IMG/VR virus record: IMGVR_UViG_3300046001_011620
Span: 1 to 36,856 of that record
Length of the DNA stretch: 36,856 bases
Source of the DNA: a virus
Reading direction: 5' to 3' (one strand)
The notes below the pieces were generated by a model. It made no database searches. It saw only the letters and a program-made list of their open reading frames with translations, and was not told the origin of the DNA. Both the position numbers and the translations under genes were made by a program. This document shows, one piece after another, positions 1-36,856 of the stretch. Every line of letters starts with the position of its first letter. Within the stretch, counting starts at the first letter, position 1.

Positions 1-621
1 TCAATTGGCCCTGTCCAACAGCCGCAACGTTCCGTCCGGCAGCGGCCGCTGCAGCTGTGCGGCCATCTCGAACGGCGCGCCCAGCCAGGTTTCCCACTCG
101 GCTTGCTTGGTCAAAATGACGGGCATCGCCTTGGGATGGATCTCCGCGACCTCGGCATTAGGCGCGCAAGTCAGAAATGCGAATAGATCGTCGACGGTCT
201 CACCATCTTTGACCTTGCGGAGCGATTTCCAGCTGCGCACTTCGATCCCTGCAAAGAACATCGGCTGGCCCTCGTCGATAGGTCCAAACCACTGGTTGGC
301 GCCCGGTTTAGGCTCGGCAAACGATGTCACAGGGACAAGGCAGCGGTGGGCTGGACCCAGCCAGCGCCGCCAATGTGGCGAGCTCAAATTGCGCACGTTC
401 GTGACACCGGGGTCACACTCTGTTTTCAGAACGGAAGGCGGAGACGGCATGCCCCAGCGCGCACGCACCAGCTCTAATCCATCAGGTCTGTGGCGAATGA
501 TGGGAGCGAGACGATCCGGGTAAATTGAGCCGGGCTCCAAGTTGCCGGTGCCGTTTTCTAGGCCTGCGAACAGCTGGCGCATCGCGTCCACAGCCATTGT
601 TTGGTTGTAGAGATTGCACAC
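1..621 (-). CDS. SRAP/HMCES-YedK family protein (abasic-site DNA-protein crosslinker)
   Basis: SRAP proteins shield abasic sites in single-stranded DNA by forming a thiazolidine crosslink through Cys2, which must be exposed by removal of Met1. I place the start at the GTG at 621 because the product then begins Met-Cys-Asn-Leu-Tyr-Asn and a GAGG ribosome site lies 8 nt upstream. Other family marks are visible: the WGMPSP segment, NVRN in place of the usual NAR.E, RCLVPVTSF followed by AEP with the conserved acidic residue, and the IHPKAMPVIL histidine motif near the C-terminus. The resulting 206 residues match the usual family size. The reading frame stays open for 330 nt further upstream, which would bury the cysteine (see the next entry). 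It lies outside the prophage and is probably a host gene. The family is confident; the start is an inference from Cys2 and the ribosome site. Confidence 0.8.
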   Translation of the reverse strand: MCNLYNQTMAVDAMRQLFAGLENGTGNLEPGSIYPDRLAPIIRHRPDGLELVRARWGMPSPPSVLKTECDPGVTNVRNLSSPHWRRWLGPAHRCLVPVTSFAEPKPGANQWFGPIDEGQPMFFAGIEVRSWKSLRKVKDGETVDDLFAFLTCAPNAEVAEIHPKAMPVILTKQAEWETWLGAPFEMAAQLQRPLPDGTLRLLDRAN

Positions 622-951
622 TTCGAGATCCTCATCTGGGGCGTTACCGTGCGGTGCATGGTACGAATTGTAGGTGGGCAACATGGTTGCGTCCGCCAAC
701 TCTAGGGTCGGAAAAGCCATCAGAAAAGCAGAGGCGTGCCTCGGGTCTCGAAAGTAAGTCGCGATGGTGTCACCGATTGCAGACCGACCCCCGCCGTGTA
801 ACGCATAGCTGGCCCGACCGACGTGCTTATCGAGCCAACTATACATCGACGTCATCAAGGTGCCGAACCCCAGAGTCGGCACCTTGATGAAGACGCGCAC
901 GGGAAACGCGCCTTCATCCGTTTTCGCCTGAGCTGTTGTTCTGCGCGTCAT
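622..951 (-). other. Open in-frame coding-like segment upstream of SRAP
   Basis: From an ATG at 951 the frame runs without a stop into the SRAP gene. It gives about 110 residues that look like genuine protein, for example a stretch starting SWLDKHVGRASYAL and a later FRDPRHASAFLMAF. No good ribosome site precedes the ATG at 951 or the inner ATG at 855. It could be a small upstream protein fused to SRAP, a separate gene that lost its stop, or chance openness in GC-rich DNA. If the fusion is made, its SRAP domain would lack a free N-terminal cysteine and could not crosslink, so two products from one frame are possible. I do not recognise the domain. Confidence 0.4.
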
Positions 952-1098
952 TCGAGAAGAACAATCACAGAACCGGCGTGAGTCGCAAGCGACATGCAGA
1001 CCTCACGCGCGTTCCAGTTTTTTAAAGGCACTCCGCGACCGCCCTATTACTGGCGGCATCGGCTAGGTCCACGTATGAGGCCAGCCGCCCAACCGAAC

Positions 1099-1151
1099 CT
1101 CGCAACTTTTAGCCGAGTAAATTGAATTTTGTTGATCTTGAAAGTTGCGAG
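1099..1151. repeat. 11-bp perfect inverted repeat upstream of a small membrane peptide
   Basis: CTCGCAACTTT at 1099-1109 is matched by its exact complement AAAGTTGCGAG at 1141-1151, separated by 31 AT-rich bases. It ends 39 nt before the 26-residue ORF at 1191. It may be an operator for that gene or a long-loop hairpin in its leader. The rest of 952-1190 holds no gene that I can support. Confidence 0.5.
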
Positions 1152-1190
1152 CGCATGATGTGGGCGTCGGTATGAGAGGGAGGAATCGCC

Positions 1191-1271
1191 ATGACTGACG
1201 TTCGCCTGACCATCGTATTGTTCACGTTTAACTGCGTTCTCGCAGGGGCGGTCTATCTGCTCATGATGTAA
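1191..1271 (+). CDS. 26-residue single-span membrane peptide
   Basis: ATG at 1191 follows a strong ribosome site (GGGAGG, 6-8 nt spacing) and the frame closes at TAA 1271. After a short polar N-terminus (MTDVR) almost the whole peptide is hydrophobic (LTIVLFTFNCVLAGAVYLLMM), enough for one transmembrane helix. The likely role is a small inner-membrane peptide of unknown function. It lies between the SRAP gene and the proposed prophage end, so it is probably host, though an alternative prophage end at 995 would place it inside the element. The strong ribosome site and the upstream inverted repeat support real expression. No family recognised. Confidence 0.5.
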   Translation: MTDVRLTIVLFTFNCVLAGAVYLLMM

Positions 1272-1347
1272 AGTCTCGGCCGAGCTGCTGCTTGGCAAAA
1301 AGGCGCGCAGAACTCGAGGGTCCGGTCCGACGCGCCTTACACTCCGC

Positions 1348-1353
1348 CGACAG
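1348..1353. repeat. Candidate target-site duplication, copy 1 (CGACAG)
   Basis: CGACAG sits directly before a TG dinucleotide at 1354 and recurs directly after a CA at 36154-36155. Transposing phages of the Mu class carry TG...CA ends flanked by a short target duplication. The duplication in Mu is 5 bp, so 6 bp is slightly off. An alternative pair (CGACA at 990-994 followed by TG at 995) also exists, so the assignment is tentative. Confidence 0.35.
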
Positions 1354-1367
1354 TGCAAATGTTTGGA

Positions 1368-1379
1368 GTGCAATTGCAC
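1368..1379. repeat. 12-bp palindrome near the methylase-side prophage end
   Basis: GTGCAATTGCAC is a perfect palindrome 14 bp inside the proposed terminus. The half sequence GTGCAA also occurs at 1353-1358, 15 bp away. Spaced repeats near an end are what transposase-binding sites would look like, but no matching copies appear at the other end, so function is uncertain. The interval 1272-1420 holds no gene. Confidence 0.35.
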
Positions 1380-1420
1380 AACCCGGCAGATGCAATCCGG
1401 TTCCCAATGGAAGATACCTC

Positions 1421-2245
1421 TTAAATGCTCCCCAACTCATAGTTCGAAATCAACACTTCCGCCCGCTCGGGAACCGCCCCATTGGCCGCGATCGTGTAGG
1501 TCGTCTTCACCTCGCGGAATCGGAAGGCTTTGAAGGTTTCGCGCACGCCTTCAACGTCGTTTAAAGACAGGATGAAACGCCCCTTTAAAGCCCCCAAAAC
1601 CATCGCCAGTTCTTCAAACCGCTCACGGCTGAACAGAGCCTTCCCATAGTCACCCTCGCAGCCCCAATACGGCGGATCGAGATAGAACAGCGTCTCGGGT
1701 CGGTCCACGCGGCGGATGAAATCGGCGAAGTCCAAACTGGTCACCGTCACCCCCGATAGGCGGCTGTGCAAGGCCTCCAGATCAGGCTCCAGCGTGGTCA
1801 GATTGAAGCGCCCCGGCCGCTCTACAGCCAGCCCGAAATTCTTGCCCGAAACCTTGCCACCAAAGGCCAGTTTTTGCAGGTAAAGGAAGCGCGCTGCGCG
1901 CTGCAAATCGGTCAGGGTATCTGGGTCCACATCGACCAGGCGGTTGAAGTTTGCCTGCGTCGTGATCTGGAATCGCAGCATGTCGAGGAAGGCGACGTAA
2001 TGCTCCTGCAGCACCCGGAACAAGTTGTAGACGTCGCGGCCCCGGTCATTGATAAACTCAGCAGACGGACATCGTGTCCGCCGCAAGAAGATGCCGCCCA
2101 TGCCGACAAAAGGCTCGGCATAGGTTCGGTGCTGGATGTCGTTGTCGATCAGCGCGCAGATGCGTTTTGCAAGGTTGCGCTTACCGCCGAGCCACGGGGC
2201 AACCGGGCGAACGGGTGTGATCGGCGAGAGGGTAACTGGCTTCAA
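1421..2245 (-). CDS. D12-class DNA N6-adenine methyltransferase (Dam-like)
   Basis: Transfers a methyl group from S-adenosylmethionine to adenine N6; in a phage this usually protects against host restriction. Visible motifs are PWLGGKRNLAKRI (motif X), the FVGMGG SAM-binding motif, and the catalytic LDPPYWG motif near residue 190 of 274. I choose the TTG at 2245: it overlaps the Com stop as TTGA and has GGAG 8 nt upstream. An ATG at 2335 in the same frame would add 30 residues inside the Com gene but lacks a ribosome site. The gene takes the place of mom in Mu and is probably the last gene of a com-dam unit, with translation coupled to Com. The target sequence cannot be told from this reading. 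Confidence 0.88.
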   Translation of the reverse strand: MKPVTLSPITPVRPVAPWLGGKRNLAKRICALIDNDIQHRTYAEPFVGMGGIFLRRTRCPSAEFINDRGRDVYNLFRVLQEHYVAFLDMLRFQITTQANFNRLVDVDPDTLTDLQRAARFLYLQKLAFGGKVSGKNFGLAVERPGRFNLTTLEPDLEALHSRLSGVTVTSLDFADFIRRVDRPETLFYLDPPYWGCEGDYGKALFSRERFEELAMVLGALKGRFILSLNDVEGVRETFKAFRFREVKTTYTIAANGAVPERAEVLISNYELGSI

Positions 2246-2424
2246 GTTTTGGCTCCGAACAGGTTTGGCGCGGAGGAGCGCTCTGGGTTCGGGCTCGGCG
2301 GCCTCAAGTGATTGAACGCCCGACAACGCGGGCATTTCACGGAAAGGGCACCAATCAGCGCCCCTGCCTGCATTTTAAATAGCAACCGCGCACAGGCGCA
2401 GCAACGAATCTCTTGATCCGGCAT
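2242..2424 (-). CDS. com: Com-like zinc-binding translational regulator
   Basis: In Mu, Com binds the mom mRNA and opens a hairpin so that the modification gene is translated. This 60-residue protein has the Com layout: EIRC-C-A-C then LLFK, followed by VKCPRC and FNHLRPPSPNPE, giving two Cys pairs for one zinc. The start is set at ATG 2424; a GTG at 2439 would add five residues. It overlaps the start of the methylase gene, as com overlaps mom, although the partner here is a D12 adenine methylase. Function is inferred from Mu Com; the RNA target has not been mapped. A GATC site lies at the start of the gene (2415-2418). Confidence 0.82.
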   Translation of the reverse strand: MPDQEIRCCACARLLFKMQAGALIGALSVKCPRCRAFNHLRPPSPNPERSSAPNLFGAKT

Positions 2425-2568
2425 GTAGAATCGACCCACTTTCGCCGCGCCTCTCGAGGGGTGGAGCGGCCATATGTTTCTTTTGGTCGGCGGGGCTTGT
2501 CTTGGCGGATAGTCCCCGTGCTGGAGGGTGTTAGTGCACCCCCCGGCCTCCTTATGAGGCTGGTATTT
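2425..2568 (-). promoter_or_regulatory. Gap upstream of com: likely leader or promoter region
   Basis: This 144-bp stretch separates the tail genes from com-dam and has no gene. Mu drives com-mom from its own activated promoter in the equivalent gap. I see an imperfect hairpin (CCGGCCTC at 2544-2551, loop, GAGGCTGG) followed on the plus strand by TATTTT, which would read better as a plus-strand terminator. GATC sites occur just outside at 2578 and 2415; in Mu, Dam methylation of GATC sites controls mom. I find no convincing -10/-35 pair and no copy of the CCTACA-N6-TGTAGG site. Confidence 0.3.
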
Positions 2569-3108
2569 TCAGGCCCCGATCACCCACAGAGCAGGGTCAT
2601 CAACATCGGTGCTGCTGGGGTCCATCTCCTTGATCGCCCAGGACCGCGCATAGATGGCCGAGACGAAAGCTGCGCCCATTTGCCATAGCTGGATCATCTG
2701 CATGGGGGCCAACTGATGCAGCACATTCTGGCGATCATTGAAGTCCATCAGCGTCGAGCTGTCGCCCGCGCTGAGCCTAAGCTGCGCGCCAAATGCCAAG
2801 CCCTGAAGGCTGGTCTGGTCTTCCGGCCGCCCTTGCAGCGCAACGGTGCCGTGGCCTGTGATCTCCACATCTGTGCCAGCGGTGATGACCTGCAACCGTT
2901 TGGTGTTTACGGCAGCTCTGAAAGCCAAGCGCGCAGGCTCAAGATTGAACAGTTCAAGCTGACCGTCGATCACCTGCCACGCTGTCAGATCGCCAAGTTC
3001 CTGCGCCGCAACGCTGACCCAAGCCCCTCCGATACCGGCAGGAACCTCGTCGCCATCGACCGTGAACAGGATCAAACCAGTGATCGCGTCATAACAAATT
3101 TGCATCAT
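2569..3108 (-). CDS. DUF4376-like tail-fibre-associated protein
   Basis: 179 residues starting at ATG 3108, which overlaps the stop of the tail-tip gene as ATGA; ATG 3105 is an alternative. The C-terminal half (ending AFVSAIYARSWAIKEM) resembles the DUF4376 domain often found in proteins encoded just after phage tail fibres, where they are thought to help fibre assembly or form part of the fibre. The N-terminal half is beta-rich and unrecognised. Its place directly after the large tail-tip/adhesin gene supports a role with it. Confidence 0.55.
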   Translation of the reverse strand: MMQICYDAITGLILFTVDGDEVPAGIGGAWVSVAAQELGDLTAWQVIDGQLELFNLEPARLAFRAAVNTKRLQVITAGTDVEITGHGTVALQGRPEDQTSLQGLAFGAQLRLSAGDSSTLMDFNDRQNVLHQLAPMQMIQLWQMGAAFVSAIYARSWAIKEMDPSSTDVDDPALWVIGA

Positions 3109-6100
3109 CAAGCGCCCCAACTCCCCATTGAATAGAAGGTGTAGTAAATTGTGCGGGCGTTGGCGGATGCAGTCCACGTTGGAGTCTTATCACTAATCAG
3201 AGTAACCAAATTCGTATTCCAGACCCATATATCGTGGCCGACAGTTACCTGAATATTGCCTATGTTAAGCATGGTGTCCGAGTTTGTTCTAAGCACCCAG
3301 ATGCCCGCACCCAAGTTCGGAAAAGTTCCATTGACGCTTGCCGCTTTACTGAACGAGCCGGTAGCTGTCGGAGTCAGAGGAACCACATCGGCTTTGATGT
3401 CCACCGCCATGCTGTACGAGTATTTTACCCGCCCGCCGCCGCCCGCCGCGCCGTTACCAGCACCGTCACCGCCAGCGCCAATGATGATCTCAATCGCTGG
3501 AGCTGCATATCCGCTGAGATCAACAGACGCGATGTCCACAAGACTGCTCGCTTTACCACCGCGCGCCGTGGCGCTTTTCGTGGTCACATTGCCGCTCGAT
3601 CCGCCACCAGCTGTGGTGTCATATGAGTTATAATTGCCCCCACCGCCCGCGCCTAAAGTGCCCGCTGTCGCAGCCGAGTTAGAAGTTCCCGCAGCACCGC
3701 CAGAGGCCAGAGAGCTGCTTTGCCCACTGGTTGTTGATCCGTTTCCAGCGTTATTCGCTCCAGTTGCGGTGTAGGTGGCTTTGAGCACGGTGCCGTCATA
3801 GAGTTTCACGACGGTGTCGCCACCTGGGTTGCCCGTTTGATAGGCGAAGCTGTAGCCGTTGTTTGTGACCCCCCAACCTTCAGCACCGCCGCCGATCAGG
3901 TCGAACGAGAAGGCTTTTGTGCCAACAGGCAAAGCTGTTTTGGCGGTTGTGGCGGTTTTGATAACCACGGTAGGAAGGGTAGTGCCGCTCACGAAGTGAC
4001 TGGCATTGACCATTTTAAGTCCTGTCTGGTCGCTCGCTTGGACATACTGGTCTCTGCCTGATATCTTTTTACCCGCGATCAGGCCAAAGCCAGCTACGCC
4101 TCCAGCACCCATAGTTCGGCCAAAATATATCCCATCCTGAGACAGATCGAATGCGCTGTCCTTGCCGACCGACAGCGCGCCGGTATCGGTAATCTCCAAA
4201 AGCTCAGTGATTTCGAGCAGGCGGGTTTGGATCTTGCCCAATTTCAGAACGCTCGCGTTGAAGCCTTCATCACTCACATCCGCGGTCGAAATGCCAATCG
4301 ACGGTGCGGTCACATCGACCCATGCTGACCAGGCGGTGGCACGCCCTGGGGCGACCGGAATGCCCTGCGCCTGATAGGTGACGCCCAGGACAATGCCATC
4401 GGTCAGCGGTATCCGCCCCCCATCAACGTCAGAAACCGTCCCAACCTTTACAACATAGCCAGTATCTTTGACCCGCACCGTATATTGTACGGCCTCCACC
4501 GCATCCATATCGGTGGCAGACCACGTCATGAGAATGCCCGGTTTGCGCGGCACGCCGTAGCCATCGGCCACCTCGAGCGGCTGAACATCCCATGCATCAA
4601 GCACCTGCGGGGCCGCGATGACGGAGGCCGAGGACGCCGTCGATTGCGCAATCAAGCTGCCGGTGAACACAAAATCTGCGGCATCGACCTCGCGCACCGA
4701 AACCCTCTGCAGGGCGGTATTCACATCATCGGCCAGCTGCGCCAGATCGAAAAGCTTGGCTGTGTAACTGTTGCGGGCGCTGGTCCAGCTGATGACGTCC
4801 AGCGGCTCCAAAATAGCGGCATCGGGTGCCAGCGTCATATTGTGGCGGCGGAACCTACGTTCATCGGCGATGTAAGCGGCCATGATCCGCTGCACCTGGT
4901 CGGGGTATGGGCAGGCGGGCAGATCGAGGCCGACCACCCGGCGCTCGCCGTCCTCGGTCTCCCAAGCGGTATTGTAGAGCGAGGGCGCGCTTTTCGCGAT
5001 CCACATCACTGCAGGGTCAGGGTATTTGGCATCGATGCCGTTCTGGCGGCCGTCGGCCTGCGGGAACGGATCATAGTCTTGCGCCTTGCTGACCACGATA
5101 TCGTCATCGGTCAGGAACATCACAGGCAGGCCCGGCCCACCGACGCGGACCTTGAATTCGCCGCCGACTTCCGCGATCTCGCCCGCGCAGCCCTTGAACA
5201 ATTCTTCAATGACGGCAGCAGGCTCCATATTCACCCGCACTTCATAGCCTGCCCGAAACTGCGCCACCGCAGGGCCTGTGGTGACATCGCAGGTGTTCAT
5301 CGCCGAGAACCATGACGCGGTCGGCAGATCAACTGCCTCAATGGCCCCGCCCCAAACGCCTAAGCCTGCGATGGTGATGCCTCGGCTGACGTTATAGGCC
5401 ATGACGATGGGGTTGGTGGACTGCTGATAGGTCGCAGGTGTGCCCCATCGATGCGCACCAGACCCGCCGATGCTGGTGTCCTTGCGCGGATCGTAAAGCT
5501 TGATGCCACCACTCTCGATCAGCACCGAGGGAAATTCAGTGTAGACCTCACGGTTATAACGAAAGGTGAAAATCACATAAGGCACGCCGGTGCCGATCAT
5601 ATCCGCCAGCCACGGCCGCTCGGGATAGCTGCCATATTTGGCCCGCAGCATTGGATCTGCGACGGTCTGCGTGCCGTCGTAGTATTTGACCCAAGCGTAG
5701 CCCGCATAGATGCCCGTCAGGTCGTTGCCGTAGTCGCCATTCACGGTGGCGGCGATATCGATCCAAGCGCCATTGATCGCCACACGATCAAGAGTTTGAC
5801 CTGCGACGTCTCCCACGGCGATGACATAGGTCAGATAGGCATTTGGGGTTTTGTCCACCTTGCCATGCGTCATCGGCGGGCAAACCGCGTCCCCAGCGGT
5901 GGCATATTTACCCAGCACAAAGCCCACCGGATTGGTGCCGCCGGTTGCGGTCTGCGAGGTGGTGATGCCCGAGGCGTTTTGCTTGGTTTTTGGACCCAAG
6001 GCGCGACTGAGCGCACTGAACGCCACCGAGGTGAGCAGTCGACCCGCGATGGTGGACATGAAGGTACCAAAGGCGGTGGCACCCAGCGCTGCACCAAAGC

Positions 6101-6209
6101 CAGCGCCACTTGCCATCAGCGCCACGAACACCGGCCCGGCCGAGGCTTCAGAGACCGTCAGGATATAGGCCAGCAAAGCCCAGCAAAGCGTCAGGAAATA
6201 GCGCATCAT
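3108..6209 (-). CDS. Tail-tip / host-specificity protein (J-like) with glycine-rich C-terminus
   Basis: This 1033-residue protein is the likely central tip or receptor-binding protein of a long non-contractile tail, comparable to lambda J and the RcGTA tail-tip protein. It opens with a hydrophobic signal-like segment (residues 1-24) and a small-residue glycine-zipper stretch (about 28-60). The long middle is typical tail-tip sequence. From about residue 780 it becomes strongly glycine/serine/asparagine rich (GAGGGGNYNSYDTTAGG and similar), as in phage adhesins whose glycine-rich loops contact receptors. It overlaps the upstream gene by 4 nt (ATGATG start) and the downstream DUF4376 gene by 1 nt. 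The tip assignment is firm; adhesin function is inferred. Confidence 0.82.
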   Translation of the reverse strand: MMRYFLTLCWALLAYILTVSEASAGPVFVALMASGAGFGAALGATAFGTFMSTIAGRLLTSVAFSALSRALGPKTKQNASGITTSQTATGGTNPVGFVLGKYATAGDAVCPPMTHGKVDKTPNAYLTYVIAVGDVAGQTLDRVAINGAWIDIAATVNGDYGNDLTGIYAGYAWVKYYDGTQTVADPMLRAKYGSYPERPWLADMIGTGVPYVIFTFRYNREVYTEFPSVLIESGGIKLYDPRKDTSIGGSGAHRWGTPATYQQSTNPIVMAYNVSRGITIAGLGVWGGAIEAVDLPTASWFSAMNTCDVTTGPAVAQFRAGYEVRVNMEPAAVIEELFKGCAGEIAEVGGEFKVRVGGPGLPVMFLTDDDIVVSKAQDYDPFPQADGRQNGIDAKYPDPAVMWIAKSAPSLYNTAWETEDGERRVVGLDLPACPYPDQVQRIMAAYIADERRFRRHNMTLAPDAAILEPLDVISWTSARNSYTAKLFDLAQLADDVNTALQRVSVREVDAADFVFTGSLIAQSTASSASVIAAPQVLDAWDVQPLEVADGYGVPRKPGILMTWSATDMDAVEAVQYTVRVKDTGYVVKVGTVSDVDGGRIPLTDGIVLGVTYQAQGIPVAPGRATAWSAWVDVTAPSIGISTADVSDEGFNASVLKLGKIQTRLLEITELLEITDTGALSVGKDSAFDLSQDGIYFGRTMGAGGVAGFGLIAGKKISGRDQYVQASDQTGLKMVNASHFVSGTTLPTVVIKTATTAKTALPVGTKAFSFDLIGGGAEGWGVTNNGYSFAYQTGNPGGDTVVKLYDGTVLKATYTATGANNAGNGSTTSGQSSSLASGGAAGTSNSAATAGTLGAGGGGNYNSYDTTAGGGSSGNVTTKSATARGGKASSLVDIASVDLSGYAAPAIEIIIGAGGDGAGNGAAGGGGRVKYSYSMAVDIKADVVPLTPTATGSFSKAASVNGTFPNLGAGIWVLRTNSDTMLNIGNIQVTVGHDIWVWNTNLVTLISDKTPTWTASANARTIYYTFYSMGSWGA

Positions 6210-6610
6210 GGCACCCGATACGCGGTGCGCGCATGGGTCAGCGGCAGAGTGCCCAGCCCAGAAAGCGCCAAGACATAAATGCCCTCGCCTTGGACGACTC
6301 CCAGCACAGCGCCTTCAGGCCCATCAAGCACTGCAAGATCGCCGGGAGCGGCAAAGGCAGTCGGGATTTCTTCAAAATGCTCGGCAGCAAAGGCCAGATG
6401 ATCGGCAAAACCCGCGCGTTTAAGAGCCGTTAAACCGCCTCTTAACGTGGTGTATTTGCCGCGCCATGTGGCCGCGAGATCAACACCGGTCATTGCCGCG
6501 ACGCACCCGGCCGCGAACAATGCGCAATCGTGCTTGCCATATTCAAAGGCCAGCTGCGCACATGAACCTACATGGTCGATCAGGCGGGGTTTCCAATCGG
6601 GATACCTCAT
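6206..6610 (-). CDS. NlpC/P60-like tail hydrolase (DUF6950-type)
   Basis: 134 residues. KHDCALFAAG near residue 27 carries the candidate nucleophile cysteine of NlpC/P60-type peptidases, and the segment LAALDG...GVVQGEGIYVLALSG fits the short phage version of that fold. In gene transfer agents and lambda-type tails such a protein sits directly before the tip gene and is thought to trim peptidoglycan during DNA injection. It overlaps the DUF2163-like gene upstream and the tip gene downstream by 4 nt each, so all are co-translated. I could not assign the catalytic histidine with certainty. Confidence 0.6.
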   Translation of the reverse strand: MRYPDWKPRLIDHVGSCAQLAFEYGKHDCALFAAGCVAAMTGVDLAATWRGKYTTLRGGLTALKRAGFADHLAFAAEHFEEIPTAFAAPGDLAVLDGPEGAVLGVVQGEGIYVLALSGLGTLPLTHARTAYRVP

Positions 6611-7278
6611 CTGTCGCTCCCCCCACGGTCTTGATTGGGATTGACGTAGGGAACGCGGGGTGGAGGCGGCGGACCTCCGGCTTTGATCTCACCCCAAGAG
6701 GTTTTGACGCTGCCGCTGACATCCTTGTAACGGTAGAACCGATCTCCGCCACGCAAGGATTGCACCGCATCGCTGCGGGTGAGCGTCAAGCCATGTGTCA
6801 GGCTTTCGGCGGCACTGGCGAGCGTGACATCCACCTTGCTGTCGCCACCAATCGCGGCCGTCTGAATCGGAGCCCGATCAATTACGCCCTTCCACAACCG
6901 TTTTGGCGTGGCGATCATCGCGCCTGTGAGCGGATCGAAGAAGGCGCGGTGAATCTCTGACGGAGCACGCCAAGCGTCCATGCTGCGCAAAAGCAAGTTC
7001 ACCTCGTCAAACAACGGTGACAACGCCACCCGCTGCATCCGCACCACAAGCCCTGCCTGCATGACAATCGGGTCAATGCTCTTCAGAGCACCGCCACCGC
7101 GATAAAGCCGCTCTTCGCCGTTGATGGTAAAGGTTGCATCCTCTTCACCGGTCCAGAACCCCATGCCGGTGCGCAAGCCAGTCGCACGGTCGCGCGGACG
7201 CACCCAGAACAACACACGGGCTTTCCATGAGTCGCGGGCTTGCAGATAGGCAAGTTCGGCAGTTGTGTAAGACCGCAT
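6607..7278 (-). CDS. DUF2163-like baseplate/tail-hub protein
   Basis: 223 residues starting at ATG 7278. The layout (early segment VLFWVRPRDRATG, GFWTGEEDATFTINGEERLY, then RMQRVALSPLFDEV and SLRGGDRFYRYKDV) resembles the DUF2163 family. In gene transfer agent tails these form part of the hub between tail tube and tip. The C-terminus is a proline-rich tail (GGPPPPPRVP). It sits in the usual order: tape measure, distal-tail-like protein, DUF2163, NlpC/P60, tip. Structural role inferred from the family and order. Confidence 0.65.
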   Translation of the reverse strand: MRSYTTAELAYLQARDSWKARVLFWVRPRDRATGLRTGMGFWTGEEDATFTINGEERLYRGGGALKSIDPIVMQAGLVVRMQRVALSPLFDEVNLLLRSMDAWRAPSEIHRAFFDPLTGAMIATPKRLWKGVIDRAPIQTAAIGGDSKVDVTLASAAESLTHGLTLTRSDAVQSLRGGDRFYRYKDVSGSVKTSWGEIKAGGPPPPPRVPYVNPNQDRGGSDR

Positions 7279-7280
7279 TG

Positions 7281-7940
7281 CTACCTCAGACTCTGTTGAA
7301 ACTTGAACGCCATGCCATCGGTCACCGATTTGGCGCTGTTGCCGGTGTCAATCGAATTGGGCACGATGACCGCTTTGCAGGACGCCTTGAGCAAGGTCAC
7401 CGCGGCACCAACAGCCGCGCCATCACGCAGCGGCGGTGTGATCTCGAAGGTGGGCGTGATGCCACCGATTGCCGTGGTCACAAGGCTTGTAAACACCCGG
7501 TGCAAAGCGCGGCGCACCGGCGCGGTGCCATAGTCAAACGCCAGATAATCTCCCCGACTTAGGCGATAACCAGTGGGCAAGGCTTGCAGGCGGATGTCGC
7601 GTTTGTTGGCTCCGATGGTGTGCAGGGTCGGAGCGGCTGCGCCAAGTACGCTGCCCGTCGGGTCCAACAAAGGCGCGGGGCGGCGAGGATCATAGGCATA
7701 AAATGACCGTGCCGGACCGCGCAGCAGATCCAGCAGACCTTGGACGGTTGCCGCTTCGTTGAGCAACATCTGGCCAAGGCGGACATCGCCCGTCCACAGC
7801 ATCGGCGCAAGATCAGCGCGCAGCAGCTCGCCGCCGCCCGTCATGTTCATTTCAACGTTTTCGGGAATGTCGAACTTGATGTTCTTGATCAGCAGCTGAT
7901 CCATGAACGTCGCGGCATCTAAGGGAAAACTGACAGCCAT
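7281..7940 (-). CDS. Distal-tail-like protein (DUF2460-like position)
   Basis: 219 residues between the tape-measure and DUF2163 genes, with 2-nt gaps on both sides. In siphovirus and gene-transfer-agent tails this position holds the distal tail (hub) protein that caps the tube. The sequence is beta-rich with no enzyme motif; a DPRRPAPLLDPTGS loop lies near residue 85. I do not recognise the family strongly, so the call rests mainly on the order of genes. Confidence 0.5.
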   Translation of the reverse strand: MAVSFPLDAATFMDQLLIKNIKFDIPENVEMNMTGGGELLRADLAPMLWTGDVRLGQMLLNEAATVQGLLDLLRGPARSFYAYDPRRPAPLLDPTGSVLGAAAPTLHTIGANKRDIRLQALPTGYRLSRGDYLAFDYGTAPVRRALHRVFTSLVTTAIGGITPTFEITPPLRDGAAVGAAVTLLKASCKAVIVPNSIDTGNSAKSVTDGMAFKFQQSLR

Positions 7941-7942
7941 TT

Positions 7943-10900
7943 CTAACGCCCCATCACACGCTGATTGTTCACCACATCCATCACGCGGGTCGGCAGCACC
8001 TCGCGGTCATGCAGTTCAATGCCATATTGGACGCCTTCAGCGACCATCTGACGGATCTCGGTATTGCCGGTCGCCCCATGAATATGGATGTGCTGCTCCA
8101 GCACACGCGGGCCGGAGCCCGAGCCGGAGCCCTCGGCATCACCGCCGCTGGACGAGGCGCTGCGCGCTTGCGACCAGGACGTTGGTGCGGACGATCCAAC
8201 GCCGATACCGCCGCCGTTGGCAAAGGCACGGGGGCCGCTGCCGCCGATAAAATCTATCAGCCGGTCCAGCGGCATGCCCGCGTTGAGCGCTTCCAAAAGC
8301 GGCAGCGCATTGGCGGTTGCTGCGGCATTGACGATGTATTCGCCGGTGGAGACCGCGATCAGGTGATTGTCCTCGCGCGGCCCACCAGCGCCGCCGATGC
8401 GCCCGCCGTCGGCTTTCTTCGGCGCGCCGCCAAAAAGGGAGCCCAAAATATCGCCAAAGAGCCCCCCACCGCCGCCGCCACCCGAGCCATTGAAAATCAT
8501 GTCGAACGCCGAGCTTGCCGCCATTTCGGCCATCTTGCCGATGATCTGACCCAGCGCATCCTTGAAGCTGTGCGCGCCAGTGAGCCAGCCGGTGAAGGCG
8601 GATTTCATAGTAGAGTTAAGCTCATCCTGCGCCGCTTTAGTCGCATCCAGCGCGGTCTTTTCGGCCATGCGCGTGCGGATCAGGCCCTCAAGTTCGGACC
8701 TTTGCGCGGTCGTGGAACCTTTAAGCTGTTCGGACTTTTCCAGCAGCTCACGCTTGACCGGGTCGGTTTCGCGCAACACAGCGAGTTCGCGCTCTTCTGC
8801 CCGGATCAGTTCAAGGACGCTGTCGGTTTCGGCCTTCTTGCCGCCGCCACCCGCAGTCGATGTGGGTTTTGTGCGCCCCAGCTGGATGTCGGTGTAATTC
8901 CCACCGTAAAGCGCACCGTCTTCCTTCGCTGCTGCCTCGCCTAAGACCCGCCCCTGACCGTAAGAGCGGTACTGATTGGCCAGATCGACAGTGCCGCCCG
9001 CCTTGTTGTTTTGCAGCCAGACCGCCGCCGATGCCGCGTCCCAAAGTGCTCCGCCCAGCGCAGATGCATCCGCAATCGCTCCGGACAGCCAGCCGCCGCG
9101 CGGGCCCGCAGCTGCGAGCCGATCCGCTTCATCTCCGGCAAGCCTCAAACCATCTGTGACGATAGTGGTGACACCAAACAAAGTCGCAAATTGTTGCCGC
9201 CCGTGTGCAACTGCGGCTGCAAATCTCTTGGTCTCTTCCGCAGCTTCACCGATCCCGGCCGCCATGTTGACTGCCGCGATTCCTCGGGCGGCATCCCAAG
9301 CGCGCATTGCCTTATCGGCCAAAGTACCTGTGATGCCCCGTGAAGCCAGCAACTCCACTTGGACCGCCCGCTCGGCAGCGACTCGCGCGTAAGATACTTC
9401 AAGGCTGTCTGCGCCGTATTTCGCCGTCAGAAGTACGATGCCCGCCTCGGCATTCAGCAGGGCTGTCATCTCCGCAGCCGAGGTTTTTGCCTTGTCGACA
9501 ATGCCGCCCTTGGCCTTGACGCTCTCGTTGATCTGATTTTGCAGACCAAGTTCTTCTGCCATAGTGGCCAAAAGCGACTTGACCTCGGGGGTCAGCAATC
9601 CCATCAACATCAGCTTTTCAGCCGTGGCGTCGACAGATTTAAGGATTTCTTCGCGCGTTTGCCCTTCGATCTCATTGATCGACGTCATTACAAACCGAGC
9701 CTCATAAAGGCTGTCAAGACCCATGTATTCGAACTTGGGGGCTTCGTTTCCGAGTCGACCAGCCATGTCGGACTGATACGCAAAATCCTTCATCGCGTCC
9801 TGAAGTCCGGTCGCATCCCGCATCTGGTTAATGGCAGCTTGCAGCGACTCGGCTTGAACCTGCTCGATCACGTCGAGGATGGTTTCAAACTCATTGCGGA
9901 TGGTGGTCGCGTCGGCGCTCATCCCGTTGAAGGTGTTTGCAAAGTTGAAACCTTGCATACGCTGCAAAACCGACGAGACCTCTCCGGCACCCTCCTTGAG
10001 GATTTTCAGGTCAAACGAGGCTTTCTTTGCTTCGTCCCCCAGCCCGATCAAGGCTTGAACTCCGTAGGCCGCCAGCGCGATGGCACCCATCGTCACCAAC
10101 GACATTGGGCTGACCATGGACATCAGCGCTCCCCGGATCGCCGGACCGAGGGACATGCCATCCTTCTTCATCATCTGAAAGACTTGGCTGACTTGCGTGC
10201 CCTGCTGCATCGCCATCATCATCGGGTTTTGACCAGCTGCCATCATCACCATGACGTCATTGGCTTGGAAGCCAAGCTGGGTCACATACGCTCCGGTGTT
10301 CTGCGCCACAGTGCCGACCTGGCGAAGTTGCCCGGAGAGCGGGGCCAACGATTGCGCCGCTCGTTCACGAGCTTGTCCCGCTCCGGTCGCGGAGATCGCA
10401 CCCAAGCGTTCGGCTTCGGCAATTTCGCGCAGTTCAAGTTCATATCGGCGCGATGCTGCAAACAGCGGATCAAACCGGGCGCGTAGATCATCGAGCGCTG
10501 CACCGTGCTGAAGCTGTGCGGCGATGCTGCCTCCCGTCGATCCGACCAATCCGGTATTGGACGCGATCAGGCGCTGGACAGTGGTCTCAATGCGCGCATT
10601 GGCGGCGGCGGCGATATCGGCGCTGGATGCGTATTGCGCCATATTGGCGATGATGCGATCCACAGAGCGGGTCAGCTGATCGTGCGCCAGTGCCGCTTCC
10701 ATTGAAGTCAACGCGCCCAGCTCTTCGGCGGTCGCGACATTGCGGATTGCGGCTTGGGCCTGCTCGAGTGCACCAGCAAGCGGGTTGATGGAAGTGCGCA
10801 GTGCAGCGACCGCCGAGTCGAACTCAACCGTATTGGTTACAGCCCTGAGCGTCTCAACGTCGGTTTTACCAACAGCGGCTCCAAGTGCGTCAACTCCGGT

Positions 10901-11038
10901 GGCTGCACCGCCTGCATCTTTGCCCGTGGCGAGCGCTGTTTTGCCCAAGCTATCGAGATCAGACCGAAGAGCAATTGCTTCCGCCCGCGCGGCAGCGGCT
11001 TTCATCTCAACCAGCATACTGACGCGCATATCACCCAC
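7943..11038 (-). CDS. Tape-measure protein
   Basis: The longest tail gene after the tip (1031 residues). It sets tail length and travels through the tube at injection. The first 300 residues are alanine-rich and helical, consistent with coiled coils. Around residues 290-330 is a hydrophobic, methionine-rich region (GALMSMVSPMSLVTMGAIAL) like the membrane-active parts of tape measures. The C-terminal third has glycine-rich linkers (GSGGGGGGGLFGDILGSLFGG) and the IAVSTGEYIVNAAA motif common at the ends of these proteins. The length implies a tail of roughly 150 nm by the usual 0.15 nm per residue rule. It overlaps the chaperone extension by 8 nt. Confidence 0.88.
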   Translation of the reverse strand: MGDMRVSMLVEMKAAAARAEAIALRSDLDSLGKTALATGKDAGGAATGVDALGAAVGKTDVETLRAVTNTVEFDSAVAALRTSINPLAGALEQAQAAIRNVATAEELGALTSMEAALAHDQLTRSVDRIIANMAQYASSADIAAAANARIETTVQRLIASNTGLVGSTGGSIAAQLQHGAALDDLRARFDPLFAASRRYELELREIAEAERLGAISATGAGQARERAAQSLAPLSGQLRQVGTVAQNTGAYVTQLGFQANDVMVMMAAGQNPMMMAMQQGTQVSQVFQMMKKDGMSLGPAIRGALMSMVSPMSLVTMGAIALAAYGVQALIGLGDEAKKASFDLKILKEGAGEVSSVLQRMQGFNFANTFNGMSADATTIRNEFETILDVIEQVQAESLQAAINQMRDATGLQDAMKDFAYQSDMAGRLGNEAPKFEYMGLDSLYEARFVMTSINEIEGQTREEILKSVDATAEKLMLMGLLTPEVKSLLATMAEELGLQNQINESVKAKGGIVDKAKTSAAEMTALLNAEAGIVLLTAKYGADSLEVSYARVAAERAVQVELLASRGITGTLADKAMRAWDAARGIAAVNMAAGIGEAAEETKRFAAAVAHGRQQFATLFGVTTIVTDGLRLAGDEADRLAAAGPRGGWLSGAIADASALGGALWDAASAAVWLQNNKAGGTVDLANQYRSYGQGRVLGEAAAKEDGALYGGNYTDIQLGRTKPTSTAGGGGKKAETDSVLELIRAEERELAVLRETDPVKRELLEKSEQLKGSTTAQRSELEGLIRTRMAEKTALDATKAAQDELNSTMKSAFTGWLTGAHSFKDALGQIIGKMAEMAASSAFDMIFNGSGGGGGGGLFGDILGSLFGGAPKKADGGRIGGAGGPREDNHLIAVSTGEYIVNAAATANALPLLEALNAGMPLDRLIDFIGGSGPRAFANGGGIGVGSSAPTSWSQARSASSSGGDAEGSGSGSGPRVLEQHIHIHGATGNTEIRQMVAEGVQYGIELHDREVLPTRVMDVVNNQRVMGR

Positions 11039-11402
11039 GACGGTTTAGCTCCTCAATAGCGCCGCTCTCGATGGCGCGCACATCTGCCCAAGTGTCGGGC
11101 GTTACAGTCAGTCCGGCGAGATGAAGCGCGGCGCGTGCGGCTCCATAATCGAGGCCCAGCCAAATTATCTTGGCTCCGCCTGGACCGGAGAGCGGCGCAG
11201 TGCGCCATTGGCTGGACACCGCGCACCACGCCTGCCACGCTGGCAAATGATCCTCCCAAAGCCCATCGGCATGGATGGCATCGTCAGTTTCAATCACCAG
11301 CCCAAAGACGCGGGCGGATTCGGCGAGACGGTCAGCGTCGGTGGGGCCGCGTCTATCTTGGGCAAAGTCACCGCGCGCCCAACCGGCACCCGCCCAGATC
11401 AG
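11031..11402 (-). CDS. Frameshift extension of the tail assembly chaperone (DUF1799-like)
   Basis: This reading frame has no stop from the slippery site at 11402 to 11031, and its C-terminal 88 residues resemble DUF1799 proteins found after tail chaperones. As a separate gene it would have to start at a GTG at 11297 with no clear ribosome site. It is best read as the T part of a G-GT pair: a -1 slip just before the stop of the upstream gene joins 108 residues of G to 123 residues from this frame (231 in all). In lambda, GT binds the tape measure and recruits tube subunits; that role is inferred here. Confidence 0.75.
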   Translation of the reverse strand: MIWAGAGWARGDFAQDRRGPTDADRLAESARVFGLVIETDDAIHADGLWEDHLPAWQAWCAVSSQWRTAPLSGPGGAKIIWLGLDYGAARAALHLAGLTVTPDTWADVRAIESGAIEELNRRG

Positions 11403-11725
11403 TTTCCCCGGCGCTGGCCAGCGAGCTCCTGCACAAAGGTGTTAAAGAGGGCCGCACGCACGGCCATGTCCCCCAGCAACGCGATACGGTTTTCTGGATT
11501 AACATCGAAGGGCGCATCGTCGCTGTTGACCAAGCCTTCCCAGCCCATAAAGACCTTATCGAGATAGGCGTCTTCAAGCTCGGGAGTGCCAAGGGCCATC
11601 CCCTTCAGAGTGTCCCGGTCGAACGCAATGAAGTGCCCCACAAAGCTATTATCGGCGGTCACTTCGATACCGGGATACACCACCTTTACAGTGGCCTTAA
11701 ACGGTCGATTTTTAATAAATTTCAT
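11399..11725 (-). CDS. Tail assembly chaperone (gpG-like)
   Basis: 108 residues, directly after the tail tube gene and before the tape measure, the standard place for the tail chaperone. It coats the tape measure during tail assembly and is absent from the virion. The last sense codons before the TGA are GGA AAC, and with the preceding G they form a perfect slippery heptamer, so this is the unshifted product. The sequence is compact (KATVKVVYPGIEVTADNSF) and typical of the family in size and place, though identity is inferred mainly from context and the frameshift. Confidence 0.72.
   Translation of the reverse strand: MKFIKNRPFKATVKVVYPGIEVTADNSFVGHFIAFDRDTLKGMALGTPELEDAYLDKVFMGWEGLVNSDDAPFDVNPENRIALLGDMAVRAALFNTFVQELAGQRRGN
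11402..11408 (-). other. -1 programmed ribosomal frameshift site GGGAAAC
   Basis: On the minus strand the zero-frame codons CGG GGA AAC TGA end the chaperone gene. GGGAAAC fits the X XXY YYZ rule exactly and touches the stop codon. After a -1 slip the next codon is CTG at 11400-11402, and the frame is open to 11031. This is the expected arrangement for tail chaperone genes of long-tailed phages. Confidence 0.78.
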
Positions 11726-11737
11726 CGCGGAGCCCTT

Positions 11738-12676
11738 TTAGGTAAAAGCCAACGACGCTTGGTCGTTGCCGGTGGCGGCGACGGGCAATGGCACGCCCGC
11801 CAAGCTGTTTTCGACAATGCCGTCCTGATCATCGAGCCCTTCAGGGCGTGAGAGTTGAACAGCCGGCATATTTAGCGTGCAAATCTTGCCAGCGCCGGTG
11901 CCGTGGACCAGTATGATGGCGGCCGTGCTTGCCGCCGCCGCAACCGCGATTGGGTTGAAGGTGCCAAGAGCGGGAGTCTCAATGGTGAACTTAACCGACT
12001 CCTTGGCATCGGTGATGATGATCGACTCCGATCCGATCAAGAAGCGCGGCTTAACTTCGTTGCCTGCATCAAAAGTGACGCTGCGCAACACGAGTGCCGT
12101 GCCGCCAAAGGTGAAGGTTGGGGTGTTGGCAGAGGTCGCGACCTGCGGGATCTGGCTCAACTGCGTGCCCAGCGTGACAGTCGGGATGGCGACCGTCGTT
12201 GGTGCCGTCCACAGGCCGGTCATCTCGAACGCCAGCACGACAATGCCCTGCGCGTTGAGCTTGTAGCTGAAAGTGCCGCGCGCGCCGACCAACTTGTAAA
12301 GCTGGCCGTCCAAATACCAGTAGATTGTGCAGCTTTCCTGAGTGCCAGAATGCGGCGTGTAGGTCACCGAGGTGCTGGCGACCAAAACCTGCGCCCATTT
12401 GCAGGCGCGCAGCAAAGGACCGAAAGCCGGGGCCGTGCCCGCAACGCCGGAGCCTTTGAGTTCAACCTCAAACGAGATCGACATATGCAAGCCAACCGGC
12501 ACGGTAGGATCGGCGCTGAAATAGGGCCGGTCATAGTCCCGCTTTACGTCCGTGCCCTTCATCGGGTTGATCTTGACGTTCTGCGCAAGGATGGCGTTGG
12601 CAGCGCCGGTTGGAACCGGATCGGTGCCATAGACCGTTTCTGCTTTCACCAGAAGCGCTTGGAGCCGCATAAACAT
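11738..12676 (-). CDS. Major tail tube protein
   Basis: 312 residues, starting at ATG 12676 behind AAGGA. The N-terminus (LQALLVKAETVYGTDPVPTG) and the repeated beta-strand pattern are typical of the tail tube family seen in non-contractile tails. No tail sheath gene precedes it, unlike Mu itself, which shows that the tail module is of the B3/D3112 or gene-transfer-agent type. It should be one of the most abundant virion proteins. Confidence 0.8.
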   Translation of the reverse strand: MFMRLQALLVKAETVYGTDPVPTGAANAILAQNVKINPMKGTDVKRDYDRPYFSADPTVPVGLHMSISFEVELKGSGVAGTAPAFGPLLRACKWAQVLVASTSVTYTPHSGTQESCTIYWYLDGQLYKLVGARGTFSYKLNAQGIVVLAFEMTGLWTAPTTVAIPTVTLGTQLSQIPQVATSANTPTFTFGGTALVLRSVTFDAGNEVKPRFLIGSESIIITDAKESVKFTIETPALGTFNPIAVAAAASTAAIILVHGTGAGKICTLNMPAVQLSRPEGLDDQDGIVENSLAGVPLPVAATGNDQASLAFT

Positions 12677-12677
12677 A

Positions 12678-12887
12678 TCAGACGTCCTTCTGTTCGGTCA
12701 CGCCCACGTCCGCCGCGCGAGCGGAGCGACCGGGCTTAGCGGGAGCGGCGTCGGCCGGAGCGCTGGCGATGATGTCACCCGCGTCATCGATAGGCTGGCC
12801 TTCCTCGTTCACACGGGTCAGCGACCCATCGGCATTGCGCATGTAGCTGCCGCCAGATGTCGGCAGCGGATGGTCTCTAGATGTCAT
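12678..12887 (-). CDS. DUF2635-like small protein (Mu gp38 type)
   Basis: 69 residues, overlapping the gp37-like gene by 4 nt. The segment HPLPTSGGSYMRNADGSLTRV is the recognisable core of the DUF2635 family, found between gp37 and the tail genes in Mu-like prophages. The C-terminal half is alanine/proline-rich and disordered. Function unknown; probably a minor joining or assembly factor. Confidence 0.65.
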   Translation of the reverse strand: MTSRDHPLPTSGGSYMRNADGSLTRVNEEGQPIDDAGDIIASAPADAAPAKPGRSARAADVGVTEQKDV

Positions 12888-13318
12888 GTGGCGATCCTCA
12901 GTTGGTCGGCGATGGAAAAGGAAATTTCGTAGCTGAAGGCTCCGGTCTCAGCCTTTGCCAAGGTGCTGCGTCGGAACACGACCACACCCACCTTGCCGCC
13001 AAGCGCCCAGCCCGCCAGCGCTGCAATGATGTCATCGATCAGCATCGACAGCCGGGGCAGCGCGCGTTGGCCGCTGGGGTCCTGAGTGCGCAACGTCAGG
13101 ATGCAGGAAAAGTATTCGTCGATGTTTTGGATATACAGGCTCGTCGCGGCCGTGGCCTTGCCACCGATGATCGCAGCAGGAACGACATGCACGAAAGGCG
13201 TGGTTTGTGGCGAGTTCCCCGATGCGGTCAGAACGGCGAATTCTGCGGCCCCGGCGACGCGTTGGCCCAAATCCGGCACGCGGTCCTTCAGGCGTTGAAT
13301 GATGGGCTCAAGGTCCAT
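12884..13318 (-). CDS. Mu gp37-like head-tail joining protein (DUF1834)
   Basis: 144 residues in the exact place of Mu gp37, sharing a 1-nt overlap with the gp36-like gene. The beginning MDLEPIIQRLKDRVPDLGQRVAGAAEF fits the family. Proteins in this place act at the neck, between head and tail, probably as a tail terminator or joining protein. No catalytic motif seen. Role inferred from order. Confidence 0.7.
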   Translation of the reverse strand: MDLEPIIQRLKDRVPDLGQRVAGAAEFAVLTASGNSPQTTPFVHVVPAAIIGGKATAATSLYIQNIDEYFSCILTLRTQDPSGQRALPRLSMLIDDIIAALAGWALGGKVGVVVFRRSTLAKAETGAFSYEISFSIADQLRIAT

Positions 13319-13746
13319 CAGATGTAGCCCTTCATATTGTCAGCGGTGAAGGGTCGTTCGCGATCCGTCACCTGCACGCCTTGGGCGTTGTTCGATGCGG
13401 GCTCGATGCCTGCCGCCTGAATGCGAATGGTACCGGTGCCGAAATCCCGCAGCATTTTCAGCGCGGTGTCATAATCTTTGCTGATCTTGTCGTCGGGCGT
13501 GTTGATGTGCAGCTTGTAGATCGCGATTTGCAGCGCCAGATCGGTCACGTTTGGCGGCACTTCCGAAAGCGGCAGGATGTACCGCGTGGCAAGATAGCCG
13601 TCGATCATCGCGTCGGTATCGGTCAGCGCCCGCGCAATCACTGATGCGTCCACCAAGCCGGTCGCGACGGCCCCACGATCAGTCAAAGCGACAAGCATTG
13701 CTTCCCCGAATCGTTCCGTCAGTTTGGCTTGGGTGGCATAGGTCAC
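13318..13746 (-). CDS. Mu gp36-like protein (DUF1320), head completion
   Basis: 142 residues. MTYATQAKLTERFGEAMLVALTDR at the start and the segment IDGYLATRYILPL match the DUF1320/gp36 family of head completion (adaptor) proteins. It sits two genes after the major capsid protein, as in Mu. It is mostly helical and likely docks under the portal. The start ATG 13746 lies 82 nt after the stop of the small membrane gene, with a hairpin in the gap. Confidence 0.82.
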   Translation of the reverse strand: MTYATQAKLTERFGEAMLVALTDRGAVATGLVDASVIARALTDTDAMIDGYLATRYILPLSEVPPNVTDLALQIAIYKLHINTPDDKISKDYDTALKMLRDFGTGTIRIQAAGIEPASNNAQGVQVTDRERPFTADNMKGYI

Positions 13747-13778
13747 GGGGTTTCCTCATTACTGCGAAAATGGTTGCC

Positions 13779-13811
13779 GGGGGCGGCGCGAGGCGATCAA
13801 AAACCGCCCCC
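13779..13811 (-). terminator. GC-rich hairpin in the gap before the gp36-like gene
   Basis: GGGGGCGG (13779-13786) and CCGCCCCC (13804-13811) are perfect complements around a 17-nt loop. On the minus-strand transcript it follows the gene at 13829-14107. There is no U-run, so it may be a partial terminator or an mRNA stability element. It uses the same arm sequence as the hairpin at 14709-14732. Confidence 0.45.
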
Positions 13812-13828
13812 GCCCAAACGATAGGAAA

Positions 13829-14107
13829 CTAGCCTGCAAGCATCTGCACTGCCGGGCGGCCCAGAAAGCCGTGGACGCGCACACCGCCGACTTGGCGACC
13901 GTTCAAAGCCGTCGCGGCCATCCCAATCCGGCGGGCGGGTTGCGCCTGCTTTGCGAGGCGCGGGATATAGTCGATGGCCCAGACCGTCACCTCACGCATG
14001 AGGGTGCCAAAACGGACAACCAGATCACAAACGAACGGGGCGGCCACTGCCCACGCAGCTGAGGCCAAAGCAAACGCAAACATCGAGAGAGAGACGATAC
14101 GGTGCAT
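13829..14107 (-). CDS. Small protein with N-terminal signal or membrane segment
   Basis: 92 residues from ATG 14107, chosen because AAGGA lies about 7 nt upstream; an ATG at 14161 is in frame but lacks a ribosome site. The N-terminus MHRIVSLSMFAFALASAAWAVAAP looks like a signal peptide or one transmembrane helix. The rest is basic and unrecognised. It is not part of the standard Mu head set. Hairpins with the same arms lie on either side of this gene and the gp35-like gene. Unknown function. Confidence 0.5.
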   Translation of the reverse strand: MHRIVSLSMFAFALASAAWAVAAPFVCDLVVRFGTLMREVTVWAIDYIPRLAKQAQPARRIGMAATALNGRQVGGVRVHGFLGRPAVQMLAG

Positions 14108-14286
14108 GGAGCATCCTTGAGATTCAGGGTTTAACGGTGACCGTACTCTCCGGTCTGTCACGGTCTCCTTGACCCCGTTGCATCCCGCTTCGCGGCGGGC
14201 GCGCCTACTTGGATCGGCTGTCGGCGGGGTTTCTGGTTCGGCCCGTTTGCCCTTCAGCTTCGCGATTGATCCTTTCGCTCGGAATT
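14108..14286. other. 179-bp gap with no supported gene
   Basis: Nothing with a good start and ribosome site is visible. On the minus strand the frame of the following small gene stays open across most of this gap, giving a Lys/Pro/Arg-rich linker-like sequence, but without a start codon of its own. A short CCGC-TTC-GCGG hairpin lies around 14190. No copy of the 21-bp activator site is present. Confidence 0.4.
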
Positions 14287-14676
14287 TCAGTAAGGCGCGG
14301 CAACGATACCAACGGTCAGCATCAGGTCACCGCAGAGCGCCTCGATCTCGGCTTGGGTCAGTTCGCCGAGCGGAATCGAAGTGGGCTCGATGGTGAAATG
14401 CCGACCGACGCGCCAACGCCCTTGCAGCGGACCTTTGACGACGACGGTTTGCTCCTTCCGCAGGCTGGTCTCAAAATCGGCAACAGGACTGGCTTCGGCG
14501 GCGGTTGACGTCTCATCGCCCACCGCTTGAGCCGGTGCGCCAACCCCCGTCGCAGGCAATGTCGTGTCAGCTTCCACCTCTTTGGGTGCGCTGATGATAT
14601 CGGGCACAGGATCAGCTGCCGCCTCGACCGAGGCGGGCGGTTGGGTCTCATCGATTGCAGGTTTCGCTTTGGCCAC
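14287..14676 (-). CDS. Mu gp35-like protein (HI1506 family)
   Basis: 129 residues placed directly after the major capsid gene, like Mu gp35. The first two thirds are Ala/Pro/Glu-rich and probably disordered. The C-terminal third (WRVGRHFTIEPTSIPLGELTQAEIEALCGDLML) is the conserved part: a short domain seen in HI1506-type proteins of Mu-like prophages. Possible roles are head decoration or joining. Function not known. Confidence 0.65.
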   Translation of the reverse strand: MAKAKPAIDETQPPASVEAAADPVPDIISAPKEVEADTTLPATGVGAPAQAVGDETSTAAEASPVADFETSLRKEQTVVVKGPLQGRWRVGRHFTIEPTSIPLGELTQAEIEALCGDLMLTVGIVAAPY

Positions 14677-14708
14677 GGGGTGCTCCTATTGGCTTCTCGG
14701 CTTGATGA

Positions 14709-14732
14709 AGGGGGCGGGCATGACCGCCCCCT
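14709..14732 (-). terminator. Perfect 9-bp hairpin after the major capsid gene
   Basis: AGGGGGCGG (14709-14717) and CCGCCCCCT (14724-14732) pair perfectly around a 6-nt loop, 20 nt after the capsid stop codon on the minus strand. It has only a short T-run (TT) behind it, so it is likely a partial terminator or a stem protecting the capsid mRNA end, giving more capsid than downstream products. Confidence 0.6.
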
Positions 14733-14752
14733 CTGATAAAACCGACCAGCGC

Positions 14753-15646
14753 TTAGGCCAGCCACGGCACGACCAGCAGTTCTGCCGTGCCTTTCCATTC
14801 GTTGGTGACACCACCCGTGCCATATTCCGAGTTGAGCAACTGGCGACCGGCGCTCTCCAATGAGGGCGGCACGACAAGCAGGTTCGGCACCAAGCCCAAC
14901 GGCCCGCCACCGTCCGCCTTCATGCTTTGAATACCGGCGCGCGCGATGGCGTAGTTTGCCGGGCTCAACGTTTGCTTAGAGCCCCAAGCGAGCTGCGGCA
15001 GGCCGTAGCCAACGTTGCACCGCATATCGACGCCGTAGACGAACTCGTTCCGCTCGAAGACGTTGTCGTCTTTCTCATTGTCTTTCGCGGTGAAGGAAGG
15101 TGCCTTGCGCTCTTGATAGATGATCGGCTTCAGTGGCCGGTTGGTGCACATCAGGAACCAAGGCGCACCCGAACCGGCGTCGGTGTTGGCGTAGGTGCCC
15201 ATCGAGCCGTCCGCCAACATGATCGGGTGGTCAGTGTCAAAGAAATATTGGCCATCCCAGCAGTTGGTGGCGAAGCCAGCTTTCAGCAGACCCCAAACCA
15301 GTTCCTCAGGCAGGCGCGCCGCGCCGTCGCCCATCATGGAAAAGCCGTCCGAGTACATGCCGAGGTTGTCGTCTTCGATATTGTTGCGGTTGACCGAGAT
15401 GGTTTTCTCGAAATGCTTGTTCATCAGCGTGTAGGAAGCTTCCGACAAGTTATCGATCTGCCGTTGGCCGATCCATTCACGCAGACCAGTCAGGCCCTTC
15501 ATCCAGCCATAGGTGTTCAGGGCGGTGCTCGACTTAACAGTTTTGGCGACGCGGTCCTTGAGCTTGGGAACGGCGTCAAAGGCATTCTGGTATTCGGTAT
15601 TGAAACCGACGCGCAGAGCCTGAAGAGCGGTGTTTGTAATCAGCAT
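14753..15646 (-). CDS. T: Major capsid protein (Mu gpT-like)
   Basis: 297 residues. The N-terminus MLITNTALQALRVGFNTEYQNAF is strongly typical of Mu-like major head subunits, as are GLREWIGQRQIDNLSEASYTL and the NRNNIEDDNLG stretch. It forms the icosahedral shell (HK97 fold in the family). It comes after the protease/scaffold and cement-like genes, as in Mu. A strong hairpin follows it. High confidence. Confidence 0.93.
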   Translation of the reverse strand: MLITNTALQALRVGFNTEYQNAFDAVPKLKDRVAKTVKSSTALNTYGWMKGLTGLREWIGQRQIDNLSEASYTLMNKHFEKTISVNRNNIEDDNLGMYSDGFSMMGDGAARLPEELVWGLLKAGFATNCWDGQYFFDTDHPIMLADGSMGTYANTDAGSGAPWFLMCTNRPLKPIIYQERKAPSFTAKDNEKDDNVFERNEFVYGVDMRCNVGYGLPQLAWGSKQTLSPANYAIARAGIQSMKADGGGPLGLVPNLLVVPPSLESAGRQLLNSEYGTGGVTNEWKGTAELLVVPWLA

Positions 15647-15657
15647 GCCTGTGATCC

Positions 15658-16089
15658 TTACGAGAGCGTTGCGCGGGTGAGGGCTTCGTCCAGGCGGACG
15701 AAGACGCCATTGGCATCCACATCAACCACGATGCCTGCGGGGGAACGGGTTGCGCTGGCGCTGGTTTTGGCGACCGTCTGGTCATCGACGATGTAGCAAA
15801 CGGTGCCGATATCGGCGATTGCGATCAGATCGCCCGAGGCCGAGTTGGCGTATTGAAACACGCCCTCACGGAAAGTCTGAGGCGTGACGCCAGCCGTAGT
15901 GCTGAGGCCGGGCGCTTCCGCGCGGCCTGCGCCGAACGAGCCGGTCGCAAGCGCGCCTTTGATCAGCTGGCCTGCGACGTTGCGCATCAAAAGCGAGCCC
16001 GCGTAGATCGTCTGGTTCGCGCCCAGAAGGCCCGAACGGTCGCCCGCTGCAAGCTGCTTGGTAGAGCGGTTATCGGTCAAGGCAGTCAT
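15658..16089 (-). CDS. Head decoration (capsid cement)-like protein, DUF2190-like
   Basis: 143 residues between the Mu I-like protease and the major capsid gene, sharing a 1-nt overlap with the former. Small residues dominate, with a KQLAAGDRSGLLGANQTIYAGSL start and a beta-rich C-terminus (AGIVVDVDANGVFVRLDE) like cement proteins that bolt onto capsid trimers. Mu has gp33 in this place. Family match moderate. Confidence 0.62.
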   Translation of the reverse strand: MTALTDNRSTKQLAAGDRSGLLGANQTIYAGSLLMRNVAGQLIKGALATGSFGAGRAEAPGLSTTAGVTPQTFREGVFQYANSASGDLIAIADIGTVCYIVDDQTVAKTSASATRSPAGIVVDVDANGVFVRLDEALTRATLS

Positions 16090-17147
16090 CAGTTTACACC
16101 CTTCTTGGCATCTGCACGCAGCGAGGCGAGGAACTTATCGTGCGCAATGCCAAGCTGATCTGCGACCTGCAGCTGCTCAGAGTTCAACGCGGTGATTTCG
16201 GCATCCGAGCCGGGCGGCGGCAGGATGATCTGTCCAGTGTTGCCAAGGATCGGCAGTGCCGAGATCTCTTTCACAACGCGGGCTGCATCTTGGGCATGCA
16301 TGGCGATGTAGTGATCGCGCAAAGGCTTCACGCCAGCACGGCCTTTGGCGATCTCGCCATCAACGAAAGTGGTAGCCTTGTCTTTAGCGCCCTCAGACTG
16401 CAGCGCGGTCAGCTTGCCGCCGACGACAGTCAGCTCGGCTTGCAGCGCTGTAATCGTGCCATCCGTGGTTTTGGCCGATTTTGCCGCCGCAAGGATCAAG
16501 GCGGGATCGCCGCCTTGAATACCCAGCGCCACGCCAATTTCTGCCATGGCGGTTTGCAGAGCCGGAGCGTCGGCCGGGATTTTCAGTTTGCCGATGGCGG
16601 CGAGGATCGCCTCCTCGGTTGCGTCGTCACCAAGGCCAAGGGCCTTGGCAATGGCTGCCAGGTTCATGGGGAAGTTCTCCGTGTTGAGAGAGATGAGGCC
16701 CATCAAATTGGGCTTGTTGGTTAGCGAGGCGCGCAGCACCCGCGTGATGACGTTGTCGGCAGTGTGATTAAATACCGGCGAGAGGCCGCGATAGGCGCGG
16801 TCGGACATCAGCTCTTTGCCCGCATTGGTCCAACGGACCTTGCCCCAAAGCCCGTCTGCGCGAGCTTGCAATTCGGTGATCCATCCACGCGCCGGTGCCG
16901 CTCCACCAACGGCCATAGCCACGTCTGTCGCGTGGTTTTCGTCAATGGGCATGCCGCGTTCTGATTGCATCGACGCTGCAATCACCGCCGCAAGATCGGT
17001 CACCTTGTAGGGGCCACGTTGGTCATAGGTCTGGATTTCACCCTCTGCAGATGGCAGCAGATGGACCCACTCCGGCGCGTCTGCGCTATCGGGGAGGTCA
17101 ATGGACGCAGCAAGCGCCACAAGAGGGAGGGGGAGCGTTTTTGTCAT
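16089..17147 (-). CDS. I: Mu gpI-like capsid protease / scaffold
   Basis: 352 residues. The N-terminal half is the Mu I protease: GEIQTYDQRGPYKV, then PIDENHATDVA with the candidate catalytic histidine, and YRGLSPVF with the candidate serine near residue 142. The C-terminal half (after about residue 160) is Ala/Leu-rich and helical, fitting the internal scaffold that in Mu is also made separately as gpZ. I did not find a clear internal start. No ribosome site precedes ATG 17147; the predicted promoter -10 lies only 6 nt upstream, so the message may be leaderless. A Mor-type site lies at 17182-17202. Confidence 0.85.
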   Translation of the reverse strand: MTKTLPLPLVALAASIDLPDSADAPEWVHLLPSAEGEIQTYDQRGPYKVTDLAAVIAASMQSERGMPIDENHATDVAMAVGGAAPARGWITELQARADGLWGKVRWTNAGKELMSDRAYRGLSPVFNHTADNVITRVLRASLTNKPNLMGLISLNTENFPMNLAAIAKALGLGDDATEEAILAAIGKLKIPADAPALQTAMAEIGVALGIQGGDPALILAAAKSAKTTDGTITALQAELTVVGGKLTALQSEGAKDKATTFVDGEIAKGRAGVKPLRDHYIAMHAQDAARVVKEISALPILGNTGQIILPPPGSDAEITALNSEQLQVADQLGIAHDKFLASLRADAKKGVN

Positions 17148-17153
17148 ACCGCG

Positions 17154-17202
17154 AATATGACGGCGACGGCGATACCGAATAACCTACAACGGTGTGTAGG
17201 GA
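17154..17202 (-). promoter_or_regulatory. Activated promoter with 21-bp Mor-type site, head genes
   Basis: The site 17182-17202 is identical over 21 bp to 26113-26133 and contains the dyad CCTACA-N6-TGTAGG (17183-17200). On the minus strand a CATATT -10 element (17154-17159) starts 23 nt beyond it, which puts the dyad centre near -44.5. No -35 is visible. Mu Mor binds a dyad centred at about -43.5 of Pm, so this looks like a Mor-class activated promoter. It starts transcription at or next to ATG 17147. Confidence 0.65.
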
Positions 17203-17250
17203 CGCTGTCGATTTGCTTAGATCAAGCCTGCATCGCTAAAGGGGTGGCGG

Positions 17251-17760
17251 TCAACCCTGAAGCGCCGCCGCCAAGGTTTCGCTGATGATGTCGAGAATAC
17301 CATCGCGGTCTTCATCTGAGATGCCCAGAAACGGCCGGGCCGGAATATTGCCCCATGGCAAGTGATGGAAATGGTCGCGACCCTTTTTGTCTTTGCCTAT
17401 GAACGCCCCGAACGCGCCTTGCGCCGCGCCGAACTGCTGCACGGCCGCATAGGGTTCCGGCGATCCCACGCTCGCCCAATTTGGACCGTAAGCGTGTTTG
17501 AGGCTGTTACCGAGCTGCCCGCTGTAATGCAGGATGCCGCCAAATGGCTTGCCGACTTTTTTATAGCGATCGAGGGTTGACTGCGCACGGGGAGCCCAAG
17601 CCGTGCCGTTCGGCGCTGTCTGTGTCTTAAATCGGTCTTCTGCTTGGTCACGCAGATATCCCCCGATCTCATTCATCATCGCCGTAGCATCTGTCAAAAC
17701 GGCGGACACGCCATTGAGGGCTGCTTGAACTTCGGCATCGTTGATTTCAACCGTGATCAT
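17251..17760 (-). CDS. G: Mu gpG-like virion morphogenesis / tail completion protein
   Basis: 169 residues. VLTDATAMMNEIGGYLRDQAEDRFKTQTAPNGTAWAPR is the classic start of the phage virion morphogenesis (tail S / Mu G) family, and HLPWGNIPARPFLGISDED is its typical C-terminal motif. It finishes head or tail joining. It precedes the protease gene but lies upstream of the activated promoter at 17.2 kb, so it must be read from an earlier start. The plus-strand tRNA-like element starts 16 nt in front of its ATG. Confidence 0.88.
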   Translation of the reverse strand: MITVEINDAEVQAALNGVSAVLTDATAMMNEIGGYLRDQAEDRFKTQTAPNGTAWAPRAQSTLDRYKKVGKPFGGILHYSGQLGNSLKHAYGPNWASVGSPEPYAAVQQFGAAQGAFGAFIGKDKKGRDHFHHLPWGNIPARPFLGISDEDRDGILDIISETLAAALQG

Positions 17761-17769
17761 CGCTATATT
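17741..17769 (+). promoter_or_regulatory. Predicted sigma70 promoter of the tRNA-like RNA
   Basis: TTGATT (17741-17746), a 17-nt spacer, then TATATT (17764-17769) on the plus strand. The predicted start, 7 nt after the -10, is 17776, the first base of the closing stem of the cloverleaf. The promoter lies over the start of gene G and points against the late operon. The match of promoter, spacing and RNA 5' end is what raises my confidence; it has not been tested. Confidence 0.55.
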
Positions 17770-17775
17770 CCTTTG

Positions 17776-17864
17776 GTGATCTGGTGTACCCCGATGGGCA
17801 AGGGGGCTTACTACGGCCCAGCACCGTAGAAGTTGATGTCGGTTCGAATCCGACCCCAGGTCAC
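17776..17864 (+). ncRNA. tRNA-like cloverleaf RNA with extended anticodon arm
   Basis: Elements in order: a 9-bp closing stem (GTGATCTGG 17776-17784 with CCAGGTCAC 17856-17864, one G-U); U8-A9-like TA; a D-arm CCCC/GGGG with a 9-nt loop holding GA, GGG and AA; an anticodon-like arm 17807-17832 of CTT, bulged A, CTACGG, 7-nt loop CCCAGCA, CCGTAG, AAG; a 5-nt variable loop; and a perfect T-arm GTCGG-TTCGAAT-CCGAC (17838-17854). A normal anticodon stem has 5 bp, and U33 is replaced by C, so decoding is unlikely. The 3' end is CACA, not CCA. It opposes genes F and G and overlaps the F stop codon. It could be a phage tRNA mimic, an antisense RNA or a decayed tRNA; compensating pairing in all arms argues against decay. 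It may match a family already in Rfam. Confidence 0.55.
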
Positions 17865-19090
17865 ACTTTACCAGAAATCAAAATTGCTCCTGCACCGATC
17901 AGTGCTTTGATATCGTTGTCGTTGACCGTCCGCCCTGACTCCACAATGTTCATCTCGCCGATCTTTTTAAGTTTGTACCTGACAGCCACGACAAGCTTCG
18001 TCGTCCCGGCCATACGATAAACCAGCAGCAAAGTGGGGCGATCTGATCGAGCCGCATCCAAAATAGCCGTATCGGCCGCACTTAGATGAACGGGCAAGTC
18101 GCGATACCAGCCAAGGTCCATGGTACCGGCCTTCGCATTGCGGAACGTGTGCCAGATATCCTGATCACGGACCGCAATTTCAGCCGTTGCGGGCAAAATG
18201 CCTTCCGCCTCTAGAGCCTGTATCCAGCGAGGTTGCATGAAGCCTGCAACCATCATCTTACCGCGCGGTGGCCCGGTCAGGGTTTCATCGACGAAGGCAC
18301 CAAACGCATCCGCCCATGCACGCACAACAGGCTGTGGCCAAGAGCTCGCCATCGCGGCCCCGATCGGTGAGGGCAAGGCGGCAAGCTTTTCGGTGATTGG
18401 GAGTAGAGCGCGAATGGCCGTCGCGCCCGGTGCATAGTCCCAGCCCTTGTCAATTCCGCGCGCCACGCCGGTCTTTGGATCTGGCGACTGCCAGCCGCTC
18501 GGCAACACTTTGCCCGGATCACCTTTCGCGCGCCGAATCCCGGCCTCGGTGTTGGCACCCCGAATGCGGCAGGTGCAGCCCCAGCCGTTCGGTGGCGCAT
18601 GGGTCTGCCAGAACGGATGATCAGGCGGCAGGGCTAGCCCATCCCAAGCCAGATGCTGCAGGCGCGGTTCAAGCGCGTTGCCGTGCTTGTAGACCCAGAA
18701 CTTGAATTTGCCGTCGACCAGCTGCGCCATGCGACCCGCCGCATAGGACGTGGCCATGTTGGTGCGATAGATCACCTTTGCCCGCCATGCCTCACCCTTG
18801 GCTGTGCCCTGCCCCGTCCAGCCGTTCCAACCCCGCGCCTTGGCGATGCTCAGAAACTCATCGCGGAACTGATCCAGCGAGCGGTGTTGCGATATCGCCT
18901 TGTCGACTGCGCCCGCCAGATCGGCCAGCAGATCAGCCTTCATTGCCCCTGCGACGACAAAGGCGCGATCATGTGCCGCGTGCTGCAGATCGTCCCAAGC
19001 TTGCGTGGGGATCAGATTGGCAAACCGCAGGCGAAGGGCTGCGAGCTGCTCGGCGAAAGGTGACCCAAAGGTCGCGGCGAGAACGGTCAA
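17861..19090 (-). CDS. F: Mu gpF-like minor head protein with C-terminal PBECR-like domain
   Basis: 409 residues. The first 240 are a standard MuF head morphogenesis domain: RTNMATSYAAGRMAQL, then LAWDGLALPPDHPFWQTHAPPNGWGCTCRI with its conserved His and Cys. After a linker, residues about 300-409 (AVRDQDIWHTFRNAKAG ... LPVHLSAADTAIL ... KLVVAVRYKLKK) resemble the PBECR group (phage Barnase-EndoU-ColicinE5/D-RelE-like nuclease fold) often fused to MuF. Whether it is catalytic is unclear. F proteins sit inside the head at the portal, so the domain may be injected. It shares 4 nt with the portal gene. The stop codon lies under the 3' end of the tRNA-like RNA. Confidence 0.85.
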   Translation of the reverse strand: MTVLAATFGSPFAEQLAALRLRFANLIPTQAWDDLQHAAHDRAFVVAGAMKADLLADLAGAVDKAISQHRSLDQFRDEFLSIAKARGWNGWTGQGTAKGEAWRAKVIYRTNMATSYAAGRMAQLVDGKFKFWVYKHGNALEPRLQHLAWDGLALPPDHPFWQTHAPPNGWGCTCRIRGANTEAGIRRAKGDPGKVLPSGWQSPDPKTGVARGIDKGWDYAPGATAIRALLPITEKLAALPSPIGAAMASSWPQPVVRAWADAFGAFVDETLTGPPRGKMMVAGFMQPRWIQALEAEGILPATAEIAVRDQDIWHTFRNAKAGTMDLGWYRDLPVHLSAADTAILDAARSDRPTLLLVYRMAGTTKLVVAVRYKLKKIGEMNIVESGRTVNDNDIKALIGAGAILISGKV

Positions 19091-20712
19091 TCGACATCCT
19101 CCGAAACATCAGCGCGGCCCGCCAGTTCTGCCAGTATGAAACCCTGCGCCAGCACCTGGGCGAGCTGATCACTCGGCAGGTCACCAAACCCTTCGGTAAG
19201 CATGGCGCGCAGCTCTTCAAGGCTTCCGGCCGCATTAAACATATCTTCGATTTTGCCGACCATGGCGTCCATAGCCGGAGCCGCCTCAATCGCCGCCTGA
19301 TCGGCCAGCAAATCCTCTGCAGACACCCCCTGTTTTTTGGCCGCTAAGGCCCCTTCAGCTTGCAGGGCGGGCGTTGGCGCTGAAAGAGGCTCAACCCGTT
19401 TAAAAACATCTAAAACCCGTTTAATTTTTGAATTTGGGCCGCTGGGGTCGGGTGGCGTTGCACCCGCACCCTCCGGACGGAGCAGTTTGGCCCCAGATTT
19501 CGGTTCTGGCAGGCCAAAACGCGAGAGAATGGTTGCCTGTTCGACTTCAAGGCCACGATCAATCAGCGGCCCGAGCGCCTCTGACAGCGCTTTCAGGTCT
19601 TCCTCTTCCGGCTCCTCAATGCGCAGACGTGGATAGGCGGCCTGCGGGCCGAATTCCATCTGCACCCAGATCGGCACAAGATCGCGGTTCAGCGTCGCGG
19701 CCAGAGCCCTCGCATCCGCACGCTTGATGTCCTTGCGCACATCGCCATGTTCGCTACCCGAGCCGAGTCCGCCCGTCACCGCATCGGTGGTCGCGGTCTG
19801 CCCCAGCACCGCTTTCGAGATCTGCATGTCAATCCAGTCGCAGCGCTCTTTGTACATGCTGTGGCCCGCGCCAACATTGCCGCTTTCGATGAAGTCGATC
19901 GACATGCTCTCGGGGATGATCGCCGCGCAATCGCCCGCGATATTTGCCACAGCTCGAAACAGCGTAGCCTTGTCCTGATCTGATGCACCGGGGCCGAACT
20001 TGCCGACGCGCACCGGCTGGCCATAGGTCTGGCTGAAGATCGCCCAGTCGCGCTGGCTGAAGGCTTTGAACATCCATGCCCATGCAGCACCGCGCGCAAT
20101 GCCGCTGCGCATCGGCAGACCCGATTTCGCCTGCATGCGGGCGAAGATGAACTTGCCAGGTGTCAGCGGCTCTTCCTGCCCGTTCTCCGTGATCAACATC
20201 GGGGTCGACAGATCGCGCCGATCAAAGCGGAACCAGCGCTGATCACGCCGCTCTAGACGGGGCGAATATTGCCCTTCCGAATGGTCATAGGTCACTTCGG
20301 TAAAGCTGTAGCCCTTTGCCACTGCGTCGAGGATGTCGAAAAGCTCATCCTGCAGCTCGTCACGCTTCAGCCAATTGCGGATCAGCTGGGCATGCTTTTC
20401 ATGCTCGGGGGAATCCGACGCGGCATCGACCTTTACTTCGATCTGGCTGACCGCGCGCCGACGGGTGCCCAGCACACCCTGATAGTGCAAATCCCGCTCC
20501 TCAATGGTTTCCGCCAACTCAAGGTAGCGGATCGGGTCGCCAATGTCGGCTTCGCGCAGTATATTCGCCAAGCGCAGCGGATTTAACCCGTCGCCGGGAT
20601 AGCCAGAAATCGGGCTGCGCACGCCACCAAGCGTGGGGCCCGCAACTTCTTGGGTCAGCGCTTGGCGGGCAAAGGCCCTGCCATACGCATCGAGCAGGAC
20701 GGGGGATTTCAT
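19087..20712 (-). CDS. Portal protein (Mu gp29 / DUF935)
   Basis: 541 residues, slightly above the usual DUF935 length. GFNPLRLANIL-like and DLHYQGVLGTRRRAVSQIEVKV segments, RFRFDRRDLSTPMLI-like and AFSQRDWAIFSQTYGQPVRVGKFG identify the Mu gp29 portal. It forms the dodecameric ring through which DNA enters and leaves the head and where the terminase docks. The last 120 residues are acidic and Ala/Glu-rich. It abuts the large terminase by a 1-nt overlap. Confidence 0.9.
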   Translation of the reverse strand: MKSPVLLDAYGRAFARQALTQEVAGPTLGGVRSPISGYPGDGLNPLRLANILREADIGDPIRYLELAETIEERDLHYQGVLGTRRRAVSQIEVKVDAASDSPEHEKHAQLIRNWLKRDELQDELFDILDAVAKGYSFTEVTYDHSEGQYSPRLERRDQRWFRFDRRDLSTPMLITENGQEEPLTPGKFIFARMQAKSGLPMRSGIARGAAWAWMFKAFSQRDWAIFSQTYGQPVRVGKFGPGASDQDKATLFRAVANIAGDCAAIIPESMSIDFIESGNVGAGHSMYKERCDWIDMQISKAVLGQTATTDAVTGGLGSGSEHGDVRKDIKRADARALAATLNRDLVPIWVQMEFGPQAAYPRLRIEEPEEEDLKALSEALGPLIDRGLEVEQATILSRFGLPEPKSGAKLLRPEGAGATPPDPSGPNSKIKRVLDVFKRVEPLSAPTPALQAEGALAAKKQGVSAEDLLADQAAIEAAPAMDAMVGKIEDMFNAAGSLEELRAMLTEGFGDLPSDQLAQVLAQGFILAELAGRADVSEDVD

Positions 20713-22364
20713 CAGATGCTTCCTCTTAGGCCAGCGCCAAGCGGCGCGCGGTATCCACCGCCGCTGTCGTCTTCGTTAGGCAGGTCGGTGTAATCGGTCG
20801 GGCTTGCGCCCTCATTCGGACGCGGCACGCTCTGATAGCCATATTCGACAAACCGCATCCGGCTGGCCCAATGCGCCAGTGCGATGGCAATGGCATGGTC
20901 GCCGTGGCGTTTCTTGCCGGTGGTGCCTTCACGCAGGGCAGGCACGCGGGCGATGCCGCGTACCAACTTTACCGTGCGGATATCGCCCAGGTGTTCGGCG
21001 TCGGCAATCAATGCCAGCATGTCGTCTTCAAAGGCCACCTTCAGCGGCGGCATATGCAGGCGGTACCATTCCTCCGAGAACTTGACCGCGATAACGATGC
21101 CGGAACCTTCAGGGTCTTCCCGCAAGCCGAATTCGCGGCCCATGTCCTCGGCCACGGTCCAACCCATGCCGGTGGCGTCAAACGCGGCACCGATCAGGCG
21201 AGAGCGAACATGCTGCAGGATGGTTCGCACAATCAGCTTCTGCTCGACACCGGGCACATTGCGCAGCTCAAACGCCAAAACCTCGCGGCGTTTAAGGCGC
21301 TGTTCAATGGCCATTAAAGAGCCTGCGGTCAGGTCGGAACAGCGCGCAAAGTCGAAGCCGAAGGCAAACTGCGGTATCAGATCCAGCGCGGCCAGCTGCG
21401 CGCGCAGAGCTTCCATGAACGGCGCCATAAGGGACGCCTGATCGAGCCGCGACGCGAACATATAACCCGGCGGTAATTCCAACCGAAGCACCGGCGTTTT
21501 CACCGTCATCCGCGCTTCGATCAATGGTGCAGGGAGCCATGCTCCTGACGACAACGAAGGGACACAGAACAATTCTTCATCCGCGCCGTCGCCATAAAAG
21601 TCGATGATATCCTGCCGCCACGCCGCCTCGGCCGCTGGCGTCCATGTCTTGCCTGTGACAAGGCAGATGCGCTGATAGAGCCCCTCGGTCAGCGCCTGGT
21701 CAAAGTCGATCCGGATATGCTGGAACTTCGATTTCTGCGACAGGATGTCTTGGATTTGGCTGTTGAACTCGTTGTCTACTCCGTCATGGGTCGAGCAGAC
21801 GATGACCTGTCCGCCCCACATCAGGAATGCCAGTGCCGCCTTCAGCAACTCCTTCAGGCTGTCCACGAAGGCAGCCTCGTCGATGATGATCACGCCCTGT
21901 TTGCCGCGCAAGCCGCGTGGTGCTGAGGACAGCGCCATGATCTCGAATCCAGAGGCAAGCTTGATGCGGAAAGCGTTGATCGCCTTGTCGGCGTCGTCCT
22001 GGTCAAAGAGCGTCTCTTCGACCTCTCCGGCCGCGACATCGAAGGCACGCGCCCACATCGCACAAGCGTCGATGAACTCGCGTGTCATCTCGCGGGAATA
22101 GGAGATGTACATGACATCCATGCCGCCCGCCGCCTTCTGGCGACCGGCGCGCAAGGCTGCATAGGCCGCGAGCCCCCATGTCAGGCCGATCCGGCGCGAC
22201 TTCTCGACAAACAGCACCTGGCAAGCGGAATCCAGCAAACTGACCGTGCGGGCCTGATAGGGCAGCAACACCTTGGGCAAACCCACTTCGGCGATGACCG
22301 CAGGCATCGCAGCCATCGCCTCTTGGCGTTGCTTTTCCCATTCTGTGGCCGAGAGCATCTTCAT
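20712..22364 (-). CDS. Large terminase subunit (Mu gp28-like)
   Basis: 550 residues. ATPase motifs: VEKSRRIGLTWG at 53-64 (the Mu form of Walker A) and VIIIDEAAF at about 158-166 (Walker B with catalytic Glu). The nuclease half has FGFDFARCSDLTA near residue 335 with its metal-binding Asp. It cuts and packages host-flanked phage DNA by the headful mode, as in Mu. It follows two small unknown genes rather than the gp27 gene directly. Confidence 0.93.
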   Translation of the reverse strand: MKMLSATEWEKQRQEAMAAMPAVIAEVGLPKVLLPYQARTVSLLDSACQVLFVEKSRRIGLTWGLAAYAALRAGRQKAAGGMDVMYISYSREMTREFIDACAMWARAFDVAAGEVEETLFDQDDADKAINAFRIKLASGFEIMALSSAPRGLRGKQGVIIIDEAAFVDSLKELLKAALAFLMWGGQVIVCSTHDGVDNEFNSQIQDILSQKSKFQHIRIDFDQALTEGLYQRICLVTGKTWTPAAEAAWRQDIIDFYGDGADEELFCVPSLSSGAWLPAPLIEARMTVKTPVLRLELPPGYMFASRLDQASLMAPFMEALRAQLAALDLIPQFAFGFDFARCSDLTAGSLMAIEQRLKRREVLAFELRNVPGVEQKLIVRTILQHVRSRLIGAAFDATGMGWTVAEDMGREFGLREDPEGSGIVIAVKFSEEWYRLHMPPLKVAFEDDMLALIADAEHLGDIRTVKLVRGIARVPALREGTTGKKRHGDHAIAIALAHWASRMRFVEYGYQSVPRPNEGASPTDYTDLPNEDDSGGGYRAPLGAGLRGSI

Positions 22365-22678
22365 CGGGCAAAAACCTCAGTTGAGCGTCGCCAAAATTCA
22401 ACCAGCGCACCGCTCGTTTCAGGGTCCGCGCATCGCCACAGCGTGCGGAAATAGGGATCGGGCTGGGTGAAATAAGTGCTGCATCTGCGGCTCTCGGTAG
22501 GGCCGTAACAACTGGTGTGAGCGGTCGGCGCTGGGGTGTAGAGCGATTCAGCAACCGCCTGACATTTGCCAGATGCCAGCAAGGCGCGCTCGTGACGATC
22601 CTGCATGATGGCATAGCCGATGGTGCCGACCGTTATCGTCAACCCAATCGCCGCCCCGATCTGCTTGGTGTATTCCAT
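22361..22678 (-). CDS. Unknown small protein with N-terminal membrane helix
   Basis: 105 residues overlapping the terminase by 4 nt. Residues 6-25 (QIGAAIGLTITVGTIGYAIM) form one transmembrane helix. The outer part has four cysteines (KCQAV, TSCYG, RRCST, WRCAD), which may form disulphides if exported. It stands where no Mu homologue is found. It may act in lysis (spanin-like) or superinfection exclusion; neither is supported by a motif. Confidence 0.6.
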   Translation of the reverse strand: MEYTKQIGAAIGLTITVGTIGYAIMQDRHERALLASGKCQAVAESLYTPAPTAHTSCYGPTESRRCSTYFTQPDPYFRTLWRCADPETSGALVEFWRRSTEVFAR

Positions 22679-22680
22679 GA

Positions 22681-22983
22681 TCAGGCTTTTGTGAGAGGCT
22701 GCGAACGACGCCTCTTCGCCGCAACAAGCCCTGCTTTCGACAGGCCCGGTTTAGTCGTAACTTCAAATCGCCATCCCGCCGCTGCAACGTCATCGGCAAA
22801 GACGCCCGCTACCCTGGTGTCGATGGTGAGTTTTACTTGGCCCGCGCTGTGCGGCCCCCAGCCCTTCAGCACATAAACGGCATCACGCAGGGCAGTCCCG
22901 CTATTTTTACGCCATGGCAATGGCTTCCCCTCAGGAGAGATCGTGCGAAATAGCTGATCGGACAAAGCCGCCCTTCTGGGCAT
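22681..22983 (-). CDS. Unknown 100-residue basic protein
   Basis: The start is taken at ATG 22983, overlapping the GapR stop; a GTG at 22986 is also possible. The sequence is basic, with a KRRRSQPLTKA C-terminus, and has no motif that I recognise. It lies in a three-gene insertion between the gp27-like gene and the large terminase. The coding frame is intact and tightly packed with its neighbours, so I regard it as a real gene of unknown role. Confidence 0.55.
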   Translation of the reverse strand: MPRRAALSDQLFRTISPEGKPLPWRKNSGTALRDAVYVLKGWGPHSAGQVKLTIDTRVAGVFADDVAAAGWRFEVTTKPGLSKAGLVAAKRRRSQPLTKA

Positions 22984-23237
22984 CACTGCATCCCCAGCGC
23001 GGATTTATACATTTCGATGATCGACTCTTCCTCGGCGATCTCGTCGGGCTTGCGTTTGCGCAGGGCGATAACCTTGCGCATGACGGCGGTGTCGTAACCC
23101 CGTCCCTTTGCCTCGGCGAACAGCTCTTTCTCCTGCTCGCCCACGTCCTTCTTCTCGGACGCCAGTTGCTCGGCACGCTCAATGAACTGGCGAAGTTCGT
23201 CGGCGGTCACGGTGTAGGCTTCGGTGACGTCGTTCAT
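22983..23237 (-). CDS. gapR: GapR-family DNA-binding protein (DUF2312)
   Basis: 84 residues. TADELRQFIERAEQL, then FAEAKGRGYDTAVMRKVIALRK and EEESIIEMYKSALGM match the GapR family almost end to end. In Caulobacter, GapR clamps around overtwisted, AT-rich DNA ahead of polymerases and helps chromosome replication. A phage copy could serve replicative transposition, packaging or transcription of late genes. It overlaps the gp27-like gene by 4 nt and so is expressed with the head genes. Finding it here points to an alphaproteobacterial host. Family firm; phage role unknown. Confidence 0.85.
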   Translation of the reverse strand: MNDVTEAYTVTADELRQFIERAEQLASEKKDVGEQEKELFAEAKGRGYDTAVMRKVIALRKRKPDEIAEEESIIEMYKSALGMQ

Positions 23238-23818
23238 GCCGCAACTCCCAAAATCTCAGCTTTGATCTTCTCAGCGGTTTCCTTGGTCATGCCCGCCGCT
23301 TTGGCGACGGTATCGACGGCGGTTTCGACCTTCTTGGCGAACTCGGCTTCCAGCTTGCGGCGACGGTCACTGCTGATGTGCTGGGCCTGTGCCGCCTGCT
23401 TGAACGCACTGGCGAGCATCATGGCATCGCTGGCTTTCAGGCTGTCACCGGCATCGCCCAACATCTGAAAGACCAGCGCCTTGATCGTTTCACCCGTCAG
23501 AACCGTGAGGTCGTCACTGGATTTCGCATCGAACTTTTCCGCCAGAACGGCGACAATTTCTCTGGTTTCGCTGAGGTGCTGAGACGTCCGAGCCAGCCGG
23601 ATTGAATAGCGGTTGAAGCTGCTAAAGGCCGGAATCGTAAATTCCAACTCGCCGCGGTGTTCGGCCATCAGGGCTTCGCACTTGCCGACAAACTCCGCGT
23701 AAATTTCAGTCTGTGGGCGATCCAGATTGGTCAGTTCTTTGGCCGCCCATGACACGATGCCAGTGGCTTGCGTCGGCATGGTTTGAAAGGACGATAGCCG
23801 TCCGCGCTTGGCTGCCAT
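23234..23818 (-). CDS. Mu gp27-like protein (DUF3486), small-terminase position
   Basis: 194 residues. MAAKRGRLSSFQTMPTQATGIVSWAAKEL is close to the family start, including the RGRLS...P..A motif. In Mu-like phages gp27 lies directly before the large terminase and is thought to be the small terminase that recognises the packaging start. Here three other genes separate it from the large subunit. It is mostly helical with an N-terminal HTH-like region. Confidence 0.82.
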   Translation of the reverse strand: MAAKRGRLSSFQTMPTQATGIVSWAAKELTNLDRPQTEIYAEFVGKCEALMAEHRGELEFTIPAFSSFNRYSIRLARTSQHLSETREIVAVLAEKFDAKSSDDLTVLTGETIKALVFQMLGDAGDSLKASDAMMLASAFKQAAQAQHISSDRRRKLEAEFAKKVETAVDTVAKAAGMTKETAEKIKAEILGVAA

Positions 23819-23821
23819 CGG

Positions 23822-24124
23822 TCATTCCCCCGGACGGCTGGGGCGCTTGATGCCCGGAATAACCACACCCCGGCGCAAGTGCCGCGCACCCTTTTCTGTC
23901 AGGGTGGCCACCACGACAGTTCCGGGGCGCGCCAAAACTACAGCCCCGATTTCGGCCAGCCAGTCCAGTTCGCTGTGAACCCACTCGCGCGGGCGGTCGA
24001 TGCCAAAACGCTCAAGCTCTGCTGCCAAATAGCCGGAATGCAAACGCTCGTCCGTCTGCAGAACCAGCGCCTTCAGGATGATCAGCCGCGCGTCTTCACG
24101 GACCTCTTGTTCATAGTCGCGCAT
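23822..24124 (-). CDS. Mu gp26-like winged-helix protein (VpaChn25_0724 type)
   Basis: 100 residues. DARLIILKALVLQTDERLHSGYLAAELERFGIDRPREWVHSELDWLAEIGAV reads as a winged helix, with a short beta wing after it. Proteins of this type sit between gp25 and gp27 in Mu-like prophages. They may bind DNA as a late regulator or packaging helper; function not known. Confidence 0.72.
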   Translation of the reverse strand: MRDYEQEVREDARLIILKALVLQTDERLHSGYLAAELERFGIDRPREWVHSELDWLAEIGAVVLARPGTVVVATLTEKGARHLRRGVVIPGIKRPSRPGE

Positions 24125-24127
24125 TGT

Positions 24128-24484
24128 TCACCCCTTAAGCAGATGGTTTTCGTGACGGCCAACAATGGCCTCCAGCCGCACCATAATTTCCCGACTGCCC
24201 TCCATCTCAGCGCGCATCGCTTTCATCTCGCCCTTCATCCCCTCAAGCCCGAGCGATATGCCGTGCATGTCGTCTTTGGTGGGCATGGTCTTTTGGGTCT
24301 GCTCAAGCGATTGCAGGCGCAAACCCTGATCGTCGATCTGCTTGGAGTGATCATCCAACCGCTTGGAATTGGCGCGGCTGCCCGAGGCCATGAGGTTCCA
24401 GATGGTCAGCGCAAAGGTCAGCAGCTGACCCAGAGCCACAGTCCAGACGATGATCGGCGAAATGTTCAGAACTTCACCTGTCAT
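24128..24484 (-). CDS. Mu gp25-like protein (DUF2730), membrane-anchored coiled coil
   Basis: 118 residues: a hydrophobic helix at about 11-32 (PIIVWTVALGQLLTFALTIW) followed by a long coiled coil (SKQIDDQGLRLQSLEQTQ to the end). This is the DUF2730/gp25 layout. In Mu the matching genes lie between lysis and terminase genes. Its membrane anchor plus coil suggests a lysis or spanin-like role, not proven. It overlaps the holin gene by 4 nt. Confidence 0.75.
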   Translation of the reverse strand: MTGEVLNISPIIVWTVALGQLLTFALTIWNLMASGSRANSKRLDDHSKQIDDQGLRLQSLEQTQKTMPTKDDMHGISLGLEGMKGEMKAMRAEMEGSREIMVRLEAIVGRHENHLLKG

Positions 24485-24987
24485 TTAGCCACCCATGTTT
24501 TGACAACGTCCTTGACCGTGTGACCGCCCATATAAAGCGCCATGTAAAGGCTGCTTAGCTGGATCAAATCGGAGAAGGGCATGGGCGGCAGCGCGGTCTT
24601 CCAGATTGCGTTGGCGACATGAAGAACGACCGAATTCCAAAGCCAAAGGAAGCCGAGCAGATACATGCCAGCAGGCCGCCAAGCACGCATCCAGACGGGT
24701 TCATCCTGTTCAGCTGCGAGAGTCGCCAGTTGCAGTTGAAGATCCCGGTCGTAAGCTGCGATCATGTCCGGGGCCGACTTTTCAACCTCGCGCATGGCCG
24801 CGATCACGCCACCGGGCATCTCCTCCATAGCTTTTGGCAGACCCTCAGGATCGGTGCCGACGCGGGTGGCGATAGCCCGTATTACGCTGGTGGCAAGCAG
24901 ACCATCCTGATCACCGATTTTCTTGGTGAGCATCTTTTCGAGGTAGGGAAAGCCCGATTGCAGTGCGAGAGCGATCAATGGCGTCAT
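24481..24987 (-). CDS. 3-TM holin of the gene-transfer-agent type
   Basis: 168 residues. Hydrophobic segments are at about 105-128 (AGMYLLGFLWLWNSVVLHVANAIW) and 140-158, with a weaker one near the N-terminus. The pattern and the WMRAWRPAGMY motif match the 3-TM holin family that releases gene transfer agents in Rhodobacterales. It should open the inner membrane so that the GH24 endolysin reaches the wall. It lies in the lysis cluster next to the endolysin and a 38-residue membrane protein. Confidence 0.82.
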   Translation of the reverse strand: MTPLIALALQSGFPYLEKMLTKKIGDQDGLLATSVIRAIATRVGTDPEGLPKAMEEMPGGVIAAMREVEKSAPDMIAAYDRDLQLQLATLAAEQDEPVWMRAWRPAGMYLLGFLWLWNSVVLHVANAIWKTALPPMPFSDLIQLSSLYMALYMGGHTVKDVVKTWVAK

Positions 24988-24990
24988 GGA

Positions 24991-25107
24991 TCAACCCTCC
25001 CGCCCGGCAAAGTACAGCCGTGCCTTTGTGGTATCTGCCGGTGCAAGGGCGGTCAGGCCAGCCAGCGCAACGGCGCAGGCCAAAAGACCAGGGATCAAGG
25101 CTCTCAT
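24991..25107 (-). CDS. 38-residue membrane peptide of the lysis cluster
   Basis: ATG 25107 overlaps the endolysin stop (ATGA), and TGA at 24991 leaves a 3-nt gap to the holin. The peptide has one hydrophobic helix (IPGLLACAVALAGLTALAPA) and a short basic tail. Tight packing between endolysin and holin suggests a real gene, perhaps a spanin, antiholin or small holin partner. An LLAC lipobox-like string is present but is too near the start for a normal lipoprotein signal. Confidence 0.6.
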   Translation of the reverse strand: MRALIPGLLACAVALAGLTALAPADTTKARLYFAGREG

Positions 25108-26033
25108 CAGAAGCTCCGCAGAATGGCCGCAACACGCGGCAGGGTGGGGTTGATTTTGGCGGCGATCACGTCGCGGTACCGCCACGCCAGCGACGCACCC
25201 CAGAGCGCAACCACAAGCATGGAGGCATCGCCCGCGAACGGCAGATTGACGATCTGATCGGCAAGGCCGGAGGTGGCGGCGGGCAAGGTGGCAGCAGTTG
25301 CCAGCGCCGGGGCAACCGACTTGGCGCGCGCATCAAGGCGGCGTTGCAGCGTCGTCAGCGTGGCACGGCCAATGATGCCATCCACGGTCAGGCCATGATC
25401 GGCTTGGAATTTTCGGGCGGCACTGTCCAGAATCGTGTTCATGTTGGTGCCGGGATCATAGCCAAGCACCCGGAAGCCTTCGCGGGCGGCGGAAATCTCG
25501 GCACCCGAAAGCAGCAGCCCCCAGCGCGCAAAACCTACCACCGGCGTCGGCAAGGCTTGGCCGCGATAGATTCCATCCATCAGCATCGCGAACTCGCGCT
25601 CGCGCCGCGCAGTCAGGCCCGGAAGCACCTTGCCGCCCGCTTTGTTCCACGCGAGCAAACGCGCCCGAATATCAGCGCGCGAGGCTTTGGCTTTCCAGCT
25701 CTTGACCCACGTTGCCCGACCGATTGCGCCGAGGTTCCAATGAAATGAGAGGCCAGAATCAAATTCATGCTGTTTCGGGCGGCTAACTGTCGCGTCAATC
25801 ACTGTCGACATCGCCATTTCCACGGCAGGCTCATACTTCGCCCGTAAAGCTTGCTGCAGCAGCTCGGTGGCCTTTTCTTTGGTTATGACCATCCCGGCCT
25901 TGGGCGTCACAACACCGGAGGCTGCAGTCAGCCCCGCACCAATTGTCCAGAAACCCACGCTGTCGCGATACGCGCGCAGCACAACACCCTCCTCAAGTTC
26001 AAGGGCGGCGACACCTTTGGCGCTGGTTTGCAT
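25107..26033 (-). CDS. Endolysin: GH24 muramidase with peptidoglycan-binding domain
   Basis: 308 residues. The GH24 catalytic pattern E-x8-D-x5-T is exact near residue 15 (EGVVLRAYRDSVGFWTIGAG). A PG-binding-1 type domain follows at about 175-232 (LGYDPGTNMN..., FQADHGLTVDGIIGRATLTTLQ). The C-terminus has a single transmembrane helix (ASMLVVALWGASLAWRY, about 270-286), so the enzyme may be held at the membrane. It cuts the sugar backbone of the wall. A GAGGA ribosome site lies 7 nt upstream. It is the first gene after the activated promoter at 26.1 kb. Confidence 0.9.
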   Translation of the reverse strand: MQTSAKGVAALELEEGVVLRAYRDSVGFWTIGAGLTAASGVVTPKAGMVITKEKATELLQQALRAKYEPAVEMAMSTVIDATVSRPKQHEFDSGLSFHWNLGAIGRATWVKSWKAKASRADIRARLLAWNKAGGKVLPGLTARREREFAMLMDGIYRGQALPTPVVGFARWGLLLSGAEISAAREGFRVLGYDPGTNMNTILDSAARKFQADHGLTVDGIIGRATLTTLQRRLDARAKSVAPALATAATLPAATSGLADQIVNLPFAGDASMLVVALWGASLAWRYRDVIAAKINPTLPRVAAILRSF

Positions 26034-26083
26034 AACTGGTCCTCGGGAAAAAGGAGGCGAGCCAAGCCCGCGAATTCCCGGTC

Positions 26084-26133
26084 AGTATGCGATGCAAAGG
26101 AGTGGTAAATTCACCTACAACGGTGTGTAGGGA
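26084..26133 (-). promoter_or_regulatory. Activated promoter with 21-bp Mor-type site, lysis genes
   Basis: The site 26113-26133 is identical over 21 bp to 17182-17202 and contains CCTACA-N6-TGTAGG (26114-26131). A CATACT -10 (26084-26089) starts 24 nt beyond it, so the dyad centre is near -45.5, with no -35. It begins 3 nt after the stop of the Mor-like gene and drives the endolysin-holin genes and probably the early head genes. The leader before ATG 26033 is about 45 nt. Confidence 0.65.
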
Positions 26134-26135
26134 GA

Positions 26136-26507
26136 TCAGAGCAGCGAGTGTTGGCGTGGGTCAACCCAAGCGCGCCTCGGCCCGTCTTCAATCCAGCGTG
26201 TAACGGTCGGCATTGCAGCGTGCAGCCTGCGGCAAATATCGGCTTTCGACAAGCCCTCAACCGTGAACAGATATTTCGCAATCCATGGCTTGGCCGTCGG
26301 CACCCGCGCGGGCAATCTATCGCGCACCGCAGCCAAGGCCCGCAAGCCCTCGATGCCGATCACTTCGACAGCCAAAGCTGCACCTTTGGGGTCTTTGGCA
26401 ACATAGAATTCGGCCCCGCCAAATGCCAAAAAGAACCGAACGGCGAGTTCGGCTCCTAGGGCAGTCACATAGGCTTCGAGATGCGCTGGCGGGCGCGGAA
26501 TGTTCAT
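26136..26507 (-). CDS. Mor/C-like transcription activator
   Basis: 123 residues. The middle segment FGGAEFYVAKDPKGAA resembles the GG-x-x-YVP region of Mu Mor, and the C-terminus (FTVEGLSKADICRRLHAAMPTVTRWI) is a helix-turn-helix of the Mor family. In Mu, Mor turns on the middle promoter Pm, and the related C turns on late promoters. The gene lies after GemA and an adenine methylase and directly before a promoter carrying a dyad at the Mor distance. It probably controls the two 21-bp sites. There is no second activator that I can see, so one protein may do both jobs. Confidence 0.75.
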   Translation of the reverse strand: MNIPRPPAHLEAYVTALGAELAVRFFLAFGGAEFYVAKDPKGAALAVEVIGIEGLRALAAVRDRLPARVPTAKPWIAKYLFTVEGLSKADICRRLHAAMPTVTRWIEDGPRRAWVDPRQHSLL

Positions 26508-27139
26508 GGATCGCCCCCGAACTTTTCGGCCTCATCGCCCCAGCATATCCAGCCCGGTCGCGGTTGGCGGCTGAACAACTCGCAGCGTTGGGCGTTTGGC
26601 ATCAGCTTTTCAGCCTCGCGGAAGCATTCGTCCGGCTTGCGGCTGTGCTGGCGGGCAAGGCCGAAGATGGTGTTACGGACGGATCGCGTCGTCTTCGGTG
26701 CGCCGCGCGTGGCAATCAGGAAGGGTTCGCCCGCATTGCGCAGGATGTAGCCAGTGCCAAAGGTCTGCTTGCTGTTTTTTGTTTGCTTGACCCATTGGCC
26801 TTGGGTCTTGAAGGTGAAGCCCCACGCCGCGATGACCTCTAACGCTTGCGGCAACATTGGACCCACCGCCCAGAACCACAGCACGCAATCGCGCGCAGCG
26901 AGAACCTCGACAGGCATTGCCTTGATCTCGTTGATCGACATGGTGGCGTAATGGGCTTGCGGGGATTTCTTATAGCCGAGCTCTGAGCGCATTTCGTACT
27001 GCCACGGGCAATCCGCCATGATCAGATCAAACCCGCCTGCTGGTCGCAGAGTGTGGAACTGGCGGATCAGCGCCGACGAGATCGGGCGTTGAGTCGCAAC
27101 CGGAGCAACCTGCCCGAACATATCCGCCACCGCATTCAC
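26504..27139 (-). CDS. MT-A70 family DNA N6-adenine methyltransferase
   Basis: 211 residues from the GTG at 27139, which overlaps the GemA stop as GTGA; ATG 27121 is an alternative. The catalytic motif reads DCPW (DPPW type) near residue 43, followed by YKKSPQAHYATMSINEIKAM. Later blocks DCVLWFWAVG, WGFTFKTQGQWVKQT and LIATRGAP are typical of MT-A70 phage enzymes. It modifies adenine, probably in the phage genome, against restriction or for regulation. It is the second adenine methylase of this phage, expressed earlier than the com-dam pair. The target is unknown. Confidence 0.85.
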   Translation of the reverse strand: MNAVADMFGQVAPVATQRPISSALIRQFHTLRPAGGFDLIMADCPWQYEMRSELGYKKSPQAHYATMSINEIKAMPVEVLAARDCVLWFWAVGPMLPQALEVIAAWGFTFKTQGQWVKQTKNSKQTFGTGYILRNAGEPFLIATRGAPKTTRSVRNTIFGLARQHSRKPDECFREAEKLMPNAQRCELFSRQPRPGWICWGDEAEKFGGDP

Positions 27140-27579
27140 AGCGTGATCCCCGCGCGCAGGCACATTGCTTTCAGGGCTTCGATCACGGTGGCGATCTGCT
27201 TCCAATCGCGCAACCCGTCGATATCGAAGGGCACAGCACCCCATGCTTTTTCGAACCGGGCGCGGATGAAGGCATTCAGGCCCGGCGCTCCGGGTAGATC
27301 GACCGCCCCGGCCTTATGCAGCTTGCCCCATAGCGCATGGCAAAACCGGATATCTCCGCGCGTGGCAGGGCGTCGATAGTTGCGGCTGTCCTTCCCGGCC
27401 GAGGGCTTGAACCCGCGCTGTTTCAGCGCCTCCAGCACCGCCAGCTGCTCGGCAGGGGTCATACTTGCGAGGCTTTCCTTGCCCGTCACCAGCAGTTGGA
27501 GATCGCGCCGGGTGTCATTGTCCATGCCCAGATCCCGGCAAGCGACGTGGATGGTTTTCAAGACGGTGTTGGCGACCAT
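27136..27579 (-). CDS. gemA: GemA / Mu gp16-like protein (DUF1018)
   Basis: 147 residues from ATG 27579, overlapping the previous gene's stop. IHVACRDLGMDNDTRRDLQLLVTGKESLASM and GFKPSAGKDSRNYRRPATRGDIRF are signature parts of the GemA/gp16 family. In Mu, GemA affects host DNA supercoiling and gene expression during early and middle development. Place in the order (after DUF3164, before the Mor-like gene) agrees with Mu-like phages. Confidence 0.85.
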   Translation of the reverse strand: MVANTVLKTIHVACRDLGMDNDTRRDLQLLVTGKESLASMTPAEQLAVLEALKQRGFKPSAGKDSRNYRRPATRGDIRFCHALWGKLHKAGAVDLPGAPGLNAFIRARFEKAWGAVPFDIDGLRDWKQIATVIEALKAMCLRAGITL

Positions 27580-27842
27580 CACTGCACCGTGCCGCCAGCG
27601 GACATCAGGTCAGCCACCGCCGCGTCATTGCCGAGTTGCAAATTCGCCGTGACAAGGCGCATCGCCTGCTCAGGCGACATCTTGCGCTGATCCTGAAACG
27701 CCACGATCTGCCCGGTCAGATACGCGGCCAGCGCGAGCATCGCATCACCCTGAAGATGCCCGGTGTATTTACCCAGCAGCTTAGCGAGATCATCGCGAAA
27801 CTGGGTCATTGCAGGTGTCGGGATAGCAGAGGTTGCTTTCAT
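27579..27842 (-). CDS. Unknown early protein, 87 residues
   Basis: The start is taken at ATG 27842, 4 nt after the DUF3164 stop; a longer frame to 27920 would overlap that gene and is less likely. It is helical throughout (MTQFRDDLAKLLGKYTGHLQGDAMLALAAYL). No motif recognised. Small helical proteins in this position are usual in B3-like phages, function unknown. Confidence 0.65.
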   Translation of the reverse strand: MKATSAIPTPAMTQFRDDLAKLLGKYTGHLQGDAMLALAAYLTGQIVAFQDQRKMSPEQAMRLVTANLQLGNDAAVADLMSAGGTVQ

Positions 27843-27846
27843 TGCC

Positions 27847-28497
27847 CTACGCCTTTGCCAGATCAATGGAGACCGCCTGCCAAGCACCGTCCACCGTGGC
27901 ACGGCGGTGGCAGCGGACATAGGTTTTGGAGCCCTCCACCCGCATCGCGTCGCGGATCGCCTTCATCGCCTGCAGCCAGCGCGGATCGGTGATTTCCAGC
28001 CGCAGCAACATGAAGATTTCCGAGCGATTGATCTGGCCTGCCTTGTCAGTATTAAACGCACGGGTGACGATGGCGCGGATTTCGTCGCGCGAGCCTTGCG
28101 CCCATTCGTTCAGGCATTCATCGACCAGACCCTTGGCGATCTGCAACTCGGGGCCGAAGACGATGTTGTCGGCGACCTGCACAGAAACCTTGAACAGACC
28201 ATCATGGGTGGACAGGGTCTTGTTGCCCTTGGCACCACCGACGGTACTTTCGTATTCCTGCGCCAACAGCGCCTCAAAGGCCCCAAGATCATCAAAGGTG
28301 TGCTCTTTGAAGCGGCTGACCTGCTCAGAAAGTGCGATGGCATGGCCCATGACTTTGCGCACCAATTCGTCTTCCAACAGGTGCTGTGGCTTGATCAGAC
28401 CCACCGGCACCATCGCGCCTTTCGCATCGGGCATATATTCGACATCACCCATGAAGGTGCGACCAGATGGTATTTCTGAAGGCGGATAAAAGGTCAT
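27847..28497 (-). CDS. DUF3164 family early protein
   Basis: 216 residues. HMVPVGLIKPQHLLEDELV-like start, then LVRKVMGHAIALSEQVSRFKEHTFDDLGAFEALLAQEYE and the C-terminal block SEIFMLLRLEITDPRWLQAMKAIRDAMRV are diagnostic of DUF3164, an early gene of Mu-like phages. Its role is not known; suggestions include help in transposition or recombination. No catalytic site visible. Confidence 0.82.
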   Translation of the reverse strand: MTFYPPSEIPSGRTFMGDVEYMPDAKGAMVPVGLIKPQHLLEDELVRKVMGHAIALSEQVSRFKEHTFDDLGAFEALLAQEYESTVGGAKGNKTLSTHDGLFKVSVQVADNIVFGPELQIAKGLVDECLNEWAQGSRDEIRAIVTRAFNTDKAGQINRSEIFMLLRLEITDPRWLQAMKAIRDAMRVEGSKTYVRCHRRATVDGAWQAVSIDLAKA

Positions 28498-28498
28498 T

Positions 28499-28717
28499 TC
28501 AATGGTCCTTTGAGGGGTTGATCACAAGGGTTTCGGGGGCCTCTTGGCCGGGTATCGTGGGCACGAGGCCGAAGGTTGCGAGCACCACGGCCATCGCTTC
28601 GATTTCGTCCATGGAAAGCAGGGTGATACCGCGCCGACCGTGCAAGTCGACTTTGCCCAAGGCGCGGGAGGCGCGCCTCAGAAGCTCGGACATCGGGAGG
28701 AGGCCCGCATCACTCAT
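28499..28717 (-). CDS. Unknown early protein, 72 residues
   Basis: Starts at ATG 28717, overlapping the previous stop as ATGA, and ends 1 nt before DUF3164. Helical sequence MSELLRRASRALGKVDLHGRRGITLLSMDEIEAMAVV; no motif. The overlap and spacing on both sides support a real gene that is translated together with its neighbours. Longer open frames upstream of this ATG are shadows of the preceding gene. Confidence 0.6.
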   Translation of the reverse strand: MSDAGLLPMSELLRRASRALGKVDLHGRRGITLLSMDEIEAMAVVLATFGLVPTIPGQEAPETLVINPSKDH

Positions 28718-29097
28718 GGCTTTTGCTCCGTCAGGTAGCGGGGGCAGCCGTTGCAGGCCCGGTGCATCCGTTGGCGCAAAGGATTGCCGATCACGAACTT
28801 GCCTGCCTTCTCGCGCCAGTCTTGGCACTTTTGCAGGGCAATCTCGCCCTGACCGGGGCAGGCCACGACACGTTCCATGAATACGCCGCGCACCCGCTCT
28901 TCCAGCCGCGCGGTATCTGCGGGGTAGATGTGGTTCAGCACCTGGCTGATGGCCCCGCCCGAATACTCCAGCTGTGCCGCCACTTTGGTTTGCGAGGTTT
29001 TGACGCAGGCGAGGGCCAGCGTTTCGACCCAATCGGGCAGTGCCGCGCCCCATGCCGCGCGGGCGACCTCAAGCGATGTCAGTTTTTGCGGCTTCAT
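28714..29097 (-). CDS. Helix-turn-helix protein with C-terminal cysteine cluster
   Basis: 127 residues. TSQTKVAAQLEYSGGAISQVLNHIY at about 34-58 is a clear XRE-like helix-turn-helix. The C-terminus has CPGQG, KCQDW and HRACNGCPRYL, which might bind a metal. Related proteins are common in the early region of B3-like phages. It may be a transcription regulator or may help the transposition complex. The gene overlaps both neighbours by 4 nt. Confidence 0.65.
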   Translation of the reverse strand: MKPQKLTSLEVARAAWGAALPDWVETLALACVKTSQTKVAAQLEYSGGAISQVLNHIYPADTARLEERVRGVFMERVVACPGQGEIALQKCQDWREKAGKFVIGNPLRQRMHRACNGCPRYLTEQKP

Positions 29098-29645
29098 TGC
29101 CCCACCTCCGCCAGCGGAGTCGCCGTGCCGAGGTTTGGATCGACGAGGCAGGATAGGCGGCGCACCCGAGGCGCTTTGATACCGGTTTCATTTGCCAGCC
29201 GATAAATGGCAGGTTTGCTGGGCGGCACCGCCTTCTGCGACACCCGCAGATAGCCCGCCGTCAGCAGGTGACGGCAATACGCCGCCGCCTCATCCAGCGA
29301 GACCCCAGCCGCACAAGTTGCCTTCAGATCGACCGGTGAGAACCCGCGCAGCTTGCGCATCGTCGTCCACATCTGCTCGTAAGCGTCACCGATCACGGGC
29401 AGCACGCGGATTTCATCCTGCGGCACCACCTCAAAGTGAACCTTGTTCCTTTTGCCTGCCACCGTGTCGATCCGGCGCACCTTGCCTGCCGTCTCCCAGC
29501 CTTTGACGACATGGGCGGCATGCGGCAGCGACGTGGAAACCTCAAAGCTGATGTTCGCGTAGCAAAACTGCTGAAGGCGCAAGGCAACGGACCAAGCGGC
29601 CTCTGCCTTGGCGAGAGAGTCCAGCGATTGATACCCTAATTTCAC
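29094..29645 (-). CDS. Unknown early protein with winged-helix-like segments
   Basis: 183 residues directly after the MuB gene (4-nt overlap). Two regions look like small HTH or winged helices: residues about 20-62 (FEVSTSLPHAAHVVKGWETAGKVRRI) and about 100-150 (MRKLRGFSPVDLKATCAAGVSLDEAAAYCRHLLTAGYLRV). This layout suggests a DNA-binding early regulator. No Mu protein matches it that I can name. Real by packing and composition. Confidence 0.6.
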   Translation of the reverse strand: MKLGYQSLDSLAKAEAAWSVALRLQQFCYANISFEVSTSLPHAAHVVKGWETAGKVRRIDTVAGKRNKVHFEVVPQDEIRVLPVIGDAYEQMWTTMRKLRGFSPVDLKATCAAGVSLDEAAAYCRHLLTAGYLRVSQKAVPPSKPAIYRLANETGIKAPRVRRLSCLVDPNLGTATPLAEVGQ

Positions 29646-30418
29646 GCAACAGCCCTCCGTGGCCGTCCGGCAATGACCCCAAGCTGGGGCCGCGCAGTCG
29701 GGGCTTCGCCCGTGTGAAAGGGCTTCTGGCCCCAGTCCGCGCGGGTGAGTTTTTTCAGGCCCTTGCTGGCAGCGAACTCGGAAATATAGGCCAGGTTGGT
29801 CGAGGCGTTGCGGATTGAGCCGCGTGAGGCTTCCAGAACCGCCGCGCGCAAATCGCTATCGATGGTCACACCCGCCGCGTAGATCGGGGCCAGAAACCCG
29901 ATATCCTCCAAAGTGGCCGGTTCGGCGGCGACCCAGCTCAGAATGCGGCTATGCACCCTCTCCCATGCGCGTAACTTTTGCGGCAGCAGCTCCTCGCCCA
30001 TCAAGATCAGCGGTGCTTCGGTGGTATCATGCAGCAGGCGCAACATCTCGATGGTGCGGTCGGTCAGGATCTGATCCGCCTCGTCGATGATCAGGATCTT
30101 GCCCGTCTTTTGCAGCTTGTCAGCCGCCTGCATGAACAGATCGGAAACGGTGCGGGCGGGGCGCTCGCCCAATTCGCTGACGATCATGGTCAGCAACCCC
30201 TTGGTGCCACCAAACGGCAGCGCCTGAATATGGCAGGCCCCCATGCTGTTGGTCACAAAGATGCCTGCGGTGGATTTGCCATAGCCTGCCGGGCTGAACA
30301 GACAGCCGATTCCGGGCAGACCATGCGCGCGATTTTGCAACCGCACCGCCAAGGTCTGCAACCGGACCACATTGGCCAGTGGCGCTATATTGTTGAAGGA
30401 ATGGGTCGCCTGTGTCAT
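29642..30418 (-). CDS. B: MuB-like transposition ATPase (AAA+)
   Basis: 258 residues. Walker A is FSPAGYGKST at 41-50 and Walker B ILIIDEAD at 108-115. An arginine-rich AAA+ C-terminal domain follows. MuB coats target DNA, activates the transposase and directs insertion away from the phage itself (target immunity). It lacks the N-terminal HTH found in Mu MuB (312 residues) and so is of the shorter B3/D3112 type. AGAGGAGAG lies about 6 nt before the ATG. A strong hairpin lies between it and the transposase gene. Confidence 0.9.
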   Translation of the reverse strand: MTQATHSFNNIAPLANVVRLQTLAVRLQNRAHGLPGIGCLFSPAGYGKSTAGIFVTNSMGACHIQALPFGGTKGLLTMIVSELGERPARTVSDLFMQAADKLQKTGKILIIDEADQILTDRTIEMLRLLHDTTEAPLILMGEELLPQKLRAWERVHSRILSWVAAEPATLEDIGFLAPIYAAGVTIDSDLRAAVLEASRGSIRNASTNLAYISEFAASKGLKKLTRADWGQKPFHTGEAPTARPQLGVIAGRPRRAVA

Positions 30419-30441
30419 CTTGCTCTCCTCTGCTTATTACC

Positions 30442-30472
30442 GCCGCCGTAGGGCCTGCACGCCCTCGGCGGC
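30442..30472 (-). promoter_or_regulatory. Strong hairpin between transposase and MuB genes
   Basis: GCCGCCGAGGGC on the minus strand pairs with GCCCTACGGCGGC around a 6-nt loop: 12 bp with one bulged base. It follows the transposase stop by 5 nt and precedes the MuB ribosome site. There is no T-run, so it is probably an mRNA stability or partial-termination element adjusting the A to B ratio. Confidence 0.55.
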
Positions 30473-30477
30473 TTTCC

Positions 30478-32634
30478 TCATCCGAAATAGGCTTCCCCAA
30501 ACTGGCTCCACATTGACCGTTCGGCGATGTATTCGGGGCTGGTCTGATAGCCTTGCAGCGCCGTGCGCTGTTCGCGTGTGACGGGCTCTCCCGCCTCAAT
30601 CCGGCGTTCCAACTCCAACATTCTCTTGAAGCGTTCGCGCGCCGTTTCTTCCTCTACCGCTGGCTGTGCTTGGCGCGCGGCGATATCGGCGATCATCACG
30701 ACCTGCGCCAGGTGCACTTCGGCTTCCGAGTTCGCGGGCGCAGAGCGAGGCCGCTGCGGCAGACCTTTGCCTTTGCCAAATGCGCCCCGCACGACCTTGC
30801 TCTCAACAGGGGCAAGCGCCGCAGGGGCCGACTCGTCCAGCATCCGCCCAACCTCGGCGGCGGACAGGGTGCGATGCGCTGCGAGTGCTGCTTTCTCGGC
30901 GTTCATCCATGCCTTGCGCTTCCGCGTGATCGAGCGGCCCTCGTCCATATCGAAGAAGCCAACCGCCTGACGGCAGGGTGCAAAGCCGAGATAGGCATTG
31001 TCCGAGGAATAGACGTGCAGGCCGTCATGGAAGGCCGCGAGATCAAAGCGGATGATCAGCCGGTCGCCTGCGTGTTCATGCAGCCAGTCGGCATAAAACT
31101 CATTGCGCTGAAACCAGATCGCTCCGGTGTTCTTGTCGGCCCGGATGCCTTCGGCCCCCAACAGCCAAAGGCGGCGCTGTGCTTCGGTGGCCTTGCGGAT
31201 CGGTGCCGTGGCATAGGCATCGTCAAACACTTCGGCAAAACTGCGCCCCCATGCCACTTCTGATCTGCGACCGACGCGGGTGTTATGCTCCTCAATGCCC
31301 TCGGCCAACACCCGCTCGAACTCCTCGAGTGGGATCGCGCGGCTGCCATAATCCTCGGGCTTCGCCATCACTGTGTTGCCCGTGTAGGCACCGGCAAAGC
31401 GTGGATCGAGTGCTATGCTTTTGCACATGTCGCGGAACGCCCGCTCGATGGGTTTGGCTTGGCCGTGATAGGGCGTGGCAAAGTGGATTTTGCACCCGAG
31501 CGCCGTGAACAAGCCCGGAATATCATCCTCTTTGACCTTGAACCGATACCGGGTCGTCGCCCCGCCCGTGATGGATTTAGCGGCAAATTCGCGCCCGTTA
31601 TCGAGCAAGATATGCTCGGGGATGCCCCAAGTTTCGATCATGTCGCCCGCGCAGAGCTGCACCGCAGTGCTGTTCGGGTTCACATCGATGCGCCAAGCCA
31701 AAATCCGGCCCGAGAATATATCCTGAAAGGCGCACATCTGCGGGCGACCGATGATCGGCTTTTCGCCCTTCGGCGCGGGCCAAGATGCAAACACGTCGAA
31801 CTTGTGGAAGTCGGCGTTGACCGCCTCCATCGGGGCGAGCGCTGTCTTGTCGCGCATCTGCGGCGGGTAGCGCCGCTTCAATGCTTCAAAGCCCTTGCGC
31901 GCAAGAATTTGGGTTTCCTTCGACACCCGGCGATCCATCACCCGGCGCATCGTCCGCTCAGGCAGCACGTCCCAGCCTTTGGTCGTCGCAATGCGGATCG
32001 AACGGCGATAGCTGTCGGCAAAGGGCGGCTCGCCCAAGCGTAGGAAATCCGCCTTCAGGACCTCAAAGAATTCCGGGCTGAAGTCTTTTGATCGCACCCA
32101 TGCCACCGCTGCCCGATTGCGGGGGGCGAGATACGGCAAACGGTCATCCTCGCGCACGCCTTCGATCAGCTGAAACCACGTCCAGATCGTGCGGGTGCCA
32201 GTGTCGGAAATCATCCCAACATCTACCGCTGCCAGATGCCGCCCCCGCCCCTGCTGGGCCTCCAGCGCCTCGACCTGCTGAATGATTTTCAGCCTTGCGA
32301 GGGCCTTGTCTTTGACCGACTGAGGCAGGGTCTCATACCACTCCCAAGCCTCGTCGCGCGAAGCCCGCGCCGGGGTTGGCGGAGCGGCAGATTTCACCGC
32401 AGCCGCCTGCAACAACTGTCGCTTGGCGCGGTCTGGGAACAGCTGCCAGTTATACTCCCAACCTCCGCCCTTGCCCGCACGGCGGCGGGCTACGATGGGG
32501 CCAACCTTGCGCCATTGGCGACTGTCGGCATGCATGTTCACGCCACGCTTTGATGCGGGCAGATCGGGCAGCGCCGCAGCAGCGATCTCCTCGGCTGTCC
32601 ACCATTCCTGCGAGGGCGTGATCAAGGCGTTCAT
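30478..32634 (-). CDS. A: MuA-like DDE transposase
   Basis: 718 residues, near the 663 of Mu A. The N-terminal winged helix (EWWTAEEIAAAALPDLPASKRGVNMHADSRQW) is the Mu-type end or enhancer-binding module. The catalytic core has D275 (NADFHKFD), D345 (LLDNGREF) and E397 (PIERAFRDM), close to D269, D336 and E392 of Mu. It joins phage ends to target DNA in integration and in replicative growth. The C-terminal 120 residues are basic and helical and should bind MuB. It overlaps the ParB-like gene by 4 nt. All catalytic residues are present, so it is probably active. Confidence 0.96.
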   Translation of the reverse strand: MNALITPSQEWWTAEEIAAAALPDLPASKRGVNMHADSRQWRKVGPIVARRRAGKGGGWEYNWQLFPDRAKRQLLQAAAVKSAAPPTPARASRDEAWEWYETLPQSVKDKALARLKIIQQVEALEAQQGRGRHLAAVDVGMISDTGTRTIWTWFQLIEGVREDDRLPYLAPRNRAAVAWVRSKDFSPEFFEVLKADFLRLGEPPFADSYRRSIRIATTKGWDVLPERTMRRVMDRRVSKETQILARKGFEALKRRYPPQMRDKTALAPMEAVNADFHKFDVFASWPAPKGEKPIIGRPQMCAFQDIFSGRILAWRIDVNPNSTAVQLCAGDMIETWGIPEHILLDNGREFAAKSITGGATTRYRFKVKEDDIPGLFTALGCKIHFATPYHGQAKPIERAFRDMCKSIALDPRFAGAYTGNTVMAKPEDYGSRAIPLEEFERVLAEGIEEHNTRVGRRSEVAWGRSFAEVFDDAYATAPIRKATEAQRRLWLLGAEGIRADKNTGAIWFQRNEFYADWLHEHAGDRLIIRFDLAAFHDGLHVYSSDNAYLGFAPCRQAVGFFDMDEGRSITRKRKAWMNAEKAALAAHRTLSAAEVGRMLDESAPAALAPVESKVVRGAFGKGKGLPQRPRSAPANSEAEVHLAQVVMIADIAARQAQPAVEEETARERFKRMLELERRIEAGEPVTREQRTALQGYQTSPEYIAERSMWSQFGEAYFG

Positions 32635-33494
32635 GCGCTGTCTGCCTCGTCTTCAATAAGCTGGGCGAGTTCGGCGGCACGTTCTTCGGCAAAGCGGCGC
32701 TTCGCCGCTTTCGGCGCACGCACCCACAGCGCAGTTATGGCTCTGAACGCCACTTCAACGAGGTCTTGAACGATCACTTCAACGCCGCTATTTTCCGCTT
32801 TGATCGCCCGGAAAGCCTCGGCGGCATTCTTGGCTTTGCCTTGGTGCAACGCTGCGATGACCGCCATGCGCTCTTTGCCAAGGCGGGGCATTTTGGCGAT
32901 ATCGCCAAGGTCTTTCAGCGTCACCTGACGCGGTGCCGCCCTCAGGTCGTTCCGCTCCTGCACTTCAAGACTGCCGCCCAGCGAAACCAATCGCCGCACG
33001 TGGCGCTCGTCTATACAGAATTTTTCCGCAGTGGCCTTTGCGAAGCTAGCGACGGACATAATGTCCGCCGCTAAACTTCCAGTGTGGCGGTTGCCTTTGA
33101 ATGCGCCAGAGCGGGTTTCGGGGTGTAGCCGCTCATAGATTTTCTTGCGCTCCGCCAGAAAGACGGCGGTGTCGAGTGGGTTTAATTCCGCCCCTGCGAT
33201 GTTGTCATCAACCTCCATCAGCAAGGCCCAATCGTCGGTCACATCGGCCCAGATTTTGGCCGGGATCGTTGCCCAGCCAAGCCGGGTCGCCGCTTCCAAA
33301 CGGTGCGCCCCAGCCATCAGGAACAGCCCTTCCTTGCGCTTGCGCAAATGAACCGCATCCTTCATCACGCCCAACTCGCCAATCGAGGCGATCAGGCTTT
33401 CCACAGCTGCTTCCGATACCGGACGCAGACGGCTTTTTACGATGATATCGGCGACGGGAACTTGCGTGGCATCACGCTCAACAGGGGGCTTCAT
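32631..33494 (-). CDS. ParB/Spo0J N-terminal domain protein
   Basis: 287 residues. PVADIIVKSRLRPVSEAAVESLIASIGELGVMKDAVHLRK and FLMAGAHRLEAATRLGW are the ParB N-terminal nucleotide-binding (nuclease-like) motifs; GAHR replaces the usual G.RR/GHHR. A central helix-turn-helix region (EKFCIDERHVRRLVSLG) should bind DNA. In B3-like phages a ParB-like gene sits directly before the transposase. It may help to organise or segregate DNA during transposition or act as a regulator. Confidence 0.85.
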   Translation of the reverse strand: MKPPVERDATQVPVADIIVKSRLRPVSEAAVESLIASIGELGVMKDAVHLRKRKEGLFLMAGAHRLEAATRLGWATIPAKIWADVTDDWALLMEVDDNIAGAELNPLDTAVFLAERKKIYERLHPETRSGAFKGNRHTGSLAADIMSVASFAKATAEKFCIDERHVRRLVSLGGSLEVQERNDLRAAPRQVTLKDLGDIAKMPRLGKERMAVIAALHQGKAKNAAEAFRAIKAENSGVEVIVQDLVEVAFRAITALWVRAPKAAKRRFAEERAAELAQLIEDEADSA

Positions 33495-33724
33495 TTCTGG
33501 ATCGGTGCCTTTGTCATTGTGTAAAAAAACCGCCGCTGGGTGTTTACCACCTGCTGCGTGCAGATGATCTCCGCGCCGTGGTGGCGCAGCTCGGCGACGA
33601 CAGCGTTCACCGCCATCACCCGCGCCTTGCGAACCAGATCACGCGTCGTGTGCGGGCGACCGTCAGACAGCACCTTCAGGGCGCGTTGCAGGCGGGGCGA
33701 TGATAGGGCGGCGGCGCGGATCAT
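33491..33724 (-). CDS. Small winged-helix-like protein
   Basis: 77 residues. SPRLQRALKVLSDGRPHTTRDLVRKARVMAVNAVVAELRHHGAEIICTQ has the helix-turn-helix-wing outline of small phage DNA-binding proteins. It shares 4 nt with the ParB-like gene. Possibly an early regulator. Function not known. Confidence 0.6.
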   Translation of the reverse strand: MIRAAALSSPRLQRALKVLSDGRPHTTRDLVRKARVMAVNAVVAELRHHGAEIICTQQVVNTQRRFFYTMTKAPIQK

Positions 33725-33726
33725 GC

Positions 33727-34047
33727 TCAGCCCCGCTTGCTGGGGCGGATGACGCGGTAAGCCCCGGTATCGGTGCCCCCCGCGCTGTTGCGGCAGCTGT
33801 TACACATGCGATGGTGGAAGCCTTCGCTCTGAAAGTCCGAGCGGCAGCGCATACAGCATCGGGTTTGCGGGCGTTTCGAAGCGGGCACTTTGGTAAGTTG
33901 TGGCTTCAACCAACCCTCCGCTGCGGCGCGCGTCGGAAAGATCGGCGACACCTCGATCAAGCCCACGGCCTGAAACTCACCATTCCCTACGCGCACAACG
34001 CGCGGGCCTGTCGGGCGCGGGACTGACAGAAGCAACTCACCCATCAC
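33727..34047 (-). CDS. Zinc-ribbon protein, 106 residues
   Basis: The C-terminal part has CCMRCRSDF and later HHRMCNSCR, a Cys4 or His-Cys zinc ribbon of the kind found in small phage early proteins. The N-terminal part contains an AAEGWLKPQLT motif. It overlaps its upstream neighbour by 4 nt and ends 2 nt before the next gene. A nucleic-acid-binding role is probable but not shown. Confidence 0.6.
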   Translation of the reverse strand: MMGELLLSVPRPTGPRVVRVGNGEFQAVGLIEVSPIFPTRAAAEGWLKPQLTKVPASKRPQTRCCMRCRSDFQSEGFHHRMCNSCRNSAGGTDTGAYRVIRPSKRG

Positions 34048-34268
34048 ACACGCCCCCGCTTCGCCAGATACTCGGAAATCCGGCCCGTCAGGCCCAGCTC
34101 CATCATCTGATCAAGCCGCTCAAAGATCGCATCCATCGCGCGGCTGTATTCGACCGTGGCGGCATCGCGGATTGGTTGACCAACCGTGATATCGCGCATC
34201 CCGCGCCGGGCCACCTGCGCCCGCCGCAGCTGGCCGATCAGGTCAATCCATGGAGTTGGGGCGCTCAT
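34044..34268 (-). CDS. Unknown helical early protein, 74 residues
   Basis: Starts at ATG 34268, overlapping the stop of the small membrane protein (AAATGA). It is helical, with no motif seen (DAATVEYSRAMDAIFERLDQMMELG). Packed between coupled genes, so probably genuine. Confidence 0.6.
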   Translation of the reverse strand: MSAPTPWIDLIGQLRRAQVARRGMRDITVGQPIRDAATVEYSRAMDAIFERLDQMMELGLTGRISEYLAKRGRV

Positions 34269-34393
34269 TTCAGACCCAGCCCGGCACCGATAAACAGGCC
34301 AATATAGAGCAGGGAAAACAGGCTGACGGCACCGATCAAATCGCCAACCCAGTGGTCATCAAGCCGTGCCATAGCGCACAACAAACGGGCCAT
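34265..34393 (-). CDS. 42-residue membrane protein
   Basis: ATG 34393 (or the adjacent ATG 34396) lies behind AAGGAGG. After a short charged N-terminus the residues from WVGDLIGAV to GAGLGLK are hydrophobic, giving one or two helices. It is translationally coupled to the next gene. The 20 bp around its ribosome site and start are repeated exactly at 35094-35113. It could be a superinfection exclusion or similar membrane peptide; no evidence beyond topology. Confidence 0.6.
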   Translation of the reverse strand: MARLLCAMARLDDHWVGDLIGAVSLFSLLYIGLFIGAGLGLK

Positions 34394-34407
34394 CATGCGG
34401 CCTCCTT
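34388..34407. repeat. 20-bp direct repeat, copy 1
   Basis: Exact match over 20 bp with 35094-35113. On the minus strand it includes AAGGAGG and the ATGATGGCC start region of the following gene. The two copies frame a 686-bp segment that holds a plus-strand gene and an 84-residue gene, which suggests insertion or duplication of a cassette by recombination. Confidence 0.75.
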
Positions 34408-34519
34408 TTCGATTGAGGGAAAGGTGTGAAGTTGAGGGTCAAGGCGCAGGGATTTTTCTTCCCCACCCTCGACCCTCGCCCTACCATCGACGGTGCCAAC
34501 CAACCGATGGAGAGACGCG

Positions 34520-34945
34520 ATGGCAAAACCCAAGAGACGCTTGACACGCTCCGAAGCACTCGACCGCATCTGCAGGCGTGAATTGGGCAAGTCATTTTTA
34601 CGGTGCAGCACGGGCGGTATCGACGTGCAAGACGTGCTGACGGCGCTGGAAAACCTGCGATCCGCAATCGGCATTCCACCAACGGAGGCGCTGCATTTGC
34701 TCGGGGAGAAAGAAGAGAACGACACGGATGACGCAATTGCCCGGATGGCCGAGACCGGCCTGCTCCATCCCGCCCAATTCATGCCGGAGGCAAGCAGGTC
34801 AGGCTTGCGTGCAACAATTGGGGTGGCGATAACGGAATACCAGCTCATGCCGCTTGCCCCATATAGGCTGCGTAACATCCCTGATAAACTTCAAGGACAT
34901 GCCCTGGGATTAGCCGCACTCGTGCTGCATGCTCTTCGGCACTAA
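34520..34945 (+). CDS. Unknown plus-strand gene inside the early operon
   Basis: 141 residues from ATG 34520 behind GGAGAG (spacing about 5-7). The sequence is charged and helical (MAKPKRRLTRSEALDRICRREL, then VQDVLTALENLRSAIGI) and reads much more like protein than the antisense frame, which is Ser/Arg-rich. It runs against the early operon, and its last 100 bp overlap the end of the convergent gene at 34845-35099. This fits a cargo (moron) gene expressed from the prophage. Family not recognised; no clear promoter seen in 34408-34519. Confidence 0.5.
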   Translation: MAKPKRRLTRSEALDRICRRELGKSFLRCSTGGIDVQDVLTALENLRSAIGIPPTEALHLLGEKEENDTDDAIARMAETGLLHPAQFMPEASRSGLRATIGVAITEYQLMPLAPYRLRNIPDKLQGHALGLAALVLHALRH

Positions 34946-35099
34946 GGCCGTATGCGCGCACGAATTTATCCTCTCCATCAAGGGCCGACTTCACGCCAGC
35001 GGGGATGATCTTCCACATCAGTTCCGAACTGCCGCAGAGTTTGTAAATGCGCAAGCGCAGCATCATCTCTTCATCAACCATGCTGAATTGGACGGCCAT
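34845..35099 (-). CDS. Unknown early protein, 84 residues
   Basis: ATG 35099 has AGGAGG 7 nt upstream; ATG 35102 is also possible. The sequence (MAVQFSMVDEEMMLRLRIYKLCGSSELMWKIIPAGVK) looks like a genuine small protein. It overlaps the stop of the Cro/Ner-like gene. Its 3' end overlaps the plus-strand gene by about 100 bp. Function unknown; second gene after the early promoter. Confidence 0.6.
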   Translation of the reverse strand: MAVQFSMVDEEMMLRLRIYKLCGSSELMWKIIPAGVKSALDGEDKFVRAYGLSAEEHAARVRLIPGHVLEVYQGCYAAYMGQAA

Positions 35100-35113
35100 C
35101 ATGCGGCCTCCTT
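35094..35113. repeat. 20-bp direct repeat, copy 2
   Basis: Second copy of the repeat at 34388-34407, covering the ribosome site and ATGATGGCC start of the 84-residue gene and the last codons (Lys-Glu-Ala-Ala) of the Cro/Ner-like gene. Confidence 0.75.
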
Positions 35114-35344
35114 CTTTTTGCGGGGGGGACGGGGAATGTCGCGCGGCCACTCAAGGTCGCGCGGCCAGTTGGCGTCGAACCAAGCCATCACCTTGTTAAA
35201 AGTTGTCACATTGCAGCCGAGCCCATCCTTAAAGCGAGGGAATAGGTATTGGTGCACGCCGATGCGCGCCGAGATGGTGTAGACACCGCGATTGATGTGA
35301 GTGCCGTAAAGGTCGCAGAGGCGGGAGAGGTGTTCATACTTCAT
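35099..35344 (-). CDS. Cro/Ner-like early DNA-binding protein
   Basis: 81 residues from ATG 35344; a GTG at 35383 would add 13 residues but would lie upstream of the predicted transcription start. LSRLCDLYGTHINRGVYTISARI forms a likely helix-turn-helix, and the NKVMAWFDANWPRDLEWPRDIPRP tail followed by KKK is typical of small regulators in Rhodobacterales phages. As the first gene leftward of the repressor it holds the place of ner in Mu, which shuts off early and repressor transcription. Function inferred from position and HTH. Confidence 0.62.
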   Translation of the reverse strand: MKYEHLSRLCDLYGTHINRGVYTISARIGVHQYLFPRFKDGLGCNVTTFNKVMAWFDANWPRDLEWPRDIPRPPRKKKEAA

Positions 35345-35462
35345 GCCCTTACTTATGTATTTTGTGATATTATAGTCAATCACAATTTACACATTACTGG
35401 AAACAATCTGTATCCATTTCGCTAACTTGTGCAGTCTCGGGAAAAACGTGTAAATTTACATA
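35345..35462. promoter_or_regulatory. Divergent control region between repressor and early operon
   Basis: An AT-rich 118-bp gap. For the minus-strand early operon there is a perfect TATAAT at 35369-35374 with start near 35362, flanked by TTGTGA-N12-TCACAA (35362-35385). For the repressor, TTGTGC (35427-35432), 18 nt, TAAATT (35451-35456) predicts a start at 35463, the A of the ATG. AATTTACAC (35384-35392) is repeated inverted at 35448-35456. These are probable operators for repressor and Ner-like protein. Confidence 0.6.
35449..35460. promoter_or_regulatory. 12-bp palindromic operator TGTAAATTTACA
   Basis: A perfect palindrome ending 2 nt before the repressor ATG and covering its predicted -10. 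Half-site sequence ATTTACAC recurs at 35385-35392. Binding here by the repressor would give self-repression. Confidence 0.6.
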
Positions 35463-36113
35463 ATGTATGAAGCTGACCAGCTACTGCGCCTATTCGAGGC
35501 ACGAATGGAAGAACTGGGTATGACGCAAGTCGAACTCGGAACGAAAGCGTTTGGAAAAGCCGATAACACCGCCATCCAAAGCATGAGACGCGGGTCAGTT
35601 CCGGCGATAGATCGAGTTGCCGCAATGGCCGCTGCCCTTGGTATGGAAGTCTATGTAGGCATGCCGCGCGCAACCAGCTTTAGTGCAGAATCGGCAGACA
35701 CCGATATTGTCAGGCCTGATGGACTGCAGGGCGGCTACCTGCCCGTTCCTTGGCACCCCGCGATGCAAGAGAAGGGCGTGTCACCGATCGCGCTTCAAAG
35801 CTCTTGGATCGCGGCACAAGGTTTAGCTCCCAACAATCTAAGGGCGATCACTCCCAAGGAAAGCCTTCTCCCGTTTGCGGTTGCCAAAAGCACTGTGGCT
35901 GTGGTTCTCGCAAACGCGCCTCAGAAGGGCGTTGGTGGCATCTGGTGTTTCCAAGAAGGAAGCAGCATCGGTATTGCTCGAACAATGTTTGTCGACGGCA
36001 TCCCGATATTGTTGCCTAAGAACGATCGTGAGGAAGCCAGATTCCTCAATAGTATTGATGGCCAGCCCTCTGGCTTACTTGGGAAAGTTGTTTGGCTAGG
36101 CACCGCCACATAG
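35463..36113 (+). CDS. Phage repressor: XRE helix-turn-helix with degenerate S24 domain
   Basis: 216 residues, the only long plus-strand gene of the phage core. Residues about 8-64 form a helix-turn-helix (MTQVELGTKAFGKADNTAIQSMRRG). Residues about 95-216 have the outline of the S24/LexA peptidase domain, with KES at 132-134 where GDSM is usual and IARTM at 171-175 where the catalytic lysine should be. Lacking that lysine it probably cannot cleave itself in the SOS response and may use the domain only for pairing. No ribosome site is seen and the predicted transcript begins at the ATG, so it may be leaderless. It lies at the repressor end, as c does in Mu. Confidence 0.82.
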   Translation: MYEADQLLRLFEARMEELGMTQVELGTKAFGKADNTAIQSMRRGSVPAIDRVAAMAAALGMEVYVGMPRATSFSAESADTDIVRPDGLQGGYLPVPWHPAMQEKGVSPIALQSSWIAAQGLAPNNLRAITPKESLLPFAVAKSTVAVVLANAPQKGVGGIWCFQEGSSIGIARTMFVDGIPILLPKNDREEARFLNSIDGQPSGLLGKVVWLGTAT

Positions 36114-36143
36114 AACGATATCGTTTAGGTCGATGATCGTTTA
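36114..36143. repeat. Repeats at the repressor-side phage end
   Basis: AACGATATCGTT (36114-36125) is a perfect palindrome right after the repressor stop. ATCGTTTA occurs at 36120-36127 and 36136-36143, a 16-bp period, 12 bp from the proposed terminus. Such repeats may bind transposase, or repressor. No equal repeats are seen at the other end. Confidence 0.45.
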
Positions 36144-36155
36144 CATGCTGTCGCA

Positions 36156-36161
36156 CGACAG
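36156..36161. repeat. Candidate target-site duplication, copy 2 (CGACAG)
   Basis: CGACAG follows the CA at 36154-36155 and equals 1348-1353. Caution: it is also the right arm of a local inverted repeat CTGTCG-CA-CGACAG (36148-36161), so the match may partly be chance. Confidence 0.35.
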
Positions 36162-36221
36162 TGCGCTCGACACGGTTCTGGGATACCCGTCTCCCTATCC
36201 TAACAATCCGAAAGGTAAGAC

Positions 36222-36602
36222 ATGCCATTCCATTTTTGCCGTCCAATGCTCCTGGTGCTCGTTCTGACGATATTGTCAGCCTGTGGCGGTGAAATCGGGG
36301 GGCAAGGGCAACTGAGCAATGGCGAGCCACTCTCTGTCCTAATGGAGGTAAGTCCCGCCTCGGAGGGCAATACCATCACCCTCGACATTGCCAGCCCTGC
36401 CGGATGGACCTGCCGCAGCGCTTTTGTGAATGGGCCTGCGGGCCAACCCGTGCCGGTACGCAGGACCTTCCCGATAAACTGCTCGGACGGCGCGAAGGGC
36501 ACTATTATAGTGACATGGGATAATATCCAGTTGCAGCAACATGGTGCATTCAAATTGGACAATGGGCGTACGGGAAGCGTGCTTTTCGACTTTAGGCGCT
36601 GA
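36222..36602 (+). CDS. Small lipoprotein (host flank)
   Basis: 126 residues with a lipoprotein signal: a positive/hydrophobic start (PMLLVLVLTIL) and the lipobox LSAC at residues 18-21, giving a mature N-terminal Cys followed by Gly-Gly. The mature part has two more cysteines (WTCRS, INCSD) and a beta-rich pattern. AAAGG lies about 6 nt before the ATG. It is probably anchored in the outer membrane. It lies outside the proposed phage end and reads away from it. Exact function not known. Confidence 0.7.
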   Translation: MPFHFCRPMLLVLVLTILSACGGEIGGQGQLSNGEPLSVLMEVSPASEGNTITLDIASPAGWTCRSAFVNGPAGQPVPVRRTFPINCSDGAKGTIIVTWDNIQLQQHGAFKLDNGRTGSVLFDFRR

Positions 36603-36616
36603 ACAGGCTTCATCAG

Positions 36617-36856
36617 ATGACAGATGACGAACGCATAGAGCAGCTCGAAACCCGGTTGGATCAGGTCCAGTTGGTCAACGAGCAACTATTCACCTTCATA
36701 CTGCAGCTGCTCTATGACCCCAACCTGCGGGCAGCCATTGAAAGCAAACCCGAGGCGAGCGACTGGATACGCATAATGGCCGGTGCCCGCGAAGACCAAG
36801 GCGACCACATCGCGGCACACCTGCTAGAACGTATCTCAGACCGTATAAAGGACTAG
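36617..36856 (+). CDS. Short coiled-coil protein (host flank)
   Basis: 79 residues, beginning 14 nt after the lipoprotein stop and therefore likely in the same operon. IEQLETRLDQVQLVNEQLFTFILQLL is an amphipathic coiled coil; the rest is charged and helical. No family recognised. The stop TAG is the last codon of the window. Confidence 0.6.
   Translation: MTDDERIEQLETRLDQVQLVNEQLFTFILQLLYDPNLRAAIESKPEASDWIRIMAGAREDQGDHIAAHLLERISDRIKD

What the first reader, a model, noticed from the sequence alone, without database searches (positions are those of the whole stretch)
17741..17864. Autonomous tRNA-like RNA with an overlong anticodon arm, antisense to the Mu F/G genes
Seen directly: all four arms of a cloverleaf form on the plus strand, with a textbook T-arm (GTCGG-TTCGAAT-CCGAC) and a D-loop with A, GG and A in order. 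The anticodon-like arm has 9 bp with a bulged A, and U33 is replaced by C. A TTGATT-N17-TATATT promoter predicts a start at 17776, exactly the first base of the closing stem. The RNA sits in one of the few intergenic gaps of a tightly packed head operon and opposes it. A normal tRNA is excluded by stem length and the lack of CCA. Possible roles (inference): decoy for tRNA-modifying or tRNA-cutting enzymes, regulator of the late operon, or RNA used in the particle.
Basis: partly seen in the sequence, partly recalled or inferred. Interest (0 to 1): 0.87.

Follow-up and report, generated by a model that had tools for sequence, protein, structure and literature searches.

The report
tRNA-mimic RNA antidote for phage toxin
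A short tRNA-shaped RNA gene on the opposite strand of a Mu-like phage's head genes belongs to a large family of structured RNAs that occur almost only where the neighbouring capsid protein F carries an intact RNA-cutting toxin domain; it is probably the RNA antidote to that injected toxin, a job so far assigned to small proteins.

Summary
Window 17776-17864 (+) folds as a cloverleaf behind TTGATT-N17-TATATT. Relatives in the same F-G gap, same strand, show strong compensatory change (12 of 18 scored pairs; 18 of 24 predicted), invariant D- and T-loops, and a variable 'anticodon' arm without a conserved anticodon, so it is not a translating tRNA.

The decisive evidence concerns what it travels with. 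F ends in a MuF_C/PBECR-type domain (BECR RNase clade). Among 158 distinct F genes, a wide F-G gap (where inspected, holding the antisense RNA) accompanies an intact catalytic motif in 112. Where the domain is dead or absent, 41 of 45 have F and G touching. Nine losses coincide on the F tree. The F C-terminus and RNA are exchanged as one cassette between 75-90% identical flanks, and RNA class follows nuclease class. One further class mimics the initiator-tRNA anticodon stem-loop.

Best explanation: a virion-borne MuF polymorphic toxin whose immunity element is a structured, largely tRNA-mimicking RNA, made from its own promoter. Shown: the RNA family, its linkage and the cassette. Inferred: expression, binding, inhibition, target. 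No prior description found in the PMC library; no expression data exist here.

The parts
17741..17769 (+). sigma70-type promoter TTGATT-N17-TATATT; -35 lies inside the 5' part of G, -10 in the G leader
   Evidence: upstream of 97 relatives' RNAs the consensus is TTGA / TATAxT, score 9.4 vs 6.6 (sd 1.9) for shuffles
17776..17864 (+). tRNA-like RNA (W-type), predicted extent from +1 to the end of the closing stem
   Evidence: covariance model R1 scores it 78.3 bits
17776..17784 (+). 5' arm of closing/acceptor stem GTGATCTGG, pairs with 17856-17864
   Evidence: 8 of 9 pairs show compensatory change
17789..17805 (+). D-arm CCCC-GATGGGCAA-GGGG, nearly invariant in W-type relatives
17806..17833 (+). 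anticodon-position hairpin with bulged A, loop CCCAGCA; variable in sequence and length in relatives
17838..17854 (+). T-arm GTCGG-TTCGAAT-CCGAC
   Evidence: 3 of 5 pairs compensatory; TTC, A and closing bases invariant
17856..17864 (+). 3' arm of closing stem; overlaps the stop codon of F (17861-17863)
17861..19090 (-). F protein (MuF minor head protein); N-terminal MuF domain plus C-terminal MuF_C/PBECR-type nuclease domain
   Evidence: Pfam PF04233 E 1.6e-11; PHROG 'minor head protein and DNA pilot'
17864..18427 (-). F C-terminal domain (residues 222-409), predicted BECR-clade RNase
   Evidence: AF2 pLDDT 92.4; Foldseek hits to MuF C-terminal domain proteins and phage 'nucleases', prob 1.0
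18149..18151 (-). codon of predicted catalytic His314 (DIWHTFR)
   Evidence: lost in all 24 RNA-less members of this domain class, kept in all with the RNA gap
17936..17938 (-). codon of Ser385 (VESGRTV), candidate second catalytic residue in a late strand
   Evidence: alignment; inference from the published PBECR configuration (PMC5512222)
17251..17760 (-). G protein (virion morphogenesis / tail completion), boundary of the exchangeable cassette
   Evidence: PF05069 E 7e-35; homology resumes at the G start in cassette swaps

Best explanation
The element is a small structured RNA that mimics a tRNA body and serves as the immunity factor (RNA antidote) for the RNase domain at the C-terminus of the adjacent minor head protein F. 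F is packaged in the virion and, as a MuF protein, is thought to enter the next cell with the DNA, where its BECR-type domain would cut RNA, most likely tRNA. The phage transcribes the RNA from its own sigma70 promoter, opposite to the late operon, so it can be present in the lysogen and before F is made. It would occupy the nuclease as a non-productive tRNA look-alike, protecting the producing cell and lysogens from the toxin. Nuclease domain and RNA form one exchangeable cassette, so this is a polymorphic toxin system with RNA in place of the usual immunity protein. Shown: structure, conservation, promoter-like sequence, linkage to intact active sites, joint loss, joint exchange. Inferred: transcription, binding, inhibition, tRNA as target, delivery.
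For: (1) Covarying cloverleaf in the same gap and orientation in many phages. (2) F C-termini are BECR-clade: PBECR3 and PBECR2 above Pfam cut-offs in sister classes; the window's own by structure. (3) Association over 158 distinct F: active + wide gap 112, dead/absent + no gap 41, discordant 5; Fisher p 4e-32 (not corrected for kinship); on the F N-domain tree 9 of 12 gap changes fall on the same branches as activity losses. Reference phages fit: Mu, JBD67, Fc02 and phiSHP3 have a dead domain and no RNA; B3 has an intact one with an RNA. (4) Named phages fetched later: Pasteurella phage AFS-2018a, Haemophilus SuMu and RcapMu have the RNA; MuM16-1 and Klebsiella ST405-OXA48phi1.1 do not. (5) Cassette: phages 75-90% identical outside swap F codon ~235 to the G start, and RNA class changes with nuclease class. 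(6) tRNA mimicry: cloverleaf for one class; for another, hairpins such as UCGGG-CUCAUAC-CCCGA, one base from the initiator-tRNA anticodon stem-loop. (7) Tandem RNAs of two types in one gap, as with extra immunity genes. (8) F C-termini of another kind (metallopeptidase) can have a small ORF in the same place.
Against: No expression, binding or toxicity data. Co-occurrence does not by itself separate inhibitor from cofactor. Apparent exceptions: L307 (PBECR2 motif partly kept, no RNA; altered N-terminal helix), L251, L100 (11-residue deletion beside the His, RNA kept), L171 (truncated F, gap kept). Orphan W-type RNAs exist in prophage remnants. Foldseek finds no significant match among solved structures; BrnT toxins appear only weakly. 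The -10 box overlaps the G ribosome-binding region, so part of its conservation could be translational. Gap width was used as proxy for RNA presence in the large table.
Confidence: 0.75

Rival explanations
1. The RNA is a cofactor, chaperone or cargo of the F nuclease (for example needed for folding, loading into the capsid, or guiding), not an inhibitor.
Against: The independent promoter opposite to the late operon suits constitutive protection better than late co-assembly; tandem RNAs of different classes and immunity-like small ORFs beside other F C-termini fit immunity; structural mimicry of a probable substrate fits a competitive inhibitor.
Confidence: 0.14
2. Cis-antisense regulator of F/G translation or of late operon transcription.
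For: It is antisense to the F-G junction and its promoter lies in G.
Against: It is absent in phages whose F and G are present but whose nuclease domain is dead or missing; the conserved features are tRNA-like tertiary motifs and compensatory pairs, not needed for perfect antisense; it is exchanged with the nuclease domain.
Confidence: 0.06
3. Decoy for host tRNA-cutting or tRNA-modifying defence enzymes, placed by chance in this gap.
For: tRNA shape without decoding capacity.
Against: Does not explain dependence on F's catalytic residues nor matching of RNA class with nuclease class.
Confidence: 0.03
4. Decayed host tRNA or chance fold.
For: ARAGORN calls it a tRNA; model R1 also picks up real tRNAs at 25-38 bits.
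Against: Compensatory substitutions and invariant loops across many phages; promoter and position conserved.
Confidence: 0.01

Closest known systems
MuF polymorphic toxins of temperate phages (Jamet et al. 2017, PMC5576092)
   Same: MuF N-domain, variable C-terminal effector domain, swapped C-terminus, temperate phages
   Different: There immunity is assumed to be a small downstream ORF; that paper leaves undetermined whether the C-terminal extensions common in Proteobacteria are toxins. Here the element in the immunity position is an antisense RNA
PBECR / MuF_C RNase domains (Iyer et al. 2017, PMC5512222; Pfam PF18810, PF18812, PF18819)
   Same: Same domain clade; that paper notes Mu gp30 carries an inactive copy and suggests RNA binding
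   Different: No partner RNA was described in the passages read
Type III toxin-antitoxin systems (ToxIN, CptIN, TenpIN)
   Same: A structured RNA proposed to neutralise an RNase by direct binding
   Different: Toxin of a different domain clade carried on a virion protein; RNA is one tRNA-like unit, antisense, at the 3' end of the toxin gene, with its own promoter, not tandem repeats upstream in the toxin operon
tRNA-cutting effectors (colicins D/E5, CdiA-CT tRNases; VapC on initiator tRNA)
   Same: RNases with tRNA targets, several of the BECR fold (established knowledge)
   Different: Those are neutralised by proteins
Bacterial YrlA Y-RNAs (tRNA-like)
   Same: tRNA-like D/T modules on a non-decoding RNA (established knowledge)
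   Different: No Rfam match here and a different genomic partner

Membership tests
Functional tRNA | D-loop GG and T-loop TTCRA tertiary motifs with an acceptor stem | tested here: met
   conserved in 22 relatives; pairs covary
Functional tRNA | conserved 7-nt anticodon loop with U33 and a stable anticodon identity | tested here: not met
   arm 18-37 nt long, no shared loop; U33 is C in the window
Functional tRNA | 2-nt acceptor-D linker and no linker between T and acceptor stems | tested here: not met
   UGUA linker and one unpaired C in nearly all W-type members
MuF polymorphic toxin | MuF domain at the N-terminus | tested here: met
   PF04233 E 1.6e-11
MuF polymorphic toxin | C-terminal effector domain exchanged between otherwise similar proteins | tested here: met
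   (relatives of the window F)
MuF polymorphic toxin | small ORF for an immunity protein just downstream | tested here: not met
   100-nt gap in the window holds the RNA instead
MuF polymorphic toxin | toxicity of the C-domain | not testable with these tools
   no bench data
BECR/PBECR RNase domain | fold and sequence match to the clade | tested here: met
   sister classes hit PBECR2/3 above cut-off; window domain only by Foldseek to MuF_C proteins, no Pfam hit of its own
BECR/PBECR RNase domain | catalytic His (Arg in one family) in an early helix plus late Ser/Thr | tested here: met
   His314, Ser385 in the window F
Type III toxin-antitoxin | RNA antitoxin of tandem repeats upstream of the toxin in the same operon | tested here: not met
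   single unit, antisense, 3' of F
Type III toxin-antitoxin | ToxN/AbiQ-type toxin fold | tested here: not met
   Foldseek best hits are MuF C-terminal domain proteins; no ToxN among the listed PDB hits
Type III toxin-antitoxin | RNA directly binds and inhibits an RNase | not testable with these tools
   inferred only
YrlA Y-RNA | match to a described family in Rfam 15 | tested here: not met
   no Y-RNA match at any threshold used

The most novel reading that the evidence does not exclude
Virion-delivered polymorphic toxins exist whose immunity is an RNA: four or more distinct MuF-nuclease classes in Mu-like phages of several proteobacterial classes, each with its own class of structured RNA that imitates the tRNA (or another RNA) its nuclease attacks, swapped as a toxin-RNA cassette. 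Reading the RNA would then predict the target of the toxin (for example initiator tRNA for PBECR3 with CUCAUAC hairpins).
Probability: 0.65. Interest if true: 0.93.

Novelty: new variant of a known kind. Interest (0 to 1): 0.88.

Why it matters
It proposes an answer to two questions left open in print: what the C-terminal extensions of proteobacterial MuF proteins do and how their hosts survive them (PMC5576092), and why phage Mu's F carries an inactive RNase-like domain (PMC5512222). It would add RNA to the known immunity factors of polymorphic toxins, give natural tRNA-mimic inhibitors of RNases, and make toxin targets readable from the partner RNA. The prediction can be tested in laboratory strains with two small plasmids.

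Tried and rejected
Direct DNA homology of the 160-base element in phage and plasmid collections: none. Rfam as tRNA, Y-RNA or other known family: no. A scan with the T-arm motif alone returned ordinary tRNAs and unrelated elements. The position at the genome centre recalls Mu's strong gyrase site; rejected because that site lies between G and I in Mu and the element shows RNA-type compensation. Antisense control of the late operon: rejected on co-loss with the nuclease. Fc02 strand-specific RNA-seq (PMC9936078) was read as possible expression evidence but Fc02 has a dead domain and no RNA, so it is uninformative. My automatic class-D motif is loose and also marks some class B gaps.

Full report
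1. On the plus strand at 17776-17864 the sequence forms a 9-bp closing stem, a D-arm, a third hairpin arm and a T-arm. The promoter-like TTGATT-N17-TATATT at 17741-17769 points to a start at the first base of the closing stem. Single-sequence folding is only moderately better than shuffles (z -2.1), so conservation had to decide. Rfam gives no family at its own threshold. ARAGORN forces a tRNA-Arg.

2. It is conserved. F proteins were used to collect homologous loci from viral contigs and genomes. A plain cloverleaf scan found antisense cloverleaves in the F-G gap of several, and a D-arm pattern found more. Twenty-two W-type relatives align with a nearly invariant D-arm and TTC-A in the T loop. 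96.4% of pair cells pair, 12 of 18 pairs carry changes on both sides, and the covariation score is 0.436 against at most 0.072 when the partner is slid. RNAalifold without guidance predicts the same four arms, 18 of 24 pairs with compensation. The arm at the anticodon position is a hairpin in all but one doubtful hit, and varies from 18 to 37 nt with no common loop. A covariance model from these sequences found, in 351 kb, only the F-G gap RNAs, including a more distant tRNA-like type not used to build it. In host genomes the weaker hits of the model that were checked are real tRNAs, which shows how tRNA-like the family is.

3. The gap holds other RNAs in other phages. Inspection of the antisense strand of the gap shows several structural classes, typically starting 6-8 nt after a -10 box with a closing stem and ending near the F stop. 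Upstream of 97 such RNAs the consensus is TTGA and TATAxT, mean score 9.4 against 6.6 (sd 1.9) for shuffles. The -10 overlaps the G leader, so this is supportive, not proof of transcription. Intrinsic terminators follow only a few of them.

4. The partner is F's C-terminal domain. The window F has the MuF domain and a C-terminal domain without a Pfam hit. AlphaFold2 models it well (pLDDT 92.4, pTM 0.87). Foldseek against viral models returns MuF C-terminal domain proteins, phage 'nucleases' and polyvalent proteins with probability 1.0. Solved structures give nothing significant, the RNase toxin BrnT appearing weakly. Sister classes of F C-termini with gap RNAs hit PBECR3 (L032, RC1, L129, L121) and PBECR2 (L168, L146) above cut-off, and weakly MuF_C (L117) and PBECR3 (L132). 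Published analysis places MuF_C and PBECR in the BECR RNase clade and calls Mu's own copy inactive (PMC5512222).

5. RNA and active site go together. I located G by iterated HMM and measured the F-G gap for 180 of 198 distinct F genes. Gaps are bimodal: 43 at -4 to +10 nt, the rest 56 nt or more. In the window's class all 24 members with touching genes have lost the catalytic His, all with a wide gap keep it. In the PBECR3 class 5 of 5 touching have lost the His motif and all others keep the second His. In the PBECR2 class the two touching members have an altered or lost GITTF motif. F proteins lacking the C-domain with adjacent G have no gap. By an automatic rule: 112 active with gap, 41 inactive or absent without gap, 5 discordant (Fisher p 4e-32, uncorrected for kinship). 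On an F N-domain tree there are 15 changes of activity and 12 of gap among 314 branches, 9 on the same branches, all joint losses. Gap width is a proxy; RNAs were read by eye in most but not all of these loci. The five discordant cases are L156 and L168 (motif column uncertain), L171 (truncated F), L247 (G not adjacent) and L251 (scored active by the rule, but its motif is altered).

6. Tests on named phages fetched after the rule was made. Pasteurella phage AFS-2018a (gap 124) keeps ILHALRDSKK and has a tRNA-like RNA behind TATAGT. Fc02, phiSHP3, Klebsiella ST405-OXA48phi1.1 and Mu have lost the motif and have no gap. SuMu has a tRNA-like RNA next to a PBECR3-like domain, RcapMu has a gap RNA with a PBECR2-like domain, MuM16-1 has neither His nor gap. 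L307 is an apparent exception. C-termini of another kind (metallopeptidase HExxH in a Vibrio and a Pseudoalteromonas phage) do not have the RNA; the annotated Vibrio phage has a small ORF between F and G, the usual place of an immunity protein.

7. They move as one cassette. F proteins up to 89% identical in the N-domain carry different C-domain classes, and the RNA class changes with them: MuF_C class with cloverleaf or class C RNAs, PBECR3 with class D, the PBECR3-like class with class B, PBECR2 with others. Nucleotide comparison of five such pairs shows identity ending at F codon 222-240 and resuming between 20 nt before and the very start of G. This is the signature of a polymorphic toxin and its immunity gene. 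Some gaps hold two RNAs of different types (L133, L092, L153), as polymorphic toxin loci hold extra immunity genes.

8. Mimicry. Class D RNAs carry a 5-bp stem with loop CUCAUAC or close variants in about half of members. In L072 the stem-loop UCGGG-CUCAUAC-CCCGA differs by one base from that of the E. coli initiator tRNA, whose sequence I confirmed in the collection. In L009, L019 and L121 the loop UUCAGGU equals that of E. coli tRNA-Leu(CAG). I infer that each RNA imitates the substrate of its nuclease.

9. Mechanism. F is a head protein named minor head protein and DNA pilot in PHROGs; MuF effector delivery is a published hypothesis (PMC5576092). The simplest model is that the antisense RNA, made from its own promoter, is the antidote that keeps producer and lysogen alive. 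Steps shown: RNA family, linkage, co-loss, cassette exchange. Steps inferred: expression, binding, inhibition, target, delivery. A cofactor or packaged-cargo role is the main rival.

10. Prior art. Searches of the PMC library for MuF toxins, PBECR, RNA antitoxins with tRNA-like features, tRNA mimic antitoxins and tRNA decoys found no description of such an RNA; subscription papers and preprints were not covered. Jamet et al. leave undetermined whether the proteobacterial C-terminal extensions are toxins.

11. Loose ends. Among 298 genomes of one family (that of G002) five strong W-type hits were found: two in F-G gaps (L283, L293), one beside G with F missing (L294), one beside an I-protease remnant (L296), one without an obvious phage gene (L295). 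They may be orphan immunity elements or remnants.

Noticed in passing
L072, L055, L032, L044, L047, L050 and others, F-G gap, antisense strand: Class D RNAs carry a hairpin that copies the initiator-tRNA anticodon stem-loop (UCGGG-CUCAUAC-CCCGA in L072); L009/L019/L121 copy the tRNA-Leu(CAG) loop UUCAGGU.
   Followed up: partly
L133, L092, L153, L157 F-G gaps: Two RNAs of different types in tandem beside a single F nuclease domain.
   Followed up: partly
L299:2877-3074, L302:2787-2972, L053 gap: Where the F C-terminus is not BECR-like (metallopeptidase in L299, other in L302 and L053) a small ORF, not an RNA, lies just after F; candidate immunity proteins.
   Followed up: partly
L294, L295, L296: Orphan W-type tRNA-like RNAs in prophage remnants or without F nearby.
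   Followed up: partly
L305 (Haemophilus phage SuMu), antisense at the F stop: tRNA-like RNA with AGCCGCTAG/CTAGCGGCT closing stem next to an F C-terminus resembling the PBECR3-like class, a cloverleaf in a class otherwise paired with class B RNAs.
   Followed up: no
L194:2767-2865 (phage B3 ORF34): Annotated 99-bp hypothetical ORF in the B3 F-G gap lies over the antisense RNA and is probably spurious.
   Followed up: no
L082, L083, L085: Three contigs share a tRNA-like element without encoded CCA, conserved outside but with different anticodon arms; ARAGORN calls Gly in two and nothing in L083.
   Followed up: no
L084:8484-13595: Phage contig with 16 tRNA calls including one with a CTA anticodon (called tRNA-Pyl), a possible amber suppressor.
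   Followed up: no
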